A stretch of DNA of 64,000 nt from Thermoplasmata archaeon (GTDB lineage Archaea; Thermoplasmatota; Thermoplasmata; Sysuiplasmatales; Sysuiplasmataceae). Under the pieces are notes generated by a model. That model had not been told where the DNA came from. It was given only the letters and a program-made list of their open reading frames with translations, and ran no database searches. Positions 1-64,000 of this stretch are shown here, piece after piece. The stretch spans positions 62,001-126,000 of the forward strand of contig JAJZXY010000002.1 of NCBI GenBank assembly GCA_021806165.1, given 5' to 3'. Within the stretch, counting starts at the first letter, position 1. Each line of letters begins with the position of its first letter. A program made the translations under genes and the position numbers.

Positions 1-2
1 AG

Positions 3-1607
3 GCCAGGGCATTTGCGTCCGCCGTATCCGCGATAATCACAGGCCACTGCTACAGGACATCGGCCGAGATTGCATCCATAATGGGCCCGTTCGCCGAATT
101 CGACAGGAACAGGGAGCCCATGCTGAACGTCATACGCATGCACAGGGATGCGCTTTATCGGGTCGACAGCAGATTTGTCGACCAGGCACTGCTCAAGGCG
201 GCAATGGACGACTGGAACGAATGCATCAAGCTGGGGGAGAAATACGGCTACAGGAATGCGCAGGCCTCCAACGTGGCGCCTACCGGGACCATCGGGCTGC
301 TCATGGACTGCGATACGACAGGAATAGAGCCTGACTTCGCAATCGTGAAGTGGAAGAAGCTTGCGGGCGGCGGTTATTTCAGGATAGTAAACAAGTCCGT
401 GGAGATCGCACTCAGGAGACTGGGGTATGATGAGGAGAGGGTGGAAAGGATAATCACGACCCTGGTCGGACATGGCACGCTTGCCGGAGCGCCGTTCATA
501 AATGCAGAGGGTCTGAGGGGACGGGGCATGCCCGAATCCTCCATAAGAGAGGCGGAGGAGTATGTGGGAAGGACACACTCGCTTGACGAGCGCACCCCGA
601 ACCTTTCAGAGAAGGAGCTTATCGCCCTCGGCTTCGACAGGGAACAGATAATGGCTGCAAGGGATTATGTCAATGGCGTCCAGGCCATGGAACTCGTGGG
701 AGAGCTGAAGAAGGAGCACCTCCCGATATTCGACTGCGCCAACAGGAGCGGGAGGGGGACAAGGTACATCGCACCCATGGGGCACGTGAAAATGATGGCT
801 GCCGTCCAGCCCTTCATGTCAGGCGCTATATCCAAGACTGTCAACCTCCCGGGCCACGTGGAGTGGAAGGACGTTGAGCAGGTGTATGTCGACGCATGGA
901 AGATGGGGCTGAAGGCAATCGCCATCTACAGGGACGGGTCAAAGGCTTCACAGCCGCTCAGCTCATCAGCTGCAGAGGAGAAGAAGGAGAGTGAACTTAA
1001 GCGCGGCGTCAGGCAGGAGCTTCCCAAGATGAGGGGAGGCTTCACGCTGGAATCCACCATCTCCGGGCACAAGATATTCCTCAGGACAGGGGAGTACGAT
1101 ACGGGCAAGCTCGGCGAGATTTTCGTGGATATGTACAAGGAGGGTTCATCGTACAGGAGCATACTCAACGGCTTCGCGATTGCAGTTTCCATCGGACTGC
1201 AGTACGGCGTTCCGCTGGAGAAGTATGTGAATTCATTCACATTCACAAGGTTCGAGCCGCAGGGAATAACCGACCACCCCAACATCAGGAGCTGCACATC
1301 CGTCCTGGACTTCATCTTCAGGGTCCTTGGCATGGAGTACCTTGGCAGGACAGACTTCGTCCAGGTAAAGAGGTCAGTCGATGACGGCAGGCACGCGGAT
1401 GAGGGAAGGCCAGCATTCATTCACCCCGCCACGAGGTCGCTCGACGACTACTCGGGAGGTATCGAACTGGAGAGCCCAGATCCCATGGACAGGAGCCTCA
1501 TGTTCGACCAGGACGCGCCGCTGTGCTCAGTGTGCGGGCATGTGACAGTCCGCAACGGGAGCTGCTACAAGTGCCTGAACTGCGGCAGCACTACTGGCTG
1601 CTCCTGA
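3..1607 (+). CDS. nrdJ: Adenosylcobalamin-dependent ribonucleotide reductase, 3' part (5' end outside window)
   Basis: Reduces ribonucleotides to deoxyribonucleotides using coenzyme B12 (class II). The frame is open from base 3 with no start, so the N-terminal part lies upstream of the window. The visible part has the family patterns TGHCYRTSAEIA near its start, NVAPTGTIGLLMDCDTTGIEP (the PTGT and GIEP phosphate-site elements), and a C-terminal cysteine-rich tail with CSVCG and CLNCG ending in GCS; a C-terminal Cys pair re-reduces the active site in this class. The 3' end overlaps the convergent larE by 17 bp. The ECF-type S component at the far end of the window resembles cobalamin-uptake components, so B12 supply is a plausible link, but this is inference. 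Confidence 0.93.
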   Translation, partial: ARAFASAVSAIITGHCYRTSAEIASIMGPFAEFDRNREPMLNVIRMHRDALYRVDSRFVDQALLKAAMDDWNECIKLGEKYGYRNAQASNVAPTGTIGLLMDCDTTGIEPDFAIVKWKKLAGGGYFRIVNKSVEIALRRLGYDEERVERIITTLVGHGTLAGAPFINAEGLRGRGMPESSIREAEEYVGRTHSLDERTPNLSEKELIALGFDREQIMAARDYVNGVQAMELVGELKKEHLPIFDCANRSGRGTRYIAPMGHVKMMAAVQPFMSGAISKTVNLPGHVEWKDVEQVYVDAWKMGLKAIAIYRDGSKASQPLSSSAAEEKKESELKRGVRQELPKMRGGFTLESTISGHKIFLRTGEYDTGKLGEIFVDMYKEGSSYRSILNGFAIAVSIGLQYGVPLEKYVNSFTFTRFEPQGITDHPNIRSCTSVLDFIFRVLGMEYLGRTDFVQVKRSVDDGRHADEGRPAFIHPATRSLDDYSGGIELESPDPMDRSLMFDQDAPLCSVCGHVTVRNGSCYKCLNCGSTTGCS

Positions 1608-2433
1608 GCTTCAGGTTCATGCTTCCGCTCCTGAATCCGTCGAGGTCAAGCGTCACGTAGAGGAAGCCTATCTCCATGAATCTTTTCACAATCTCCCTCC
1701 TCCTGGACTCGTCCATGAGGAGCGGAATGCTCCCCGCATCCACCTCAATCCTGGCGATGCCGCCATGGACGCGAACCCGCACATCCCTGGCGCCCATCGA
1801 GTGAAGCAGCTCCTCGCCATCCTCAACCATCCTCAGCGTCCTTTCGTCTATCCTCTGACCGTATTCCACGCGGGAGGAGAGGCATGAGTTCGAGGGCCTG
1901 TCATGTGAGGAAAGGCTGAGCATCCTTGCGAGCCGGCGCACATCCTCCTTCCCTATCCCGCATTCACGCAGAGGGAATATGATGCCACTCTCCTCCGCCG
2001 CCCTTATGCCTGGCCTGAAGTCGCCCGCATCCGTTGCGTTGACACCAATTGCAACGGATGAGAAACCTTCCCGTCCAGCAAAGGACCAGAGCGCGGTAGA
2101 GAGCTCTGCCTTGCAGTGGAAGCAGCGCAAGGCGTCATTCTTCAGATAATCATTGCTTGACATCTCCGCCGTTTCAAGCAGCACATGCCTGATGCCTATC
2201 TCCCTTGCGTTCCCTGCGGCCAGCATCCTGTCCCTCTTGGAGAGTGAGGCGGATACCGCAGTGACGGCCACCGCCCGTTCGCCCAGTTCCATGAAGGCCA
2301 CCTTGGCAAGAAGGGAGCTGTCAACACCGGCGGAGAGGCCGACAACAATGCTTCCGGCGGCAGCAATCTTCTCCCTGAGGGCGGCAAGCATGGAGGGAAG
2401 GGTGTTCGCACCGTTCACGTGCATCATGGACAT
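1591..2433 (-). CDS. larE: LarE-type ATP-dependent sacrificial sulfur transferase
   Basis: LarE transfers sulfur to the pyridinium-dicarboxylate mononucleotide intermediate of the nickel-pincer cofactor used by lactate racemase and relatives. The 280-residue protein has an N-terminal PP-loop ATPase motif (GLSAGVDSS, residues 32-40; the second residue of the usual SGG is Ala), a CFHCK motif (C104, C107) and the family motif SNSCLSSR (C184), followed by RVEYGQRI. Cysteines of this family either donate sulfur or bind an iron-sulfur cluster; three are present here, and which chemistry applies cannot be told from sequence. LarB is encoded about 50 kb away; no LarC is visible. Convergent with, and overlapping, nrdJ. 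Confidence 0.88.
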   Translation of the reverse strand: MSMMHVNGANTLPSMLAALREKIAAAGSIVVGLSAGVDSSLLAKVAFMELGERAVAVTAVSASLSKRDRMLAAGNAREIGIRHVLLETAEMSSNDYLKNDALRCFHCKAELSTALWSFAGREGFSSVAIGVNATDAGDFRPGIRAAEESGIIFPLRECGIGKEDVRRLARMLSLSSHDRPSNSCLSSRVEYGQRIDERTLRMVEDGEELLHSMGARDVRVRVHGGIARIEVDAGSIPLLMDESRRREIVKRFMEIGFLYVTLDLDGFRSGSMNLKLRSSQ

Positions 2434-2485
2434 TCATAGTCTGCGTGGAAATAAACACTTCGCCGTTGTGCACGGCATGCAGGCA

Positions 2486-2704
2486 TCAGGACTTCTCCCG
2501 CCTGCCCCTGAGCTTCTTGACCCTGGCGAGAATCCTGTCCACCTTTGACTGCGTTATTGCGGCCAGACGTTCGTACTTCTCCCTGCTGATGGAATCGTTC
2601 TTGAGGCGCTTCCTCAGATCCTGGAGGTCTGATTCGTATTCTGCCCTTATCGCGTTGAGCCTCTTTATCTTCCTTTCAATGCTGTCAGAGCTTCCACCGA
2701 GCAT
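2486..2704 (-). CDS. Small coiled-coil protein of unknown function
   Basis: A 72-residue charged helical protein, rich in Lys, Arg and Glu, with heptad-like spacing throughout (from about residue 8, SIERKIKRLNAI, to the C-terminus). The start at 2704 is preferred over an upstream in-frame ATG at 2779 because a GGGAGG Shine-Dalgarno lies about 7 nt before it. No enzyme motif is seen. It sits between larE and the fibrillarin gene on the same strand. It resembles short helical archaeal proteins without assigned function; I do not recognise a family. Confidence 0.6.
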   Translation of the reverse strand: MLGGSSDSIERKIKRLNAIRAEYESDLQDLRKRLKNDSISREKYERLAAITQSKVDRILARVKKLRGRREKS

Positions 2705-2790
2705 CAGAATGCCTCCCGCGGGCAACGTCCGCGCACCCTTTGTAAATGCGGTATGCGTATAAAAGCTTTGAAATTGCACAGTGGGATTGC

Positions 2791-3459
2791 TCAGAAGCTG
2801 CCTGAAAGGATGACATGATCCTTTTCAAACCTGGATATGTCAGTGAGTGTGGCCCTGCGCCCCGTTTCGCCCTCCAGCCGCTCCCTGACCCGCGCATATA
2901 CCGCCTCCGGCTCCGATGAGGAGTCGATGCTCCTTGCCTTGACAGAAAGGAAATAGTGGCGGATGCTGCCGAATGCTCCTGCGTTCTTCATCATGATTCC
3001 GACAGCGTTCTTCTGCGCAACGTCCTGCACCAGAACAGACGGCGATGATACCATCGCACGGTATTTCTCGGGAAATCGCGCATCCTCAAGCAGAGGAATC
3101 ACGCCTGCATGCACCGCGGCCACTTTCCTGAGCTCCATGTAAGGCTTCCTTGAGAATTCGACCGCATAGATTGTCGCGGACGGTGCAATGTCGGCTAGAT
3201 GGCTGACCGTGGTCCCGTATGATGCACCGAGGTACAGGACTGCGCCCGGATCGGTGAGAGGTGACAGATCCCCTCCTGAGAGAAGGAATGCTGCAAGCTT
3301 GCTGGTGTAGGGACTCCAGCTCCTGTATTCCCTGCCCTCAATTGTTGCGACCGGCTGCCCGCGCAGCCTCCAGCCCGGCACGCTGTTGAGGGTGTATGCC
3401 TTCCCGCCGCTGACAAGCACAGTGGGGGCAGCCCCTTCCTGACCAGGCTCCACGTTCAT
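2791..3459 (-). CDS. flpA: Fibrillarin-like rRNA/tRNA 2'-O-methyltransferase
   Basis: Catalytic methyltransferase of box C/D small RNPs, which methylates ribose 2'-OH in rRNA and tRNA guided by sRNA, with Nop5 and L7Ae as partners. The 222-residue length is normal for archaeal fibrillarin. It shows YRSWSPYTSKLAAFLLSG, the SAM-binding loop LYLGASYGTTVSHLAD, the acidic YAVEFS at the end of strand 2, VQDVAQKN and the C-terminal HYFLSVKARSID that carries the catalytic lysine. Nop5, the usual neighbour, is not in the window. The gene stands alone on the minus strand, divergent from the GNAT gene. Confidence 0.95.
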   Translation of the reverse strand: MNVEPGQEGAAPTVLVSGGKAYTLNSVPGWRLRGQPVATIEGREYRSWSPYTSKLAAFLLSGGDLSPLTDPGAVLYLGASYGTTVSHLADIAPSATIYAVEFSRKPYMELRKVAAVHAGVIPLLEDARFPEKYRAMVSSPSVLVQDVAQKNAVGIMMKNAGAFGSIRHYFLSVKARSIDSSSEPEAVYARVRERLEGETGRRATLTDISRFEKDHVILSGSF

Positions 3460-3508
3460 CGCATGAGACAGGCAGGGTGTGCTAATCTATTTTTGCAGTT
3501 CATCCAAC

Positions 3509-3517
3509 CTTTAATAG
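3509..3517 (+). promoter_or_regulatory. TATA-like box of the GNAT gene
   Basis: The string CTTTAATAG is centred about 27 nt before the ATG at 3540, with no Shine-Dalgarno between. This spacing fits a leaderless transcript. Confidence 0.5.
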
Positions 3518-3539
3518 CTGCCGGCCTCTCCCCTAGTAG

Positions 3540-4043
3540 ATGAACGGGAAGTCATTCACGGTCAGGGAGGCTTCTGAGGATGACGTGGTGACCCTCTCCT
3601 CGCACAGGAGTAAGCTCTGGGAGGAGGTGCATGACATCAGCGAGAGGGGGAGGATACAGGCCACACTCCCCCTCTTCGTGGAATGGGTGCGCAATGAGAT
3701 GCGGTCAGGCACACTGGTCGCATTCATTGCAGAGAGCGGGGGCGCTGCAGTTTCAAGCGCGTGCATATGGTTCAGGCCGACTGAACCCAAGCTCAGCATC
3801 CGGAGGTGGGAGGAGGCATACCTGATGACCATGTACACCGAAAGGGAATACAGGAGGATGGGCGCTGCTTCAGCGGTGCTTGGCAGGGCTATTGACTGCT
3901 GCAGGGAGAGGGGGCTGGAGCGGATCGCACTGCACTCATCCGAGCAGGGTGTGGAGCTCTACAGGCTCTTCGGCTTCGAGGCCACAACAGAAATGCGCCT
4001 CAGGATAGGTCCCCTCCCAGGCAAAGAAGGATTTAAGCCTTAG
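3540..4043 (+). CDS. GNAT-family N-acetyltransferase
   Basis: A 167-residue acetyl-CoA-dependent acyltransferase of unknown substrate. The GNAT motif A is visible as LMTMYTEREYRRMGAASAVLGRAI (R/Q-x-x-G-x-G/A acetyl-CoA loop, about residues 96-119), followed by motif B-like ERIALHSSEQGVELYRLFGF. The start follows a TATA-like box at leaderless distance. The stop lies 15 nt before the next gene's GTG start, but that gene has its own TATA-like box, so they may be transcribed separately. A protein or small-molecule substrate cannot be chosen from sequence. Confidence 0.82.
   Translation: MNGKSFTVREASEDDVVTLSSHRSKLWEEVHDISERGRIQATLPLFVEWVRNEMRSGTLVAFIAESGGAAVSSACIWFRPTEPKLSIRRWEEAYLMTMYTEREYRRMGAASAVLGRAIDCCRERGLERIALHSSEQGVELYRLFGFEATTEMRLRIGPLPGKEGFKP
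4031..4037 (+). promoter_or_regulatory. TATA-like box of the FBPase/IMPase gene
   Basis: ATTTAAG inside the end of the preceding gene is centred 25 nt before the GTG start at 4059, with no Shine-Dalgarno between. It suggests a leaderless start for the three-gene operon that follows. Confidence 0.45.
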
Positions 4044-4058
4044 AGTCAATTCATTTAC

Positions 4059-4832
4059 GTGAAGGAAGAACTGACAGGGATAGCGAAGGCCGTCAGGGAA
4101 GCAGTCCTCCCGGTCGTGGGGAAAGAGGGCATAGGAAAGGTCGTGGGACAGGGAGCGGATGGCGCACCAAGCTATGAGATAGACAGGATAGCCGAGGACG
4201 CAGCGCTCGCCGCCATAACAGCCAGCGGCCTGAACGTCAACATACTAAGCGAAGAGTCCAGCTACGTGGACAACAAATCCTCCGAGACGCTCGTTATGGA
4301 CCCGGTCGACGGAAGCAGGAATGCAATAAACGGCCTTCCCTTCTTTTCAATATCCCTCGCCATTGGTTCAAAGAGTCTTTCGGATGTCAAGTACGGCCTC
4401 GTGATGAACCTCATCACCGGTGACACATATTATGCCGAAAAGGGGCGCGGGGCATCAGTCAACGACAGCGTTCTCCACACCAGGCATTTCGACGAAAAGC
4501 ATTCTGTGTTCCTGGTCTACGTGGGGACGCACGCCTCTGCAAACGCATATGACATCCTGAGGAAGAGTTCGATGGTGAGATCATACGGCTCGGCCGCACT
4601 TGAGATGTGCCTGGTGGCGGCAGGCAGCGCAGATGTCTTCTACATGCGCGCGGTTGACACGGCGCATTCGCTCCGCATAGTCGACATTGCAGCATCCACC
4701 CTCATTGTGAGGGAGGCGGGGGGAGAGGTCTTTGACATCACGGGCAATGTGATGGATATGCGCTTCGACATCACTGACAGGAAAAGCCTGGTAGCCGTCG
4801 GGGACAGGGCGATGCGGAGGCTCACTCTTTGA
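4059..4832 (+). CDS. Inositol-1-monophosphatase / fructose-1,6-bisphosphatase family (archaeal class IV type)
   Basis: Mg2+-dependent sugar-phosphate phosphatase. The archaeal members dephosphorylate both fructose 1,6-bisphosphate and inositol 1-phosphate. The 257-residue protein has the metal-site acid ILSEESS (about residues 64-70), the family signature MDPVDGSRNAINGLPFFSIS (about residues 83-102) and a C-terminal metal-binding segment AVDTAHSLRIVDIAAS, where a WD motif is usual. The start is GTG. The stop overlaps the NAD kinase start (TTGA), so the two are translationally coupled. Some archaea fuse NAD kinase and this phosphatase in one protein, which fits the pairing. Confidence 0.85.
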   Translation: MKEELTGIAKAVREAVLPVVGKEGIGKVVGQGADGAPSYEIDRIAEDAALAAITASGLNVNILSEESSYVDNKSSETLVMDPVDGSRNAINGLPFFSISLAIGSKSLSDVKYGLVMNLITGDTYYAEKGRGASVNDSVLHTRHFDEKHSVFLVYVGTHASANAYDILRKSSMVRSYGSAALEMCLVAAGSADVFYMRAVDTAHSLRIVDIAASTLIVREAGGEVFDITGNVMDMRFDITDRKSLVAVGDRAMRRLTL

Positions 4833-5626
4833 AGATCGGCCTCTATGCCAACATGGAGCTGCCGGGTTCACTCGCGATTGCAAGGGATGCGTCCGCACTG
4901 CTCTCAGGGGGAGATGTTGTGGAGGGGTCCACTGCATCAAAGCTCGGGAGAAAGGGTATTGAGCTCGAGGAGATGGATGCTGACATACTGCTTGTCATAG
5001 GAGGAGACGGAACAATGCTCAAGACATTCATGCGCACCCCGATACCACTCCTCGGGATCAATTCCGGGAACGTCGGCTTTCTCACTGAATCGAGGAAGGA
5101 CAGCCTGAGGGATGTGTTCCAGAGGCTCAGAGAGGGGAGGTACAGGATAGAGGAGAAGCTGAAGGTCTCCACGGCAGTAGACGGGGTGAGGATGCCGGAT
5201 GCTGTCAACGAGAGCGTTGTCCACAGCTCCGCCATCGGCAAGGTGAGGCACTTTGAAATCACAGTCGGGCGCAACAGGGTGGGCATTGTGAGATCGGACG
5301 GAATAATCGTTTCGACTCCGACAGGTTCCACATCATACTCCCTCTCCGCAGGCGGCCCGATCGTCGATCCAAGCGCGTCCGTGATTGTGATAACACCGCT
5401 TGCTCCCTACGGCATTTCGTCCAGGCCGATAGTGTGCGGTGCAGACTCGAAGATTGTGCTGAAGATTGTGGGGGAGAGGGGATGCATGCTTGTCATAGAC
5501 GGGCAGGTGGAACACCCCCTTTCCGGCGGAGAGAAGCTTGAATTTTCGGCATCCGCATCCAGGGCAAGGTTCGTCCGCTTTGACCACGACTTCTACAGGC
5601 GCATCCACTCAAAACTGACAGGTTGA
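4829..5626 (+). CDS. nadK: NAD kinase
   Basis: Phosphorylates NAD+ to NADP+ with ATP or polyphosphate. The 265-residue protein shows the diagnostic loop LLVIGGDGTMLKTF (residues about 54-67), the second motif LLGINSGNVGFLTE, the NAD-contacting VNESVVHS, and the glycine-rich DGIIVSTPTGSTSYSLSAGG. The start is TTG overlapping the upstream TGA as TTGA; its own TGA again forms TTGA with the next gene, so the three genes form one tight operon. A second kinase of this superfamily (AcoX type) is encoded at 55402. Confidence 0.95.
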   Translation: MKIGLYANMELPGSLAIARDASALLSGGDVVEGSTASKLGRKGIELEEMDADILLVIGGDGTMLKTFMRTPIPLLGINSGNVGFLTESRKDSLRDVFQRLREGRYRIEEKLKVSTAVDGVRMPDAVNESVVHSSAIGKVRHFEITVGRNRVGIVRSDGIIVSTPTGSTSYSLSAGGPIVDPSASVIVITPLAPYGISSRPIVCGADSKIVLKIVGERGCMLVIDGQVEHPLSGGEKLEFSASASRARFVRFDHDFYRRIHSKLTG

Positions 5627-5631
5627 TTGTC

Positions 5632-6039
5632 ATGCCCATGTTCAGCAGGAGGAGGACAAGAAGGGCGGGGATGGTGATACGCTCCATTCGCCTTCAGGTG
5701 CTTGAGTCCGTTATGGATGCAGCCAGGTCCTCCCTTCCCAACGAGTTTGCCGCCGGGCTGCGGGCTAGCGGCGACACCATTGTGGAGCTGACGATAATAC
5801 CGGGCACAAAGAGCAACTTCCACTCCGCCAATTTCAACTACCACGGCATACTAGGCGACTTCAGCACAATAGGCACCGTGCATTCCCACCCTTCAGGCGT
5901 AAGGCTTCCAAGTGTTCCCGACCTCCGCCTCTTCAGCGCCGTCGGGAGGGTGCACATAATCGCAGGCTTTCCGTTCGACCTGACTTCGTGGACGGCGTAT
6001 GACAAGACCGGCTCGCAGATCACCCTTTCAGTCGTCTGA
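5632..6039 (+). CDS. JAMM/MPN+ metalloprotease, possible desampylase
   Basis: Zinc isopeptidase-type protein. With the ATG at 5632 it has 135 residues and the complete JAMM motif: E38 (NEFAAGL), H84 and H86 in HSHP, then S94 and D97 (HSHx7SxxD). Size and motif resemble archaeal JAMM proteases that remove ubiquitin-like SAMP proteins from targets. An upstream TTG at 5623 overlapping the nadK stop is an alternative start, matching the TTGA coupling seen one gene earlier. A SAMP-like protein (53420) and the proteasome beta subunit (36941) are in the same window. Substrate is inference. Confidence 0.8.
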   Translation: MPMFSRRRTRRAGMVIRSIRLQVLESVMDAARSSLPNEFAAGLRASGDTIVELTIIPGTKSNFHSANFNYHGILGDFSTIGTVHSHPSGVRLPSVPDLRLFSAVGRVHIIAGFPFDLTSWTAYDKTGSQITLSVV

Positions 6040-7164
6040 ACCTGTCACCCTGCCGTATATCGAGAGCATCGTGGAGGTGACGGACGAGCTTGAAAATCCG
6101 GCAGCCCTCTGCACCCCGTTCTCCCCCATCTGCTTCAGGAGGGATCCGTCGGAGAGCATCCCCTTCAGCTTGTCCGCTATATCCCTCGGATCCATCGGCT
6201 CGCTCCTCATCCCCTGCCTCCCCTCCTCGATGACTTCCCTGACCCCCGGAATGTTGCTCACAAGGACCGGTGTGCCGCTGGCCATCGACTCTATCGCGGC
6301 AATGCTGAATGCCTCAAGCCTCGATGTGGAGGGGACGACTGCAATGTCTGCCGCCCTGTATATTGACGGGAGAATGGAGTCGGGCACGTCACCAAGGAGC
6401 ATCACCCTGTCTGTCAGCGAATGTGCAACCACCAGTCTCTTCAGACTCGATGAATAGTCGCCGTCGCCGACGACCAGGAGCATGCACTCCCTGTCGAGGT
6501 AGCGCATCGCCTCTATAAGGTACTGCACACCCTTGTGCCTCACCAGCCTGCCCACGAACAGAATGACACGCCTTCCGGAGAGGTGGAACTTCCTCCTCGT
6601 CTTCTCCCTGTCCGCACCGTCGGGATAGAACCGCGATGTATCGGCGCTCACAGGAACTATCTCAGGCGTGATCTTCCAGACGTTCGATGAGGTGGAAGAG
6701 TATGTCCTGGTTGTGACAAGAACCTGTGTGGCACTGTCTATAATGCGCCTGGTCACAAACCTGTCAATGAGCCTTACGAATGGAGAGGTCAACCTCGAAG
6801 GTATGTCGGAGTCGCAGTGGTAGGTGACAACGGTAGGCATTCCAGCCTTCTCCATCTGCCTTGCAGGCATGTATGCGAAGGTCGGGGGCGGAGTGTGGGT
6901 GTGGACCACATCAAAATCCCATCCGGCCATGATCTTTGTGAGGCCCCTGGGTATCGGCGTCCTCAGCACCGTTGCAAGCAGCGGCACCCTTATCACCCTC
7001 ACCCCCTCCATGACCTCGTCCTGCCGCAGTGACTTGTCGTATTTCGATGTGAACACTGTGACGTCGTGCCCCCTCTTCACCAGCTCAACCGAAATATCCC
7101 TGACAAAGCTTTCAACGCCGCCATGATGCGGCGAGTAGAATGGTGTCAGCTGTGCTATCCTCAA
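6028..7164 (-). CDS. GT4-family glycosyltransferase
   Basis: A 378-residue GT-B fold glycosyltransferase using a nucleotide-activated sugar. The N-terminal acceptor domain begins MRIAQLTPFYSPHHGGVESF (the glycine-rich loop of GT4 enzymes). The C-terminal donor domain has VILFVGRLVRHKGVQYLIEA and the EX7E-like region SRLEAFSIAAIESMASGTPV. There are no membrane segments, so it is a cytoplasmic or peripheral enzyme, probably for glycolipid or glycan synthesis; the acceptor is unknown. The start is TTG, chosen because family homology begins exactly there. The 3' end overlaps the convergent JAMM gene by 12 bp. Confidence 0.9.
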   Translation of the reverse strand: MRIAQLTPFYSPHHGGVESFVRDISVELVKRGHDVTVFTSKYDKSLRQDEVMEGVRVIRVPLLATVLRTPIPRGLTKIMAGWDFDVVHTHTPPPTFAYMPARQMEKAGMPTVVTYHCDSDIPSRLTSPFVRLIDRFVTRRIIDSATQVLVTTRTYSSTSSNVWKITPEIVPVSADTSRFYPDGADREKTRRKFHLSGRRVILFVGRLVRHKGVQYLIEAMRYLDRECMLLVVGDGDYSSSLKRLVVAHSLTDRVMLLGDVPDSILPSIYRAADIAVVPSTSRLEAFSIAAIESMASGTPVLVSNIPGVREVIEEGRQGMRSEPMDPRDIADKLKGMLSDGSLLKQMGENGVQRAAGFSSSSVTSTMLSIYGRVTGSDD

Positions 7165-7211
7165 TCCGGCGCACCGCCCCTATGCGGCGCCGCTGCGGAG
7201 GTCAACGAGCA

Positions 7212-7670
7212 TCATTTCCCTCCCTCCGCAGCAAGCATCGACGCGACCCTTGAAAGGAAGAGCTCATCCCTTGGACCGAAGCCGTCCTTCTCGTCGCAGT
7301 CTATGTCAATCTCACCAACAACCCTGTCGCCGCTCTTTATGGGCACGACAATCTCAGACCTTGTCTGAAGGAAGCAGGAAAGGTACCTGCCGTCTGCATT
7401 GACATCCCCCACGTTCTCCACCCTGCCGCTTGAGGCCGCCGCGCCGCATATACCGGCTCCCAGCGGAATGGAAGTGTGCTCAGTGGCTGCCGGCCCGCTC
7501 CACGGGCCAAGCTCCAGCATTCCCTCCTTCACCCAGTAAATGCCTACCCAGTTGTAGCGCGGGAACAGTCTGTTGAGCAGGGCGACGACCCTGTCGGGAG
7601 TCGCTCCGTCTCCGGATCCGACACTCCTGAAGAATTCAGCCTCAAGCCCGTCGAACTCGCTGTCATCCAT
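7212..7670 (-). CDS. GAF-domain free methionine-(R)-sulfoxide reductase
   Basis: Reduces free L-methionine-(R)-sulfoxide. The 152-residue protein is a single GAF domain with YNWVGIYWVKEGMLELGPW and SEIVVPIKSGDRVVGEIDID. Cysteines C75 (GAGICG) and C99 (YLSCF) match the resolving and catalytic cysteines of the bacterial enzyme; the third conserved cysteine (usually in an ACT/ACV motif) is replaced by Thr63. The gene begins 4 nt after the deoxyhypusine synthase stop, so the two are co-transcribed. Without the cysteines it would be called only a GAF sensor; the retained pair supports the enzyme. Confidence 0.75.
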   Translation of the reverse strand: MDDSEFDGLEAEFFRSVGSGDGATPDRVVALLNRLFPRYNWVGIYWVKEGMLELGPWSGPAATEHTSIPLGAGICGAAASSGRVENVGDVNADGRYLSCFLQTRSEIVVPIKSGDRVVGEIDIDCDEKDGFGPRDELFLSRVASMLAAEGGK

Positions 7671-7674
7671 CCTA

Positions 7675-8625
7675 TCACCTCTTCTTCATCTTCGCGAAGA
7701 GCGCCCCTATTATCAGGGGCAGCGTTATTGTGGCATCCCCCTCGACAGTGACATGTTTTGCTCCCGACCTGACCTTCCCCCACGAAATTGCCTCCCTGAC
7801 CGGCGCACCCGAGAGGCTGCCGTCATACTCCTGTGCGGTGGTGAGGTAGACTACGTAGTCGAGCCCGCCCCTGAACTGGTTCCACCATATTGTGTGGTGC
7901 TTTGAAATCCCGCCGCCGATCATCAGTGCTCCCGTCTTCTTTGCGGTGAACACGATGTCTGAAAGCATGTGCTCATCACGCAGAATGTCTATCTGGAAAT
8001 CCCTGTGCTCCTGCCAGAACATCCACAGCTGCGATCCAACCGAACCGTCTGTTATCCCGGGGACGAACACAGGTATGCCATTCCTGTGCGCCCAGTAGAG
8101 GATGCTCTCCTCCGAATTGACGAATTCACCAAGCCTGTCTATCAGCTCCATGGTGGATATGTTCCTGACGCCGCCGTCATAGAGCTTCCCGAGAAAGGGC
8201 ATGAGCTTCTTCTCAAGCACTATGCCGTAGCTGGAGTCAGGGACGAGTATGTTGCCAAGCCTGTTGATCTTCCTTTTCCTGAGGGATGCATCATCCAGCA
8301 TGAAATCGCCGTGGTAGTAGGGCTTCCAGCTGCGCGCAAGGTCATGGTCGAGAGTGCCGCATGTTGTTATCACGCCCGAAATAAGCTTCCTCTTCACCAG
8401 GTCGCGTATCACACCCCTGGCGCCTGTTGAGATTATGTCTGCCGGAAATGAAAGGAATATGTAGGCATCCTCAGACACCATCTTCTCCATGATCCTGACA
8501 GCTTCACCAACCTTCTTGGCTGTGAATCCGCCGGATGCATACATCTGCTCGGTAAGTTCCCACAGGTCCGCGCATTCGTCGAGTCTCAGGTCGGCTACCT
8601 TCCGCGACCTCCCATTGAATGCCAT
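7675..8625 (-). CDS. dys: Deoxyhypusine synthase
   Basis: Transfers the aminobutyl group of spermidine, with NAD+, to a lysine of translation factor aIF5A. The 316-residue length is normal. The catalytic lysine is K242 in IGGGISKHHTIWWNQ; the preceding NAD sites (GVITTCGTLDHDLAR, TDGSVGSQL) and the following YLTTAQEYDGSLSGA with EAISWGKV are all present. aIF5A itself is not in the window. First gene of an operon with the methionine sulfoxide reductase. Confidence 0.96.
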   Translation of the reverse strand: MAFNGRSRKVADLRLDECADLWELTEQMYASGGFTAKKVGEAVRIMEKMVSEDAYIFLSFPADIISTGARGVIRDLVKRKLISGVITTCGTLDHDLARSWKPYYHGDFMLDDASLRKRKINRLGNILVPDSSYGIVLEKKLMPFLGKLYDGGVRNISTMELIDRLGEFVNSEESILYWAHRNGIPVFVPGITDGSVGSQLWMFWQEHRDFQIDILRDEHMLSDIVFTAKKTGALMIGGGISKHHTIWWNQFRGGLDYVVYLTTAQEYDGSLSGAPVREAISWGKVRSGAKHVTVEGDATITLPLIIGALFAKMKKR

Positions 8626-8712
8626 GGATTCAGATATGCGAACATTAGAAATAACTTGTTATGCTTAGACAGTGTGATACAGCAGCAGCAAGGCCGGAGG
8701 ATGCTCTGACAA

Positions 8713-8910
8713 ATGGTTGAAAAGGTCCCACCACACAGGCACTGCAAGGAGTGCGGCAGGCCCATAGCCCTCGAGGACAAATTCTGTTCGGAGAAGTGCA
8801 GCTCCGCATTCAGGGGAAAGCTGAAGCGAAGGAAGAACCAGCTGTACTTCTACTACGCCGTCACCGCGATGATACTGATAGCAGCCCTCATTTACCTGGG
8901 GTACGGATGA
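8713..8910 (+). CDS. Small zinc-ribbon membrane protein (DUF2116-like)
   Basis: A 65-residue protein with an N-terminal zinc finger (HCKECGRPI...FCSEKCS; cysteines at about 11, 14, 25 and 29) followed by a basic linker (GKLKRRKNQ) and one C-terminal membrane helix (YYAVTAMILIAALIYLGY). This is the layout of the archaeal DUF2116 family, whose function is unknown. It is directly followed by the coaD fusion (stop TGA then ATG), so the two are translated from one message. Confidence 0.8.
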   Translation: MVEKVPPHRHCKECGRPIALEDKFCSEKCSSAFRGKLKRRKNQLYFYYAVTAMILIAALIYLGYG

Positions 8911-9933
8911 ATGAGGGGCGGCATATGCCTTGGCGGCACATTCAACACAATACATGATGGGCACATGTCCATGCTCAGGCTTGCATTCAGACTGGGCGGA
9001 AAGGTGTACATAGGGCTTACATCGGACGCAATGGCGCTGGGGTCGAGGAGTGCAGTCATACCATATGCCAGGAGACTCGCTGCCCTCAGGAGGGCGTGCT
9101 CCAGGCTGGGCAGAAACTATGAAATAATGATGCTGGACGAACCTTACGGCTATTCCACCCGGATAAGGAAGCTGTCAGGCATCGTTGTATCAGAGGCGAC
9201 CGCCTTCAGGGTAGAGGAGATAAATAAAATCCGCTCTGGCAGGGGATATCAGGCGCTGAAGGCACATGTGGTCCCCCTCATACGCTCCTTCAACGGCCTC
9301 CCTCTCAGCTCCACAAGGGTCATTGCAGGGGATTGTGACAGGAAGGGCCGCCTCACGAGGAGGCTCAGGATCGGAATAGGGTCATCGAACAGGAACAAGT
9401 CAGGTGCGGTGCGGGATGTCTTCCGCCTTTACAGGAGGGAGATTGGAGACCCTGTCTTCCGCACATGCTCGCCCGACTCCGGTGTTCCGGAGCAGCCATT
9501 CGAGAAGGAGACTGTGGCAGGCGCGGCAGCGAGGGCGATGGCCGCAGCCGAGGGCAACGATTTGGGCATAGGTATTGAGGCGGGCCTCTTCAGGTCCGAG
9601 GAGCTGCATGCTGTCTTCGACGTGCAGTACTGCGTGATACTGGACAGGGCGGGCCGCATGACCTCCGGCCATGGAATGGGATTTGCCTATCCGCCCGCAG
9701 TCCTGGACGGAGTGGCAAGGGGAATGTCGGTGGGTGAAATCATGTCCGAGATCACGGGCATAGACGGCATAGGTGCCAGGGGCGGGGCGATAGGCTACCT
9801 CTCCCGCGGCAGGATGAACAGGAGGGAGCTGACAAGGCAGGCTGTGCTATCCGCCCTCCTGCCAAGGCTCAATCCGCATCTGTACACATCCCTTCCCGGG
9901 AGCACCGGGCCGTTCGAGGAAGTTAAGCGCTGA
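8911..9933 (+). CDS. coaD: Fusion of archaeal phosphopantetheine adenylyltransferase and DUF84 inosine/xanthosine triphosphatase
   Basis: Residues 1 to about 148 are an archaeal-type PPAT, which makes dephospho-CoA from 4'-phosphopantetheine and ATP: GGTFNTIHDGHMSML contains the nucleotidyltransferase TxxH/HxGH-type motif, and GLPLSSTRVIAG the downstream ST-R site. Residues from about 151 (LRIGIGSSNRNKSGAV) to about 325 match the DUF84/YjjX inosine-xanthosine triphosphatase family, with GIGIEAGLF and YCVILDRAGR. A shared DUF84 role would be cleansing of ITP/XTP. GTP-dependent dephospho-CoA kinase, the next CoA step, is encoded at 25718. The last 6 bp overlap the antisense tRNA-Ser gene. Confidence 0.88.
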   Translation: MRGGICLGGTFNTIHDGHMSMLRLAFRLGGKVYIGLTSDAMALGSRSAVIPYARRLAALRRACSRLGRNYEIMMLDEPYGYSTRIRKLSGIVVSEATAFRVEEINKIRSGRGYQALKAHVVPLIRSFNGLPLSSTRVIAGDCDRKGRLTRRLRIGIGSSNRNKSGAVRDVFRLYRREIGDPVFRTCSPDSGVPEQPFEKETVAGAAARAMAAAEGNDLGIGIEAGLFRSEELHAVFDVQYCVILDRAGRMTSGHGMGFAYPPAVLDGVARGMSVGEIMSEITGIDGIGARGGAIGYLSRGRMNRRELTRQAVLSALLPRLNPHLYTSLPGSTGPFEEVKR

Positions 9934-10026
9934 GGGGGAGATTCGAACTCCCGAGTCGCAGAGCGACACCGGCTATCCTGACGGATCTCAAGGCCGGCGC
10001 CTTGAACCGGGCTTAGCTACCTCAGC
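9928..10026 (-). tRNA. tRNA-Ser(UGA) with a 12-nt anticodon-loop intron
   Basis: Reverse strand reads acceptor GCTGAGG pairing with CCTCAGC, an anticodon stem CCGGC/GCCGG, a long variable arm (GTCGC TCT GCGAC) typical of Ser, and T-arm GGGAG TTCGAAT CTCCC, discriminator G. The anticodon stem closes only if 12 nt are removed between positions 37 and 38, giving loop CTTGAGA with anticodon TGA. The 5' end overlaps the pheT stop by 10 bp on the same strand and the 3' end overlaps the antisense coaD-fusion stop by 6 bp. Confidence 0.93.
9975..9986 (-). other. tRNA-Ser(UGA) intron, 12 nt, position 37/38
   Basis: The precursor folds as a bulge-helix-bulge: outer helix CCGGC/GCCGG, central helix CTTG/CAGG (one T-G pair), bulges AGA and ATA. 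Cleavage after the second base of each bulge removes ATCCGTCAGGAT and restores a 7-base anticodon loop. Confidence 0.85.
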
Positions 10027-11645
10027 ATGAGAGCCTTCTGTATGTCAATCTCAATGGCTGCAATGGGGTTGTAGAGATTAAAGTTTGTAATCACGTCGGG
10101 ATGAAGTTCGCCTATCATCCCCACATGCTCACCTGCAAGCCTGACTGCAAGGCGCCTCCCCTCTATGAAGCGGCTGTCGCCGGAAGGCGCATACTCGAAT
10201 GCAAGCCTGAGGTCCCTGCCCAGTGCGTCGGAGAGCGACTTGCATTCCGCAAATGAAGCCTTAGGATGGATGCCCAGGGCCGCGAAATGCCTGCTGCATC
10301 CGGGGGTGTGGACATCACCTATCTCGAATATCCTCTGCGGAAGCTCATTGTGCTTGTTTGCCTCGAGGAGGAGGAGCATTCCGGGGATGAGGGATGTGCG
10401 GAGCATATCATATTCCTCTAGAACGGGGTTCATTATCCTCACAGCATCCGACTTCCAGGCAGACATCCTGCCGAACTCGAATGTGCTGCCTGATATCATG
10501 AATGTGACAACCTGTGTGTATCCGTAGCCCAGCATCAGCTCCGCAAGGCCATCCGACCATGAGCTCATCTCAAGGCGCGAACCCACCGTCTGCTCCCTCG
10601 GCATCGTCCCGCCGAACCTGTTGAAGCCGTATGCAATTGCCGCATCCTCCATCAGATCTACCGGGTGCATTATGTCCATCCTGTATGGTGGGGACCTGGC
10701 CACGATAGTTTCACCGTCTGCTTCGCAGCTGTGCCCCATTCTCCGCAGAAGAGACAGGGCATCCGCGGTGCCTATTTGCACTCCCAGCAGCCTGGTGATG
10801 CCTGATGAGGTAAGCTCGAAGGAGTTTGCATTCAGATCGGGTGTTACGCCACTCCTTCCTCCTTCTGTCAGTGTTACCCCCTCGACTCTTCCACCTCTGT
10901 CCGCCAGTGCGGCAACAAGTATGTTCAGCACGCCGCTGCACGCCCCCCTGCTCGTTCCTGTGACGTCTATGAAAAGGTCTCTCGTGCCCTCGGTAATCTG
11001 CGTCATCGAGCCATTGATGACAGGAGGCATCGAAAGGACGCTGCCCGCCGCATCGGTGATAAGTGGATAGGGGCCGTCGCCGAGTATGCCGCCGTACTCC
11101 ACCCCCTTCTCATGTTCTGCCATCACACCGGACAGCGAAAGCTCCTTCGACATCCCGAGCGGGACAAATGAATACTCACCCCCTCCGTACGCAGCGTATC
11201 TGAGAGGGAATTTAACATGCTCCATGTCATGCAGCCCTATTGCAACCTTCCTCCTCCTCCTTCCGACAGTCACGTGGAGCTTTTCCTGCAGGTCAATCAT
11301 CGACTGAAGCAGCCCTGCCCCCATGTCTATGCCGCGGATTATGCCGCATACAATGACGGGCCTGACGCCCCTTGTGCTCTCCATCACCTCAAGCGTCCCT
11401 CCGATGCCTGAAATGGAGTAGGCGGGCGGAGGGGAGTCCGTGTAAAGGGAGCGTAGCGTCCTGGCAACCCCCTCAACCGAATAGTGGTCGGGCCTGTTGG
11501 GGAAGAATTCGAACCGCATTGTATCCCCTTCTGCGCCCTCAAAGCTCGCCCCCGTCATTGGAATGGCATCGCTGAACCATTCAATGCTCCTGTCAAGTCC
11601 AGACAGGCGCCTGAGTTCGCCGAATGGAATGTCAATCACGGGCAT
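10017..11645 (-). CDS. pheT: Phenylalanyl-tRNA synthetase beta subunit
   Basis: Beta subunit of the (alpha-beta)2 enzyme charging tRNA-Phe. The 542-residue length is that of the short archaeal/eukaryotic PheT. Visible family features are the N-terminal MPVIDIPFGELRRLSG, FEFFPNRPDHYSVEGVARTL (the B1 domain), the B3/B4 core SLSGVMAEHEKGVEYG and the pseudo-catalytic class II core near VDLMEDAAIAYGFNRF and VTFMISG. The alpha subunit is not within the window. The final codons overlap the following tRNA-Ser gene on the same strand, so the tRNA may be processed from the pheT message. Confidence 0.95.
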   Translation of the reverse strand: MPVIDIPFGELRRLSGLDRSIEWFSDAIPMTGASFEGAEGDTMRFEFFPNRPDHYSVEGVARTLRSLYTDSPPPAYSISGIGGTLEVMESTRGVRPVIVCGIIRGIDMGAGLLQSMIDLQEKLHVTVGRRRRKVAIGLHDMEHVKFPLRYAAYGGGEYSFVPLGMSKELSLSGVMAEHEKGVEYGGILGDGPYPLITDAAGSVLSMPPVINGSMTQITEGTRDLFIDVTGTSRGACSGVLNILVAALADRGGRVEGVTLTEGGRSGVTPDLNANSFELTSSGITRLLGVQIGTADALSLLRRMGHSCEADGETIVARSPPYRMDIMHPVDLMEDAAIAYGFNRFGGTMPREQTVGSRLEMSSWSDGLAELMLGYGYTQVVTFMISGSTFEFGRMSAWKSDAVRIMNPVLEEYDMLRTSLIPGMLLLLEANKHNELPQRIFEIGDVHTPGCSRHFAALGIHPKASFAECKSLSDALGRDLRLAFEYAPSGDSRFIEGRRLAVRLAGEHVGMIGELHPDVITNFNLYNPIAAIEIDIQKALMLR

Positions 11646-11949
11646 TGCCTGCGTTCATTGGAGGCAGGTTATTTATGCATATTGCACAGGCGGCCCCCCG
11701 GAGAAACAGCGAAAGATCGCCAAATTCATGCCACATGTAACCTAGCGACTGCGCGGATGAACAGGCGGAGCGCAGCAGCGACTCTTCCAGGAACAAGTAT
11801 ATCATATCTATATGTGAACTCTCAGGGTCATGGAGGCCCGTGATCAGGCCGTCGACGACCCTGTGACAGTATCCGGGTCGCATGAAGAGGGATGTCACCC
11901 GCTACGTGTCCACCGCTCCTACGTCCTTTCCACAGACCGCGCGCACGAT
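11646..11949. other. Gene-free stretch between pheT and a decayed gene
   Basis: About 300 bp upstream of pheT. All open frames here are short and lack family resemblance. It probably holds the pheT promoter and further debris of the neighbouring pseudogene. Confidence 0.5.
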
Positions 11950-12534
11950 GGAGGAATACTGTATCCCTCTTCGGGAAGCGCAGCGGAGTCATTGAATTCG
12001 CCCGGTTCAAGCCGGCTGAGATTGCAGTGAAGAGTGAGCGTCGCGAACCTGGCACCTTTTTCTGCAATCGGACGGATGAGCCGTAGGCTCCACAGCCCGG
12101 TTACGGCTCAACCGCAGCGTCAGATGTCATGTGGACAATGACCCCCGGCAGCCTGATGAGGCTGACCACCCTGGTGAGCAGGTTGAACTTTGCAAACACA
12201 TTGGTTTCGAGCGTCTTCCTCAGCTCGATCATGTCGGTATCCAGCACACGGGGAAGCGGAGCTGGCCCGAACGTACCTGCGTTAAGTATCGCAGCATATG
12301 CCTCTCGGAACCTGGCCGCTGCCTCATCCAGGAAAGCTGAAACGCTGTTTTCGAGCCTTATGTCAGCAGCAACTGTCACGGCTGCCCGCCATATGTCCCC
12401 CTGAGTCTGCCAATCGCAGGCGAGTTCCTTCCGCATGTGGTCGCATTCCATCCGCCGGCAACGAAGCTGCGGACAGGCTCCGCGCCTATTCCGGATGTTC
12501 CTCCAGTTATCAGGACAGTCTTCCTTCCACTCAT
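11950..12534 (-). pseudogene. Decayed short-chain dehydrogenase/reductase (SDR)
   Basis: The start MSGRKTVLITGGTSGIGAE (ATG at 12534) is a clear SDR Rossmann nucleotide-binding motif, but this frame stops at 12376. The next part, in another frame, gives ILNAGTFGPAPLPRVLDTD, ETNVFAKFNLLTR and VIVHMTSDAAVEP, the NAG motif and catalytic-serine strand of SDRs. A TAA then stands where the family has Tyr in AVEPYPGWGAYGASK; after it PGCGAYGSS continues in frame before similarity fades into a third frame. At least one frameshift and one nonsense mutation separate the pieces, so no functional enzyme is expected. The end is approximate. Confidence 0.75.
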
Positions 12535-12635
12535 TTTGTCCGCCGGAGTGGAGAAGGGATGCAGACTACATATGTTTAATTGTTTACAAAGTAGAAATAT
12601 ATGCCTGAGCGCATAGACTATTATGGCCATACCAC

Positions 12636-13511
12636 ATGGGCGGCAACCTGATGACTGCCGGTATGAGCCGGGAGGACCTGTTCAAATCATTCAGCCCGGG
12701 CGGCGGGCAGACGATAGAGTTCTACCTCACCGACTCTCTTGCGGCCATGCGTGGAATGAGCCGGGTTGCGGACGTTATTGTAACCTCCCCTCCCTACAAC
12801 ATGCGCAAGGAGTACGGGGTGCACATGGACAACATGTCCAGAGGGGACTACCTGAACTGGATGGCTTCATTCGGTGAGGCAGCTGGTAACGCCCTCTCCG
12901 AAGACGGTTCCCTCTTCCTCAACCTCGGGGGGAGGCCTGAGGATCCATGGCTTCCGTGGGAGGCGGCCAGGGCTGCAGCCGGCGGGATGAAGCTCCAGAA
13001 TGTGATCCACTGGATCAAGTCGATCGCCATAGATGCATCCCCGTCGGGGCAGGGAGTCACTGTCGGACATTTCAAGCCAATATCAAGCAGGAGATTCCTC
13101 AGTGACTGCCATGAATACGTATTCCACTTCACCCGGAGCGGAAGTAAGGGCCTGGAAAAGCTGGCCATCGGCGTCCCTTACAAGGACAAGTCAAACATCG
13201 GTCGATGGAAGTCGGCGCTCAGTGATGTCAGGGACCGTGGAAATGTATGGTTCATCCCCTATGAAACAATAAGGAGCAGGAGCCAGAGGCCCCATCCCGC
13301 AACCTTTCCCTCCAGGCTGCCTGAGATGTGCATCAGGCTGCACGGCGTCAGAAAGGGTATGCTGGTCCTGGACCCATTCAACGGCATAGGCTCCACCGCT
13401 CTCGCATGCCTGAGGCTTGGCGTTTCCTATGCGGGCTTCGAGATAGACGAGGGTTATCTGCGGGAGAGCTGCAGCAGGGTCGAGGCGGCCCTCAGCTCAT
13501 CCCGGTCCTGA
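12636..13511 (+). CDS. Orphan DNA methyltransferase (N4-cytosine or N6-adenine type)
   Basis: SAM-dependent amino-methyltransferase of DNA. The 291-residue protein has catalytic motif IV TSPPYN at residues 50-55 near the N-terminus and the SAM-binding motif I LDPFNGIGSTALACLRLG near the C-terminus, the permuted beta-class order. The SPPY form is more often seen in N4-cytosine enzymes, but N6-adenine members exist. No restriction endonuclease is adjacent: upstream is a decayed SDR and downstream glycerate kinase, so it is probably a solitary methylase. The recognition sequence cannot be predicted. A second in-frame ATG lies at 12651. Confidence 0.88.
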   Translation: MGGNLMTAGMSREDLFKSFSPGGGQTIEFYLTDSLAAMRGMSRVADVIVTSPPYNMRKEYGVHMDNMSRGDYLNWMASFGEAAGNALSEDGSLFLNLGGRPEDPWLPWEAARAAAGGMKLQNVIHWIKSIAIDASPSGQGVTVGHFKPISSRRFLSDCHEYVFHFTRSGSKGLEKLAIGVPYKDKSNIGRWKSALSDVRDRGNVWFIPYETIRSRSQRPHPATFPSRLPEMCIRLHGVRKGMLVLDPFNGIGSTALACLRLGVSYAGFEIDEGYLRESCSRVEAALSSSRS

Positions 13512-14793
13512 TGTATGCGTATATGTCCGCCACATTTGTTCCGGTGGGTCCCGTTTCGATGCAGGCGCCGGCAGATTCGGCATACCTGCCGCTCTCAAAC
13601 CTGTCCAGAAATTCATCCGCACCTTCAAAGTTAGGGGATCCGACAGCCCCCGCGAACATGCTGTTGCCATCCCTCCCGTCTGTGCCGAATGCTATGACAA
13701 GCTCACCCTCTCTCAGCAGTGAAGAGGCATGCATGGCAAAGTGCTGGCACCTCCCGCCGGGAGAATTCCCCGGCGCCCTTACCGTTATCTCTCCCCCTGC
13801 CACCAGAACGCCGTTCCCGCGCAGTGCGCCCCTTCCCTCGCTGACAAGGGATGAGGCAGCATCTTCCGGGCCGCCCGATATAGTCCTGCCAGAGATTACC
13901 GTTGCAACACCCTGTGACATGCTCGCTGCCGCAAAATGCTCCACCGCATCCCTGTTGCACGCTATGCTTCGGTGCATTATCCCGCTGAGCCTCGGATCGC
14001 CCTCCTTCACAGACTCCAGCTTCCCTTGCAGCAGCGCTCGCATGACACCGCTTCCGGCCGCAGTGCTGGCACCCGCCCTCTCCAGTATATCCGCAGCATC
14101 CAGACATGTTGTCGGGTCCGCAACAGTCGGTCCGGAACCTATGTCATATGGCCTGCCTGTGGGGACGTCGGAGATGGAGAGGGTGATTACCTCCCTGGGA
14201 TGGAGGGAGGCCGCGAATCTCCCTCCCTTGACACAGGAAATGTGCCTCCTGACACAGTTCAGGTCGGAGATGGGCACACCGGCGGAAAGAAGGGCCGAAG
14301 TGATGTTTCTGGCCTCCTCGAGCCCTGCCGGGGCCTCCGGCGAGGAGAACATCGACGACGCACCTCCGCTTAGCAGAAAGACTACGGTTGCATCATCCCA
14401 AGACGCCTGCGCTTCAGCCACTACCCGATTCGTGTTGCGGAGTGTGGCTGCATCAGGCAGCGGATGGGCACCTCGCAGTACTGTCAGAGGCCCATCGCTG
14501 ACCTCCTCCGGGCCGATAAGCATTGAAGGTATGTCAGGGACCATGCAGCCGGAAAATGCACGTGAGAATTCTGCCGAAGCCTTTCCTGCGCCGAATACGA
14601 GAAGACGGCCTGCTTTCTCCACCAATCTCTCCTTCAGTCTTAACCCCTCCCGACCCAGGGCAAAGCGCATGAGCGCACTGGAGGGCATTACCGAACCAAT
14701 GGCTGCGTCCATGCATCTGTCCAGCCAGTCGCAGTCAAGCGCTGGTACAGCCGAGGAAAGCCGTTCCCTGTTCTTCAGCAGCTGCCACACCAC
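13492..14793 (-). CDS. gck: Glycerate 2-kinase (MOFRL family)
   Basis: Phosphorylates D-glycerate to 2-phosphoglycerate, the closing step of the non-phosphorylative Entner-Doudoroff pathway of Thermoplasmata. Motifs seen are LLVFGAGKASAEFSRAF near the N-terminus, FLLSGGASSMFSSPE, CVRRHISCVKGGRFA, SDVPTGRPYDIGSGPT and the C-terminal MOFRL region IAFGTDGRDGNSMFAGAVGS. The frame is open to 14871 inside the HMG-CoA reductase gene; the GTG at 14793, just after that gene's stop, is preferred because it avoids a 77-bp overlap and keeps the conserved N-terminal helix. ApgM (53632) would convert the product to 3-phosphoglycerate. Confidence 0.9.
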   Translation of the reverse strand: MVWQLLKNRERLSSAVPALDCDWLDRCMDAAIGSVMPSSALMRFALGREGLRLKERLVEKAGRLLVFGAGKASAEFSRAFSGCMVPDIPSMLIGPEEVSDGPLTVLRGAHPLPDAATLRNTNRVVAEAQASWDDATVVFLLSGGASSMFSSPEAPAGLEEARNITSALLSAGVPISDLNCVRRHISCVKGGRFAASLHPREVITLSISDVPTGRPYDIGSGPTVADPTTCLDAADILERAGASTAAGSGVMRALLQGKLESVKEGDPRLSGIMHRSIACNRDAVEHFAAASMSQGVATVISGRTISGGPEDAASSLVSEGRGALRGNGVLVAGGEITVRAPGNSPGGRCQHFAMHASSLLREGELVIAFGTDGRDGNSMFAGAVGSPNFEGADEFLDRFESGRYAESAGACIETGPTGTNVADIYAYIRTGMS

Positions 14794-14794
14794 G

Positions 14795-15943
14795 CTATCG
14801 TGCAAGTGCGCTGTGCGCCTTCGCGAGCTCTCCCTTCGACTGCGCCGCCAGTGTTGACAGTTCGCCTGCAAGTATCACTGCAGCTGCAATCTCTGCGAAT
14901 TTCCTTGCCTTCCCCGAGCCGGCGCACCCCATGATTGAAAGCGCCTCCTGCTGTGTTGGAAGGGAGGTGCCTCCGCCAACCGTACCCACTTCGAGCGCCG
15001 GGATGAAAACAGAGATGTACAGGCCGCGCTCGGTTTCCTCGGCCGTTGTCATGCCCATGCTTGCCTCCACCACCTGTGCCGCATCCTGTCCGGTTGCGAT
15101 GAAGAGGGCCGCGGCCATGTTTGCGAAATGGGAGTTGAATCCTGCTGAAAGAGCCATTGCGCTTCCGATCAGGTTCTTCCTGACTGCAGCCTCGGCGACA
15201 AGACCGGATGTCGAGTGAAGCCTTTCCCTGACAACATCCTCGGGAATCAGGGCCTCGGCAGCAACGCTCTTTCCCCTCCCCTGTATGAAGTTGACAGCCG
15301 CGGCCTTCTTGTCGGTGCACATATTGCCCGAGACTGAAATGGTCTTCGCCCCTGTCTCCTTTTCAATCAGGTCGCACATTCGCTGTGATGCGATCGTCGC
15401 CATATTCATGCCCATCGCATCACCCGTTTCGAAGGAGAAGCGTATGAACAGATTACGGCCGCTCAGGTATGGTGTTGCAGAAAGGAGCTTTCCGTGGCTT
15501 GTTGTCCTTCCTGTCTCCCTCTTCAGCCTTTGCATGTTGGATGCGACCCATGATGAAACCTCCTGACCGTGTCTGATGCCGTCAACCCTGAAAACAGGCG
15601 CCCTTGTCATCTCATCCCTGAGGACCAGGCACTCGGCTCCTCCGGATTCAGTGACCACGGAGCAGCCCCTGTTTACCGTTGCAAGAAGGGCCCCCTCGGT
15701 GGTCGCCATGGGGATGTAGAAGCTGCCCCTTGCATGCCTCCCCCTGACGCGAAGGGGGCCGACTATGCCGAGCGGCACCTGGGCAACACCTACGAAATTC
15801 TCAATATTCCTGGAGGCAGCCTCTGCCTTGAATGAGTGTGATGTTATGTGCTCGTGGCTGATTCCAAGCGTCTCCTTGACTATACGCAGCCTCTCCGCCG
15901 CATCCTTCGAATTCTTACCTATCGGTAGAGCCGGATACCGCAT
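14795..15943 (-). CDS. hmgA: Hydroxymethylglutaryl-CoA reductase, class I (NADPH)
   Basis: Reduces HMG-CoA to mevalonate for archaeal isoprenoid lipids. The 382-residue soluble enzyme carries ENFVGVAQVPLGIVGPL (HMG-CoA binding), the catalytic Glu in MATTEGALLA, Lys in GNMCTDKKAA, Asp in DAMGMNMA, the GTVGGGTSLPTQ loop and the catalytic His in LAKAHSALAR. No membrane domain, as usual in archaea. Start at 15943 lies 26 nt after a TATA-like box, suggesting leaderless expression. The downstream glycerate kinase starts 2 nt after the stop, so they are co-transcribed. Confidence 0.97.
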   Translation of the reverse strand: MRYPALPIGKNSKDAAERLRIVKETLGISHEHITSHSFKAEAASRNIENFVGVAQVPLGIVGPLRVRGRHARGSFYIPMATTEGALLATVNRGCSVVTESGGAECLVLRDEMTRAPVFRVDGIRHGQEVSSWVASNMQRLKRETGRTTSHGKLLSATPYLSGRNLFIRFSFETGDAMGMNMATIASQRMCDLIEKETGAKTISVSGNMCTDKKAAAVNFIQGRGKSVAAEALIPEDVVRERLHSTSGLVAEAAVRKNLIGSAMALSAGFNSHFANMAAALFIATGQDAAQVVEASMGMTTAEETERGLYISVFIPALEVGTVGGGTSLPTQQEALSIMGCAGSGKARKFAEIAAAVILAGELSTLAAQSKGELAKAHSALAR

Positions 15944-15964
15944 GCGAAGTGTATGTCCAACCGA

Positions 15965-15973
15965 GTTTAAAAC
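15965..15973 (-). promoter_or_regulatory. TATA-like box of hmgA
   Basis: GTTTTAAAC, read on the minus strand, is centred about 26 nt before the hmgA ATG with no Shine-Dalgarno between, the spacing for a leaderless transcript. Confidence 0.5.
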
Positions 15974-16021
15974 ATGGAGCTTTCCCGTTCAGCGCGTGTT
16001 GGAAGCGGGAGTCCGACAAAG

Positions 16022-16031
16022 GTTTTAATTA
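16022..16031 (+). promoter_or_regulatory. TATA-like box of tRNA-Ile
   Basis: GTTTTAATTA is centred about 27 nt before the first base of the tRNA, consistent with archaeal TBP binding. Confidence 0.5.
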
Positions 16032-16053
16032 CCGCAGACTTTTCTGACCACGA

Positions 16054-16128
16054 GGGCCCGTAGCTTAGCCAGGCTGGAGCGCCCGGCTGATAACCGGGAG
16101 GTCAAGAGTCCAAATCTCTTCGGGCCCA
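16054..16128 (+). tRNA. tRNA-Ile(GAU)
   Basis: Complete cloverleaf: acceptor GGGCCCG/CGGGCCC with discriminator A, D-arm beginning AGCTTAGCC, anticodon stem CCGGC/GCCGG-type pairing around loop CTGATAA (anticodon GAT), and T-arm with loop TCCAAAT. No intron. The encoded tRNA is the substrate of the IleRS-DUF835 protein in this window. Confidence 0.96.
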
Positions 16129-16339
16129 TTTTACACCCTCCCCGCATGCAGACCTGCACCGCCCTGGCCCCGCCCGCAGTTGTGCGGAAGATGCATGCAG
16201 ACGGGCACAACGGCGTCATCGCTCGGCTGCATAGCTGCAATGGTTCGCCTTTAGGAGAATCGCACTGGTATGCTTAAATAGACTTGTCCCAAATCCCAGC
16301 TGATCAGGGAAAGAGATATACGTCGAGCTGGAGGAAAAG

Positions 16340-18919
16340 ATGCACGGTCCGGGAAAATGGTTGTCAAGGGAGCTGAGGGAGCCCCTTTTCGGATGGTATG
16401 CTCCAGTCATCTTCACTATTGCGGCAGCCTCCCTTTCGTTCATACTGCCTCAGCAGTTTGTCAACATGTATGGCATACATCTTGCAATCTTTGCCTATGC
16501 CTTTTCCGCTTCCGTTCTCACCGCCTCGGCTGTCCTGTATTTCAGGCGATGGCTGTCCAAGAAGTCTCCCGTGCTTCTGGTCGCGTTCTTTATCATCGTG
16601 CAGGCCCTGATTTGGGAAGCATTCCTTTCTGCAACGCTGATGGCGGATTCGCCATCATCTCTCCCCACAAATAACTGGCTCTTCATCTCGCTGATCACCT
16701 ATTTCGTCTTTGCAGAGTCGTTCGATCTGGTCGTCGGCTATGCAATGCTGGGCTGGATATCGAGGGCGAAAGGTGTTCAGCTGGCGGCACTGGCCACGCT
16801 GCTGACTGCCTTCAGGATATCCGTCATGTCACTGATTGTCCTGAATGGGCACCCCTTTTTCATATCAATCATCCTGATTCTCCACAGCCTGCCGCTCTCT
16901 GATATGGTGATGGCTCTGGGACTCGCGAGCGTGATTGCCTATATGGTGCTTCACAAGCGCATATCGGGCCCAGACATCCACAAGACCACAGTCGGCATAG
17001 GCGCATTCCTGCTGCTGATCTGCGCCGCCCTGCTTGTCTACCGATTCGGTGTGCAGGGAGCCGGATGGACTCAGGTGCTTGCGGGTGCAATGGTCACCTC
17101 CGCCATCGTCTTTCCCTTCTGGGGAATCGTACTGCAGGACGAAGGGGAGAAGAGGAGCACAATCAGGCTTATGAAAATGCTGAACAGCTACAGGCCCGGG
17201 CTGGATTCAGTGCAGGCCGAACGGTCTGACCTCGGGCCGCAGAACACGGGCCTGGCGCTGCTCTCCGTATCATTTCCGGGCTCTGTCTCATTCACATACA
17301 GGTCCTCTGACTGCAGGAACTGGAAACTTGTAAACTCATTCTCAGACAGAGGCGGCCGCACACCCTCTGGGAGTTTCACATGCGACATGAGCAGCCGCTT
17401 CAGGGTGGGGGAGCAGATAACACTTCTGAGCAGCAAACCGGGCGACGCAATGCTGCTCTCAGGTGCTGTAGGCGGTGAATTCCTTGCTATGCTCTTTATG
17501 CCCGCGGACGGCGAATTCGAGATCATGGGTGTCGCCCGTCCTGTAGGCTCCGGATGGGAGACCTCAGAGATATCATTCATTCACAACCTGTCATGGCTCA
17601 TCAGGTCCGAGGCTCTTTCATACGAGCTTTCGGAGAGGCAGCGCATGATGACGCTGAGGCTGCTGACACTCGTGGAGACGACGAGAAGGCTGATCGGCGC
17701 AAAAAGCATGGAATCGCTGTATGACACCGCCTGCGAGATTGTAACCGAGAGGCTCGGGTACAGTGATGCAAGCATCTGGGTAAACCTGGATTCCGGCGGC
17801 CTCAGGCTCGAGGCCTGGCGCTTCGACGACAGCATATCACCGCCGGAGGTTAAAGGCACAACGCTTCCGCCGGGCAGGGGAATAGTGGGAAGGTGCGCTC
17901 AGATGATGACATCGCATCTGGCCAGGGATGTCACATCAGACCCGCACTATGTAACGATATTCGCAAACAGGACGAGGAGCGAGTTTGCTGTACCGGTTGT
18001 TGCAGACGGCAGCTGCATCGCCGTGCTCGACGTCGAATCCAGCAGGGAGGATGACTTTGACACAAGTGATGTCCAGGTCCTTAGCATTGTCTCGGACATC
18101 ATTGCCATGTCCTGGAAGAATCTGACGCTGTACGAGGGCATCAGCGCAAGCCAGAAGGCGTCTGAAATAAGGGCCAACATACTCGCACACGACCTGAAGA
18201 ACATGTTCCAGCCCATATCAATCAACATGGCAATTCTCAAGGCGAGGATCGGGACAGGCGTACCGCTGTCGGGGGATGACCTGAAGCTTATAGAAAGCAC
18301 CACTGCATCCATAGACAATGCAAGCAGGTTTGTTAACGGCATACTGCAGCTTGTAAGGCTCGGCAACTCCAGCAGCGCGAAGCCGAAGAGGATGAGCCTT
18401 CAGGCGGTCATTGGAAGCGCATCCTCCACGGTTACATCCACCTTCTCCAACAGGGATGTATTGATAGAAACAAGGTTCGACGCACCGTCCCCTGACGTCC
18501 TGGGAACGGAGCTTCTGGAGGAGGTCTTTGTGAACCTGTTCACCAATTCAATCAAGTACAATGGTTCGGAGAAGGTCAGGATTCTGGTTACAGGCGGTAA
18601 GGGATGCGGCTCGGATGAAGGCAAGGTTGTCGTTGGGGTTTCGGACAACGGCACAGGAATCCCCCCTGAAAGGATTCCCACACTGTTCGACAGGTTCAGT
18701 GCAAGCTCCTCAGGAAGCGGCATAGGCCTCTCACTCGTCCGTGGCATAGTCGAAAGCATCGGAGGCAGCATTGAGGCTAGCCCCAGGGGAGAGGGCAAAT
18801 GGAGCGGGGCGCATTTCACGCTGATGCTTCCCGGGGCGCCGCCTCAGCACAGACCGGGACGCACGAAGGCAGACGGAGACATAGCCCCTGGCATCCCATT
18901 CCGGCGACCTTCAAGATAG
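16340..18919 (+). CDS. Multi-pass membrane sensor histidine kinase with GAF domain
   Basis: An 859-residue hybrid. Residues about 18-268 form some eight membrane helices of no family I recognise; then a poorly conserved stretch to about 430, a GAF domain (about 445-595; GIVGRCAQMMTSHLARDV, FAVPVVADGSCIAVLDVES), a HisKA-like dimerisation helix with H-box ILAHDLKNMFQPI (His about residue 617), and a HATPase domain with N-box NLFTNSIKYN, G1 DNGTGIPPERIP and G2 GSGIGLSLV. No receiver domain and no response regulator next to it. The start follows a GGAGG Shine-Dalgarno. Signal unknown; membrane or GAF-ligand sensing is inferred. Confidence 0.88.
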   Translation: MHGPGKWLSRELREPLFGWYAPVIFTIAAASLSFILPQQFVNMYGIHLAIFAYAFSASVLTASAVLYFRRWLSKKSPVLLVAFFIIVQALIWEAFLSATLMADSPSSLPTNNWLFISLITYFVFAESFDLVVGYAMLGWISRAKGVQLAALATLLTAFRISVMSLIVLNGHPFFISIILILHSLPLSDMVMALGLASVIAYMVLHKRISGPDIHKTTVGIGAFLLLICAALLVYRFGVQGAGWTQVLAGAMVTSAIVFPFWGIVLQDEGEKRSTIRLMKMLNSYRPGLDSVQAERSDLGPQNTGLALLSVSFPGSVSFTYRSSDCRNWKLVNSFSDRGGRTPSGSFTCDMSSRFRVGEQITLLSSKPGDAMLLSGAVGGEFLAMLFMPADGEFEIMGVARPVGSGWETSEISFIHNLSWLIRSEALSYELSERQRMMTLRLLTLVETTRRLIGAKSMESLYDTACEIVTERLGYSDASIWVNLDSGGLRLEAWRFDDSISPPEVKGTTLPPGRGIVGRCAQMMTSHLARDVTSDPHYVTIFANRTRSEFAVPVVADGSCIAVLDVESSREDDFDTSDVQVLSIVSDIIAMSWKNLTLYEGISASQKASEIRANILAHDLKNMFQPISINMAILKARIGTGVPLSGDDLKLIESTTASIDNASRFVNGILQLVRLGNSSSAKPKRMSLQAVIGSASSTVTSTFSNRDVLIETRFDAPSPDVLGTELLEEVFVNLFTNSIKYNGSEKVRILVTGGKGCGSDEGKVVVGVSDNGTGIPPERIPTLFDRFSASSSGSGIGLSLVRGIVESIGGSIEASPRGEGKWSGAHFTLMLPGAPPQHRPGRTKADGDIAPGIPFRRPSR

Positions 18920-18949
18920 GGATATAACGGCTGACTGTCATCCGCGCGC

Positions 18950-19432
18950 ATGAAGCGCCAGCATCGTTCTGCCGCATTCTGTCCTTCCCTTTCCCTGTAC
19001 ATCGTTTGCACCGAGGAGGATGGTGATCTGCTGACATGCACATTCTCGCCCACCGACGGCGGCGCTGAACGGAAAGGCGCAGCCGCCGAAGTGGCGGGCT
19101 ACGTCGAAGGGGATGTTTCATCGCTCAGCGGGCTCAGGCCACGACTGCGCGGCACACCGTTTCAGCTTAGCGTCTGGAGAGAGATATCAAAGATACCGGC
19201 GGGGAGGGTGGCAACTTACGGGGAGGTGGCAGCAAGGCTGGGAAGGCCCGGGGCTGCAAGGGCAGTAGGCGGCGCTGTTGGCAGAAACCCGGTGGCAATA
19301 GTCATCCCGTGCCACAGGGTCGTGGCATCCGGCGGCATTGGCGGTTACTCCGCCTACGGTGGTGCGGAAACAAAGAGAAAGCTGCTCGCCATGGAAATGC
19401 GCAGGGCTGGAGTCCAGCCCGGGCATGCATGA
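18950..19432 (+). CDS. ogt: Methylated-DNA-protein cysteine methyltransferase
   Basis: Suicide repair protein that removes O6-alkyl groups from guanine in DNA. The 160-residue protein has the helix-turn-helix RVATYGEVAARLGRPGAARAVG and the active site IPCHRVV with acceptor Cys121, followed by GGIGGYSAYGG. Its start lies 25 nt after GATATAAC, a TATA-like element. It is monocistronic or starts a short run with the PEBP gene 46 nt downstream. Confidence 0.95.
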   Translation: MKRQHRSAAFCPSLSLYIVCTEEDGDLLTCTFSPTDGGAERKGAAAEVAGYVEGDVSSLSGLRPRLRGTPFQLSVWREISKIPAGRVATYGEVAARLGRPGAARAVGGAVGRNPVAIVIPCHRVVASGGIGGYSAYGGAETKRKLLAMEMRRAGVQPGHA

Positions 19433-19478
19433 AGTGTTAAATTGTTGCACCGCGCTACCTTAAGGGCAGGGATATGCA

Positions 19479-19919
19479 GTGAGGATTGCAAGCACCGCCT
19501 TTACCGAAGGCGGTTTCATACCTCTGCGCCACACGTGCGACGGAGCAGACGTCTCCCCCGCCCTCTCATGGGCAGATGTCCCGGACGGCACTGTCGCATT
19601 CTCTCTTTTGGTGGTAGACCCTGATGCTCCCGGCGGCACGTTTGTCCACTGGGTGGTTTTCAACATAGGGGGCAACAGGAGGGGGATGGAGGAGGGACGC
19701 ACACCACCGGAGTGCCAGCTCGGCACAAATGACTTCGGCAGGGCAACTTACTCCGGTCCCTGTCCTCCCAGGGGAAATCCGCACTCATACCATTTCACCC
19801 TCTACGCCATGGATGCAAGGGTCGCGGCCAGGAAGGGCTGCACAATGGGCGAGCTGGAGAGGGCCATGAAGGGCCATACGCTGGATGAGGCGCATATCAT
19901 TGGACTCTACGGCAGGTAG
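19479..19919 (+). CDS. PEBP-family (Raf-kinase-inhibitor-like, YbhB type) protein
   Basis: A 146-residue phosphatidylethanolamine-binding-protein fold. Seen are GGFIPLRHTCDGADVSPAL, the ligand-site motif VVDPDAPGGTFVHWVVFNI and the second motif TYSGPCPPRGNPHSYHFTLY. The prokaryotic members have no settled function; some affect kinases or proteases. It has no signal peptide. The start is GTG at 19479, since no ATG precedes the conserved beginning RIASTAFTEGG. Confidence 0.9.
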   Translation: MRIASTAFTEGGFIPLRHTCDGADVSPALSWADVPDGTVAFSLLVVDPDAPGGTFVHWVVFNIGGNRRGMEEGRTPPECQLGTNDFGRATYSGPCPPRGNPHSYHFTLYAMDARVAARKGCTMGELERAMKGHTLDEAHIIGLYGR

Positions 19920-19932
19920 TCTCCCGGCAGAG

Positions 19933-19940
19933 TTTTAATA
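19933..19940 (+). promoter_or_regulatory. TATA-like box of purE
   Basis: TTTTAATA is centred 26 nt before the purE ATG with no Shine-Dalgarno between, fitting a leaderless message. Confidence 0.5.
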
Positions 19941-19962
19941 AGCCCCTGCCGATACTTCGACC

Positions 19963-20436
19963 ATGCCTCTTGTCAGCGTTATCATGGGCAGCAGGAGCGA
20001 TTTCGACGTGATGAAGGAGGCGGTGGAACTGCTCCGCTCCTTTGGCGTCGAGACGGAGTACAGTGTTGTATCGGCGCACAGGACACCCGAACTTATGTTC
20101 GAGTACGCGAGAAAGGCATCCGGGAGGGGGGTGCAGGTTATAATAGCAGGCGCAGGTGGCGCTGCTCACCTTCCAGGCATGGTTGCGTCGCTGACGGAGC
20201 TTCCAGTCATTGGCGTCCCTGTGCCCTCGAGGCAGCTCAAGGGCATTGATTCCCTGCTCTCAATCGTCCAGATGCCGGCCGGAATCCCGGTGGCCACCGT
20301 TGCAATCGGCAATGCAAAGAACGCAGCACTTCTGGCACTGAGGATAATTGCGCTCAAGGATGCTGAAATTGCAGGCAAGGTCAGGAAGCACATGGCCGAC
20401 CAGACAGCCTCCGTCCTGGGCACTGAACTTCCCTGA
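19963..20436 (+). CDS. purE: N5-carboxyaminoimidazole ribonucleotide mutase
   Basis: Converts N5-CAIR to CAIR in purine synthesis. The 157-residue class I PurE shows [29 protein letters not shown] with the catalytic His-Arg, and the substrate loop [17 protein letters not shown]. LarB at 52425 belongs to the same fold family but is clearly separate. It forms an operon with purK 15 nt downstream, which supplies its substrate, confirming the N5-CAIR route. Confidence 0.97.
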
Positions 20437-20451
20437 TAAGCCGGTGTCTCC

Positions 20452-21534
20452 ATGAATGTGGGCATCATAGGCTCGGGCCAGCTTGGGTGGATGACCATTA
20501 TCGAGGGGAGAAAGCTTCCCAACAGATACCTGGTGCTGGATGAGAAGAAGGGGCCGGCAGGCTTTGTTGCAGATGCATTCTACACAGCGGGCAGATACTC
20601 CGAGTTTGTCGAAAAGTGCGATGTGGTGACATATGAGTTCGAGCACGTCGACGGACGCGCCCTCGAGGCTGCCGACAGTGCAGGGAAGCTCAGGCCTGGA
20701 CTGCTTCCCGTCCGCCTCAAGAGGGAGAGGATACTTGAGAAGGAGTTCCTGCGCGACAGCGGCTTCCCAGTGGGGAGCTTCAGCGTGGCTTCAGGCAGGG
20801 AGGAGGCGCTCAGGCTTGCAGGCAGTTATGAGCGGTCGGTTGTAAAGGCGTCACAGGGGGGCTATGACGGAAAGGGGCAGTACTTCATTGACAGGGATAA
20901 CGGCTCACCGCCGGCCATAGACATTGAGGACCGGTTTGTGGTTGAGGAGTGGATAGATTTTGACGCGGAGGCATCGGTCATTGCCTCCAGGGGTGCAGCC
21001 GGTGAGTTCAGGGCCCACACACCGTCCTTCAATCTCAACAGGCGCGGAATGCTATTCTACAATTCCGCACCATATGGTGACTTCGGGATGACAGACATTG
21101 TAAGGAGGCTGATGGACCGCCTCGACTACGTTGGCGTGATGGGTGTGGAGTTCTTCATAGCGGACGGCAGGGCGCTGATAAACGAATTCGCGCCAAGGGT
21201 CCACAACACCGGCCACCACACGCTGCACGGCTCATCCATTTCACAGTTCGAGCAGCATGTAAGGGCAATCACCGGTCTCCCGGTGCCTGAACCCAGGCTC
21301 CATGTCCCCAGCGGTGTGATAAACATTATTGGCAGAGATTTGCCGCCTTCCGTCCAGGAAAGAATACTCTCCCTGCCGGGCACATCCATCTACTGGTACG
21401 GTAAGGAGGGCATCAGGAGGCGCAGAAAGGTCGGTCATGTAAACATAACCGCAGCCTCTACCTCCGGGCTGAATTCGACGACCAAGGAGGTTTCATCCAT
21501 TCTCTACGGTGACGACCCCGACTCCTTCCTGTGA
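20452..21534 (+). CDS. purK: N5-carboxyaminoimidazole ribonucleotide synthase
   Basis: ATP-grasp enzyme that makes N5-CAIR from AIR, ATP and bicarbonate. The 360-residue protein has the N-terminal loop IGSGQLGWMTI, EFEHVD, the ATP-binding segment VKASQGGYDGKGQYF, VVEEWIDFDAEASVI and the metal/phosphate region LINEFAPRVHNTGHHTLHG. The start ATG lies 15 nt after the purE stop. The 3' end overlaps the convergent Sua5 gene by 31 bp. Confidence 0.97.
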   Translation: MNVGIIGSGQLGWMTIIEGRKLPNRYLVLDEKKGPAGFVADAFYTAGRYSEFVEKCDVVTYEFEHVDGRALEAADSAGKLRPGLLPVRLKRERILEKEFLRDSGFPVGSFSVASGREEALRLAGSYERSVVKASQGGYDGKGQYFIDRDNGSPPAIDIEDRFVVEEWIDFDAEASVIASRGAAGEFRAHTPSFNLNRRGMLFYNSAPYGDFGMTDIVRRLMDRLDYVGVMGVEFFIADGRALINEFAPRVHNTGHHTLHGSSISQFEQHVRAITGLPVPEPRLHVPSGVINIIGRDLPPSVQERILSLPGTSIYWYGKEGIRRRRKVGHVNITAASTSGLNSTTKEVSSILYGDDPDSFL

Positions 21535-22580
21535 GCAGGTGATCTGCCGCGCGCCTTTCCTGCCGATCGCCTAAGCCTGTTCATGACCGCCAGTCCAATC
21601 CCCTCCTCTCCGATGCCCTCGGCAAGAATGTAGTCCACTCCGCTCCTGTCCAGCTGGCGCAGCGATGAGAAGAGTCTCCTTGCTATCTCTTCCGGCCTCT
21701 CCCTGCTTCCCAGCCTGACCACCGTTCCCGTGTGTATTTCTGTTTCATCTGTGACCAGGAACGCCGCGGTCCTGCCTGACCTGCTGATCTGCCTCCATTT
21801 TGCAATCATTGCCTCCTCCAGCCCCGGCTGCGACTCAAAGAGCAGGACGCGCGAATGGACAGGGGCGTAATGCCTGTATTTCATTCCAGGGGAGGGAGCC
21901 TTCCCCCTGTAGACTGTGAAGCCTTCCGCTGCGGGGTGTATCGTCAGACCCGGCATGATTTCGCGAAGCTGCTCGGCTGTTACACCTCCGGGCCTCAGGA
22001 TGCTGGGCACGCCTGAGGTGAGGTCGAGCACCGTGGATTCCACCCCTATCCTTGAACTGCCGCCGTCGATGATGACGTCAACTAGCCCGTCGAGTTCACC
22101 CACCGCCTCCTCGAAGGAGGTAATACTGGGCCTTCCGCTGATGTTGGCGCTTGGTGCCGCTATTGGTGTGCGCGCCTGCCTTATAAGTGAAAGTGCTGTC
22201 CTGTTGTCCGGCATCCTAACCGACACGGTATCCAGGCCGGCGGTGACAGGTGCAGGTACCGCGGGTCCCTTTCTGAGAACGAGTGTGAGCGGGCCGGGCC
22301 AGAATCTTTCCATGAGTATGCGGCCCATTGCAGGCACATCTCGTGCCAGTTGCTCAACCTGGCCTCTGCTGCAGACATGGACTATCACGGGATTGTCCAG
22401 AGGCCTCCCCTTGATTTCGAAAATGCGCTTCACGGCAGCGCTGTTCAGCGCATCGGCCCCCATTCCGTAGACAGTTTCGGTGGGGAAGACGACAACCCCG
22501 CCTTCACGGATGGTCCTGCCTGCAATGTACGCTGTGCCTGCAGGCAGGCGTCCGCGCTCCCGCCTGAAAAGCAGTGTCAT
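21504..22580 (-). CDS. sua5: Threonylcarbamoyl-AMP synthase (Sua5 type)
   Basis: Makes threonylcarbamoyl-AMP from threonine, bicarbonate and ATP for the t6A37 modification of ANN-decoding tRNAs. The long form: an N-terminal YrdC domain (VVVFPTETVYGMGADAL, IFEIKGRPLDNPVIVHV, IAAPSANISGRPSIT, STVLDLTSGVPSILRPGGV) plus a linker KAPSPGMKYRHYAP and a C-terminal Sua5 domain (to about residue 340). The ATG at 22580 is preferred to a GTG 9 nt upstream. Its KEOPS partners are not in this window, although they often lie beside rps27ae in euryarchaea. Confidence 0.93.
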   Translation of the reverse strand: MTLLFRRERGRLPAGTAYIAGRTIREGGVVVFPTETVYGMGADALNSAAVKRIFEIKGRPLDNPVIVHVCSRGQVEQLARDVPAMGRILMERFWPGPLTLVLRKGPAVPAPVTAGLDTVSVRMPDNRTALSLIRQARTPIAAPSANISGRPSITSFEEAVGELDGLVDVIIDGGSSRIGVESTVLDLTSGVPSILRPGGVTAEQLREIMPGLTIHPAAEGFTVYRGKAPSPGMKYRHYAPVHSRVLLFESQPGLEEAMIAKWRQISRSGRTAAFLVTDETEIHTGTVVRLGSRERPEEIARRLFSSLRQLDRSGVDYILAEGIGEEGIGLAVMNRLRRSAGKARGRSPAHRKESGSSP

Positions 22581-22641
22581 GCACTTCACCCCTGTGGAAT
22601 GAAAAGGAGAATGTTTTGGTTAAAGTGTTTGCTTCCCGCGT

Positions 22642-24726
22642 TCATGGAAGGTGGTGGAGGACGAACACATGCACCGCGATCATTACAGCTATGAACAGGA
22701 TGGACACTGTGTTGACAACCTTGATGAGCGGGTTGATTGCCGGTCCTGCCGTATCCTTTGTCGCATCACCCACGGTGTCTCCGACAACTGCCGCCTTGTG
22801 CGCCTCTGAACCCTTGCCGCCGTACTCGCCGGATTCAATGAGCTTCTTCCCGTTATCCCAGGCTGCGCCCCCGACTGTCATCATTATGGCCAGGGCAAAT
22901 CCGCTTATCACCACGCCGATGAGCAGACCGGCAAGCGCCGTGGGGCCGAGCAGCATCCCGACAAGGATGGGGGAAAGGACGCCAATCAGCGCAGGAACTA
23001 CAAGCTGCCTCAGCGCCTCCTTCGTCACCACATCCACGCACTTTCCGTAGTCAGGCTTTTCAGTTCCCTCGAGTATCCTGGGAGATGCCTTGAACTGCCG
23101 CCTCACTTCAACCACAATTGCCTGTGCGGCCCTTCCGACCGCCCCCATCAGGAATGATGTGAAGAAGAACGGCAGTGTCGCGCCAATGAACAGTCCTGCA
23201 AGGACGAGAGGGTCGTTAATCTCCAGGGACGGGTAGCCGTTCGCGCTTATGTATGCATAATATGCAGCAAACAGCGCGAGGGCGCCCAGCGCGGCGGAGC
23301 CGACCGCGTAGCCCTTGGTGATGGCTTTCGTCGTGTTGCCCACCGCGTCCAGGGGATCCGTCCTGTTCCTGACCTCCTCGGAAAGGCCCGCCATCTCCGC
23401 GATGCCGCCCGCGTTGTCTGTTATGGGTCCGAATGCGTCGACTGAAAGTATGATGCCTGTCATGGACAACATGGCTGTGGCGGTTATGCCTATCCCGTAG
23501 AGGCCGGTGTCCGAAATGCCCGTGCCGGAGACGGGGCTGCCCGTTACGAAGTAGGCGAGCAGCACCGCCCCGACTATCGTGATTGTCTGCAGGAATGATG
23601 ACTGCAGTCCCCAGCCAAGTCCAGTAATTATCGTGGTTCCGGCACCCGTTGTCGAGGCTTCAGATATGGACTTTACAGGCCTGAATTTCGTGTCGGTGTA
23701 GTAGTCTGTTATTGCCATTAGCAGGCCAACAACAATGATGCCCATCAAGGCGTCAACGAAGAACTTGAGTGCGTAGGCGGATGGGAAGAGCATGTAGGAA
23801 CCTGCATAGAAGCCAATCACAGCTATGATGCCAGTCGAGATGACCCCTTTGTAGAGGGCGCCCATGATGTTCTGCGATTTCCCTAAGCGCACAAAGAAGA
23901 CGCCAACGATTGACGCCATTATAGCCACGGATGCTACCACAAGGGGAAAGAGGACAGCCTTGCTGCCGAACAGATTAACCACCGTAACGAGCGTCCCTCC
24001 AAGGACCATTGCCGCAACGATGGTGACGACATACGACTCAAAGACATCCGCACCCATTCCGGCGCAGTCGCCCACATTGTCGCCCACATTGTCTGCGATG
24101 ACAGCCGGATTGCGCGGATCATCCTCCGGTATGCCCACCTCAACCTTGCCTATGAGGTCGGCACCGACGTCCGCACCCTTGGTGTATATGCCGCCGCCGA
24201 CCCTTGCAAACAGGCTGACCAGCGAGGCACCGAACATGTAACCGAGCATGTTCTCGGGGTTGCCACCGTAGAAGATGAGAAGGAGCGCAAGACCCAGGAC
24301 TGCAAAGCCGACCACTGTTATGCCTGTGACGCTGCCGCCCCTGAATGCGACGGAGAGTCCGTCCCTCAGAGAGCGCTTGGCAGCATTTGCCGTCCTGACG
24401 TTTGCCCGGATTGCAACATTCATGCTTATGTAGCCGGCAACAGCCGAACTGGCGGCGCCGATTGCAAAGCCTATCGCCTCCTTCCAGCCCGGCTGGGATC
24501 CCAGCTTGGGAACCAGAGCGATGAGTATTGTGAGGATTGTGGCGGCTATAGCCACAGTGGTATACTGCCGGTTCAGGAATGCCTTTGAACCGGCCTGAAT
24601 AGCCCTCGCAATCTCGATCATCTTTGGCTCACCCTCATCCATTCTGAGGATGCTCACTGTCTGGAGCAGGGCGTATAGCAGCGCTATCACGGCTGCTATG
24701 ATTACAAAGATTTCCAGAGTAGACAT
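22642..24726 (-). CDS. hppA: Membrane-bound proton-translocating pyrophosphatase, K+-independent type
   Basis: Hydrolyses pyrophosphate and pumps H+ across the membrane. The protein of 694 residues has about 16 membrane helices and the active-site patterns GGGIYTKGADVGADLIGKVE, DDPRNPAVIADNVGDNVGD, TDNAGGIAEMAG and VVGDTVGDATKDTAGPAINP. In GNTTKAITKG the position that is Ala in K+-dependent enzymes is Lys, which marks the K+-independent, H+-pumping type. The start MSTLEIFV is chosen because GGAG lies 8 nt before it; the longer frame adds a non-conserved 53-residue lead. Divergent from rpoE1. Confidence 0.96.
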   Translation of the reverse strand: MSTLEIFVIIAAVIALLYALLQTVSILRMDEGEPKMIEIARAIQAGSKAFLNRQYTTVAIAATILTILIALVPKLGSQPGWKEAIGFAIGAASSAVAGYISMNVAIRANVRTANAAKRSLRDGLSVAFRGGSVTGITVVGFAVLGLALLLIFYGGNPENMLGYMFGASLVSLFARVGGGIYTKGADVGADLIGKVEVGIPEDDPRNPAVIADNVGDNVGDCAGMGADVFESYVVTIVAAMVLGGTLVTVVNLFGSKAVLFPLVVASVAIMASIVGVFFVRLGKSQNIMGALYKGVISTGIIAVIGFYAGSYMLFPSAYALKFFVDALMGIIVVGLLMAITDYYTDTKFRPVKSISEASTTGAGTTIITGLGWGLQSSFLQTITIVGAVLLAYFVTGSPVSGTGISDTGLYGIGITATAMLSMTGIILSVDAFGPITDNAGGIAEMAGLSEEVRNRTDPLDAVGNTTKAITKGYAVGSAALGALALFAAYYAYISANGYPSLEINDPLVLAGLFIGATLPFFFTSFLMGAVGRAAQAIVVEVRRQFKASPRILEGTEKPDYGKCVDVVTKEALRQLVVPALIGVLSPILVGMLLGPTALAGLLIGVVISGFALAIMMTVGGAAWDNGKKLIESGEYGGKGSEAHKAAVVGDTVGDATKDTAGPAINPLIKVVNTVSILFIAVMIAVHVFVLHHLP

Positions 24727-24883
24727 GAAAAGCTCCATCGTCGATGAAAAATTGGTACAATATAATATTTTCTTCCGGCAGACGATGGCGGAAAGGTCAT
24801 CGCAGCAGGCTAGCGCTGGCGGTGGAAATGGCGCATGCCGGGGGCTTGGCCGCCCGCGCAAGTCAGGAGCCGGGTGTTTGTAC

Positions 24884-24895
24884 ATTTATATATAA
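24884..24895 (+). promoter_or_regulatory. TATA-like box of the rpoE1 operon
   Basis: TTTATATATAA lies about 85 nt before the rpoE1 ATG at 24975 in the divergent hppA-rpoE1 spacer. Initiation about 25 nt downstream would leave a short leader. Confidence 0.45.
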
Positions 24896-24974
24896 GTTCA
24901 ATTCTTCCACACACAGGCACAGCTCTGCCAATCAGCTCGAAGAGGGAGAGTTTCTCAACGGGAGAGATTGATTA

Positions 24975-25550
24975 ATGTATCACGCAATTTCAAGGAAAAG
25001 CGTTGTAAGGGTCCCGCCCGACAGACTGGGCGAGGGTTATGAGGAAGTTGTTTCCCAGCTGGCGCGCAACCAGATAGAGGGAAGGCTTGACAACGAAGGC
25101 AACATGATAGTGATGATTTATGACGTGGCACTTGACGGGAATGGCAGGGTCGTGCATGGAGACGGGGGCGTCTTCCAGTCAATTTCATACGAGGCACTGC
25201 TCTTTTCTCCGGCTGTCCAGGAGGTAGTGGACGCCCATGTCGTCGACGTTATAGAATTCGGTGCATTCCTCAGGTTTGGGCCCTTTGACGGGCTTCTCCA
25301 TATCAGCCAGATTATGGACGACAAGCTTGACGTGGACGAGGGTGGCAAGAGGATCGTCGGGAAGGAGACCAAGCGGGACCTCAAGGTAGGAGACAAGGTC
25401 CGCGCCCGTATCATTTCAGTGAGCCTGAACGAGAAAAGCCCGAAGGACAGCAGGATAGGACTCACAACGCGCCAGCCCGGCCTTGGCAAGTTTGAATGGA
25501 TAGAAGAGGACAGGAGCAAGAAGTCGAAAAAGGGGGAAGTAGTGGCGTGA
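24975..25550 (+). CDS. rpoE1: DNA-directed RNA polymerase subunit E' (Rpo7/Rpb7)
   Basis: Stalk subunit of archaeal RNA polymerase, which with RpoF binds emerging RNA and aids initiation and termination. The 191-residue protein has the N-terminal RNP-like domain MYHAISRKSVVRVPPDRLG and a C-terminal S1/OB domain (about 80-165; VVDVIEFGAFLRFGPFDGLLHISQI). A charged tail ends the protein. It heads the conserved archaeal cluster rpoE1-spt4-GTP-DPCK-rps24e-rps27ae. Confidence 0.96.
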   Translation: MYHAISRKSVVRVPPDRLGEGYEEVVSQLARNQIEGRLDNEGNMIVMIYDVALDGNGRVVHGDGGVFQSISYEALLFSPAVQEVVDAHVVDVIEFGAFLRFGPFDGLLHISQIMDDKLDVDEGGKRIVGKETKRDLKVGDKVRARIISVSLNEKSPKDSRIGLTTRQPGLGKFEWIEEDRSKKSKKGEVVA

Positions 25551-25560
25551 CGGTGATAAG

Positions 25561-25752
25561 ATGGCGGTAAAACAGCTGAAGGCATGCAAGAACTGCAGCT
25601 ACATATCAGAGGCGGACCAGTGCCCGCAGTGCGGGGGTCAGACATCCAAGGAGTTCCAGGGGTACCTGATCATTGTTGACCACACAAAGTCCGCCATTGC
25701 AAAGCAGATGGGTATAGATGTCAACGGAAAGTACGCGCTTCGTGTCAGGTGA
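25561..25752 (+). CDS. spt4: Transcription elongation factor Spt4 (RpoE'')
   Basis: Zinc-binding partner of Spt5 that clamps RNA polymerase for processive elongation. The 63-residue protein has the zinc ribbon ACKNCSYI and QCPQCGGQ (cysteines at about 9, 12, 20 and 23) and the Spt5-contacting strand GYLIIVDHTKSAIAKQMGI. It starts 10 nt after rpoE1 and overlaps the next gene by 35 bp. Confidence 0.95.
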   Translation: MAVKQLKACKNCSYISEADQCPQCGGQTSKEFQGYLIIVDHTKSAIAKQMGIDVNGKYALRVR

Positions 25753-26272
25753 ATTCTCGGTAGCGGCAGACCTCCTCCTTCCGGAAGAACTGAGGGTCGA
25801 ACTGGCAAAGCAGTATTCGGGACTCATCAGGGAGGAGGATCTGGAGGCGATTGCAAGGCGCTACGCTGTGGTTGCAGTCGGTGACATGGTCTGCCACTCG
25901 TTCATTTCAGCGGGCGTGGTGCCCAAGATACTTGTCTTTGACATGAAGACGCAGCGCGGGGATGTGCCCGCCGGGTGGATTAAGGATTTCCTGTCTGTCC
26001 CGGGCGCTCAGCTGAAGGTGAAGAGCCCTCCGGCCGTCCTGTCCAAGGAGCTCTGGGACACGCTCGTGATGGCATGGAACTTTCCCGGGACGACAAAGAT
26101 ACAGGTCGTCGGGGAGGAGGACCTTGCCGGTCTGGCATCCATCTACCTCATGGAGGGTGCAATTGTGGTTTACGGACTCCCGGGCCGTGGAATGACGGGC
26201 ATAGTCTCGACCAAGGCAAGCCGGGAGCAGGCGCTGGCCATACTGCGCAGAATGGCCCCGGCCTCCCGCTGA
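25718..26272 (+). CDS. GTP-dependent dephospho-CoA kinase (DUF359)
   Basis: Last step of CoA synthesis in archaea: phosphorylates dephospho-CoA using GTP. The 184-residue protein shows the family motifs YAVVAVGDMVCHSFISAG, PKILVFDMKTQRGDVP, LKVKSPPAVLSKELWDTL and VVGEEDLAGLASI followed by VVYGLPGRGMTGIV. It begins inside the spt4 gene, with an alternative GTG start at 25742. The preceding step is catalysed by the CoaD domain at 8911. Confidence 0.88.
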   Translation: MSTESTRFVSGEFSVAADLLLPEELRVELAKQYSGLIREEDLEAIARRYAVVAVGDMVCHSFISAGVVPKILVFDMKTQRGDVPAGWIKDFLSVPGAQLKVKSPPAVLSKELWDTLVMAWNFPGTTKIQVVGEEDLAGLASIYLMEGAIVVYGLPGRGMTGIVSTKASREQALAILRRMAPASR

Positions 26273-26435
26273 CTTGCGCGAGGGCCTGTGGTGGAACTCA
26301 CATGACATCCTGCGGGCATGCTGAACAGCGGGCCTGCTGCCATGTCAAACTTTGTCGACTCATTGAACCCCCGCACAGCACAGATTTTAAATGCTAGTTC
26401 ATTTTAGCTTCAAAGAGCTTATTCAAGTGAGTCAA

Positions 26436-26750
26436 ATGGACATCGATGTTTCATCCAGAAGGGAAAACAGGCTGCTCAAGAGGACTGAGCTGGAGCTTAC
26501 TGTCAAGCATCCAAACTCGCCAACGCCCAAGAGACAGGAAGTGCGTGAACTCATTGCCAAGACACTCGGCGTCAGCAGGGATGGCGTGGTGGTCTACAGC
26601 ATGAAGAGTTCATTCGGGAGCAACGAAACGCTGGTTTCGGCCAAGGCGTATGCCGACAAGGCAGCTGCTCTTGAGACCGAGAACAAACACATACTTGTCA
26701 GGAACGGCCTCGCAGAGAAGGAAGGGGCGGCCGCCAAGGCTTCGAAGTGA
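26436..26750 (+). CDS. rps24e: Small-subunit ribosomal protein eS24
   Basis: Archaeal/eukaryotic 30S protein. From ATG 26436 it has 104 residues with [39 protein letters not shown] and [21 protein letters not shown], the core S24e signature. The ATG at 26436 is preferred over an in-frame ATG at 26391, which would fall within the TATA-like element GATTTTAAAT. The C-terminal tail is Ala/Lys-rich. Followed 5 nt later by rps27ae. Confidence 0.95.
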
Positions 26751-26755
26751 TACAT

Positions 26756-26920
26756 ATGGCAAAGGGTTCCAAAAGTGCATTTTACGAGATAGCCGACGGC
26801 AAGATCAACAGGACGCGAAGGACATGCCCCAAATGCGGGCCGGGTGTCTTCCTTGCAAAGCACAAGGGCAGACTCTCGTGCGGCAAGTGCGGCTACGCGG
26901 AATTCGACAAGAAGGTATAG
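26756..26920 (+). CDS. rps27ae: Small-subunit ribosomal protein eS31 (S27ae)
   Basis: A 54-residue zinc-binding 30S protein. The reading frame begins [20 protein letters not shown] and has the four zinc cysteines in TCPKCGPG and [10 protein letters not shown], ending DKKV. It follows rps24e by 5 nt in one operon, the usual archaeal pair. Confidence 0.95.
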
Positions 26921-26942
26921 CCGGGGCACACCCGCCACCTGC

Positions 26943-26954
26943 ATATTTTTATAT
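26943..26954 (+). promoter_or_regulatory. TATA-like box of tRNA-Arg(CCG)
   Basis: ATATTTTTATAT is centred about 31 nt before the tRNA 5' end and just after the rps27ae stop, giving the tRNA its own promoter. Confidence 0.5.
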
Positions 26955-27018
26955 CCGCCCTCCTGATGCTCAGGGATGCGGGCCTGTAGTGTAGTTTGGA
27001 TATCACAGGGGCCTCCGG

Positions 27019-27033
27019 TTAATGTCAGGAGAA
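27019..27033 (+). other. tRNA-Arg intron 1, 15 nt, position 37/38
   Basis: Outer helix GGGGC/GCCCC, central helix CTCC/GGAG, bulges GGT and AAA: a canonical bulge-helix-bulge with fully paired 4-bp centre. Cutting after the second base of each bulge removes TTAATGTCAGGAGAA. Confidence 0.88.
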
Positions 27034-27054
27034 AGCCCCTGACCCGGGTTCAAA

Positions 27055-27074
27055 AAACATCAGTGTATTGAAAT
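27055..27074 (+). other. tRNA-Arg intron 2, 20 nt, T-loop position 59/60
   Basis: Outer helix CCGGG/CCCGG is the T-stem itself, central helix TTCA/TGAA, bulges AAA and ATT. Cutting after the second base of each bulge removes 20 nt and restores TTCAAAT exactly. Confidence 0.85.
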
Positions 27075-27157
27075 TCCCGGCAGGCCCGTTTTGCCTTAGG
27101 CCGCCCATGCATCAAGGGCAAAAAGCTATTGTAACTGGGAAGGCATCTCGCATCAGG

Positions 27158-27916
27158 ATGCTCAGGCTCAAGGGTGAGGCGTTCTCGGATGGGATTGCAA
27201 GCGGCCGCATACGCATTGCGGACATGGAGCCGCGCGGAAGCGGTCTTCTCGCGGGCAGGGGAAGCCCGGATCATCTGTCCGGAAGTATCTTTGTCCTTGG
27301 CAGTGAGCCTGCGCCTGCATCGATTGCATCCATAGCGCGATCGGCAGTTCGGGGGCACGACTGCGCGATAATAGTCAACCATGGAACATCGGATCTTGCT
27401 GCAGAACTTTCATCACTAGGCATAGCTGCAGTCTCAGGCCTCCAGCCAGACTACTTCCTTGCGGGCGACAGCGCCAGGGTGGATGGAGGGCGGGGCATAG
27501 TGGAGGTGGACGATGTGAACGCAAGGGAGGTAGTCTCCTGCCTAGTCCAGTCAGGGGGAAAGACGCTCATTCTAAAGAGGAGCGAGAAGGTCGGCTCCTG
27601 GCAGGGGAAGTGGGCAGCGGTAAGCGGATATGTGGAAGAGGGGGAATCGCCGGCTGAGACAGCCTTCAAGGAGATCAGGGAGGAGCTCTCTGTCGAACGG
27701 CCCGAACTCGTTCGCGGCGGGCCTCCTGTCATTACAAGGAAGGAGGGGATAGTGTGGATTTCACACCCCTTCCTGTTCACTCTTGAGCAGGGGAGCACAG
27801 AGATCAGGATAGACTGGGAGCACACCGATTTCAGGTGGATCACACTGAATGAGCTCAATTCATTCGACACGGTGCCCGGGCTGGGAAGAATGCTGGCAGC
27901 ACTCGGGCTGGGCTGA
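27158..27916 (+). CDS. NUDIX hydrolase fused to an N-terminal PEP-utiliser-like swivelling domain
   Basis: From ATG 27158, 252 residues. Residues 1 to about 115 resemble the swivelling beta/beta/alpha domain of PEP-utilising enzymes (LKGEAFSDGIASGRIRIAD near the start; GIAAVSGLQPDYFLAGDSARVDG at the end), but the phosphohistidine motif GG-x-x-SH is replaced by NHGTSDLAAE, so classical phosphotransfer is doubtful. From about 125 a NUDIX domain follows, with the box GYVEEGESPAETAFKEIREE (Lys for the first Arg, Ser for the last Gly). Substrate probably a nucleoside-diphosphate derivative; unknown. Longer starts would run into the tRNA-Arg gene. Confidence 0.75.
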   Translation: MLRLKGEAFSDGIASGRIRIADMEPRGSGLLAGRGSPDHLSGSIFVLGSEPAPASIASIARSAVRGHDCAIIVNHGTSDLAAELSSLGIAAVSGLQPDYFLAGDSARVDGGRGIVEVDDVNAREVVSCLVQSGGKTLILKRSEKVGSWQGKWAAVSGYVEEGESPAETAFKEIREELSVERPELVRGGPPVITRKEGIVWISHPFLFTLEQGSTEIRIDWEHTDFRWITLNELNSFDTVPGLGRMLAALGLG

Positions 27917-27919
27917 CAG

Positions 27920-30900
27920 TCAGATGACTGAATCCACTTCCTTCCTGAGCAGTCCGAGCTCGTTGGCAGACAGAGTCTCAGGGTTCAGGGACAGCAGAAG
28001 CACAGCGCCGCTCTTCGCGGAGATGTCCCTCAGGTGCTGCACCAGTTTCACCACCGTCTGGAATCCATTGTTGGACACCAGGTATTCTATGCCGTCTATC
28101 AGGCCGATGCCCGTCTGCCTGGCAAAGAAATCACTCAGCTGAAGGGATATCTTTTCAAGGTCGTTAGGCCTGATTGCCCTGGGGTCGCTGAGCGTTGAGA
28201 GCCAGAGCACTGTTGCACCCTCGAGCCCGTACTTCTTCCCGAGTTTGTCGGGGAATTCCCTGGTGAGGCACAGCCCCGCCACGCCGCTCTGTAGTGCCGA
28301 AGTGAAGAGTGCGTATGCCTTCTCCGGCTTTTCCTCGAAGACTGCATAGGTGCTTCCAGCCTCCATCACAATAGAGTCGTCCTTTGGCTCGTCAGCCTCA
28401 GGGGCTGCGGGTTCGGCTTCAGCGGGAGCAGGCTCAGCCTCCGGTGGAGCGCTCCTTGAGAGTGCTATGACCAGCCTGCTCTGGTCTATGCGCCACGACT
28501 CGCTTATCTCCCCCCTGGCCTCCTCCACCATGTTCAGCGCTGAAATCCTGCACTCGGATGTAATTGAATCCTTCCATTCATAGATGGCATCCGTCAGTGT
28601 GCCGCCGGCGGCTATGTTCACGACCACCTGCTCGTCCACCCTGAGCCCCAGGTCCTTCCTCATCTTCTGAATGCGTCTCATGACCTCCCTTGCCAGAGAC
28701 TCCATCTCCAGCTCCTTCGTCATGTTGAAGTCGATATAGACAGTCCCGCCGCTGAAATCCACCGACGCCACGTTCGGCGGGAGAGAATAGCTGAATGAGA
28801 CCATGTTTTCCTCAATCTTAATTATCTGGCCTTCAACGCCGAGCGTGTACGAACCCTTCCTTATGCCGTTGATTATCTCAGCCGCAGGCCTGGCCTTCAG
28901 CAGCAGGGCTATCTTACCTGACCACTGCCTGTACACCTTCCCTATGGCATTGGGATTGGGTATCACTGTCAGCACAAGCTCCTCCCATTCCTCATTGGAG
29001 GGGAGAAGCTTGCTTGCCTTCGCATTGCACTGCTTTTCGATTATGTCCAGTGTGCGGCCGATAGCCCTTCTCGATGCGTCATCCTTCGGCTTGACTATGA
29101 AGCGCTGCAGCGGCCAGCGCAGTTTCATCCCCGCCTCCTGCCTGGACTTCAGTATGAGTTCCGTGACCTCCCTGGCCATTGCCATGTCAGTCTCCAGCTT
29201 GTGGTCCACGAGAACCTCATTGACCTGTGGCCACGATGCCATGTGCACCGAAACGCTCTCGGGATTCATTGCCCTGTATATCTCCTCGGCGATGAACGGT
29301 GTGACAGGCGCCATCAATTTCATCAGTTCAGTGAGAGTGTAATGCAGAACTGTATAGGTGGCCTCCTTCTGCGGATCCTCACCCTCCGTCCAAGTCCGCC
29401 CGCGGACAAGCTTGACATACCATCTCGACAGGTCGTCCACGATGAACTTCTCGATCGTCCTGCAGTACTTGTGGAGTTCAAGCTTCTCAACATGGACTGA
29501 GCACTGTGCAATTGTGTCCTGCAGGCTTGACAGGAGCCACCTGTCCTCCAGCTTGATCTCCCTGGAGAATGTTTTCCACTGCACCCTCTTCGGCTCGAAT
29601 GCGTCCAGTTCCATGTAGGTGGATGCAAAGTTGTACACATTCCACAGGATGTTGAGCATCCTGGACGCGTTTTTGGGCCCGTCTGGCTGGAAGGATAGAT
29701 CATCCCACGGGGGCCTGGAGCTCAGGAGGTAGAAGCGGAGCGGGTCTGCACCCTCCCTGTTCATAACCTCCATGGGGTCAACCACGTTGCCAAGGCTCTT
29801 GTGCATCGGCCTTCCCTTTGCATCATTCACCCAGCCGTGCAGCATCGCAGACTCGAAGGGCGCTCTCCCGAATACTATGAGGGATGTGGACAGCTGGGAG
29901 TTGAACCACCCTCTTGTCTGGTCTCCAGCTTCAACAATCCACTTGCCTGGCCACCACCTGTCCAGCTCCTCCCTGGTGGATGGATAGTTCAGGGATGCCC
30001 ACGAGCATATGCCTGAGTCGACCCAGACATCAAGCACGTCCGGAATCCTGTTCATGGTTCCGCCGCACTTGGGGCAGTCGAACGAAACTCCATCTATGGC
30101 CGGCCTGTGAAGGTCCATGCCTGACTCGTAGCCGTGTCCAGCCGAAAGCTCACCAGTTGAACCGATCACCCTTGTCTCGGAGCAGGAGGCGCAGCGCCAT
30201 ACGGGCAGCGGCGTTCCCCAGAATCGCTGCCTTGAAATGCACCAGTCCTTCAGGTTCTTTGCCCACTCGGCCTGTCTGGACGAGCCCGCCCAGTCTGGCA
30301 CCCAGTGGATACCGCCAATCTGCTCAAGCATCCTTTCCCTGAGCTCGGTGGCCCTTATGTACCACTGCCTGGTGGACCTGTAGATGATAGGCGTCTTGCA
30401 CCGCCAGCACGTGCCGTACCTGTGCTCTACCGTAGCGCGGTGATAGAGCAGACCCCTGCGGTCAAGCTCCTCCATTATCGTCTCATTTGACTGCAGAACC
30501 CTTTTTCCAGCCAGCTCCGCACCCGTTCCCTCGACATATGTTCCGTCATCGGCGACAGGGGAATAGATCGTAAGGCCGAACCTGGTGCCAAGGTCAAAAT
30601 CCTCCGGCCCGTGCCCGGGTGCGGTGTGCACCAGTCCGGTGTATTCTGTTTCAACAGTATCTGAAGGGAGGACGGTCCATGCATTCTCGCTTGCCTCACC
30701 GGGTGCTGCAAACCCCTCCAGCGGGTATTCATAGCGCGTGCCCGCCAGTTCGCTTCCCTTCATGCTGCGTATGACTTCATACTCCTCCTGACCGGTGAGC
30801 ATCCCTATATCCTCCGCCTTTTCCTCAAGCAGAATGAGCCTCTGGGGCTGGGAGCCTGCCTTCCTGAATTCAATGAGCGCATATTCCTTGTCCGGATGCG

Positions 30901-31603
30901 CGGCAACCGCCATGTTTGCGGGGATGGTCCAAGGGGTGGTTGTCCATATCAGCAGGAAGTCGTCCGAATCGCGTACCTTGAGCTTGACGTATACGCTCGG
31001 ATCTTTCCTGTCCACATACTCTATTTCTGCCTCTGCGAGCGCCGTGCTGCACCTCGAGCACCACTGGGTGCTCCTTTCACCTTCGAACAGCAGGGCCCTC
31101 TCATGTGCCGTCCTTATCATCGACCATGCGGCTTCGGTGAACTCCGGCTTTATGGTCATGTAGGGTGAGGCCCAGTCCATCCATACTCCAAGCCGGATGA
31201 ACTGTTCAGTCATATTGTTGAGTCTTGTGAGCGCAAATTTCTTGCATTCCTGGACGAACTTGTCTATGCCTATCTTCTCAATGTCCCTCTTCGAACGGAG
31301 GCTGAATGACTTTTCAACCTGGACCTCTATCGGAAGGCCGTGCATGTCCCAGCCGGGCTGGTCACGCACGTTGAAATCATTCATCCTCCAGTACCTGATT
31401 CGAAAATCCTTGAGGAGCTTGTTCATCGCCGTCCCGACATGTATGTCGCCCGTAGTGTAGGGGGGGCCGTCAAGGAAGTATATCCTGTCGCCGCCGGAGC
31501 GGAGGTCCTTAAGCCGCTCATATATGTTGTTCCGTACCCAGTACTCTGCTGAACGCTTCTCAACGGCCAGCGGGTCGTAGTTTCCCTCTGCTTTCTTTAT
31601 CAT
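27920..31603 (-). CDS. ileS: Isoleucyl-tRNA synthetase with C-terminal DUF835 domain
   Basis: Class I synthetase charging tRNA-Ile, 1227 residues from ATG 31603. The archaeal core is complete: PPYTTGDIHVGTAMNK (HIGH equivalent), editing domain with TTPWTIPANMAV, zinc-type CWRCKTP and CPKCGG pairs, and MHKSLGN (KMSKS equivalent). The anticodon-binding region runs to about residue 1050. Then come a 26-residue Ala/Pro/Glu-rich linker and about 145 residues (STYAVFEEKPEKAYALF, LCLTREFPDKLGKKYGL, TVLWLSTLSDP, IGLIDGIEYLVSNNGF) that match DUF835, a domain usually appended to archaeal signalling proteins. The fusion is in one uninterrupted frame. Confidence 0.95.
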   Translation of the reverse strand: MIKKAEGNYDPLAVEKRSAEYWVRNNIYERLKDLRSGGDRIYFLDGPPYTTGDIHVGTAMNKLLKDFRIRYWRMNDFNVRDQPGWDMHGLPIEVQVEKSFSLRSKRDIEKIGIDKFVQECKKFALTRLNNMTEQFIRLGVWMDWASPYMTIKPEFTEAAWSMIRTAHERALLFEGERSTQWCSRCSTALAEAEIEYVDRKDPSVYVKLKVRDSDDFLLIWTTTPWTIPANMAVAAHPDKEYALIEFRKAGSQPQRLILLEEKAEDIGMLTGQEEYEVIRSMKGSELAGTRYEYPLEGFAAPGEASENAWTVLPSDTVETEYTGLVHTAPGHGPEDFDLGTRFGLTIYSPVADDGTYVEGTGAELAGKRVLQSNETIMEELDRRGLLYHRATVEHRYGTCWRCKTPIIYRSTRQWYIRATELRERMLEQIGGIHWVPDWAGSSRQAEWAKNLKDWCISRQRFWGTPLPVWRCASCSETRVIGSTGELSAGHGYESGMDLHRPAIDGVSFDCPKCGGTMNRIPDVLDVWVDSGICSWASLNYPSTREELDRWWPGKWIVEAGDQTRGWFNSQLSTSLIVFGRAPFESAMLHGWVNDAKGRPMHKSLGNVVDPMEVMNREGADPLRFYLLSSRPPWDDLSFQPDGPKNASRMLNILWNVYNFASTYMELDAFEPKRVQWKTFSREIKLEDRWLLSSLQDTIAQCSVHVEKLELHKYCRTIEKFIVDDLSRWYVKLVRGRTWTEGEDPQKEATYTVLHYTLTELMKLMAPVTPFIAEEIYRAMNPESVSVHMASWPQVNEVLVDHKLETDMAMAREVTELILKSRQEAGMKLRWPLQRFIVKPKDDASRRAIGRTLDIIEKQCNAKASKLLPSNEEWEELVLTVIPNPNAIGKVYRQWSGKIALLLKARPAAEIINGIRKGSYTLGVEGQIIKIEENMVSFSYSLPPNVASVDFSGGTVYIDFNMTKELEMESLAREVMRRIQKMRKDLGLRVDEQVVVNIAAGGTLTDAIYEWKDSITSECRISALNMVEEARGEISESWRIDQSRLVIALSRSAPPEAEPAPAEAEPAAPEADEPKDDSIVMEAGSTYAVFEEKPEKAYALFTSALQSGVAGLCLTREFPDKLGKKYGLEGATVLWLSTLSDPRAIRPNDLEKISLQLSDFFARQTGIGLIDGIEYLVSNNGFQTVVKLVQHLRDISAKSGAVLLLSLNPETLSANELGLLRKEVDSVI

Positions 31604-31678
31604 CGAAGGCACCGATTGGAGGAGGACTAGGGGGATATGTTATTTAAAAACAGCCTGCAGACTATGCGCCAGCGAATC

Positions 31679-32695
31679 TCAGCTCCACCTGTCGAGCGAC
31701 TGCTGCCTCGTTACATCCGCCAGCTTGAGCCCTGCCAGCGCCTCCTCAACGCTCTCCCTGGAGAATTCATGCTCGTGGCACAGGAATTCAGTCAGTCCCT
31801 CCCCGTCAGGCTGCCTCCATTCAAGGCCGTAATCCTGGATGAATGATGGGTGCAGGAATGTCTCCCTCACCCTTGACAGCAGTTCAGCTGGAATGGATTC
31901 CGCATACTGGCTCGATTCGATGCTTCCGTCCTTCAGCATGGCTGCGAGCCCCTTCTTTGCACCAACTCCCCTGACACCCTCGTTGAAGTCTGTTCCCACC
32001 AGAATTGCTATGTCGACCAGCTGCTCCCGTGAGATGCCCAGCCTCCTCAGATTTGGCTCCAGCTCTATCATTTCAATGTGGACCTCCCTGAATTCCCTCC
32101 GGCCCGGCATCTTTCGCCTTCCAGACATGTTGAGGTTCCTCACCAGGCGCGGGGCGCCGTACAGCAGTGAATCAAAATCCTGCGATGCTATGGCCCAGAC
32201 ATCCCCCTTCAGAGCCATCTGGCTCGCCTGGGCCTCGCCGTCCGCAGGCGCCGTCATGTACGGGATGCCCATGAGATCAAGTATTCTCATGCTCTCCTCT
32301 ATCATGTCCTCGGTGAGCCTGGTCGTCTGCATGGCGTAGCTGTATGCCTTGGCCATATCCTTCTTCTCCACCGCCTCCCTGTACTTCTCATCAGCCCGGA
32401 TTTTGATCTGCTTCCTCTTTTCAAGGGTGGCTGCCTTCAGCTCGCTTGGAAAGCCGTCAAAGACGTAGAATGGCCTGATTCCGGCGGAGATCAGCCTGAC
32501 ATTGCGGTGGAGCAGCCCGATGAGATGAGAGGTGGGCATGCCGTTTGAATCGGACAGAGGGGTGCCGTCAGGCTGCCTTATGGCCGAAACAAACTGGTAG
32601 ATTGTGTTGTATGCATCAACGGCAACCCTGGTCCCCTGAAGGTCCCCGAGCTCTATCTGCCTCTTCTCCAGAATACCAGAGATGTCGACTCCCAC
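31679..32695 (-). CDS. fen: Flap endonuclease 1
   Basis: Structure-specific 5' nuclease that trims Okazaki flaps and acts in base-excision repair. The 338-residue protein starts with MGVDISGILEKRQIEL (GTG start; the Gly2 N-terminus is essential in this family), has the acidic metal sites VDAYNTIYQF, YVFDGFPSELKAATLEKR, APADGEAQASQMA, ASQDFDSLLYG and ILVGTDFNEGVRGVGAKK, and ends with a PCNA-interacting peptide QQSLDRW. Confidence 0.97.
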   Translation of the reverse strand: MGVDISGILEKRQIELGDLQGTRVAVDAYNTIYQFVSAIRQPDGTPLSDSNGMPTSHLIGLLHRNVRLISAGIRPFYVFDGFPSELKAATLEKRKQIKIRADEKYREAVEKKDMAKAYSYAMQTTRLTEDMIEESMRILDLMGIPYMTAPADGEAQASQMALKGDVWAIASQDFDSLLYGAPRLVRNLNMSGRRKMPGRREFREVHIEMIELEPNLRRLGISREQLVDIAILVGTDFNEGVRGVGAKKGLAAMLKDGSIESSQYAESIPAELLSRVRETFLHPSFIQDYGLEWRQPDGEGLTEFLCHEHEFSRESVEEALAGLKLADVTRQQSLDRWS

Positions 32696-32704
32696 GTCAC
32701 CACT

Positions 32705-32902
32705 TCAGCTTGAGCCGGTACGCCTTGGCATGAAGGTGAACAGGACGGTCAGTATGTAGGTCAGAAGGAGAATGATCAGGAAGATGTTTACGTCGAAATA
32801 GACGAAGAGGGCGAAGATTGCTCCGGGCAGCACAACACCAAGAAGTAGAAACCAGAACGACGAACTCCTCATACCTGCTCGACCTCTGCCGTTATTCACC
32901 AT
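32705..32902 (-). CDS. Small two-helix membrane protein
   Basis: A 65-residue protein with two predicted membrane helices (FWFLLLGVVLPGAIFALFVY and FLIILLLTYILTVLFTF) and a short basic C-terminus. It lies 9 nt upstream of fen on the same strand. An inner ATG at 32872 is an alternative start. I do not recognise a family; hydrophobic character and position support a real gene. Confidence 0.55.
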   Translation of the reverse strand: MVNNGRGRAGMRSSSFWFLLLGVVLPGAIFALFVYFDVNIFLIILLLTYILTVLFTFMPRRTGSS

Positions 32903-32926
32903 TTATCTGTACTTAAGCATTGTCAT

Positions 32927-33805
32927 CTACAGGTAGCCTGACTTCTGGAGAAGCATGATGTCCTCCGTGCTGAGCTTCTCCCCTTTCTTGAACTTCTCAA
33001 ACACTTCCTCGGCATCCTTGGTGACCTTTTCGGCATCCTCCATGCCGCGTGGTCTCCTCTGCTTCTGCCTGATACCGTAGAGCAGCTTGTCAAAGTCGTG
33101 GACCTGATGGATGGCGTCAATATGCTTCTTGTGCTCTTCATCAGCCAGCAGTTTGCTCTCCACGAACTTCGCCTGCGCGTCGTCCGCATTGCGCCTGATG
33201 CGGTCCGCCTTGTCATAAAGCTCCATCATCATATCATGTTCCCTCTGCGCCTGCTCGGCCAGCACGGCCACCTGCCTGTGGAATGATTCCGCCTTCTCCT
33301 TGGCGTCATTGACTTTCAAAAGGAGAGTGGAGTACTGCTTGTTGGACTTGAGCGCCTCCTCCCTCTTCCTTATCTCGTTCTGAAGCTTGGACATCTGCTC
33401 GACAATCTCCTTCTCCTTTTCGGGGGTAAGGACCGATGTCATCTGCTTGAATTCAAGTGATTTCAAATCTCGCTTGAGCTTGGATGGCGGAGCACCTGAC
33501 TTCGGCGCTATGGACCTTCTGAGTTCGACCAGTTCGGCAGCAGAGTCGGTGTAAGCCTTGTTCCATATCTCCCTCTGCTCCTTCGCCGCCTTCACCTTTT
33601 CATTGAGCTCGTCCCTGTTGTGTTTGTGGCTTCCAGCCTCTTCAATCAGCTTTCTGACTTCAGAATTCAGCTGATCGCGCTGGTCGGCAAACTGCCGTGT
33701 CTTTTCATTGAGCCCGTCCCTGTTCCTTCTATGCTTCTCAGCCTCGATGTTAAGCAAGTCACGCTTTTGTTCGATTTCATCTACAGAAATTTCTCCTGCT
33801 TCCAA
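32927..33805 (-). CDS. Archaeal coiled-coil protein (COG1340-like)
   Basis: Nearly the whole protein is coiled coil with repeated units RDGLNEKTRQ, RDQLNSEVRK, RDELNEKVKA in the N-terminal part (about 20-80), then long charged helices and a C-terminal EDIMLLQKSGYL that recurs in the family. It belongs to a widespread archaeal group of unknown function (COG1340). The frame is open to an ATG at 33874, but a TATA-like element and an inverted repeat lie between; the TTG at 33805, 9 nt after GGGAG, is a better start. Neighbour of a second coiled-coil gene. Confidence 0.72.
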   Translation of the reverse strand: MEAGEISVDEIEQKRDLLNIEAEKHRRNRDGLNEKTRQFADQRDQLNSEVRKLIEEAGSHKHNRDELNEKVKAAKEQREIWNKAYTDSAAELVELRRSIAPKSGAPPSKLKRDLKSLEFKQMTSVLTPEKEKEIVEQMSKLQNEIRKREEALKSNKQYSTLLLKVNDAKEKAESFHRQVAVLAEQAQREHDMMMELYDKADRIRRNADDAQAKFVESKLLADEEHKKHIDAIHQVHDFDKLLYGIRQKQRRPRGMEDAEKVTKDAEEVFEKFKKGEKLSTEDIMLLQKSGYL

Positions 33806-33835
33806 AAATCCACTCCCATGGCTCTTAAGGCACGA

Positions 33836-33852
33836 GGCACGTGTAACGTGCC
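33836..33852. promoter_or_regulatory. Inverted repeat at the expected start site of the coiled-coil gene
   Basis: GGCACG-TGTAA-CGTGCC is a perfect 6-bp palindrome with a 5-nt centre. TATAAATA (33855-33862) lies just upstream on the minus strand, so the palindrome covers the region of transcription start. It could be an operator or a small leader hairpin. Confidence 0.4.
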
Positions 33853-33894
33853 TGTATAAATAAGCATTACTCAAAACTTACCCTGCAGCCGGCA

Positions 33895-34467
33895 TCAACC
33901 CCTTCTTTTGTCCATGTCCTCAGCTCTCTTGAGGTACTGGGCAGACTCTATTTCGTGCGAGCGCTGCTTCTGCATGAAGTCCACAGATCTCCTTTTCAGC
34001 CTCGATGCACGTTCGGTCATGGCTGCGGCCCTGGCCTGAAGCTGGTTTGACTGCCTCGTGAGCCTCGCCTCCTCATGCTCAAGCCTTGACATCTGCATTT
34101 CGGCATCAGAACCCTGTGAATTTGAACCCGAGACGTCGAGTTTCTTCTGAAACTCGGTTGCGGCCTTTCCCTTGTTCTTGGCCTGGTCCAGTATTGCCAT
34201 GGATTCCTGCTTGAGCTGGTTGGCCTTGTGCATCAGTGTTGCAGCCTTCTCGTCGATGCGTTTTGCTTTCACCAGGTATCCGGAGGCCTTGGCCCGGTGC
34301 CGCATTCCCTGCTTCCTCAGCCTTGCTATAATCTTCCTTTCATCAGCTGTGTGCCTTGCCCTTGAAAGGGCAAGCATGCCGTCATCTGCCGGACTTGCAT
34401 CATCTGAAATCTGAGGCTTGACCTGTTCCTTTGTAGCCTGCCCCTGCTTAGGGATATCCCCTGTCAT
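33895..34467 (-). CDS. Coiled-coil protein of unknown function
   Basis: A 190-residue, highly charged protein. After a low-complexity N-terminus (about 1-30) it is coiled coil from about 40 to the end, with repeated KA/R-containing heptads (RHRAKASGYLVKAKRIDEKA, LQARAAAMTERASRLKRR). It precedes the COG1340-like gene by about 90 nt on the same strand; the two may act together. A GTG 12 nt upstream (34479) is an alternative start. No catalytic motif. Confidence 0.62.
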   Translation of the reverse strand: MTGDIPKQGQATKEQVKPQISDDASPADDGMLALSRARHTADERKIIARLRKQGMRHRAKASGYLVKAKRIDEKAATLMHKANQLKQESMAILDQAKNKGKAATEFQKKLDVSGSNSQGSDAEMQMSRLEHEEARLTRQSNQLQARAAAMTERASRLKRRSVDFMQKQRSHEIESAQYLKRAEDMDKRRG

Positions 34468-34551
34468 ATTACTGCCCACTTCGGGATACAGTTATGCGTT
34501 CTATAGATAAAACTCTTCATCCGAATGCCAGTCATGCGGACATTACAACCG

Positions 34552-35160
34552 TCAGTGTCCGTTGTCAAGAAGCCAGTTGACTATGACTATACACTGGTCT
34601 GACTGCTGGCTGATCGTGGAGATGGATGTGTGCCGCGGGGAAAATGCCTCCACCTGATCAGCCTCCTCCCGACTGAGGTCAAGGCTGTCACCCAGCACAA
34701 AGAGCGAAGGCTGTTCAAGACCCACTGCCATTCGGCCATCCTCCTCGAGCAGGTGGACATTGCAGCCGGAAGCCATGATGGAGAGGAGTTCAGGAAGGGT
34801 CCTCTCCGAATAACTGATGCCAGGGCTCGCCTCACCCTCTCCTCCCCCTCTGGCCTTCACAAGCGCATTGCGCAGGAGAGCAGCGGTGCTCCTCTCGTCG
34901 GGGTTCAGATACTTCACGCTTCCCCCGCTGATTATTACGGACCTGCCGCCTACAGTTCCAGATCCGAAGTATATTGCTATGGAAGCGTCCTTGCGTATCG
35001 CATTTGACACAAGGAGTGCAGAAGAGACGCACCTCGCAAGCACATCCACCCTGCCTCCGCTGCCTGGAAGATCGTTAAGGCTGAAATCGCCATCCGTGGG
35101 CGTCCTGTGAGACACGACGAGGAAGCGTCTGCTCCCAAGCGGCTGCATATCACTCCTCAT
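34552..35160 (-). CDS. trmY: tRNA pseudouridine-54 N1-methyltransferase
   Basis: SPOUT methyltransferase that makes m1-pseudouridine at position 54 of the T-loop of archaeal tRNAs. The 202-residue protein has RRFLVVSHRTPTDGDFSLND, LPGSGGRVDVLARCVSSALL, the SAM knot region SLFVLGDSLDLSREE, and the C-terminal IVNWLLDN. It overlaps the srp54 3' end by 11 bp and is co-transcribed with it. Confidence 0.93.
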   Translation of the reverse strand: MRSDMQPLGSRRFLVVSHRTPTDGDFSLNDLPGSGGRVDVLARCVSSALLVSNAIRKDASIAIYFGSGTVGGRSVIISGGSVKYLNPDERSTAALLRNALVKARGGGEGEASPGISYSERTLPELLSIMASGCNVHLLEEDGRMAVGLEQPSLFVLGDSLDLSREEADQVEAFSPRHTSISTISQQSDQCIVIVNWLLDNGH

Positions 35161-36487
35161 ATGCCTTTTGATCCTTCATCTGCTTCATGAGCTGCCGCCT
35201 GATCTTCCTGTTGCCCATGAAGCCCTTGACAGCCTTCCTTGAAAGGTTGTACTGCTTGAGAAGTTCCCTGACATTCTTCTGCTCCACCCCTGCACCGCGC
35301 GAGATGCGCAATACACGGCTTGACTTTATGAGCTTGGGATTGTCGAGCTCCTCATCAGTCATCGAATCCATTATCACATGGAATCTGGCAAGCTTCTCCT
35401 GCAGTTCCTCGGCATTGATATCCTGCTTCATTCCAGGAAAACCGGGTAGCATTGACATGACCTTCTTCAGAGGGCCCACATCGGCAAGCATTTCCATCTG
35501 TTCATACATTTCACGGAGTGTGAAATGGCCGCTCATTATCTTCCTGGCTGTCTCTTCAGCCTTCACCTCATCTATTGACTCCCGCATTCTCTCGAGAAGG
35601 GTGTGAAGGTCCCCCATCCCCAGCAGCCTTGATATGAAGCGCTCGGGATTGAAGGTCTCGAGGTCCTCTAAATGTTCGCCCGTGCCAATGAAGATGATGG
35701 GTGCTCCCGTGTGACCGACCGCGCTAAGCGCTCCTCCACCCTTGGCAGTCCCGTCCAGCTTGGTGAGTATTACACCGTTGATATTGACAGCATCGTGGAA
35801 TGCCTTTGCCTGAACGCCGGCCTGCTGACCCACGGAGGAATCGAGTACCAGCACCCTGTACTGTGCCTGTGCCAGCTCCCCTACCCTTTTCACCTCGTCA
35901 ATCAGATCCTGCTCCAGCGAATGTCGCCCGCTTGTGTCTATGATCTTTACATCCATTCCTTCGAAGTGCTTCATGCCGTCCCGCACGATGCGCGCAGCAT
36001 CCTTTTCACCCGGTATTCCAAACACGGGCACCTTGATGTCCTGCCCAATCTGCTGAAGCTGGTCATATGCGGCCGGCCTGTGTACGTCTGCGGCGACAAG
36101 ACCCACGGAAAGCCCCCTCTTTGACAAGTATCTGGCCAGTTTGCCTGCGGTTGTCGTCTTTCCCTGCCCGTATAGGCCCACCAGCATTATCGTCTGTTTT
36201 TCCTTCTTGAGTGTTCCGGCAGTTCCGAGAAGAGCCGTCAGCTCTTCGTAGATGATCTTGATTATGTGCTCCTTCAGACTTGCCCCTGGGGGTATCTTCT
36301 CATTCTTCGCCCTGTCCTCCACCTTCCTTGAGAGCTGGAGCACCAGATTGACATTTATATCAGCCTGCAGAAGGGCCCGCTGGATGTCCCTCGTTATCTC
36401 CCTTACAAGCTTCTCATCGACGTTTGCTGAACCGCTAATCTTCTTCAGTATCGAACGGAGCGATTCGCCTAATCCTTCGAGAACCAT
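35150..36487 (-). CDS. srp54: Signal recognition particle protein SRP54
   Basis: GTPase that binds signal peptides and 7S RNA and docks on FtsY to target proteins to the membrane. The 445-residue protein has the N domain (about 1-90), a G domain with [36 protein letters not shown] and [16 protein letters not shown], and the methionine-rich M domain (about 300-430; [31 protein letters not shown]). It precedes trmY in an operon. Confidence 0.97.
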
Positions 36488-36940
36488 TGGCCTGACCTGT
36501 TGCTTTTGAAAAACAATACTCTATTTGAACGTTCTAATTGCATAAGAATGGAAAGGTGCCCGAGAAGAAAGGGTTTAGAAAGGGATGGGCCAGTTTTGTC
36601 AGAAGGGATGGGATGCACTCTAACAACCAGCCCAAGACCCTAAACAATAAGATGCTGTGTCTAGTATTAAAACCTTTGCTAAAATCATACTGGCTCGAAA
36701 AATATGATTCACAAATCGAACTGCTGGCAACCGCGATCGACAGTTAGGTGCATTTAACCCCGACCCGGTAGTTAGGGGGCAGAATCATAGCCTGCAACAT
36801 GCGTCCACGCACTTGTGTCTGCTTCTGAACACACGGGATGGCCTGCCCGTCTGGGCGCGAAAAGCACTGAAGGCTTAAATAGCTGGTAAAGTTTCAATAT
36901 AGACGTCAAACTTTTTTTGATGTTGTATTGAGGTTATTGG
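36488..36940. other. Intergenic region upstream of psmB
   Basis: About 450 bp between divergent srp54 and psmB. A short open frame of 69 codons (36538-36747) has no family resemblance or plausible composition. GGCTTAAATAGC (36871-36882) is a TATA-like element some 60 nt before psmB. No tRNA or recognisable structured RNA was found by eye. Confidence 0.45.
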
Positions 36941-37579
36941 ATGGACATGTCAGATTTGAAAAAGGGTACAACGACGATAGGGATAGCCTGTAAGGACGGT
37001 GCTGTCCTTGCTTCAGAAACGCGTGCGACCATGGGCAACTTGATAGCACACAAGCATGCAGACAAGATATACAGGCTGGATGACAACCTCGGCATCACAA
37101 CTGCTGGTCTCGTCGGCGACGACCAGGCACTTGCTAGGTATATAAGGGCCGAGGTTGAGCTACACAGGCTCAAGACTGGCTCATACATGAGCGTCCGCGC
37201 GGCGGCAAGCCTTACAGCTTCAATACTGCAGTCTAACAGGTACACTCCTTTCTACGTCGGCCTGATTGTCGGCGGTGTCGACAAGGGGCAATCCGCTGTC
37301 TACGGTCTTGACGCGGCTGGCGGAATGACACCTGACAAGGTCGTCTCGATTGGTTCCGGTTCGCCGTTCGCGCTTGGCGTTCTGGAGGACCATTTCGAGG
37401 AAGGACTTTCTGTCGCGGAGGCAAGCGACATAGCTATAAGGGCGCTTCATGCCGCTATGGAAAGGGATTCGGCCAGCGGCGGAAGGGCGGTGGTTGTGAA
37501 CATCACCTCAAAAGGCTATGTCAAGCTTGAAGAGAAGGAGATAGAGAAGCGATGGACAAAGATCCTGAAAACAGCTTGA
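36941..37579 (+). CDS. psmB: Proteasome beta subunit
   Basis: Catalytic subunit of the 20S proteasome. The 212-residue precursor has a 9-residue propeptide (MDMSDLKKG) cut to expose Thr10 in TTTIGIACKDGAVLASE; the conserved Lys is in HKHADKIYRL, and SGSPFALGVLE and ASGGRAVVVNIT are family motifs. The alpha subunit is not in the window. Located upstream of aCPSF1. Confidence 0.97.
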   Translation: MDMSDLKKGTTTIGIACKDGAVLASETRATMGNLIAHKHADKIYRLDDNLGITTAGLVGDDQALARYIRAEVELHRLKTGSYMSVRAAASLTASILQSNRYTPFYVGLIVGGVDKGQSAVYGLDAAGGMTPDKVVSIGSGSPFALGVLEDHFEEGLSVAEASDIAIRALHAAMERDSASGGRAVVVNITSKGYVKLEEKEIEKRWTKILKTA

Positions 37580-37666
37580 ACAAACATTTTTCACCAAACG
37601 TCTGAAGGATTCTGTAACCCGTTGTTGTTTGCGGAACCTGTTCAATAAAGCTAGGAGTACGAAGTA

Positions 37667-39592
37667 ATGGCTGTTGAGAAGACAGTTGACGAGATAAAGG
37701 AGATAGTCAGGAAAACAATCCCGGCTGAAATCGAGGTAACGAATATCGACTTTGAGGCGTCCGTTGTGGTTGTCTACATCAAGAATTTTGAAACTTACTC
37801 GCAGAACACGGACATTGTCCGCCAGCTTGCGCAGAGCCTCAGGAGAAGGGTGGATATCAGACCCGACCCTTCGCTTCTGGCCTCGGAGGATGGTGCTGCA
37901 AAGAAGATCAGGGAGATTATCCCCGAAGAAGCACAGGTTACGGACATCTTCTTTGATGAGGAGACCGGAGAGGTTATCATTGAAGCGCTGAGCCCCGGCG
38001 CTGTAATAGGGAGGCAGGGGGCAGTGCTGAATGAAATCAAGAAAGAGATAGGCTGGGCTCCAAGGGTCGTCAGGACCCCCCCGATACCTTCCAAGACGAT
38101 TGGAGACATAAGGACCTATATGCGCAGCATCGCTAACGAAAGGAAGGATTTCCTGCGCAAGGTTGGAAGGAGGCTCAGCAGACCCATGATCGACGGGGAG
38201 AGCTGGGTCAGGGTGACTTCCCTCGGCGGCTTCCGGGAGGTGGGCAGGAGTTCCTCGCTGCTCAGCACAAGGCAGAGTAAGGTGCTCATTGACTGCGGGC
38301 TTGGCACATCTGACCAGGATTCCGGCGGCCCTAATGTCCCGGCGCCTTACCTCAATGCTCCTGAACTACAGCCTATTGAATCGATAGATGCTGTGGTCAT
38401 CACTCATGCTCATCTGGACCATACAGGGCTGCTGCCCGCCCTCTTCAAGTACGGGTATGACGGACCTGTATACTGCACCCCCCCAACCAGGGACATGATG
38501 TCCATGCTCCAGCTGGATATGCTGAAGGTGGCATTTGGCGAAGGGAAGAAGGCGCCTTATGACTCATCAAACATCAGGAAGGAGGTTGCGAACTGCATCA
38601 CTCTAAAGTACGGTGAGACCACAGACATAGCCCCTGATGTCAGGCTCACATTCCAGAACGCAGGCCACATACTTGGCTCTGCCGTGGCACACTTTCACAT
38701 CGGAGACGGTCTTTACAACATTGCGTTCAGTGGTGACATCAAGTTTGAAAAGACGTGGCTGTTCAATCCGGCCAACAACAAATTCCCGAGGCTCGAGGCA
38801 CTTGTCATGGAATCGACCTATGGCGGCTACCACGACATGCAGGCATCAAGGCAGGACGCTTCGCAGGGCCTGAAGACTATTGTCGAGCGCGTCCTCGGAA
38901 GGCAGGGAAAGGTGATAATCCCTGTTTTTGCGGTTGGCAGGTCGCAGGAGATTATGCTTGTCCTGGAGGAACTGATGCGCACCGGACAGGTGCCCACGCT
39001 TCAGGTCTGGCTTGACGGGATGATATGGGAGGCGACTGCAATACACACCGCCTACCCCGAATATCTTAACAGCCAGCTGAGGACGCAGATATTCCAGAAT
39101 GGCGAGAATCCATTCCTTTCACCCATATTCAAGAGGGTCGACAGCACTGAAACCAGGCAGAAGATACTGAGCGATCCTGAACCGTGCATTGTCCTTGCAA
39201 CCTCTGGCATGATGAATGGCGGCCCTGTGCTTGAATACATGAAACACTGGGCAGATAATCCCAACAACACACTCATCTTCGTCGGCTACCAGGCCGAGGG
39301 GACGCTTGGAAGGAGAATCCAGCGTGGTGCTAAGGAACTCCAGATGACAGAGCGCGGCCAGCAGATTGCTGTGCCGATTAAGCTTAACATCGAGACGGTG
39401 GACGGGTTCAGCGGCCATTCCGACAGAAGACAGCTCCTTAACTACGTTGCAGGACTCGAGCCCAAACCGTCCAAGATATTCCTGGGGCACGGCGAGGAAC
39501 ACAAGTGCCTCGAACTTGCCAGCACAATCCACAAGAAGTTCGGGATTGAAACCAAGGCACCCCAGAACCTGGAGACAGTGAGGCTGAAGTAG
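37667..39592 (+). CDS. Beta-CASP ribonuclease aCPSF1 (FttA), transcription termination factor
   Basis: Archaeal CPSF73 homologue that cleaves nascent RNA at U-rich 3' ends to terminate transcription. The 641-residue protein has two N-terminal KH domains (about 1-145; SPGAVIGRQGAVLNEIKKE), a metallo-beta-lactamase domain with HAHLDHTGLLP (about residue 246) and GHILGSAVAHFH, a beta-CASP domain (VIIPVFAVGRSQEIMLVLEE), and the C-terminal GFSGHSDRRQLLNYV with FLGHGEEHKC. Its size matches archaeal orthologues. Confidence 0.96.
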   Translation: MAVEKTVDEIKEIVRKTIPAEIEVTNIDFEASVVVVYIKNFETYSQNTDIVRQLAQSLRRRVDIRPDPSLLASEDGAAKKIREIIPEEAQVTDIFFDEETGEVIIEALSPGAVIGRQGAVLNEIKKEIGWAPRVVRTPPIPSKTIGDIRTYMRSIANERKDFLRKVGRRLSRPMIDGESWVRVTSLGGFREVGRSSSLLSTRQSKVLIDCGLGTSDQDSGGPNVPAPYLNAPELQPIESIDAVVITHAHLDHTGLLPALFKYGYDGPVYCTPPTRDMMSMLQLDMLKVAFGEGKKAPYDSSNIRKEVANCITLKYGETTDIAPDVRLTFQNAGHILGSAVAHFHIGDGLYNIAFSGDIKFEKTWLFNPANNKFPRLEALVMESTYGGYHDMQASRQDASQGLKTIVERVLGRQGKVIIPVFAVGRSQEIMLVLEELMRTGQVPTLQVWLDGMIWEATAIHTAYPEYLNSQLRTQIFQNGENPFLSPIFKRVDSTETRQKILSDPEPCIVLATSGMMNGGPVLEYMKHWADNPNNTLIFVGYQAEGTLGRRIQRGAKELQMTERGQQIAVPIKLNIETVDGFSGHSDRRQLLNYVAGLEPKPSKIFLGHGEEHKCLELASTIHKKFGIETKAPQNLETVRLK

Positions 39593-39594
39593 CC

Positions 39595-40590
39595 CTATTC
39601 GGCCGGCTGCCGGTTACGCGGCAGGTTGTATCGCAGCTCCTCTTCCAGCGGCCGCTCAAGTCCGGGGAGCCAGCGGTTGACTCCCTTCCTTACAAGGAGC
39701 GCCACCCTGGAATCCCTTCTTTCGCTCTGCAGTTCATAGTTGCCGAGCTCTGATGCAAGCCTGGTGGCGAACTCATGGATTTCATCGTGGCTGGGCATGT
39801 TGCGCATCGTTAGTCGCTCACGGGAATACCCGACATTCACATAACCCTTGGATTCAATGAAGTGAGGGTCGGCAATTCTGTCAAGCCTTGCATACTGGTT
39901 TTCAAATCCCAGCGTCCAGCCCTTGACAAGAGTGTGCCTGATGACTTTCCTTGTGTCGAGCGATGGCAGAAGACTGAGCGTGTCCATAAGCTGCTCCCAT
40001 GCATTGGAGCGTATGGGGGCGCAGACCTTGGTGAACATTTCCTTGCTTGGCGCGGCTATTGTCACATACAGCTGTGTCGGGAGGGGGTCCAGCTTTCTAA
40101 GCACTTCCGGGTTCGTCCCGTTCGTTACCAGAAAAGTGGTCATTCCTGCCTTGTGACAGAGTTCTATGTATTCACCAAGGCGCGAGTAAGCCGTGGGCTC
40201 GCCTGTAAGTGATATCGCAACATGCTTCGGCATTTGCGATTCCTGCCATTTTTCTGGAGAGACGCGCGCATCTCCCCTGTAGCCGCTCATTAGCTTCTTC
40301 TGCGCCTCAATTGCCCCTTCGAGAATGAACTTGGGGTCATCCTCTACCTCAATGTGATCCTCCTCAAAATCCTGGAAGCGCCAGCAGAACATGCAGTTCT
40401 CCGAACACTGGGCGACAGTGGGTGTCATCTGCATGCACCTGTGCGATTCTATGCCGTAGAAGCTCTGCTTGTAGCATCCCCTGTCATGCGTCATCTCCTC
40501 CTTAGTCCAGTGACATACCTTGACGGCGCTGTGCTCGCCTATGATCTTGTAATGCTGCTTTTCCAGGACAGCCCTCTTCTGAGAGTCCAT
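39595..40590 (-). CDS. taw1: 4-demethylwyosine synthase (Taw1/TYW1 type)
   Basis: Radical-SAM enzyme that makes the tricyclic base at G37 of tRNA-Phe from N1-methylguanosine and pyruvate. The 331-residue protein has the Taw1-type cluster motif AQCSENCMFCWRF, with an upstream C in HRCMQM, and MPKHVAISLTGEPTAYSRLGEY, TTFLVTNGTNPE and the C-terminal VNVGYSRERLTMRNMPSHDE. Start lies 25 nt after a TATA-like box. The 3' end abuts the convergent aCPSF1 gene. Confidence 0.95.
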   Translation of the reverse strand: MDSQKRAVLEKQHYKIIGEHSAVKVCHWTKEEMTHDRGCYKQSFYGIESHRCMQMTPTVAQCSENCMFCWRFQDFEEDHIEVEDDPKFILEGAIEAQKKLMSGYRGDARVSPEKWQESQMPKHVAISLTGEPTAYSRLGEYIELCHKAGMTTFLVTNGTNPEVLRKLDPLPTQLYVTIAAPSKEMFTKVCAPIRSNAWEQLMDTLSLLPSLDTRKVIRHTLVKGWTLGFENQYARLDRIADPHFIESKGYVNVGYSRERLTMRNMPSHDEIHEFATRLASELGNYELQSERRDSRVALLVRKGVNRWLPGLERPLEEELRYNLPRNRQPAE

Positions 40591-40610
40591 GCATGGCAGT
40601 ATCTTGGTAG

Positions 40611-40619
40611 AGTATATTA
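40611..40619 (-). promoter_or_regulatory. TATA-like box of taw1
   Basis: TAATATACT on the minus strand is centred 25 nt before the taw1 ATG, fitting a leaderless transcript. Confidence 0.45.
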
Positions 40620-40729
40620 GCTTGTTTTTTGCAGTTCGACTACTGACTGCAGTGATAACACCGTACGCGGCCCAGAAGCGTTACCAGGGGCTGCCGACTT
40701 GTCAGGACGCATTGTCAAGAATTCCGCGT

Positions 40730-40848
40730 TAAAATTATAACTATATATTAATATCATATATTGTAGTTTAATTACAACATAAACTTTATAGAATATTTTA
40801 TGTCGAATTATTATTGATTCATAATAATTAACTAAATAATTAACTTTG
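40730..40848. other. Very AT-rich tract between rfcL and taw1
   Basis: About 117 bp with only about 15 G or C, made of runs such as TATATATTAATAT and ATAATTAACTAAATAATTAA, in a GC-rich chromosome. It follows the rfcL stop and may serve as an oligo-T terminator region; no gene is encoded. Confidence 0.7.
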
Positions 40849-42156
40849 ACGCGGGCTGAAAGCAGACTTGTAGATACGGCTGACTACAGCTGAATCCTCA
40901 GGCATGTCAAGCAGTGCGGCCAGCTCCTCGTTTGTGAGGTTGAGCCTCGCAGTCATCGCCGATGCGAATTTCTCTGAGGAATCGAAGGCGTTCCTCAGGA
41001 ATGGCAGCATGACGTTGTAGACATTTCTGGGCGAAGTGTGAGCGTACTTTGATATCTTTTCAAGGAGACCTCTTCTCACAGAAACAACTGCATTTCTTCG
41101 CCTGAATTTGGTCAGTATTAGGGGGAATTTCGTCTGCTCACCGCTTTCATATCCGCCCGATGCGATTATGGCGCCAAGGGCCATCATGTCATTTGCATAG
41201 GACCAGAGCCTGTAGTAACTGTGCCTTCCTCCGAGAGCTATGAATCTTGAGGCCTGCGAGAGTGATTCGAAGCCGGCTGTGAGCGTCTCTATGCTGGCAG
41301 AATTAGAGGGCATGTTCTCATCAATCCAAAGTATCAGACCTCCCGGGTCCTCTTCAAGAAGTCTTATGGTGCTGAGGCTCTTCTTCGGATCAACAGAATG
41401 GAAGAGTCTGGTGACTCCCTCTCTGATATCAACAGTCTTATTCCTCTTTGACATACCTTTGAGATCTGCGGATGTGATGCTTCCCTTCAGGGCAACCGAC
41501 TGCATGTCGTTGATAGCTGCTCGCGCATCTCCGCCAGCCATTTCAATCATGATCATGACTGCATCGAAGCTGATCTTCACCCCTTCCGAATCCCCGATCT
41601 CGTGCAACACCCTTGCAATGTCATCTTTCATGAGGGCATCGAAGCGTATCACCTTGCATGATTTCTTTATTGACTCGCTTCTCCTGGTCAACTCATAAAG
41701 GTCGTTGACAATCAGGATTACAGGCTGTTTTGTGGTTTTGAGCAGTTCAGATACAACGGCTATACCGCCTATGTCATCCCTGCTGTCTATGTTGTCCGCT
41801 TCATCTAGAATAATCAGATGCCTTTTCCCTTCCTCGAGTGAGAAGTAATTACCATCTAGACTGAATGTGTTGGTGGATGCACCAGGCAGGACAATCCTCC
41901 TGAGTTCCTTGCCCGTTCTCCTGTCTGAAGCATTCATTTCGATGTAATCCCAGGACATCTCTTTTGCGATGGCAATCGCGCATGTTGTCTTCCCCACCCC
42001 GGGCGGCCCTGCAAGAATCACACCGGGCTGCGCCGGTGTTCCCTTTTTGCTCCAAGACCTGGCCCACTGCCTGAGAGCAGCTTTCGCCCTGTCATTACCT
42101 ATCACTTCATCCAACTTTATGGGCCTGTATTTCTCGGCCCAGGGTAAATCAGACAT
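40840..42156 (-). CDS. rfcL: Replication factor C large subunit
   Basis: AAA+ subunit of the clamp loader that places PCNA on DNA. From ATG 42156, 438 residues: MSDLPWAEKYRP start, Walker A AGPPGVGKTTCAIAIA, Walker B LIILDEADNID, sensor 1 VILIVNDLYEL and sensor 2 GGDARAAINDMQ, with a C-terminal RFC-collar region (from about 240). A GTG 6 nt upstream is an alternative start. The small RFC subunit is not in the window. Confidence 0.95.
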   Translation of the reverse strand: MSDLPWAEKYRPIKLDEVIGNDRAKAALRQWARSWSKKGTPAQPGVILAGPPGVGKTTCAIAIAKEMSWDYIEMNASDRRTGKELRRIVLPGASTNTFSLDGNYFSLEEGKRHLIILDEADNIDSRDDIGGIAVVSELLKTTKQPVILIVNDLYELTRRSESIKKSCKVIRFDALMKDDIARVLHEIGDSEGVKISFDAVMIMIEMAGGDARAAINDMQSVALKGSITSADLKGMSKRNKTVDIREGVTRLFHSVDPKKSLSTIRLLEEDPGGLILWIDENMPSNSASIETLTAGFESLSQASRFIALGGRHSYYRLWSYANDMMALGAIIASGGYESGEQTKFPLILTKFRRRNAVVSVRRGLLEKISKYAHTSPRNVYNVMLPFLRNAFDSSEKFASAMTARLNLTNEELAALLDMPEDSAVVSRIYKSAFSPRQS

Positions 42157-42743
42157 TTTCACAGCACCCTAGCGGCGTAATGCCAAGAACTTTTCGCCGG
42201 CTTATCACATTCTTAGTTCATGCAATATTAGTTTATGTTATACATGTATTGACTTTAATAGTTAAGCTATTCACCACAGTTGACTGGAATCTAGCAATTC
42301 CTGACACAAATTATCAAGCATTGGAATGCACCATTAGAATGCTCCATCGACTCCTGCGTCTGGGCGATCGTGCGCGTATACTCGGCCTGACAACTGCAGG
42401 ATTCATCAGGGCGACCTGCCTAACCATGTCATTAAAGTAAATCTCATTAAAATTATCATGGCAATGTATTCTAACTCTATTATTATTGCTAAGCACTATA
42501 CAACCCTCCAGATCGTATGAAAATCTTTTGGATGCAGCGCTGCCCTGGACGCAAATTGCACTGCATACCCGCTGTAATCTTCCGTCAAGGACGTTTGAAG
42601 TATCAGCCGCAAGTAGAAAGAAATGTACACTCCAGTCAAAGTCGGTGAACCGACATTTACCGAAATGAGGCTTTATGCACGTCGTTTTCAATCCGCCATC
42701 CTCAACCAACCCCTAAAATGACAATTTGTTAGCTGCAACCTGT
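42157..42743. other. Gene-free spacer between rfcL and the recombinase
   Basis: Nearly 590 bp, part of it AT-rich (42200-42330, 42430-42500). Overlapping frames of 86 codons (+) and 131 codons (-) lack recognisable domains. It may contain the lost end of the recombinase gene or other insertion debris. Confidence 0.5.
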
Positions 42744-43592
42744 TCAGGCAACAGCCACACCAAATTCTCCTTCGCCTAGACTCTCTACCTGAAGCAGCTT
42801 ACATGAGGAGCGCTGCCTGTATGATCTCACCCTTTGAGCAAGATTCCATGTTCCTGTGTCAACGAGTGGATCATGTTCGCCCCTCCAGTAGAAGGAAGAC
42901 CATCGGTGGTATCCTGCATAAAGCGGGTTGGTGATCACATTCAGAACTGTCTGCTTCTTCCACATGCTGCCTTTCTTGGTTGTGACTCCACTGGAGTTCA
43001 GCCCCATTGCAACCTCCATGAGGCTGCTGCCAGAGTTGTACTGACCGAATATGTCGAGGACGACCCTCGCCTCATGTGCATTTCGGAGTAGCCTGCCGTC
43101 CACAAAGTCATAACCATAGGGGTGATTGAAGCCCAGTATTCCCTTTCCCTCCTTGGCCTTCTGCATCATTCCCATCTTTACCCTCTCTGCTATCATGCCG
43201 CGTTCGAATTCTGCGACACTGCCGAGCATGTTGAATATGAGCTTTCCTGCAGGCGTGGTTGTATCGAAAGGCTCCGTGGCGCTCTTGAAGTATATATTGT
43301 GTTCATCCATCTCGTGGACGAGGTTGGACAAATCCCTCATGTTCCTGGAAAGCCTGTCCAGCTTGTACACCAGTATCAGATCGAACATGCCTGTCTTCAT
43401 GTCTGATCTCAGCTTGTTGAAGGATGGCCTGTTGATAGTTCCGCCGGAAAATCCGCCATCCTCGTAGATGGTCGCAAGCTCCCATCCCTGGCTCTGTATG
43501 TATGCCTTCAACCTTTCCTTCTGTGCGGCTATGCTGAACCCTTCCTCTGCCTGTTCAGTGGTTGAAACCCTGAGGTAGATGGCAACTTTCAT
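42744..43592 (-). CDS. Serine site-specific recombinase, C-terminally short
   Basis: Resolvase/invertase-superfamily recombinase that cuts DNA through a serine. From ATG 43592 (282 residues) it begins MKVAIYLRVSTTEQAEEGFS with the catalytic Ser10, then DGGFSGGTINRPSFNKL, YKLDRLSRNMRDL and GSVAEFERGMIAERV, followed by a DNA-binding Recombinase domain (about 155-265; ITNPLYAGYHRW). Large serine recombinases usually continue with a zinc ribbon and coiled coil to 450-550 residues; here the protein stops soon after, so it may be truncated. The start fits a TATA-like element at 43628-43640. Confidence 0.85.
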   Translation of the reverse strand: MKVAIYLRVSTTEQAEEGFSIAAQKERLKAYIQSQGWELATIYEDGGFSGGTINRPSFNKLRSDMKTGMFDLILVYKLDRLSRNMRDLSNLVHEMDEHNIYFKSATEPFDTTTPAGKLIFNMLGSVAEFERGMIAERVKMGMMQKAKEGKGILGFNHPYGYDFVDGRLLRNAHEARVVLDIFGQYNSGSSLMEVAMGLNSSGVTTKKGSMWKKQTVLNVITNPLYAGYHRWSSFYWRGEHDPLVDTGTWNLAQRVRSYRQRSSCKLLQVESLGEGEFGVAVA

Positions 43593-43643
43593 GAGTGCAT
43601 CCGACGATTGTCTGACAACCCATTGCATAATATTATAGTTTTT

Positions 43644-43664
43644 CCCCGACCTTTATGATCGGGG
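43644..43664. promoter_or_regulatory. Inverted repeat between the recombinase and OB-fold genes
   Basis: CCCCGA and TCGGGG form a 6-bp stem with a 9-nt loop, beside the TATA-like element of the minus-strand recombinase in a divergent spacer. It may be an operator or recombination-site part. Confidence 0.35.
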
Positions 43665-43763
43665 GGACAGGAAGGCGATGCGCCAAATGGGAGTCCGCAA
43701 ATGCGAAAAACAGCAAATCGGTTATCAACCCGGACACATTACCTGGAGGTGAGTGTATTCCAG

Positions 43764-44228
43764 ATGGCCAGACAACCCTCGCGGGAAGCGGAAATTGAGA
43801 AGAAAATAGCTGATTTTGGAGGTCTGATCGACAGACCTACAGCGAAGCTTCTTGTCGAGTATGAGGCTGGAGATGTTGCTGAAGAGAAAATACAGAAGAT
43901 AAGAGATCGGTTGGAAAAGATGCTAAACTCGCAGGACGAAGGTGTTGTTCTGGAAGTGGAAGCGGAAAGGGGATACTCCAGGAAGGACGGTGGCCGTGGC
44001 AGTTTCGTTGGAATCAAGATAGGGCTGAGCGACGGCAGGGAGGGGAGAGTTGTCCTCTGGGACAAGCAGATAGAGGATGCTGACCTTGAGAAGGCAAAAC
44101 CAGGGGAGCGACTGGTCCTGCTGAACTGCACTTTCAATGAAGGCAGGTACGGCCTCACAATAAATACGGGGCGGTCAGGAAGCCTGCGCCTTCAAAATGG
44201 GACCTTATTATATCCTATTAGAAAATAA
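43764..44228 (+). CDS. OB-fold single-stranded-DNA-binding-like protein
   Basis: From ATG 43764, 154 residues. The N-terminal helix region (REAEIEKKIADFGGLIDRPT, then AKLLVEYEAGD) is followed by a predicted OB fold from about residue 60 (GVVLEVEAERGYSRKDGGRG, GIKIGLSDGREGRVVLWDKQ, KPGERLVLLNCTFNEGRYGL). This is the layout of short archaeal RPA/SSB-type proteins, and a VVLWD-type strand is typical of them. A GGAGGTGA sequence lies 11 nt before the start. It is divergent from the serine recombinase, which may indicate a shared mobile origin or chance. Confidence 0.65.
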   Translation: MARQPSREAEIEKKIADFGGLIDRPTAKLLVEYEAGDVAEEKIQKIRDRLEKMLNSQDEGVVLEVEAERGYSRKDGGRGSFVGIKIGLSDGREGRVVLWDKQIEDADLEKAKPGERLVLLNCTFNEGRYGLTINTGRSGSLRLQNGTLLYPIRK

Positions 44229-44594
44229 TACTTAACAGATGTATAAACAATATTAATATAGCTTAGACATTTAATGGCTTACAAGGGTGTCTATCAAACA
44301 GTCAACTGGCGACTCATGTGCAATAGAAGGTCCCGGGGCAGAGTAATGTGCATTGTGTTATGACCGAATTATGCGAAAAGGCCGGAATTCGAAAAGGACG
44401 ATTTCATCAAAAATATATTATAATAAATAGATTTTTGATTAAATGAATATGATATTATTTAATTAAAAACATCTATTAATAACTATTATATAATTAATAT
44501 CTTAATACTCCACCAATTGAATCTCATGCAAATTCAATACGTGGATTAGGCTCTTGCATCGATTAAATAGTCATAGTACGCTATACTTTCACCG
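44229..44594. other. AT-rich spacer before the GH15 pair
   Basis: About 366 bp without a gene. The segment 44400-44515 is almost entirely A and T. A TATA-like element ATTAAATA (44562-44569) is 29 nt before the first GH15 start and probably drives it as a leaderless message. Confidence 0.6.
44562..44569 (+). promoter_or_regulatory. TATA-like box of the first GH15 gene
   Basis: ATTAAATA centred 29 nt before the ATG at 44595, without a Shine-Dalgarno; fits leaderless transcription. Confidence 0.45.
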
Positions 44595-46415
44595 ATGGAC
44601 TTCAAGGAGAGCCCTGATCTTGATGAGTACCTCATAAACAACCATGGGATCATAGGAGATACCTACTCCTGCGCTCTGGTTACTATTAAAGGGACAATAG
44701 ACTGGTGCACTTTCCCAAGAATTGACTCGCCTCCATTACTGTCATCGCTGCTTGACAGGAAGAAGGGAGGTGAATTCAGGATCGGGATGAATGGTGCAGC
44801 AGGCTATTCTCAACGCTACAGGAAACATACCAACATACTCGAAACAGTTATAACATCCGGGGAGGGAACGGCAAGCATAACCGATTTCATGCCTGTAGAG
44901 GAGGTACGCGGCCTTGTCTATTCCAGGCATGAAATACACAGGATTGTCAAGTGCTCAAGGGGGAGGGCAAAGATTACAGTCAGGCTGACTCCAAGGTTTA
45001 ACTTCGGCAGGGATGATGCAAAACTCCGTTCCGTTAAGACAGGTTGCATGGCTCAAACCGATTCCGATGATGTTACCGTCCTTTCCAGATACAGATTCCG
45101 TGTGAAGGATGGTATTGCCTACTGCACTTTCACCCTCAAGGAGGGAGAGAGTACGCCAATCATACTGAGATGGAATGGCCGAGAGCCGAGGGAGCCGAAT
45201 TCCGAATGGTCTTCTTCACTTCTGAGGGGGACAGCTGCGTACTGGAAGAACTGGGTGGGAAAGGGGCAATATGCAGGAGAGTGGAAGGAGCAGGTTATAC
45301 GCTCCGCACTTGTCCTCAAGATGCTCACCTACAACCCCACGGGTGCAATATGTGCAGCCCCTACGACCAGTCTGCCCGAGTCCATCGGCCATAGGCGTAA
45401 CTGGGACTACAGATTCTCATGGATTAGGGATTCCACTTACGCGCTCTGGTCTTTCCATCTTCTGGGTCACGAGGACGAGGAGAGGAAATACCTCCAGTGG
45501 CTTCTCAGGCTGCTCAAGGGGAGGTCATCAAAGCCCGAAGGTCTCAGGGTGATGTATACCGTGGAGGGAGATCCGGTCCCACAGGAAACGGATGTATTCG
45601 GCTTCGCAGGTTACAAGGGGTCAAGACCGGTCAGGGAAGGCAACGGTGCTACAGACCAGTCGCAGATGGACATCTACGGCTCAATCATCGATTCAATCAA
45701 TTTCACATTCCACCCGCCCGAAAGGCTCCCTGACCAGCTGTGGAGGGTTGTTGACGGACTTGCCGCTTTTGTCGCGCGCAGCTGGGAAAAGCCGGATGCG
45801 GGCATATGGGAGATGAGGAATGGCAACCAGAGGCATACGCACTCTGCCATGATGAGCTGGCTGGCACTCTATCGTGCCTCGGAGATGGCGGGGTGGATTG
45901 GAAGCAGGAAAAGACAGCTTAAATGGGCCAGAACTGCACGTGCAATCAGAAAGGAAGTCTTGACACGTGGATTCAACCGGGAAATTGGCGCTTTTACAAA
46001 CATTCTTGGCGGGGGATTCCTTGATGCAAGTGTGCTGATGATGCCACTGGTGAAGTTCATAAGGGCGAGGGATCCTAAATTCGCATCCACCCTGAGGAGC
46101 ATAGAACAGAATCTGATGGGGGATGGGTTTGTCTACAGATACCTCATGGATGATGCACTTGATGGAAAGGAGGGGGCATTCATTGCATGCACATTCTGGC
46201 ATGTCATTGCTCTGGCCCTGCAGAACAATATCAAGAAGGCTGCCGCGATCTTTGAGAATGCGCTTGCCCACTCCAACCACCTGGGTCTCTTTTCGGAGGA
46301 GATAAATCCCGCAACTGGCGAATTCCTGGGCAATTTCCCGCAGGCACTCAGTCACATGTGGCTGATAAATGCGGCGCTCTACATGAATCTGCGGAGAAGG
46401 CGCCTTCTGCATTGA
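44595..46415 (+). CDS. GH15 glycoside hydrolase (glucoamylase/trehalase type), first copy
   Basis: Inverting exo-hydrolase of alpha-glucosides. The 606-residue protein has an N-terminal beta-sandwich beginning NNHGIIGDTYSCALVTIKGT, then an (alpha/alpha)6 barrel with NWDYRFSWIRDSTYALWSF. The catalytic acid is in AGIWEMRNGNQRHTHS (Glu about 406) and the base in GLFSEEINPATGEFLGNFPQ (Glu about 567). No signal peptide, so it is cytoplasmic, like the Thermoplasma GH15 enzymes, some of which are trehalases. Trehalose, maltodextrin or isomaltose are possible substrates. A paralogue follows 70 nt later. Confidence 0.9.
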   Translation: MDFKESPDLDEYLINNHGIIGDTYSCALVTIKGTIDWCTFPRIDSPPLLSSLLDRKKGGEFRIGMNGAAGYSQRYRKHTNILETVITSGEGTASITDFMPVEEVRGLVYSRHEIHRIVKCSRGRAKITVRLTPRFNFGRDDAKLRSVKTGCMAQTDSDDVTVLSRYRFRVKDGIAYCTFTLKEGESTPIILRWNGREPREPNSEWSSSLLRGTAAYWKNWVGKGQYAGEWKEQVIRSALVLKMLTYNPTGAICAAPTTSLPESIGHRRNWDYRFSWIRDSTYALWSFHLLGHEDEERKYLQWLLRLLKGRSSKPEGLRVMYTVEGDPVPQETDVFGFAGYKGSRPVREGNGATDQSQMDIYGSIIDSINFTFHPPERLPDQLWRVVDGLAAFVARSWEKPDAGIWEMRNGNQRHTHSAMMSWLALYRASEMAGWIGSRKRQLKWARTARAIRKEVLTRGFNREIGAFTNILGGGFLDASVLMMPLVKFIRARDPKFASTLRSIEQNLMGDGFVYRYLMDDALDGKEGAFIACTFWHVIALALQNNIKKAAAIFENALAHSNHLGLFSEEINPATGEFLGNFPQALSHMWLINAALYMNLRRRRLLH

Positions 46416-46427
46416 AGCAGGATTGGG

Positions 46428-46451
46428 AAGCTGAGCGGCATTGCTCAGCTT
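46428..46451. terminator. Hairpin between the two GH15 genes
   Basis: AAGCTGAGC and GCTCAGCTT form a perfect 9-bp stem with loop GGCATT, starting 12 nt after the first GH15 stop and followed by TATTA. It resembles a terminator or an mRNA-stabilising intercistronic hairpin. Confidence 0.5.
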
Positions 46452-46485
46452 TATTACCGGTCACTTTTTCACTAGGGACGATTCA

Positions 46486-48318
46486 ATGAAATCGGGTGAC
46501 GGTAAATCGTGCCGGGATCGGGAGCATGACATAAGGAATCACGGCATCATAGGAGATACCTTCTCAGTCGCGCTTGTCACAGGGAGGGGAACGATAGACT
46601 GGTGTTCCTTCCCGCGCATGGATTCACCTCCAGTCTTCGCTTCATTACTTGACAGCGGAAAGGGCGGTGAATTCAGGCTTGAGCTGGCAGGTGCATCGAA
46701 TTTCTCGCAGCGATACAGGAGTAATACAAACGTACTGCGGACATCAATGAAGTCTGCAGAGTGCAGCATTTACATCGATGATTTCATGCCCGTGGAGGAC
46801 GTGGGTGGCATACCCTACTCGAGGCACGAAATTCACAGGATAATAGTTTGCACGAGTGGAGAGGGGGAGGTCGAGATTGTGCTTCAACCAGGATTCAACT
46901 TCGGCAGGGCCGGATGCAGCATCAGGAGTGAGAAGTTCGGCTGCGTTGCGTCCGGCGGGCGGGAGCAGATGTCCCTCTCCGCACCCGTGAAACTGCGCGT
47001 GAGCGGAGGGAAGGCTACAGGACTCATCCGCGTGAAGAAAGGGGAGGTAATCCCTGTCGTGCTACGGTGGAATGAGGGGAAGACCCAGCGGGCAAAGATG
47101 GAATACAGCGGAGTCATGCTGAAGGACACAATTGCCTACTGGCGCAAATGGGCCGCGAAGACGAAATATGATGGATTGTGGAAGGAGCAGGTAAAGCGTT
47201 CCGCTCTTGTGCTCAAACTGCTCACCTACAGTCCGAGCGGGGCAATTTGCGCAGCCGCCACCACGAGCCTCCCTGAGTCCATTGGGCATGACAGGAACTG
47301 GGACTACAGATTCTCGTGGATCAGGGATTCGACATACGCTCTCATTTCATTCAATGCACTTGGCCACACAGAAGAGGAGAAGAAGTATTTCCTGTGGCTC
47401 CTTCACCTGCTCCGCGGCAACCTGTCCCGTCCGGACATGCTCCGTGTCATGTATACTGTTGAAGGGGACACAGTGCCCAGGGAGAGGACGGTAGGCAGGT
47501 TATCCGGATACAGGGATTCGCGCCCCGTGAGGGAAGGCAACAGCGCAACCGACCAGCTGCAGCTGGACATCTACGGCTCGGTGGTGGATGCGGTGTACAT
47601 GACATTCAGGCCGCCGGAGAAGCTGCCGGATATGATGTGGAGGATTGTTGATTCAATCGCAGACTATGTCGTCTCGAACTGGAAGAGGAAGGATATGGGA
47701 ATCTGGGAGATGAGAAACGGTGTTGACAGGCATACACACTCCGCCCTTCTCTCATGGGTTGCACTTTCAAGGACTTCAGAGATGGCAGCATGGCAGGGGT
47801 ACAGGGGGAGGGAAAAGCGCTATGCCAGGGTTGCTGAGGAAGTCAGGAAGACTGTGCTGGAGGGGGCGTACAGTTCATCCCTCCACTCCTATTCAAGCAG
47901 CATCGGCGGCGGCTATCTGGATGCGAGTGTCCTGCTCATGCCGCTGCTAGGGATTGTGGATGCCAGGGATCCGAGATTCCTTTCCACTCTTGACGCAGTA
48001 AGGAAGCATCTGCTCAAGAGCGGTTTCATCTACAGGTACAGGGGGAAGGACGGCCTTGCAGGCCGTGAGGGTGCATTCCTTATTTGCACATTCTGGTTCA
48101 TAGCAGCAATGGCCAAGGCGGGTATGGCCGAAGAGGCCAAAGCCCTCTTTGAACATGTCCTTGGACACTCCAACCATCTCGGCCTCTTTTCCGAGGAGAT
48201 AGACCCTGCATCCGGTGAATTCCTCGGCAACTTCCCCCAGGCATTCAGCCACATGGGGCTGATCGATGCAGCTCGCATTCTATCAGAGGAACTTGGTGCA
48301 AAAAAGGGAGAGAATTAA
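46486..48318 (+). CDS. GH15 glycoside hydrolase, second copy
   Basis: A close relative of the preceding gene, about 610 residues from ATG 46486, with the same motifs: NHGIIGDTFSVALVTGRGT, NWDYRFSWIRDSTYALISF, catalytic acid in MGIWEMRNGVDRHTHS (Glu about 407) and base in GLFSEEIDPASGEFLGNFPQ (Glu about 569). The divergence between copies spreads over the whole length, which means an old duplication rather than a recent one, so the two probably differ in substrate. A TTG at 46441 lies within the intercistronic hairpin and is rejected as start. Confidence 0.9.
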   Translation: MKSGDGKSCRDREHDIRNHGIIGDTFSVALVTGRGTIDWCSFPRMDSPPVFASLLDSGKGGEFRLELAGASNFSQRYRSNTNVLRTSMKSAECSIYIDDFMPVEDVGGIPYSRHEIHRIIVCTSGEGEVEIVLQPGFNFGRAGCSIRSEKFGCVASGGREQMSLSAPVKLRVSGGKATGLIRVKKGEVIPVVLRWNEGKTQRAKMEYSGVMLKDTIAYWRKWAAKTKYDGLWKEQVKRSALVLKLLTYSPSGAICAAATTSLPESIGHDRNWDYRFSWIRDSTYALISFNALGHTEEEKKYFLWLLHLLRGNLSRPDMLRVMYTVEGDTVPRERTVGRLSGYRDSRPVREGNSATDQLQLDIYGSVVDAVYMTFRPPEKLPDMMWRIVDSIADYVVSNWKRKDMGIWEMRNGVDRHTHSALLSWVALSRTSEMAAWQGYRGREKRYARVAEEVRKTVLEGAYSSSLHSYSSSIGGGYLDASVLLMPLLGIVDARDPRFLSTLDAVRKHLLKSGFIYRYRGKDGLAGREGAFLICTFWFIAAMAKAGMAEEAKALFEHVLGHSNHLGLFSEEIDPASGEFLGNFPQAFSHMGLIDAARILSEELGAKKGEN

Positions 48319-48340
48319 GTGGTTTGCGAAGCGGGCAGCT

Positions 48341-49993
48341 TCACATCATTCCAGGGGGCATTCCGCCCGGAGGCATGCCGCCAGGGGGCATTCCGCCAGG
48401 AGATCCGCCCGCTCCCTTCTTGGAAGCGATGACGTCGTCAATCCTCAGTATCATGTTGGCGACCTCAGACGCAGATGCAATGGCCTGCCTCTTGACCCTG
48501 ATTGGCTCAAGGACCTTGGCCTTCAGCATATCCTTGATCTTGCCTTCCTCAACGGCTATGCCGTCGTAGCAGGCGCCCTTCGCCCTGGCATGCCTTGACT
48601 TGAGCTCTATCAGGAGGTCCACAGGGTCCAGCCCCGAGTTCTCGGCAAGGGTTCTGGGTATGTACTCGAGTGCGGTAGCAAAGGCCTCGACTGCAAGCTG
48701 CTCCCTTCCGCCTACCCCCGAGGAATAGTCCCTGAGACGCATGCTGATGTACGTCTCAACCGAGCCGCCGCCTGCGACAACCTTCCCGTCCTCGATTGCC
48801 ACCGCCACAACCCTCATGGCATCGGTGAATGCAGCCTCCAGCTCATCCACCACATGCTCTGTTCCTCCCCTGAGAAGAACCGTGACTGACTTTGGATTCC
48901 TGCAGCCTGTGATGAATGTCATCTCCTCATTGGAAATCTTGCGCTGCTCAACCTCCTTAGCCTTACCGAGATCACTCTTGCCGAGGTCCCTGATGTTGGC
49001 AACAAGCTTTCCGCCTGTCGCCCTTGAAAGCTTCTCCATGTCTGACTTCTTTGCCCTCTGGACAGCGTATATGCCGGCCTTGGCGAGATAGTGCTGCACG
49101 GTGTCGGAAATGCCCTTCTCGCATATCACCACGTTTGCACCCGCAGCAACAATGCTGTCTGCCATTTCCCTCAGTGTCTCATCCTCCTGGTCCAGGAATT
49201 TCTGTATAAGCGACGGATCCTTGATCTGGATTGAGGAGGAAACTTCAGTCTTCTTGATCTCAAGCGCTGATGTTATGAGCGCAATTCTTGCATCCTCGAC
49301 ACGCGCGGGCATCCTGGGGTGAACCCTCTCCTTGTCGATAACAAGGCCTGACACAATTTCAGATTCGGAAACGGATGCTCCATGCTTCTTCTCTATTTTG
49401 ATATCATCTGTGTCCACACTGTACCCGTCTCCAACCTTCTCAGCCACCATTTTCACTGACTTGACAGAAAGTTCGGCAAGGTACTCGTTGCCGCCACCAA
49501 CGTTCTTCCCGCTTATGGCCGTCTCAGCCACGTTCTTCAGCAGACCTGTCTGGTCTGCCGTGATATCAATTGCTACCTTGTCGAGTAGCTCAAATGCCTT
49601 TTCCTCGGCCAGCTTGTAGCCTGCCGTGATGACGGTCGGGTGCACATTCTTGTCGGCAAGCTCGCCCGCGCGCTTGAGGAGCTCGCCTGCCAGTATGACA
49701 GCTGTGGTCGTGCCGTCGCCGACCTCATTGTCCTGCGTCTTTGCGACCTCCACCATCATCTTAGCGGCCGGATGTTCGACCTCAAGTTCCTTGAGGATCT
49801 TGGCGCCGTCATTTGTAACAACGACTTCACCCAGTGAATCTACAAGCATCTTGTCCATCCCCCGCGGCCCAAGCGTGCTTCGCACGGCATCGGCTATTGC
49901 GATAGCAGCCGCAATGTTGCTCTGCCTGGCTGACTTTCCGGACTCCCTTTCGGTGCCCTCTTTGAGTATGATAATCGGCTGTCCTGCCATCAT
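48341..49993 (-). CDS. ths: Thermosome subunit (group II chaperonin)
   Basis: ATP-dependent protein-folding chamber subunit. The 550-residue protein has ATP-site motifs [28 protein letters not shown] and [19 protein letters not shown], the apical-domain helical protrusion region ([20 protein letters not shown]), and [16 protein letters not shown]. It ends in a Gly-Met-Pro repeat tail ([12 protein letters not shown]), typical of archaeal thermosomes. An adjacent second ATG could also serve as start. Convergent with the GH15 pair. Confidence 0.97.
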
Positions 49994-50060
49994 GTTCCAA
50001 TCACTGATTCATTCGTATAACCCGACCATCTATTAAGGCTATCCCTGCCCCATGCCGGTC

Positions 50061-51368
50061 TCAGCTGAATGAATCAAGTGTGCGCTGATGCAGATAATCC
50101 TTCAATATGCCGCTGTTTGATATCCAGCGCGTCATCGGAATGTCGAGTATCTGCTGTGCGAAGGCCAGTGAATCTGCAAGCGTCTCAAACGAGTGCGGTG
50201 GAGTGGTCAGGGCGAGCCTCACATGCTCCCTCACGTTCCAGACGCCGATTGGCATGATATAGCCGGGATGTGATTCCCTGAGGATTACAACTCCGGCCTG
50301 GAACTTCTCCCGCTCCATCAGTTCGTTGACAGCAAGCCTGGCTGAATAGTAGCAGCCACCAATCTCCGCATACTGCTTCCTCCCCTCAAAGAATTCATAT
50401 GAGGAAAAGATGGCAATCTGCTTCCCCATCGGATTCCATGTCGTGTTAGGATACCATGCTTCAATCAGCTCATAGCGCCAGCTGGTGGGGAGCATCAGGA
50501 CGACCCACCTGTTGTCAAGGGAGTTTACTGTGTAAATCCTGAATTCCTCAAGCACAGGGTTATACCTGTTTGCTGAAAGGAGATGCTTTCCGAGCATGTC
50601 GTCCACTGCCGTTATGCTCCATCTGGTCGGTACCATCTTCCTCCTCTTCCCTGTCCCCAGTACACCGGCGCTGAATGCCCTCTGTATTGAGGAGACGAGG
50701 ACGCTGGACCTGTAGAGGTCAAGGACAGCCTCTGAGGCCTTCAGGTCGGAGTCGTTGTATGCCTTCTCAATCCTGTTGTTGAACCTGCCAGTGTCCGCCC
50801 TGACCTTCTCGATGGTGCCCGAGCGGCCAAAAGGCTGTATGCTGTCGCTCAGGCCAAGGGAGGTCCTGGGAGCCTTGGAAAACTTGATTTCGAGCTCGGG
50901 GGTCCTGTCGGCCATAGCTATCTCCTGCACTATGTCGTAGACCCTGTCCCTTTCCTCCCCGTCAACGCGGACGCTGTGCTTTCCCCTGACAAGGGAGAAG
51001 CGCATCTGGGTGATTTCATCAAGGCTCTTGCCCACCCACTTCTCCGGAGTATCCATGATGTCCACCCCTTCTGTGAAAGGGCTGATGAATGGTCCTATGT
51101 CTACCTTCGGATAGCCATACCTGCCTATGAAAATCCCAGGAGGGGAGAGGCCGTCCATTTCGCTCTTTTCAGTAAGCGATTTGACCTTCTCGTCCGCAAA
51201 ATACCTTACGAGTATGGGGCATGCCCTTTTTCCGCACAGGAACTTGGTTCCACGGCACCTCACACAGATGGAAACAGCGTAGGGGGTGTCGGGCCCGGCG
51301 AATATATCATCTGTTCCCACAGTCCTCAGAACGGGGAGCTGCCTCATCCTGCATGCCCTACCGTTCAT
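50061..51368 (-). CDS. nre: DNA repair protein Nre (PCNA-interacting)
   Basis: Archaeal Nre family, implicated in repair of DNA damage together with PCNA. The 435-residue protein has an N-terminal zinc-binding-type CVRCRGTKFLCGKRACP, a conserved GIFIGRYGYPKVDIGPF and a C-terminal domain with AVDDMLGKHLLSANRYNPV. It ends with a PCNA-binding peptide QRTLDSF. Located between the thermosome and a GNAT gene; no operon evident. Confidence 0.88.
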   Translation of the reverse strand: MNGRACRMRQLPVLRTVGTDDIFAGPDTPYAVSICVRCRGTKFLCGKRACPILVRYFADEKVKSLTEKSEMDGLSPPGIFIGRYGYPKVDIGPFISPFTEGVDIMDTPEKWVGKSLDEITQMRFSLVRGKHSVRVDGEERDRVYDIVQEIAMADRTPELEIKFSKAPRTSLGLSDSIQPFGRSGTIEKVRADTGRFNNRIEKAYNDSDLKASEAVLDLYRSSVLVSSIQRAFSAGVLGTGKRRKMVPTRWSITAVDDMLGKHLLSANRYNPVLEEFRIYTVNSLDNRWVVLMLPTSWRYELIEAWYPNTTWNPMGKQIAIFSSYEFFEGRKQYAEIGGCYYSARLAVNELMEREKFQAGVVILRESHPGYIMPIGVWNVREHVRLALTTPPHSFETLADSLAFAQQILDIPMTRWISNSGILKDYLHQRTLDSFS

Positions 51369-51401
51369 AGTTATTTATAGGGATTGGGGACCGGACCGCA
51401 T

Positions 51402-52382
51402 CTATCCCGCCCAGGAGGTGAGGTGGCAAACTGCCTCATTCTCCGGGATCTTTCCCCTGTAGAGCATTCTGACATTGGTGCCCTTTATGGTGTAGCCGCG
51501 CGCACTCAGTGCGCTGAAAGCCCTGTAGTTGCCGGTGTAGAAGCGCACATGCATCCTGCTCCTCCCCGCCTCCATGGCCGTTTCCTCGCTCAGGCGGACC
51601 AGGTAATCCATTTCACGATGCCCCGAGTGTGCCGGGTCGATGACCATCAGCCTTATGGAGGAGTTGCCCGAGCCCTCGGATGTGTTGTAGGTGTAGACAA
51701 GGGAGAAGCCGACAATCTCCTCACTCTTGCGGAGGAAGAGCACGTCTCCCGTTCCATGCTTCATGGAATACATGACTTCGGCAGAGTAGTCGAGGCCGGG
51801 CATCACCGAGGAGGAGAGCCTTGACACTGCCGCAAGGGCGTCTGCCTCATCCACCTCCCTGTATCTGGACAGCGCCATGTCATCAGGATCAGGCGGTCTG
51901 GCGTGCCACCTGTCGGCGAGCCCCTTTTCCAGGAGGTATGTCATCCTGTCCGGGACGCACCCCAGACCTGCATACAGGGACACGTTCTTCACAGTTTCTG
52001 GCATTGTTTCAAGGCCGATAACCGAACAACCCCTCCTCTCCATGAATTCCATGGCGCTGCCTATAAGCCTCTTCCCTATCCCCGAATTCTGGTGGGTGGG
52101 GAGGACTTCGACTGGGCCGAACCACCCCACTTTCCCCCAGATGTGGCAGAAGACGTCACCAACCACCCGGCCGTTCGATTCAGCCACGAGACAGCCATCG
52201 GGCTCCTTGTCCATGTAAAATGCAATGTTCTGCCTTGTGCGCCTTGGAACCTCCAGAGTCTGCTGGAACTCCCTGCTGTAAAGGTCAGACCATGCCTTCC
52301 TTCCTATTTCACGGACTTCCTCTATATCGCCTGCATCCATTCGGCGAACCAACAGGTTCAGCCTCCTGCTGAAAAGTCTCAT
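51402..52382 (-). CDS. Double GNAT-domain acetyltransferase-like protein
   Basis: A 326-residue protein with an N-terminal GNAT domain carrying a full acetyl-CoA loop (EVLPTHQNSGIGKRLIGSAM, about residues 92-111) and a second, weaker GNAT-like half (about 160-310; VGFSLVYTYNTSEG, LMVIDPAHSGHREMDYLVRL) in which the loop is not recognisable. Tandem GNATs often have one catalytic and one structural half. Substrate unknown. Transcribed away from larB. Confidence 0.78.
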   Translation of the reverse strand: MRLFSRRLNLLVRRMDAGDIEEVREIGRKAWSDLYSREFQQTLEVPRRTRQNIAFYMDKEPDGCLVAESNGRVVGDVFCHIWGKVGWFGPVEVLPTHQNSGIGKRLIGSAMEFMERRGCSVIGLETMPETVKNVSLYAGLGCVPDRMTYLLEKGLADRWHARPPDPDDMALSRYREVDEADALAAVSRLSSSVMPGLDYSAEVMYSMKHGTGDVLFLRKSEEIVGFSLVYTYNTSEGSGNSSIRLMVIDPAHSGHREMDYLVRLSEETAMEAGRSRMHVRFYTGNYRAFSALSARGYTIKGTNVRMLYRGKIPENEAVCHLTSWAG

Positions 52383-52424
52383 ACATGCCTCCGTTGTGTA
52401 TGGTAATGTGCTCCTTCTTTCTTA

Positions 52425-53171
52425 TCACTGTCTGTCTGAGCTGCGCAGAATTGACACAGCCGCAGCCGCTGCCCCGACGCCATTGTCAATGTTTACGGTA
52501 AGCAGCCCGGGAACGCAGCTCTGGAGCATTGACTGAAGTGCCGCCACGCCCCCGCCGCCGAAGCCGTAGCCGTTTGAAGTCGGGACACCTATCACGGGAA
52601 TCGGGACAAGTGAGGCGAAGACCGATGCGAGCGCCCCCTCCATTCCTGCAAAGACTATGCAGACGCTGTATTTCCCTGATATGACCTCCTCTGCAGCCCT
52701 GAATGTCCTCTGAATCCCTGCTATCCCGCAGTCGAGGAATTCTCCATGGCTGTAGCCCAGAAAGCCGAGAATTGAAATTGCTTCATCCGCTGCAGCCGAG
52801 TCGGATGAACCGGCCGTCACAACGGCCACCCTGCCCATCCCGGTCCTGCCCGGTTTCCTCCACCCCGGTGGGGCAAGCAGGAGTGTGGATTTACCCCTCT
52901 CGAACCTTCCCCGCCCCTTGTACGATTTGACTATGTGCCGAATCCTCGCCTCAGTGAGCCTTGAGATAACAACAGGCTGTTTGTCCAAAACAACGCTCTC
53001 CATGATACTCAGTATCTCTTCATCACTCTTCCCGACTGCAAAAACCACTTCCGGGAAACCCTTTCTCTCGAGCCTTCCAATGTCGAACTTGACATTCCTT
53101 CCCACAGCACTTACGAACAGGTATGAGGGATCATCTTCCTGTCCGCGCCCGCTTCCTTCTTCTTGCTCCAA
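52425..53171 (-). CDS. larB: LarB, nickel-pincer cofactor carboxylase/hydrolase
   Basis: Carboxylates and hydrolyses nicotinic acid adenine dinucleotide to start nickel-pincer cofactor synthesis. The 248-residue protein has a PurE-like C-terminal domain with VAVVTAGSSDSAAADEAI, LDCGIAGIQRTFRA, VFAGMEGALASVFASLVPIP, GVPTSNGYGFGGGGVAAL and LQSCVPGLLTVNIDNGVGAA, all diagnostic of LarB rather than PurE. The start appears to be TTG at 53171. LarE is at 1591; LarC is not visible. Confidence 0.92.
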   Translation of the reverse strand: MEQEEGSGRGQEDDPSYLFVSAVGRNVKFDIGRLERKGFPEVVFAVGKSDEEILSIMESVVLDKQPVVISRLTEARIRHIVKSYKGRGRFERGKSTLLLAPPGWRKPGRTGMGRVAVVTAGSSDSAAADEAISILGFLGYSHGEFLDCGIAGIQRTFRAAEEVISGKYSVCIVFAGMEGALASVFASLVPIPVIGVPTSNGYGFGGGGVAALQSMLQSCVPGLLTVNIDNGVGAAAAAVSILRSSDRQ

Positions 53172-53263
53172 CCGTTTCCCTTCAGGTGGAAAGAAATGTC
53201 AATGAATTTAAGCCTTGCACGCTCGCCGCTCCGGCAGGCTGTGCTGGGAGCGGGCACTGAAAG

Positions 53264-53362
53264 CGCCGAGGGGGAGATTTGAACTCCCGTGGTGCGGAGC
53301 ACCAGTGGCTGACCCTGGATATCACTCGAGGCCACCGCCTTACCGGGCTGAGCTACCTCGGC
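53264..53362 (-). tRNA. tRNA-Ser(CGA) with a 14-nt anticodon-loop intron
   Basis: Reverse strand: acceptor GCCGAGG/CCTCGGC with discriminator G, long Ser-type variable arm GGTGC TCC GCACC, T-arm GGGAG TTCAAAT CTCCC. The anticodon stem GTGGC/GCCAC closes after removal of 14 nt between positions 37 and 38, giving loop CTCGAGA and anticodon CGA. Related to the tRNA-Ser(UGA) gene in body sequence and intron position. Confidence 0.92.
53311..53324 (-). other. tRNA-Ser(CGA) intron, 14 nt, position 37/38
   Basis: Outer helix GTGGC/GCCAC, bulges AGT and TCA, central helix CTCG/AGGG with three pairs (one T-G) and one G-A mismatch, so a slightly relaxed bulge-helix-bulge. Confidence 0.78.
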
Positions 53363-53387
53363 CTGAGTGGAATGTGAGAGTGAACAT

Positions 53388-53396
53388 GTTTAAAAC
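53388..53396 (+). promoter_or_regulatory. TATA-like box of the ubiquitin-like gene
   Basis: GTTTAAAAC is centred 28 nt before the ATG at 53420, supporting that start over an ATG at 53405. Confidence 0.4.
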
Positions 53397-53419
53397 ACTG
53401 TTGCATGATTCAGCTTCGC

Positions 53420-53629
53420 ATGATGGTGCATGTTGACATCAGGGGGAGCAGGAGAGCGGAGCGTGATGTGGAGCTGCCTGACGGCGCCACCCTCCTGTCG
53501 CTGCTCAGGAACATTGCGGTAAGGCCTGACGGGGTCGTCTGTTTTTCAGCGGGGGATCCGCTGCCAACGGACACAGTCCTCAGGGAAGGGGCTGAAGTAA
53601 CCATCATAGAGGCTGCGAGCGGCGGATGA
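53420..53629 (+). CDS. Ubiquitin-like beta-grasp protein (SAMP/ThiS/MoaD type)
   Basis: A 69-residue beta-grasp protein ending in the activated diglycine EAASGG. Features are VELPDGATLLSLLRNI, a central GVVCFSAGDPLPTDTVL and LREGAEVTIIEAASGG. Such proteins act as sulfur carriers for tRNA thiolation, thiamine or molybdopterin, or are attached to target lysines as SAMPs; archaeal SAMP2 does both. A JAMM protease at 5632 could be the deconjugase. No E1-like enzyme lies nearby. The start follows a TATA-like box; ATG 53423 is equally possible. Confidence 0.8.
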   Translation: MMVHVDIRGSRRAERDVELPDGATLLSLLRNIAVRPDGVVCFSAGDPLPTDTVLREGAEVTIIEAASGG

Positions 53630-53631
53630 AT

Positions 53632-54861
53632 TCATGCCCCGTACTTCTCGTTCCTGTCGGCGTATCCCATGAGCAGGGGCATGAGTTCGAGGCCACGCAG
53701 CGACGACAGAGAACCCCTGCCGGCGGAAATCTCATCGAAGGATGAAATGCCGTCGGACCTGAGGCCTCCGGAATGAATCATCAGAGGGACAGGATCGCAT
53801 GTGTGCTGCTTGGCAGAAACGGGGGTGGAGTGGTCTCCTGTGATCGCAAAGACAAGTTCACCGCTGCAGGATGAAATTATGTAGTCGACCATCCTGTCTG
53901 CCCGCTCTATCATTTCAACCTTTCCTGCCGCATTTCCGTCATGGCCGGCAATATCAGTGGGCTTGACGTGCAGGAGAACAAAGTCCTTCCTGCCGAGCAT
54001 CTCAACAGCAGCGCGCCCCTTTGCCATAAGATCTGTTTCCATCGTGGCCGTGGCACCCTTCGGTGTGACGACCTCGCCACCGAGCACCCTGCAAATTCCC
54101 AGAATGAGTCCCTCTGCGGCAACCGCACCGAACGACATTCCGTGCTTCCTGTCAAAAGGCTCGATATCGGGGTAGACGCCACCACCCCTGGCGATTATGG
54201 CGTTCGCGGAAGGCAGACCCTTCTCCATGCGCTTCCTGTTGACATGTGAACCGGAGAACTTCTCGATGACCATGTTCGTAAACTTGTTGAGTATTGCGGC
54301 AGTTCTTGACGAAGGTTCGTCAAGCCCTGAAGCGAGCTGAATTGGCCTGCCCGTGACTCCCGGGTCTGTATCCGTGACGGATGAGCCTAAACCGTCACCG
54401 CTGATAACAACAACGCATCTGTGCTCCGTGCTCTCCCTGAAGCGCACCTGAGCGCCATCGATCTCCACTTCAGGCAGAAGGGATGCGAGCTCTCCAGTGT
54501 CGGGTTCACCAATCCTTCCAGCCCTCCTGTCCACAACCACGCGGGAGCTGTCGACGGTGGCAAAGTTGCACCTGAATGCGACATCGCCAGGCTTCATTTT
54601 CAGGCCTATGCCTGCCGCCTCGAATGGTCCGCGGCCGGTGTATATACCCAACGGGTCATAGCCGAGCAGTGAGAGGTGTGATGTGTCACTTCCAGGAGTC
54701 ACTCCAGGGGCTATGGTGTAAAGCAGACCATGCATTGCAGAAGCTGCAATCCTGTCAATTCCAGGCTTCGAGGCGGCCTGCAGAGGCGTCTTCCCACCGA
54801 GTGCCGCGGATGGCCTGTCGCCAAGGCCGTCGCATATAACCAGCAGTATTTTTCTCGCCAT
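53632..54861 (-). CDS. apgM: 2,3-bisphosphoglycerate-independent phosphoglycerate mutase, archaeal type
   Basis: Interconverts 3- and 2-phosphoglycerate. The 409-residue protein belongs to the alkaline-phosphatase superfamily: metal site [20 protein letters not shown], nucleophile Ser in [34 protein letters not shown] and [17 protein letters not shown]. It links glycerate 2-kinase output to glycolysis/gluconeogenesis. The 3' end abuts the convergent ubiquitin-like gene. Confidence 0.96.
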
Positions 54862-54902
54862 GACAGATCATCACACAGTAGGCTGGCCGATCCATGGGTG
54901 CG

Positions 54903-55280
54903 TCAGTTTTCGTGCTCCCATGCCTCGGTCGGCAGCTTGTCATAAACATTAGCCTCTTTTTGTAGGTTGCCCTTTCTGGAAAGTATGCGCCTTATGCTGT
55001 TGACATTGAGCTGCCAGTAATATATGCGCCACATGCGGCCGCTCGGTATAAGCGTCTCCTCCCAGTCGCTTGACAGTATGCCCATGTCGTGAAGCATGTA
55101 GAAGACCCTCCTGTCCTCGGGGTCGAGCGAGTTGTCAATCACCTGAACCTCAAACCCGAAGTATGAGAGGACCATCTCGGCTATGCCCGAAGCCTCATCC
55201 GGATCGAGGCCCGCCCTCAGTTCGATGGCTCTGGTAAGCTGCTCCAGATTGACAAGATCAAGCGTCTTTCCCCCAGGCAT
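54903..55280 (-). CDS. Conserved archaeal protein of unknown function (possibly DUF6015-like)
   Basis: A 125-residue soluble protein. The N-terminal half is helical (LEQLTRAIELRAGLDPDEAS), the centre has SYFGFEVQVIDNSLDPEDRR and VFYMLHDMGILSSDWEE, and the C-terminal half has GRMWRIYYWQLN. The central part looks like a winged-helix-type fold, but this is only an impression. It lies 41 nt upstream of apgM on the same strand and is probably co-transcribed. The family name is a guess from memory. Confidence 0.65.
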   Translation of the reverse strand: MPGGKTLDLVNLEQLTRAIELRAGLDPDEASGIAEMVLSYFGFEVQVIDNSLDPEDRRVFYMLHDMGILSSDWEETLIPSGRMWRIYYWQLNVNSIRRILSRKGNLQKEANVYDKLPTEAWEHEN

Positions 55281-55401
55281 TCAGAAATTCCCCGCACCTT
55301 TGGAAGGCAGCATTTGTGGCTCTGCAGCTGCATTCATTGCTACTTTGTGTGTGAAGCGGATTTCGTATATAAACAGGTAACGCTTAGCAACCAGCGATGC
55401 T

Positions 55402-56511
55402 ATGCTGGTGGGCTTCATAGTAAATCCTGTGGCGGGCCTTGGCGGGCCGCCAGGACTGAGGGGCAGCGATGGAGACAAGGCTGCCGCAGCTCTGGCATCA
55501 GGTTCGCTGCCGACGGCAGGAAGAAGGGCCGAGGCTGCCCTAAGGTCGGTGATGTCGTCCTACGCCGAAGAAGGCATCGAGCCGCCTGAAATGATAACAT
55601 GCGGGGGAGAAATGGGGGAGAATGCGCTCAGGAGATGCGCCTATGGGAGGTTCAGGGTGGTCTATTCACCGGATGCGCAAAGCCGGCCGGAGGACACAAC
55701 GAAGGCTGCATATGCCATGAAGGTGGAGGGTGCCTCAATCATAATCTTCGCAGGTGGCGACGGAACGGCAAGGGACATAGCAGCAGGAACGGGTGAAGAG
55801 ATGCCTGTGCTAGGTGTACCTGCTGGCGTCAAGATGTACACTGGTGCATTTCTCTACAGGCCAGCGGAGCTTGGCGATGCTATGCTGGAACTGGAGGGCG
55901 GGATTGTCGGCAGGAAGACTGACCTTCTTGACTTTGCAAATGCAGGCACCATGCTGGAGTCAGGTGTTGCAGTTTACGGTAGCATTTCAGTCCCTGCACT
56001 GGCCTCTGTGCAGCCAGGCAAGAGTGAGGAAAAGCTTCCAGGTGATGAGGTTGAGGGGATAGCCGCATACATAGTCGAACATCTCCTGCCTGATGACTAC
56101 TACATCATGGGCACCGGCAGCACCGTGAAGGGAGTGCTCAGGGCGCTTGGCCACAGCACCCACCCGATGGGTGTGGATTTGCTGAAGGGAAGTGTGCTTG
56201 TTGCAGAGGATGCCGGAGAGAGGGAACTCTCGGAGCAGTTGAAGGGTGTGCCCCCTGAAAGAATTCACCTGGTGGTTACTCCGCTTGGTGGAAACGGCTT
56301 CATACTCGGAAGGGGAAACCAGCAGATATCCGCCCCGCTGATAGAGCGCATACCAAGGCGCAACATCATGATTGTTTCCACTTCCGGAAAGCTGAGGAGT
56401 GCAGGCACCCTTCATGTCGACACGGGCAGCAATTCCGCAGACAGGTCGCTTAGAGGGGTCGCAGAGGTGCTCACAGGTTATGCATACTGGAAGGTGTGTG
56501 AAGTATCATGA
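55402..56511 (+). CDS. ATP-NAD kinase-like protein (AcoX type)
   Basis: A 369-residue member of the NAD-kinase/diacylglycerol-kinase superfamily. It begins MLVGFIVNPVAGLGGPPGL, has the glycine-rich site IIIFAGGDGTARDIAAGT and VLGVPAGVKMYTGAF, a middle TDLLDFANAG, and the C-terminal FILGRGNQQISAPLI. AcoX-type proteins may phosphorylate NAD or another small molecule; their substrate is unproven. A true NAD kinase is at 4829, so this is a second activity. Its stop overlaps the next start (ATGA). Confidence 0.85.
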   Translation: MLVGFIVNPVAGLGGPPGLRGSDGDKAAAALASGSLPTAGRRAEAALRSVMSSYAEEGIEPPEMITCGGEMGENALRRCAYGRFRVVYSPDAQSRPEDTTKAAYAMKVEGASIIIFAGGDGTARDIAAGTGEEMPVLGVPAGVKMYTGAFLYRPAELGDAMLELEGGIVGRKTDLLDFANAGTMLESGVAVYGSISVPALASVQPGKSEEKLPGDEVEGIAAYIVEHLLPDDYYIMGTGSTVKGVLRALGHSTHPMGVDLLKGSVLVAEDAGERELSEQLKGVPPERIHLVVTPLGGNGFILGRGNQQISAPLIERIPRRNIMIVSTSGKLRSAGTLHVDTGSNSADRSLRGVAEVLTGYAYWKVCEVS

Positions 56512-56978
56512 ACGGAAGGCTCTCATTCATTGAATTCTGGACCGTGTGCAATGCGACGGAGGACAGGGAGAAGGTGATGGCAGCCCTGAGAATGCTGTCT
56601 GAAGCAAAGGCGGAAGTCACATTATCCACAGTGAACACGCATTTCGGGCAGCCAATGTCTGTGGTCGGGTGCAGGTTCAGTGGGAAGAATGCCCTGGGGG
56701 ATCTTGCACGACGCATGGGTAAAGGACCGGTCGCAGAGATACTTGCGACACTTGAACAGAGGCTGGATGATGACAACGTGCTCCACTTCAGGCTTGACAA
56801 GCAGTCATGCGTTGAAGGACAGCCAGTCCTTTCATCATCCCTGACACCTGAGGCCAGGAAGGAGCACGATTCTATAGATGTGAAGGTGCATGTGGAGACA
56901 TATCCTTCCAGCCGGGCTAATGCGGTTAGCTTCTTAAGCAGCCTTCTCGATAGCGGCGCCGGGGACAAGCAGGGGTAG
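56508..56978 (+). CDS. Predicted RNA-binding protein (COG1325, exosome-associated type)
   Basis: A 156-residue archaeal protein with an L5-like/dsRBD-type fold. Seen are EFWTVCNATEDREKVMAAL, THFGQPMSVVGCRFSGKNA, and the family hallmark LEQRLDDDNVLHFRLDKQSC followed by IDVKVHVETYPSS. Function is inferred as RNA binding near the exosome. It overlaps AcoX by 4 bp (ATGA), and its last 10 bp overlap the tRNA-Leu gene on the same strand. Confidence 0.8.
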   Translation: MNGRLSFIEFWTVCNATEDREKVMAALRMLSEAKAEVTLSTVNTHFGQPMSVVGCRFSGKNALGDLARRMGKGPVAEILATLEQRLDDDNVLHFRLDKQSCVEGQPVLSSSLTPEARKEHDSIDVKVHVETYPSSRANAVSFLSSLLDSGAGDKQG

Positions 56979-57053
56979 CCCAGATTGGCCAAAGGCGCAA
57001 GGCTTAGGACCTTGTCCAGAAGTGGTTCGCCGGTTCAAATCCGGCCCCCTGCA
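56969..57053 (+). tRNA. tRNA-Leu(UAG)
   Basis: Acceptor GCAGGGG/CCCCTGC, discriminator A, D-arm from AGCCCAGATTGG, anticodon stem CAAGG/CCTTG around loop CTTAGGA (anticodon TAG), a long variable arm (TCCAGAAGTGGTTC) and T-arm GCCGG TTCAAAT CCGGC. No intron. The 5' end lies inside the preceding coding region. Confidence 0.95.
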
Positions 57054-57283
57054 CAGTTTGAAAGGTGTAAATCTCATATGCTACAAATTGACCCATAACT
57101 TGACTCGTTTGCAAACATAGCTGAATTTGAAAAACTAATTTGTAAACCACATGAATTTCGCCTTGATAAACGCGCGAGGAGTGAGGAAGATGGCTCTCTT
57201 TTGTCAGGATCCCTCAGAAGTCGAATCACTGGCAAAGATAAATTATAGAACAGAATGAATAAAGATGAGAGCTGGTGTGAACG
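57054..57283. other. Gene-free region after tRNA-Leu
   Basis: About 230 bp, more AT-rich than the flanks, with no convincing coding frame. It separates the tRNA from decayed insertion sequences and may mark the insertion boundary. Confidence 0.5.
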
Positions 57284-57843
57284 ATGCCAAAGGAACTTCC
57301 AAGCAAGGAGAAGCAGGAGAACCCCGACCAGCAGCTGCAGAAAGAGATTGGGGAATACAGGTTGCTCGTTGCAGAACTGACACACGCCAACGAGGCGTTT
57401 AAAAAACACTGCTCCTGAGGAGTGGAGGGAGGTAGTGTATTTGCCCGGGGTACAGCATTCGATGAGAGCTGCCTGCCAGGAAGTGGGACAGAGCAGATGC
57501 GAATTCGGCAAGGCAGGTGTTTATTCCCACAACACCCGACCAGCTGTGGGAGACGGACATCACATAGATATGGTGCGGCACCGACAGATGGGGTTACCTG
57601 TTCAACCACCTGGATGTCTTCACGAGGCAGCGGCCTGCGTTCATCTTCTCCAGGAACATGAGAAGGCGCAATGCAGTTGACGGCCTGGTGAAGGCTGTTG
57701 ACGGCAGGGACGTGACGCAGCTGATACTGCTGTCCGACAACCGCTCTCAGTTCACATCAGACGAGTTCATGGATTCAGTGAAAGCACAGGGCACAGGACA
57801 GGAATTCATCCAGATGAGCACACCTGAACAGCACTGCAAATGA
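57284..57843 (+). pseudogene. Decayed IS3-like transposase (OrfA end plus integrase core)
   Basis: A first fragment (57284-57418) encodes a coiled-coil tail like IS3 OrfA (LQKEIGEYRLLVAELTHANE). After a disrupted stretch, an integrase core is readable: LWETDIT, then a TAG where the family has Tyr, then IWCGTDRWGYLFNHLDVFTR, and LLSDNRSQFTSDEFMDS. The first two catalytic Asp are recognisable, but the final Glu region is lost. A nonsense codon and frame breaks make it non-functional. Confidence 0.78.
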
Positions 57844-57849
57844 GACAGC

Positions 57850-58162
57850 CATTGCAGGGTTTTGCTGGAAGAAGGAGAAATCTATAGGTGCCGCAAAGGC
57901 TCAGGTTGCAGCGGCCAGAAAACTGGCATGTGTTGTCCGGGCAATGCTCACAAGTGGCAAACCATATGTGGAAGAGGACAGGGACCTCACTGCACGCAAG
58001 ACAATGACGATGGACAAACATGCGAGGAAGGCGGCAGCCTTCTCGGAGCGGGAGTTACTGGACATCACCGAGTTGCTTTGCACAAAGACGGAGATATTGA
58101 ACAGGTTGAAGGAGGAGGCAGGAATTGACCAGGATCAGGTCGAAGACAAACAGGAAGAATAA
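57850..58162 (+). pseudogene. Remnant of an IS110-type transposase C-terminus
   Basis: The frame ending at 58162 encodes AAKAQVAAARKLACVVRAML followed by TSGKPYVEED, the typical C-terminal pattern of IS110-family (DEDD) transposases, with no N-terminal catalytic domain upstream. It directly follows the IS3-like remnant, so two element families decayed at one site. Confidence 0.6.
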
Positions 58163-58299
58163 ATCACGGGGCTAGGAGGGTTTTCACGGGAGTGGTTCTA
58201 AAAACAGGGGTCCATTCCAGCTTCTGGAGTCAAGCCCCGTTCTGTTCTCCCCGTCAATCCAATATGAGTTAAACTATTACAGTTTTTGACATTGATTTT

Positions 58300-58500
58300 A
58301 TGAACAACAGGCTAAGAAGATTCTTGATAGATTCAGCAGGAACAGCCATATTTTGGACAGTGGTCTATACCCCCATATATCTGTATACTTCCAGGACGTT
58401 GAAATTTGCTCTTATAGGACTCGGCCTAGCCGCCCTTGTCGAGGTGTTGATGGGAGGGGTATTTGGCAGATATCTTGACTGGTTTAGGAAGCTGGCATGA
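58300..58500 (+). CDS. Small membrane protein (AlaE-like layout)
   Basis: A 66-residue protein with two membrane helices: DSAGTAIFWTVVYTPIYLYT and LIGLGLAALVEVLMGGVFGR, then DWFRKLA. The pattern, including the final FGRYLDWFRK, resembles half of the AlaE-type small membrane exporter family, but it is too short for a firm call. It lies between the transposase debris and copZ. Confidence 0.55.
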   Translation: MNNRLRRFLIDSAGTAIFWTVVYTPIYLYTSRTLKFALIGLGLAALVEVLMGGVFGRYLDWFRKLA

Positions 58501-58628
58501 TTTTCATATGTAGTATTAATTTTGGTACAAACCAGATAAAAAAATCAGAGGAAGAAGGAACACACTCACGCTTGCTTGCCGGAAGGGTGAGCAGTTACTT
58601 CTTATACAGTGAAATGTTATAAAAATCC

Positions 58629-59417
58629 ATGTTCAGGTCTGCAACCGGCAGACAGGTCAAACTGTCCGGAAAGTATGAGGAAATTGAGGATGAGAATGAG
58701 AGAGAGAAGTACTGTGCAGTCTGCGGAGTGAAAGGCACGAAGATATTTCAGACCACAATGCTCAACCACCTGGATGTCTCCCACTGGAAGAGGATTGACG
58801 ACAGTTTCAGGTTCTCAGGCAATCCTGATTGTGATGTTCTTTACTTCAGCAACAGGGCTGGCCTTTACTTCTTCCAGGACGAGGTCAAGACGGTCTACGG
58901 ACCCAAGGGCGGAGGCGGCGAGCGTCCGGTCTGCTACTGTCTCGGCGTTACGAAGGAGATGATAAGGCACGAAATCGTGGATAAGAAGTGCTGTGACTCG
59001 CTGAAGGATATCGAAGCTTATACCAAGGCAGGCACAGGGAAGTGGTGTTTCGTTACCAATCCTTCAGGAAAATGCTGCAGGGAATATCTTCCATCGATCG
59101 TTGAGGAATACCTCAGCGATCTCAAAAGCTCTGCTCCAGGGGATGAACTCAGTTCAATCGCGGCCGACCTGGACATGACCGCGCCAAAACAGCATCAGGT
59201 CAAACTGAGGGTGGAGGGCATGACCTGCAGCAGCTGTGCGGTGACAGTGAAGGCAGCTCTTGAGTCAATCGGCGGAAGTGCCGTTCAGGTATATGTCCCG
59301 CAGAATAGTGCTGTTGCGTTGCTGCCGGCGGAAGTGACAGGCAAGGAGGCCGAAGAGGCAGTGACCGATGCTGGATACCCTTCCACCTTGGCAGAAGTCG
59401 GGGAGAACGAGGGGTAG
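58629..59417 (+). CDS. copZ: CopZ-type metallochaperone with iron-sulfur/zinc N-terminal domain and HMA domain
   Basis: A 262-residue protein resembling Archaeoglobus CopZ, which binds a [2Fe-2S] cluster and zinc and hands Cu+ to a P-type ATPase. Cysteine pairs are at C29/C32 (CAVCG), C102/C104 (CYC), C121/C122, C140 and C149/C150 within a BFD-like region (CYCLGVTKEMIRHEI, GKCCREYL). The C-terminal HMA domain (about 190-258) has the metal-binding MTCSSC (C200, C203). No copper ATPase is adjacent. Mercury or other soft-metal handling is an alternative. Confidence 0.85.
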   Translation: MFRSATGRQVKLSGKYEEIEDENEREKYCAVCGVKGTKIFQTTMLNHLDVSHWKRIDDSFRFSGNPDCDVLYFSNRAGLYFFQDEVKTVYGPKGGGGERPVCYCLGVTKEMIRHEIVDKKCCDSLKDIEAYTKAGTGKWCFVTNPSGKCCREYLPSIVEEYLSDLKSSAPGDELSSIAADLDMTAPKQHQVKLRVEGMTCSSCAVTVKAALESIGGSAVQVYVPQNSAVALLPAEVTGKEAEEAVTDAGYPSTLAEVGENEG

Positions 59418-59929
59418 TGGCAATTTCAGGCAGAAATCGGCAGTTCCAGTCCCAGAATTTCAATCACGGGAGTATTTTGGTGCCTTATTGTGGTGCAGTT
59501 ATGCTCTTCAGGGCTGGAAGAGAGCAGCCTGTCCGGCATAGGTGCCAACATGCTTCTGTCTTTCAGGCAAAGTTGATAGTTACGCCGCTGTCACAACGAC
59601 CCGGTTCACGACGACGATGAACCGCGCGCGGAATACCCCTTAATGCGATGAGGCGGGGATAGCCGGGCTTGTCCGGGTATATGCGGCTGCAGTATTCCTT
59701 CCCATTCATTTCCTGAAAGCTCGATTCTACTCCGTCACAAGACAGGCAGGTGGAACTGCATGACATGCAGACCTCACTTGCGTCCGCTCTCTCCCCGCAT
59801 TTTCCACCTCCCGGCGTACGGTGTCTACAACCGCGTTTCCACGAAATTCATGCGCTGCAGCATCCACGTGTCTGTTTCCTGCGGATGAATGCGCCGCTGA
59901 TCCTGCTCTCGCCCGTCAGTTAATCCTGC
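59418..59929. other. Gene-free region after copZ
   Basis: About 510 bp with only short, unlikely frames on either strand. No recognisable element, tRNA or repeat seen. Confidence 0.5.
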
Positions 59930-60082
59930 CTAGCCGGTCACGAAAATATCCTTCCCGCATGCTTCCAGCGCTTCCTGGATCCGCCTGATGCCCGTTACAT
60001 GGACTTTCGCACCGCCGCTTTCATCGTTTGACAAGACCTTGACGAGTTTTCTTGTCGAATCACGATAAATCCATGCAGTCAA
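59930..60082 (-). CDS. Possible small protein of unknown function
   Basis: A 50-codon frame from a TTG start: MTAWIYRDSTRKLVKVL, then KVHVTGIRRIQEALEACGKD and a TAG stop. Its composition looks protein-like (amphipathic end, good codon use), and it ends just before the divergent membrane HTH regulator gene. There is no homology I recognise, and the start is weak, so it may be a remnant or chance. Confidence 0.25.
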   Translation of the reverse strand: MTAWIYRDSTRKLVKVLSNDESGGAKVHVTGIRRIQEALEACGKDIFVTG

Positions 60083-60094
60083 TATGGAGTCTGC

Positions 60095-60871
60095 ATGGAA
60101 AGCAGGGCCATTCATTCGATTCTGCGGGACGGCACACGTAGAAACATAATGGATTATCTGGCAGCAACAGGTGGGTCCACCTACACCGAGATATTGAACC
60201 ATTTCACTTTAAGCACAGGAAGGCTCAACTATCACCTGAAGGTGCTTGCACCATTCCTGGATAAATATGGGGACAGATACCTCCTGAATGAAGCAGGAAC
60301 AAACGCACAGGCGCTGCTTAACTCCTTCCCCGGGAAGGAGGGATCTGCAAAACAGGGGCTGTTCATTCAGGCTGCATGGCTTTTCCTCGGACTTTCAATT
60401 GTCTCCCTGCTGTTCAGCTTCATTGGTGGTGAATATTTTCAGTTCGCGGCCGTGGTGCTACTCCTTGTTGGTGCATTCTTTCTTCTCCAGGGCGGGCATC
60501 AGCGGATGGGGACCGCCAGGTTCATGCTGCTTCTCTCACTGGGACTTGTGCTTGCCGTGGAATCGGTCAGGCTGGAGTTAACCGCTTCCAGCAGCGGACT
60601 CAATGGGCTGACGCTTTCGATAACGTTCCCACTGTTCATTGAAACAGTGGTATACTTCAGCACATACGTTCCCTGGACTCAGGAAGGCGAAATGGGCTGG
60701 CTCCTCACAGCACTGGTAATGGGGCTGCCCACCTGTCTTTTTATTGCCGTATTCGCGCTTTCAGCAACAGGTCTGCCAGGTCCAGGGGAGAGTACATTTT
60801 ACGTCATGCCCTTCCCTGTGCTTTTCGTCCCAATCTCGTTTCTTTCGGGCGTTCTCACTGGAAGGCATTGA
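60095..60871 (+). CDS. Membrane-anchored winged-helix transcriptional regulator
   Basis: A 258-residue protein. Residues 1-70 form an ArsR/MarR-like winged helix (MESRAIHSILRDGTRRNIMD, STYTEILNHFTLSTGRLNYH, then a wing with DRYLLNEAG). From about residue 88 follow five to six membrane helices (FIQAAWLFLGLSIVSLLFSF, FAAVVLLLVGAFFLL, FMLLLSLGLVLAV, LLTALVMGLPTCLFIAVFAL). Such membrane-bound regulators are common in archaea with unknown signals. Possible targets are the neighbouring copZ or ftsZ-like genes. Confidence 0.75.
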   Translation: MESRAIHSILRDGTRRNIMDYLAATGGSTYTEILNHFTLSTGRLNYHLKVLAPFLDKYGDRYLLNEAGTNAQALLNSFPGKEGSAKQGLFIQAAWLFLGLSIVSLLFSFIGGEYFQFAAVVLLLVGAFFLLQGGHQRMGTARFMLLLSLGLVLAVESVRLELTASSSGLNGLTLSITFPLFIETVVYFSTYVPWTQEGEMGWLLTALVMGLPTCLFIAVFALSATGLPGPGESTFYVMPFPVLFVPISFLSGVLTGRH

Positions 60872-60920
60872 CTGGAGGGAGGGAAAAGGAGGGCGGCACG
60901 CCCAAGTCTGTCTGGAGTTT

Positions 60921-61685
60921 TCAATAGAATGTGAACGACGGTCCCTCTACGCTGAACATCGATGCCTGTGCCAGCCCGTGCTCGGGTGAAGCAAAACCCT
61001 CGGCAGGAGAAAGCTGCTGGACCGAGTCTGAGAGGGACATTATGTCGAACCTTATCTCTTCGGCTATGTCGCCCCTCATCATCGAAATGACCTGATCTGT
61101 TATACGGGAAGTGACTGTTGTGATGATCTTGGAGATGCTCCTGTTGATAACTCCGAAACCATCCTCCACGGACATGTCCCCATCTATCTCGAGCAGCCTG
61201 TTGTTGTCTATGATTATTGTTGCATCAGACAGGGAGCGCAGCCGGCTGACGGTCTCGTCAACACCCATTCTCTGCTCTGCATCGAAAGGGTGAATGCCTA
61301 TTGAAATGGCCGTGATGCCCATGTCGTGAGCCACCCTGGCTGCAAGCGGGGCGACCCTGGAGCCGAATACGCCTCCAAGCCCCACTACCACGAAGGCAAT
61401 GTCTGTGTCAGCAAGCTTCGACCTGATGCACTCGTAGTAGAGCTCCTCCACTTCCGAAACATCTTCAGGCCTGACGAGCAGTGCTGAACTGCAGCCTACG
61501 GAAGACAGCCTCTCATCGCTGTCGCTGACCGCGATGGTGTCTACCCCCGGGTGGTTCCAGTAGAGGCTTTCGACAACGTTGTTGCCTGCCCCACCGCAAC
61601 CGATCACCGTTACGCGGGGTTCTCCGATTCCGCCCATTATGGAAACATCCATCTCTTCTTGGATGAACTCTCCGAATTCAGACAT
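60921..61685 (-). CDS. Short, degenerate FtsZ/tubulin-superfamily protein
   Basis: A 254-residue protein. It has the FtsZ N-terminal nucleotide motif VTVIGCGGAGNNVVESLY (residues 25-42), VDTIAVSDSDERLSS, and IIIDNNRLLEI (the FtsZ DN-D/N-KL site). The tubulin signature is altered: GLGGVFGSR (102-110) instead of GGGTGTG. The synergy (T7) loop NxDFAD is not present; MMRGDIAEEIRFD stands there. Only about 45 residues follow instead of a full C-terminal domain, against about 350-400 total in FtsZ. It may bind but probably not hydrolyse GTP in the usual way. The neighbour upstream is a double RHH protein. Confidence 0.72.
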   Translation of the reverse strand: MSEFGEFIQEEMDVSIMGGIGEPRVTVIGCGGAGNNVVESLYWNHPGVDTIAVSDSDERLSSVGCSSALLVRPEDVSEVEELYYECIRSKLADTDIAFVVVGLGGVFGSRVAPLAARVAHDMGITAISIGIHPFDAEQRMGVDETVSRLRSLSDATIIIDNNRLLEIDGDMSVEDGFGVINRSISKIITTVTSRITDQVISMMRGDIAEEIRFDIMSLSDSVQQLSPAEGFASPEHGLAQASMFSVEGPSFTFY

Positions 61686-61789
61686 CTGCTACTTCTCCTC
61701 CTTCCTCGCCCGCAATACCCCCAAGAGCACGGAGAACCAGTTCAGCACAGTGCATCCCATCCCTTCCGGCTGTCACCAAACCAGATTTC

Positions 61790-62173
61790 TCACTTGTCGC
61801 GGTCCATCTGCACAAGCCTCCGCCTCTCTTCATGCATTGACCCTATCGTCTTGTCAAGGTGGTCTTCAACTACGCTCTTCCCGACGATGCGTCTTATTGC
61901 ATCGCCTATGTCGATGTAGTATCCAGCCTCGACCATCCCTTCGAGTATCGCCGCCTCGACAGGCGCAAGGGTCACCTTGTATGTCTTTGGTCTTGCCGAT
62001 GCGTCATCCTGTGCAGATGATCCGTTCCATCCCTTTCCTTCTTCGATGAATGCCCGTATTGCCTCCCTGGCAAGGTGAGACCGGCTGGCGAACTCAGAGT
62101 GGTTCCTCAGGAACGCCTCAATCTCCCCTATCTCGTTGTCGTCGAGCCTCAGGGAAATACGGTTATCTACCAT
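61790..62173 (-). CDS. Double ribbon-helix-helix DNA-binding protein
   Basis: A 127-residue protein. The N-terminal RHH is NRISLRLDDNEIGEIEAF, then SRSHLAREAIRAFIEEG; a second RHH-like unit is TYKVTLAPVEAAILEGMVEA, then DIGDAIRRIVGKSVVED. The linker is polar (NGSSAQDDASARPK). A related arrangement occurs in haloarchaea, where RHH regulators (CdrS/CdrL) control ftsZ genes; here the ftsZ-like gene lies 104 nt downstream on the same strand, so co-regulation or autoregulation is plausible. It might also be an antitoxin, but no toxin is adjacent. Confidence 0.75.
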   Translation of the reverse strand: MVDNRISLRLDDNEIGEIEAFLRNHSEFASRSHLAREAIRAFIEEGKGWNGSSAQDDASARPKTYKVTLAPVEAAILEGMVEAGYYIDIGDAIRRIVGKSVVEDHLDKTIGSMHEERRRLVQMDRDK

Positions 62174-62301
62174 TTTTCAATCTCCGAAGGGTATTCGTGC
62201 AGGACAAGATATGCTTCTGCATATTTAAAAGTTTTCATACACGTCGTACAACGTCCGACACCATGTACAGCAAAAAAATACACTGGCAGCGCAGGCTCAC
62301 G

Positions 62302-63057
62302 TCAGTCGGTAAACTCAATCTCGAATCTCCTCCTGTAGCGCTCCAGTATTGCAATCGTGTACTTCCCGGCAGCGAGTGTAAATACCATATTCCCAAGTCC
62401 GTCCACAATGTTCCAGGGAACCCCTGCAAGCATGATGCCCGGCAGTATGGAAGCGTTTCCGTTCAGGCTGAGCCATGTTGCGAAGTCGAGAGGCATGCCG
62501 AAGATGAATCCCCATGAAAATGCGTACGCCGCAAGTGCCTCCACAGAGATGGAGGGAAACTTCTTCCTGAGCAGACTGCCGCTCCATCCTGCCAGTGACC
62601 ACATCAGCATCTGCCAAACAGTCCAGTAACCCTGTCCCAGGAACATGTTTGATACCGCAGGGGTAAGCATTCCCACCATTATCCCCGCTTCCGGGCCGAA
62701 TACATATCCCGTTACTATGATCAGGAAGGTGCATGGCTTGAAATTAGGGATGGGTATTGCAAGCCTGGAGGCTGCAGACAGGGCGCTCAGCGCACCAATG
62801 ACGGCTATCTCCCTGGTACTCGTGAGCGTCGACTCAAAGCGCATAAGCACCGAAATTACAAGGAGACCTGCAGCAACTACCGAAATAAGCGCATAATAGA
62901 GTGCTATGTCCACGCTCCCCAGTCCTGCAAAAATGAATATGCCCGGCCTGACAGATACCGCTGCAGCCACGGCCACGATAAATACGGACCCTGCCGCAGG
63001 GAGAGACCAGAGCTTCCTCACAGCATCCGTCCGCATCAGTGTCCCGCCTGATTCCAT
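62302..63057 (-). CDS. ECF transporter S component (CbrT-like)
   Basis: Substrate-binding membrane component of an energy-coupling-factor vitamin importer. From ATG 63057 (251 residues) it has six or more membrane helices and the family region ALSALSAASRLAIPIPNFKP, TGYVFGPEAGIMVGMLTPAV, SNMFLGQGYWTVWQMLMWSL. Similar S components are linked to cobalamin or related compounds; the specificity is not determinable here. A GGGGGTGA Shine-Dalgarno precedes the ATG and contains the stop of the ABC gene, so they are translationally coupled. Confidence 0.8.
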   Translation of the reverse strand: MESGGTLMRTDAVRKLWSLPAAGSVFIVAVAAAVSVRPGIFIFAGLGSVDIALYYALISVVAAGLLVISVLMRFESTLTSTREIAVIGALSALSAASRLAIPIPNFKPCTFLIIVTGYVFGPEAGIMVGMLTPAVSNMFLGQGYWTVWQMLMWSLAGWSGSLLRKKFPSISVEALAAYAFSWGFIFGMPLDFATWLSLNGNASILPGIMLAGVPWNIVDGLGNMVFTLAAGKYTIAILERYRRRFEIEFTD

Positions 63058-63059
63058 TT

Positions 63060-64000
63060 TCACTCACCCCCTGCCGGTGATTCACGCACCCTGCCGTCCG
63101 CGATGCTGTAGGCCCTGTCGCACCATTTCCCCGCAATGGATGAGTCATGCGTGGCCATCAGAACTGCGAGTCCACTGTTCCTGCAGAGTGCCCTGAGCAG
63201 CCCCATGAAAGAATCCTTTCTCCAGTAGTCCATCCCGCGCGTGGGCTCATCAAGCAGGAGACATGAACGCCCGCCGGCTATCGTTGCAGCGATTGCTGCT
63301 GCCTCCCTCTCACCGCAGCTGAATTCTCGCGGAAACATGTTCAGCTTGTGTGAAAGACCCAGCGACTCAGCAACTGCAGCAATCTCGCCATCCGCTTCCA
63401 CTCCTCCTGCAAGCCTGGATGAAAATAGCATCTCCTCCTTCAGCGTTGGCTGAAACAGGTAGTTAAGCGGATTGTGAGAGAGATAGCCTATCCTGCGCGC
63501 TATCGCAGCCGGAGCGAGGTCGCCAATTTCCTCACCGTCAAGCCTTATGCTGCCTCCGTCCCTCTTCACGAAATTCATTATGGACTTGAGCAGCGTGCTT
63601 TTCCCGGACCCGTTGGCACCGGTGAGTGCAACTATTTCCCCACGCGAAATCACGGCGTCGACACCGCGCAGCACGCGCTGTTCACCATAGGAGACATCTA
63701 CACCTTCCATTTCAAGATGGGGGCCGCCAGGTTCACCGTGTTTCACATGGTATCCGCCAGCTATGTCGATACCCCTTGAGGTGTACCACTCCTCCATATC
63801 CGAATAACCGCCGTCTGACGATATCCTGCCTCCTTCCATGCCAATGAACCGTGAACAGTATGACGCGCTTCTCGATATCCTGTGCTCCGACAGGAGTGCG
63901 GTAATCCCTCCAGATGAGGACAGGGTGCTGAGATGATGCATGAGAGCCGCAGCCGCACCATCATCAAGCTGGGAGGTGGGTTCATCGAGCAGCAGATACG
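63060..64000 (-). CDS. Tandem ABC ATPase of an ECF-type transporter (N-terminus outside window)
   Basis: Energises the coupled S component. The frame is open to the window edge and there reads YLLLDEPTSQLD, the Walker B of a first ABC domain, so the protein is a two-ATPase fusion cut by the edge. The second domain (after a linker GGPHLEMEGVDVSYGEQRVL) has Walker A TGANGSGKSTLLKSIM, Q-loop, signature FSCGEREAAAIA (instead of LSGGQ) and Walker B CLLLDEPTRGMDYW, with the H-loop VLMATHDSS. The T component may lie beyond the edge. Confidence 0.88.
   Translation of the reverse strand, partial: YLLLDEPTSQLDDGAAAALMHHLSTLSSSGGITALLSEHRISRSASYCSRFIGMEGGRISSDGGYSDMEEWYTSRGIDIAGGYHVKHGEPGGPHLEMEGVDVSYGEQRVLRGVDAVISRGEIVALTGANGSGKSTLLKSIMNFVKRDGGSIRLDGEEIGDLAPAAIARRIGYLSHNPLNYLFQPTLKEEMLFSSRLAGGVEADGEIAAVAESLGLSHKLNMFPREFSCGEREAAAIAATIAGGRSCLLLDEPTRGMDYWRKDSFMGLLRALCRNSGLAVLMATHDSSIAGKWCDRAYSIADGRVRESPAGGE

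Follow-up and report, generated by a model that had tools for sequence, protein, structure and literature searches.

Introns at position 59/60 of tRNA genes, in the T-loop, are known in archaea, chiefly in Crenarchaeota (PMC4090602). Thermoproteales, among other Crenarchaeota, have non-canonical bulge-helix-bulge (BHB) introns at 59/60 and elsewhere (Sugahara 2008, reviewed in PMC4090602). Multi-intron tRNAs have been reported from Crenarchaeota, Nanoarchaeum, Methanopyrus, Methanothermobacter, Korarchaeum, and ARMAN (PMC4033280), and in tRNAscan-SE 2.0 non-canonical introns are found mainly in Crenarchaeota and Thaumarchaeota (PMC8450103). Such introns accompany splicing endonucleases (EndA) bearing a CSL or ASL (PMC6379350, PMC12397907). 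Euryarchaeota with alpha4 or alpha'2 enzymes are described as having single canonical introns only (PMC4090602); the alpha'2 type has been termed narrow (PMC6379350) and is said to be without ASL-like loops (PMC12397907), and the alpha'2 enzymes of Ferroplasma and Archaeoglobus are homodimers that cut strict BHB motifs (PMC8707768, PMC6379350). A literature search that took in few subscription papers found no paper on T-loop introns of Thermoplasmata; GtRNAdb may list some. The original prediction for the locus described here had also placed T-loop introns mostly elsewhere, in agreement with the literature, which gives Cren-, Nano-, and Thaumarchaeota (PMC4090602, PMC4033280, PMC8450103).

The locus lies in a stretch of 64,000 nt (contig C20:62001-126000, here “the window”) of a 1.88 Mb assembly of 33 contigs, 95.9% complete. 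The genome had been described as Thermoplasmata-like, which is correct: it belongs to the Candidatus Sysuiplasma family, of which another member, Candidatus Sysuiplasma superficiale YP2-bin.285, has the same tRNA-Arg(CCG) gene. The features discussed below, in window coordinates, are:

26800..26919, + strand: ribosomal protein S27ae, C-terminal part, directly upstream of the tRNA-Arg(CCG) gene
26980..27088, + strand: tRNA-Arg(CCG) gene, 109 nt unspliced and 74 nt mature; six relatives have the same two introns
26980..27018, + strand: exon 1, positions 1-37 (acceptor 5′ strand, D-arm, anticodon CCG)
27019..27033, + strand: canonical intron at 37/38, 15 nt, with small changes across the family
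27013-27016 and 27028-27031, + strand: central helix of the 37/38 intron, CTCC/GGAG
27017-27019 and 27032-27034, + strand: bulges of the 37/38 intron, GGT and AAA
27034..27054, + strand: exon 2, positions 38-59 (anticodon 3′ strand, variable loop, T-stem 5′ strand, TTCAAA)
27055..27074, + strand: T-loop intron at 59/60, 20 nt
27049-27052 and 27069-27072, + strand: central helix of the T-loop intron, TTCA/TGAA
27053-27055 and 27073-27075, + strand: bulges of the T-loop intron, AAA and ATT
27075..27088, + strand: exon 3 (T60, T-stem 3′ strand, acceptor 3′ strand, discriminator G73)
34561..35130, - strand: TrmY (PF04013), tRNA position-54 methyltransferase
9927-10026, - strand: tRNA-Ser(TGA), with a short canonical intron
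53264-53362, - strand: tRNA-Ser(CGA), with a short canonical intron

The tRNA-Arg(CCG) locus was not detected by ARAGORN or Rfam RF00005 over the window, and ARAGORN called no tRNA on the unspliced gene. A script of our own, which enumerates 3-4-3 BHB motifs, removes combinations of them, and scores the resulting cloverleaf, independently chose the same two introns that had been proposed, a 15-nt one following position 37 and a 20-nt one following position 59; the proposed structure is right to the base. Their removal leaves a 74-nt tRNA with anticodon CCG, whose cloverleaf score (33.6) resembles the values of about 30-35 obtained for the genome's other tRNAs, and which ARAGORN recognizes, only once spliced, as tRNA-Arg(ccg). 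The anticodon loop CTCCGGA and T-loop TTCAAAT are restored as the original prediction had them. Both introns form 3-4-3 BHB motifs with 0 mismatches in either 4-bp central helix, again as proposed, and both hairpins appear when the precursor is folded to minimum energy without constraints. In the source genome a run of A residues would also permit a 5-bp version of the T-loop central helix, and this intron has a weak internal helix, in which 1 bp is followed by a bulged A and a further 3 bp (those of relatives are stronger), so it is the relatives that fix the exact 5′ cut.

In a BLAST search of the gene against 60 relatives, both introns were found in 6/6 family relatives in which the gene was present, as in the source (together G000-G006), with differing intron sequences. 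Outside the family, orthologues in the BLAST set have both introns, just one of them (T-loop or 37/38), or none. The T-loop intron stands alone in G042 (L049), three introns (D-loop, 37/38, and T-loop) are present in G031 and G021 (L062, L167), and the intron-free genes of G024 (L051) and G037 (L052) have a normal T-loop. The gene for ribosomal protein S27ae is a neighbor in several relatives, intron-bearing and intron-free alike, which supports the orthology of the two kinds. Two species of one genus differ (G026 with, G044 without), so introns have been gained or lost.

The structure is preserved while the intron sequence varies, more than expected by chance. In an alignment of 14 related tRNAs with T-loop introns, pairing of the central helix is 100%; T-loop bases 54-57 pair with the intron in 14/14, changes between A and G at 57 being matched by T or C in the intron, and in the intron-internal helix 5/5 pairs have changed on both sides. 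The covariation score for these 14 is 0.371, vs. 0.124 for shuffled alignments (0/500 shuffles as high); for 40 T-arm segments it is 0.630 vs. 0.174 (again 0/500). These observations bear on whether the T-loop insert might be retained, giving a mature tRNA with an enlarged T-arm. The helix does lengthen the T-stem, and an extended hairpin could therefore fold, but what is conserved is the BHB geometry of two 3-nt bulges and a 4-bp helix rather than a continuous stem; T54-A57 would be locked in pairs and the elbow abolished, and the syntenic intron-free orthologues (L051, L052) have an ordinary T-loop. Retention is barely credible.

The source genome yielded 45 tRNA genes, about 22 of them with at least one intron, mostly at 37/38 (the tRNA-Tyr gene, which the script mis-split, was parsed by eye). 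D-loop introns occur in three genes, tRNA-Ala(CGC), tRNA-Thr(GGT), and tRNA-Lys(TTT), and T-loop introns also in three, tRNA-Arg(CCG), tRNA-Lys(CTT), and tRNA-Lys(TTT); the D-loop intron that tRNA-Lys(TTT) has in addition is about 30 nt long. Those outside the window are:

L010 39-125: tRNA-Ala(CGC) with a D-loop intron
L066, G000:C26:1861-1964: tRNA-Thr(GGT) with a D-loop intron
G000:C8:8398 onward (L076 149-243) and G000:C19:about 18466-18588, - strand (L077): the two tRNA-Lys genes with T-loop introns

There is no support for the introns of different tRNAs being copies of each other: the T-loop intron sequences of tRNA-Arg(CCG), tRNA-Lys(CTT), and tRNA-Lys(TTT) differ. An identical tRNA-Ala(CGC) sequence occurs twice, once where a contig ends and once where another begins (C8, C16; L009/L010), probably an assembly overlap joining the two. 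Neither tRNA-Trp nor one CAT tRNA is among the 45 genes found in this 95.9%-complete assembly.

A second intact tRNA-Arg(CCG) gene, which the original prediction had named as evidence against it, was sought and is not among the 45 genes found in the 95.9%-complete, 33-contig assembly; nor do these include a tRNA-Lys gene without a T-loop intron. As both tRNA-Lys genes found carry such introns, T-loop splicing is probably essential to the cell. It might be argued that this is a pseudogene, either decaying or unspliced, with CGG read by another tRNA: an intact tRNA-Arg(TCG) gene is present (L021), and could in principle do so by wobble. This is very improbable, given that every stem is fully paired, that the splice sites restore consensus loops exactly, that the family retains both introns, with compensatory changes, and that the same T-loop intron is present in both tRNA-Lys genes, for neither of which a substitute was found. 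With high probability, then, this is a working tRNA-Arg(CCG) gene, probably the only one of the genome, whose strict BHB motifs would be spliced by an alpha'2 EndA and RtcB.

A single EndA ORF was found in the source genome, outside the locus (L031:694-1776). Its product is a 361-aa fusion of two PF01974 units, which resembles Archaeoglobus fulgidus EndA across both; the catalytic Tyr/His/Lys residues are kept in the C-terminal unit only, the N-terminal one being pseudo-catalytic. Three-unit or heteromeric make-up was not found by a PF01974 search of the genome, which might overlook a very divergent additional subunit. By alignment with Aeropyrum pernix EndA, the CSL position is between YG and LxLS; the source enzyme reads FYGNMIGPG-LQVSMLE there, with 6-7 residues at the site, as also in the carriers scored. 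Carriers from about 12 families have one alpha'-fused EndA ORF per genome, in none of which is there an insertion at the CSL/ASL site. A Lys-rich stretch (MMKKALKVKSARTGKN) was considered as a possible CSL/ASL analogue and rejected, the CSL being located elsewhere, between YG and LxLS, and M. jannaschii EndA having a comparable stretch at the same place. Judged by its sequence, the source EndA is of the alpha'2 type, without broad-specificity (CSL/ASL) features.

The original prediction held that T-loop introns need a broad-specificity endonuclease. This part is not supported: such an enzyme appears to be unneeded, because the only EndA found is an alpha' fusion lacking CSL and ASL and the motif is a strict BHB. 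An alpha'2 enzyme is compatible with the T-loop intron, given the strict motif and the ability of Ferroplasma alpha'2 EndA to cleave a minimal BHB without mature tRNA (PMC8707768). A real intron might still be cut by a broad-specificity enzyme that has escaped recognition, with a divergent beta subunit or an unfamiliar loop, as the pairing of non-canonical introns with CSL/ASL enzymes in the literature would lead one to expect (PMC6379350, PMC12397907); some canonical introns of the source genome have one mismatch in the central helix, which suggests some tolerance. This is improbable, however, with a single alpha'-fused EndA per genome in about 12 families, no insertion at the relevant site, and a Thermoplasmata alpha'2 enzyme known to cut a minimal BHB (PMC8707768).

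If splicing by the alpha'2 enzyme is accepted, the transcript would fold into two strict BHB motifs, the first spanning the anticodon loop and the second in the T-loop, where TGAA of the intron would pair with TTCA, the first four T-loop bases. Homodimeric alpha'2 EndA would recognize each BHB as such, cutting both strands behind the second nucleotide of the bulge; RtcB ligase, whose gene is present in the source genome, would join the exons and restore both loops. With the BHB itself as the recognition element, no CSL/ASL loop would be required, and the non-canonical introns of Thermoplasmata are predicted to remain near the strict motif. Positions 54-58 of the T-loop are modified by TrmY, Pus10, Trm56, and TrmI. 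Formation of the D-loop/T-loop elbow and modification at these positions would be possible only once the intron has been removed. It is a sound inference, already made in the original prediction, that TrmY can act only after splicing; because TTCA is paired with the intron beforehand, the enzymes for positions 55-58 should act post-splicing as well.

The distribution of T-loop introns in Thermoplasmata was examined with two covariance models. R1, a model of whole tRNAs, has matches in 399/399 class genomes searched, because it also fits intron-free tRNAs; a spread of its best matches was therefore inspected singly. These contained 74 T-loop introns, in Arg(CCG), Arg(TCT), Arg(TCG), and Lys(CTT) tRNAs, all of them (74/74) at 59/60. 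The central helix is without mismatch in 70/74, a biased figure, since model and parser both presuppose a 3-4-3 BHB at 59/60. R2, which models the intron-bearing T-arm regardless of isotype, has matches at E<=1e-4 in 46/60 sampled Thermoplasmata genomes and 17/22 families, and 53/62 of the matches inspected are complete tRNAs with a 59/60 intron, of nine isotypes (Arg, Lys, Gly, Ser, His, Leu, Pro, Asp, and Glu). R1, R2, and the parser, which all expect a 3-4-3 BHB at 59/60, are blind to relaxed motifs and to other T-loop sites; the 16 carriers in the BLAST set are largely free of this bias. Weaker R2 matches (E about 1e-4 to 1e-2) are partly false, those at L325 and L327 being unparsable as T-loop introns. 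The original prediction had called a T-loop intron unexpected here; with 59/60 introns in most of the sampled Thermoplasmata families, it is not exceptional in the class.

Among the carriers that bear names are Candidatus Methanomethylophilus sp. 1R26, Methanomassiliicoccales RumEn M2, and Candidatus Methanoplasma species; in Methanomethylophilus the 59/60 intron is present in tRNA-Arg(TCT) (L252, L225). By model search, no T-loop introns were found in family f17 (Thermoplasma/Ferroplasma-like, with an EndA of about 290 aa) and almost none in f13; model matches also occur in some genomes from other classes within the phylum. Outside the phylum, a Hermodarchaeota (Asgard) tRNA-Arg(CCT) has both D-loop and T-loop introns (contigs L174, L195, L220). 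Two further T-loop-intron matches, L293 (G016) and L326 (G059), have upstream regions that resemble a long intron with C/D-box-like motifs, and are possibly tRNA-Trp genes.

The combination of a D-loop intron (after nucleotide 21) and a T-loop intron in tRNA-Lys(TTT) occurs in families f1, f3, f7, f10, f16, f19, and f20 (loci L294, L305, L306, L307, L310, L315, L316, and L317), and on the predicted gene structures this double non-canonical arrangement is deeply shared. The T-loop introns of tRNA-Arg(CCG) and tRNA-Lys(TTT), shared over many families, may date from near the base of Thermoplasmata. Introns at 59/60 are widespread in the class and probably old; the Thermoplasma/Ferroplasma branch, which was studied first, would either have lost them or never have acquired them.

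As to origin, T-loop introns might be scars of mobile-element integration, later tuned to BHB motifs. The T-loop is a common attachment site. Its motif TTCGAA is palindromic, so duplication of CGAA alongside it automatically makes a central helix, and integration into tRNA genes duplicates segments of this kind. Integration and introns have been discussed together (PMC4090602). This proposal concerns origin rather than function and is therefore compatible with splicing by the alpha'2 enzyme, but no integrase or element remnants were noticed at the locus, and the introns (16-49 nt) have unrelated sequences, so that such an origin seems unlikely.

The kind of intron is already known; its class-wide spread with a narrow-type enzyme contradicts the rule as written. 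The class, including gut methanogens (Methanomethylophilaceae), departs from the single canonical intron given in reviews, and the reviews' rule of co-evolution between non-canonical introns and a special enzyme loop becomes testable with a small, well-behaved enzyme. Evenly poised is the wider proposal that an alpha'2 enzyme without CSL or ASL supports the spread of D- and T-loop introns throughout the class as long as they keep a strict BHB, the introns perhaps being near-basal. If it is true, a specific loop would go with relaxed motifs rather than with diverse positions, and the diversity of intron positions would be independent of enzyme type. The introns also account for tRNA-Arg and tRNA-Lys genes escaping ordinary tRNA finders in such genomes, and provide a clean case of T-loop modification having to wait for splicing.

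Among described systems, those of Crenarchaeota, and of Thermoproteales in particular, share with this locus the 59/60 site, the BHB logic, and often a 37/38 intron in the same gene. They include relaxed motifs (hBH, HBh′), whereas the Thermoplasmata motifs seen are nearly all strict BHB, and the host here belongs to Thermoplasmatota and has an alpha'2 endonuclease without CSL. ARMAN-2 (Ca. Micrarchaeum), likewise an acid-mine archaeon, has several tRNA introns at non-canonical positions; its enzyme is a three-unit epsilon2 with ASL (PMC12397907), unlike the two-unit alpha' enzyme with no insertion at the site found here. The Asgard Atabeyarchaeia and Freyarchaeia likewise have many tRNAs with non-canonical introns (PMC11291895), in another phylum and with over 90% of tRNAs intron-bearing, compared with about half of the tRNA genes (22/45) here. 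Archaeoglobus fulgidus, Thermoplasma acidophilum, and Ferroplasma have the same alpha'2 class of enzyme, the same cut rule, and the canonical first intron, but these alpha'2 archaea have been described with single canonical introns only, while here there are D-loop and T-loop introns too.

What the first reader, a model, noticed from the sequence alone, without database searches (positions are those of the whole stretch)
27920..28440. Isoleucyl-tRNA synthetase fused to a DUF835 domain
After a complete archaeal IleRS core the same frame continues through a 26-residue Ala/Pro/Glu-rich linker (APPEAEPAPAEAE...) into about 145 residues matching DUF835 (TYAVFEEKPEKAYALF, GLCLTREFPDKL, TVLWLSTLSDP, LIDGIEYLVSNNGF). 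DUF835 is normally attached to archaeal histidine-kinase-like and other signalling proteins. Joined to a synthetase, it suggests that tRNA-Ile charging is sensed, localised or regulated, for example by binding a signalling partner or nucleotide. I know of no described synthetase with this domain.
Basis: partly seen in the sequence, partly recalled or inferred. Interest (0 to 1): 0.82.

Follow-up and report, generated by a model that had tools for sequence, protein, structure and literature searches.

The report
tRNA synthetase with inactive KaiC tail
An enzyme that loads isoleucine onto its tRNA carries, in this archaeon and across much of its class (Thermoplasmata), an extra tail shaped like the KaiC/ArlH family of ATPases but without the ATP-binding loop, and in several related lineages whole copies of the enzyme have lost their catalytic motifs while the tail stays the best-conserved part, which suggests the tail does an unknown job of its own.

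Summary
ORF 27920-31612(-) (1230 aa) is a full IleRS with HIGH, KMSKS and editing motifs, followed in frame by an Ala/Pro/Glu linker and a clear DUF835 domain (E 1e-28). Family-mates keep it; G007 is Candidatus Sysuiplasma superficiale.

It is not peculiar to this organism. Most Thermoplasmata families sampled, including Methanomassiliicoccus and soil and groundwater lineages, have IleRS-DUF835, usually with helix-hairpin-helix and zinc-ribbon modules between; the window has a reduced form. No IleRS-type tail was found outside the class within the phylum; other phyla were not searched. The tail models confidently (pLDDT 95) as a RecA/KaiC fold, nearest ArlH, without a Walker A loop.

New here: nine families hold two IleRS types. 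In all 21 genomes where both copies were read, one has broken catalytic motifs. In seven families the broken copy is the tailed one; in the pairs compared, DUF835 is better conserved than every catalytic and anticodon region. Several lineages have copied the tail onto other proteins, in the window's family a membrane-anchored one.

Most likely the tail is a protein-protein adaptor placing IleRS in a DUF835 assembly. Partners and function are untested.

The parts
27920..31612 (-). ileS gene, IleRS-DUF835 fusion, 1230 aa (GTG start; alternative ATG at 31603)
   Evidence: the only IleRS found in this genome
29063..31612 (-). IleRS catalytic, editing and anticodon-binding core (residues 1-850)
   Evidence: Pfam tRNA-synt_1 and Anticodon_1; NCBIfam ileS 906.8 bits
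31430..31441 (-). HIGH-type motif HVGT (residues 58-61)
   Evidence: alignment
29795..29809 (-). KMSKS-type motif PMHKS (residues 602-606)
   Evidence: alignment
29906..29926 (-). GDQTRGW motif (residues 563-569)
   Evidence: alignment
28454..29047 (-). DUF5915, C-terminal domain of IleRS (residues 856-1053)
   Evidence: Pfam E 4.5e-18
28364..28453 (-). Ala/Pro/Glu-rich linker (residues 1054-1083); in most other Thermoplasmata this place holds helix-hairpin-helix and zinc-ribbon modules
27923..28363 (-). DUF835 tail (residues 1084-1230), RecA/KaiC-like fold
   Evidence: Pfam E 1.1e-28; AlphaFold2 pLDDT 95; Foldseek best hit ArlH/FlaH 4yds E 1.6e-7
28304..28348 (-). position equivalent to the Walker A loop, reads YAVFEEKPEKAYALF (no GxxxxGK[ST])
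   Evidence: strand-loop-helix, alignment; equivalence inferred
28079..28105 (-). Walker B-like strand GLIDGIEYL (residues 1170-1178)
   Evidence: alignment, strand 85-90; equivalence inferred

Best explanation
The protein is the sole, apparently functional IleRS of a Sysuiplasma-family archaeon, with an ancient Thermoplasmata C-terminal tail: a DUF835 domain, a RecA/KaiC-fold module that has lost its ATP-binding loop. The tail most likely takes no part in aminoacylation. It acts as a protein-protein adaptor that pairs with other DUF835-bearing (or KaiC/ArlH-like) proteins and so places the synthetase in a larger assembly. In the window's family the prime candidate partner is a membrane-anchored, extracytoplasmic repeat protein whose cytosolic end is the closest non-IleRS relative of the tail. 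Shown: the fusion, its spread, the predicted fold, the missing P-loop, the broken IleRS paralogues and tail conservation on them, and tail relatives on other proteins of the same lineages. Inferred: the pairing, the partner, and any effect on translation or localisation.
For: Fold: AF2 pLDDT 95.1; PDB best matches ArlH 4yds, KaiC-like PH0284, RecA, KaiC. Separable from catalysis: in seven families with an intact tail-less IleRS (f4, f7, f11, f16, f22, f25, f28) the tailed copy has lost KMSKS and often HIGH and DQxRGW. In 8 of 8 compared pairs of such broken copies the DUF835 identity exceeds that of both catalytic halves, the editing and the anticodon regions (f25 0.98 vs 0.70-0.87; f7 0.84 vs 0.54-0.73; f11 0.92 vs 0.61-0.76); where synonymous sites were not fully saturated, DUF835 dN/dS was 0.012-0.066. 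Tail copies: one supported clade (99/97) holds all 40 IleRS tails plus nine domains on other proteins, several grouping with the IleRS tails of their own lineage (f1 membrane protein 98/95; f7 zinc-ribbon/helical protein 98/95), as expected if a self-pairing domain is duplicated to make a partner. In f6 genus g59 (G124, G261, G363) the only other DUF835 protein over cut-off is a 315-321 aa protein, which in G124 is a REC-DUF835 response regulator.
Against: No interaction, oligomer or complex was shown; no multimer prediction was possible. In the window's own family the tail is among the least conserved parts (0.52-0.55 in cross-genus and one within-genus pair against 0.59-0.78 in the core), so its role there may be weaker. 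Some lineages lost the tail without losing the enzyme (f6 except g59, f29 genera g66 and g84, f21). In f3 and f18 it is the tail-less copy that broke, so retention of a broken IleRS is not always about the tail. Conserved neighbours of ileS such as FEN1 suggest no partner.
Confidence: 0.5

Rival explanations
1. Signal-controlled synthetase: the tail is a regulatory input that turns charging of tRNA-Ile up or down when it meets a signalling DUF835 protein, for example a REC-DUF835 response regulator.
For: DUF835 is an output domain of archaeal response regulators (PMC5847659); in f6 g59 the only other DUF835 protein is, in the one read (G124), REC-DUF835; DUF835 also sits on GAF/PAS proteins.
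Against: None of the ten DUF835 matches of the window genome was seen to be a REC-DUF835 protein; the tail is kept on copies that appear unable to charge tRNA.
Confidence: 0.2
2. RNA- or tRNA-binding appendage: the tail with HhH and zinc ribbons improves tRNA-Ile or ribosome binding, like other appended synthetase domains.
For: HhH_5 and zinc-ribbon modules lie between core and DUF835 in most families; RecA folds can bind nucleic acid (general knowledge).
Against: The window form lacks HhH and zinc ribbons; in most broken copies the anticodon domain is the least conserved or nearly so while DUF835 is conserved; DUF835 is otherwise on sensors, membrane and scaffold-like proteins.
Confidence: 0.12
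3. Pseudo-synthetase sensor: the tailed IleRS has a second role as sensor of isoleucine or uncharged tRNA, reported through DUF835; broken copies do only this.
For: Broken IleRS copies are kept as long open frames, with low dN/dS where measurable; also in f3 and f18, where the broken copy is tail-less (dN/dS 0.13 and 0.11).
Against: Relaxed anticodon domain in most broken tailed copies; ligand pockets were not examined in detail.
Confidence: 0.12
4. Passive passenger: an ancient fusion with little function, kept because it does no harm.
For: Weak conservation of the tail in the window family; lost in some lineages.
Against: Present in most families of the class and strongly conserved in most; on broken copies it is better conserved than every core region compared.
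Confidence: 0.06

Closest known systems
DUF835 (PF05763), 'iKaiC' output domain of archaeal response regulators (Galperin et al. 2018, PMC5847659)
   Same: Same domain by Pfam model, fold of the KaiC/RecA kind, no P-loop.
   Different: Known as output domain of REC and PAS proteins; here it is the tail of a housekeeping synthetase, in a distinct supported subclade.
ArlH/FlaH, KaiC-like ATPase of the archaellum (PDB 4yds)
   Same: Best structural match; weak NCBIfam match of the tail (E 0.0024).
   Different: ArlH binds ATP (4yds is the ATP-Mg form); the tail has no Walker A motif and matches far below the NCBIfam cut-off.
Synthetases with appended assembly domains (e.g. C-terminal appended domain of human IleRS needed for the multi-synthetase complex; archaeal LeuRS/LysRS/ProRS complex; PMC4394549)
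   Same: Extra domain outside the catalytic core, proposed to place the enzyme in an assembly.
   Different: No DUF835/KaiC-like appended domain in the passages of that review that were read; the archaeal complexes there lack auxiliary scaffold proteins.
LeuRS-I of Sulfolobaceae (Weitzel et al. 2020, as reviewed in PMC9437257)
   Same: Archaeal class I synthetase paralogue that cannot aminoacylate and is kept.
   Different: LeuRS-I still makes the adenylate and has an acidic C-terminal domain; the IleRS paralogues here lose KMSKS/HIGH and keep DUF835.
IleRS with GNAT domain (NCBIfam NF040702)
   Same: IleRS fused to an extra domain.
   Different: Different domain; the model matches the window protein far below its cut-off (424 vs 1999 bits).

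Membership tests
Isoleucyl-tRNA synthetase | Whole-core match over curated cut-off (TIGR00392) | tested here: met
   906.8 bits, cut-off 621.4
Isoleucyl-tRNA synthetase | HIGH, KMSKS and editing-site motifs | tested here: met
   HVGT, PMHKS, TTTPWT, HTAPGHGPEDFDLG; KMSKS is variant (M-H-K-S)
Isoleucyl-tRNA synthetase | Charges tRNA-Ile | not testable with these tools
   Only IleRS found in the genome, so inferred
DUF835 (PF05763) | Match over gathering score along the whole model | tested here: met
   100.2 bits, cut-off 33.1, model 3-135 of 136
DUF835 (PF05763) | RecA/KaiC-like fold ('iKaiC') | tested here: met
   AF2 model and Foldseek PDB matches to ArlH, KaiC, RecA
Active KaiC/RecA ATPases | Walker A GxxxxGK[ST] | tested here: not met
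   YAVFEEKPEKAYALF at that position; none in 15 aligned IleRS tails
Two-component response regulator | REC domain | tested here: not met
   No Response_reg match in the window protein
Archaeal multi-synthetase complex | Physical complex with other synthetases | not testable with these tools
   No interaction data available

The most novel reading that the evidence does not exclude
Thermoplasmata use a family of P-loop-less KaiC modules as a plug-in scaffold that joins a translation enzyme, a DnaA-type AAA+ ATPase, a bactofilin-like protein, sensors and membrane-anchored proteins into one interaction network; IleRS is a core member, and where another IleRS took over charging it survives as a dead synthetase whose remaining task is to carry that module.
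Probability: 0.25. Interest if true: 0.92.

Novelty: new variant of a known kind. Interest (0 to 1): 0.74.

Why it matters
A universal enzyme of translation is linked, across much of an archaeal class, to a domain family so far known from signalling. Retention of the tail on catalytically broken copies separates two functions by natural experiment and gives a concrete route to the unknown role of DUF835. Some of the broken copies still pass the ileS model cut-off (812, 733 and 703 bits against 621), so automatic annotation would call them working IleRS. Methanomassiliicoccus, a genus named in records with the tail (L118, L123, L144), has a cultured member (M. luminyensis; PMC10673518 abstract), so the question may be testable.

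Tried and rejected
Profile comparison of the tail (15 rows) with one KaiC-like protein of the same genome found nothing, so the fold claim rests on the structure model. Sequence search of PDB gave only matches of about 28 residues to designed pentatricopeptide repeats, taken as spurious. The idea that the fusion is unique to this organism or family was rejected. The idea that broken copies are always the tailed ones was rejected: f3 and f18 show the reverse. IleRS tails as an exclusive clade was rejected (AU p 3e-4), because tail-type domains on other proteins nest among them. Gene neighbourhood gave no partner: FEN1, aconitase-X-like and pentose-phosphate epimerase-like genes recur beside ileS (read by eye). 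Long-branch placement of the f4/f7/f28 copies in the IleRS tree is unsure; their kinship to the tailed type rests on shared DUF5915, HhH and DUF835.

Full report
Check. ORF 27920-31612(-) encodes 1230 aa. Pfam and NCBIfam give a complete IleRS, DUF5915 at 856-1053 and DUF835 at 1094-1225, far over cut-off. HIGH (HVGT), KMSKS (PMHKS), GDQTRGW and editing motifs are present. It is the only IleRS found in this 96% complete genome, so it is presumably the working enzyme (inference).

Spread. Seven further genomes of the family are held (order and family give the same eight genomes): five have the fusion in one frame, one has a contig fragment that carries the C-terminal half with the tail, and one has only an N-terminal IleRS fragment at a contig end. 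In the class, IleRS frames of 1240-2929 aa end in the same domain in many families. Named records with the fusion include Methanomassiliicoccus sp., other Methanomassiliicoccales and soil and groundwater Thermoplasmatota. In most of them one to three helix-hairpin-helix and zinc-ribbon modules, and in some longer low-complexity stretches, lie between DUF5915 and DUF835. The window family has only a short linker, so it is a reduced form. A sample of 390 genomes of the phylum, searched with a profile of IleRS tails, gave IleRS-type scores (about 170 bits and more) only inside the class; the best match outside was 155.7 bits, on a 345-aa protein with a (sub-threshold) V4R domain and DUF835. Other phyla could not be surveyed.

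Where it is missing. A second type of IleRS (about 1000-1080 aa, roughly 31-38% identical to the window) never carries the tail in the sequences read (families f9, f13, f17, f26, f31, f34). Within the tailed type the tail is absent in f6 except genus g59, in f29 genera g66 and g84, and in f21. The tail-less type forms a supported clade apart from the tailed type in a quick tree.

Two IleRS genes. Families f3, f4, f7, f11, f16, f18, f22, f25 and f28 have both types. In the 21 genomes where both copies were read, one is intact or nearly so and the other is broken; for f22 the two copies were read in different genomes. In f4, f7, f11, f16, f22, f25 and f28 the tailed copy is broken: KMSKS is gone in all, HIGH in f4, f7 and f28, partly in others. 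DUF835 is kept in these, weakly in f4 (66 bits in G049, none found in G010). In f3 and f18 the tail-less copy is broken and the tailed one is intact (f3) or slightly altered (f18). The f11, f16 and f25 broken copies tested still pass the ileS model; the f7 and f4 copies tested do not (346 and 443 bits), and the f28 copy has no ileS match at E 1e-100.

Selection. Broken tailed copies stay open over 1300-2900 codons. In pairs within f11, f16/f22, f25 and f7, DUF835 identity exceeds that of both catalytic halves, the editing and the anticodon regions in 8 of 8 pairs; among 14 pairs from families with one IleRS this holds in one (f30/f32), and it holds in both f3 pairs. Pairs are not independent (four broken lineages). 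dS is saturated in many comparisons; where it is not, DUF835 dN/dS is 0.012 (f25) and 0.036-0.066 (f7, dS near 2, so rough). In the window's family the tail is instead among the least conserved parts in three of four pairs (0.52-0.55), and about equal to the core in the closest pair (0.76).

Fold. AF2 on 15 IleRS tails: pLDDT 95.1, pTM 0.90. Foldseek against PDB: ArlH/FlaH 4yds E 1.6e-7, then KaiC-like PH0284, RecA, KaiC. The loop after the first strand, where Walker A would lie, reads FEEKPEK in the window and has no GxxxxGK[ST] in any of the 15 rows. This agrees with the name 'inactivated KaiC' in PMC5847659.

Origin of the tail and its copies. In a careful tree all 40 IleRS tails and nine other domains form a supported clade (99/97) within DUF835. 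The nine others include a membrane-anchored protein and a 178-aa protein of f1 (with the f1 IleRS tails, 98/95), zinc-ribbon/helical proteins of f7 (with the f7 tails, 98/95), and single-domain proteins of f18 and f30. The simplest reading is an old IleRS-DUF835 fusion whose tail was later copied out several times; the direction is inferred, since the tree is unrooted.

Mechanism. Separable from catalysis, conserved on broken enzymes, shared with membrane, sensor and scaffold-like proteins, P-loop lost: this fits an adaptor. I give 0.5. A regulatory input, for instance from REC-DUF835 (the only other DUF835 protein over cut-off in G124; domains), comes next. None of it has been shown by experiment.

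Literature. Seven searches: DUF835 in one held paper; none on IleRS with DUF835 or on such IleRS paralogues. Parallels: LeuRS-I of Sulfolobaceae, appended domains of synthetase complexes, coexisting bacterial IleRS1/IleRS2. Absence from this library is not proof of novelty.

Noticed in passing
G000:C24, L062:2243-4348(+): A 702-aa archaeal protein joins a DnaA-type AAA+ domain (PF00308, E 1.3e-47) to a C-terminal DUF835; DUF835 frames of 680-712 aa occur in other family genomes too.
   Followed up: partly
G000:C14, L057:2869-4281(+): Bactofilin-like (sub-threshold) N-terminal part fused to DUF835, with a second DUF835 protein of 197 aa about 2 kb downstream.
   Followed up: partly
L275-L278, L281, L282 (families f3 and f18): Tail-less IleRS copies with broken KMSKS or HIGH, kept beside an intact tailed IleRS: the reverse of the f7/f11/f25 case.
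   Followed up: partly
L266 (G045:C27, 9.8 kb): A 2929-codon open frame running from a KMSKS-less IleRS to a DUF835 tail; the long middle part was not analysed.
   Followed up: no
window 26975-27110(+): Sequence that reads by eye like a tRNA gene with introns in the anticodon loop and T arm; not called by ARAGORN or Rfam.
   Followed up: no
window 53264-53362(-): tRNA match in Rfam (41.5 bits) that ARAGORN did not list; another at 9927-10026(-) has a four-base anticodon call and may hold an intron.
   Followed up: no
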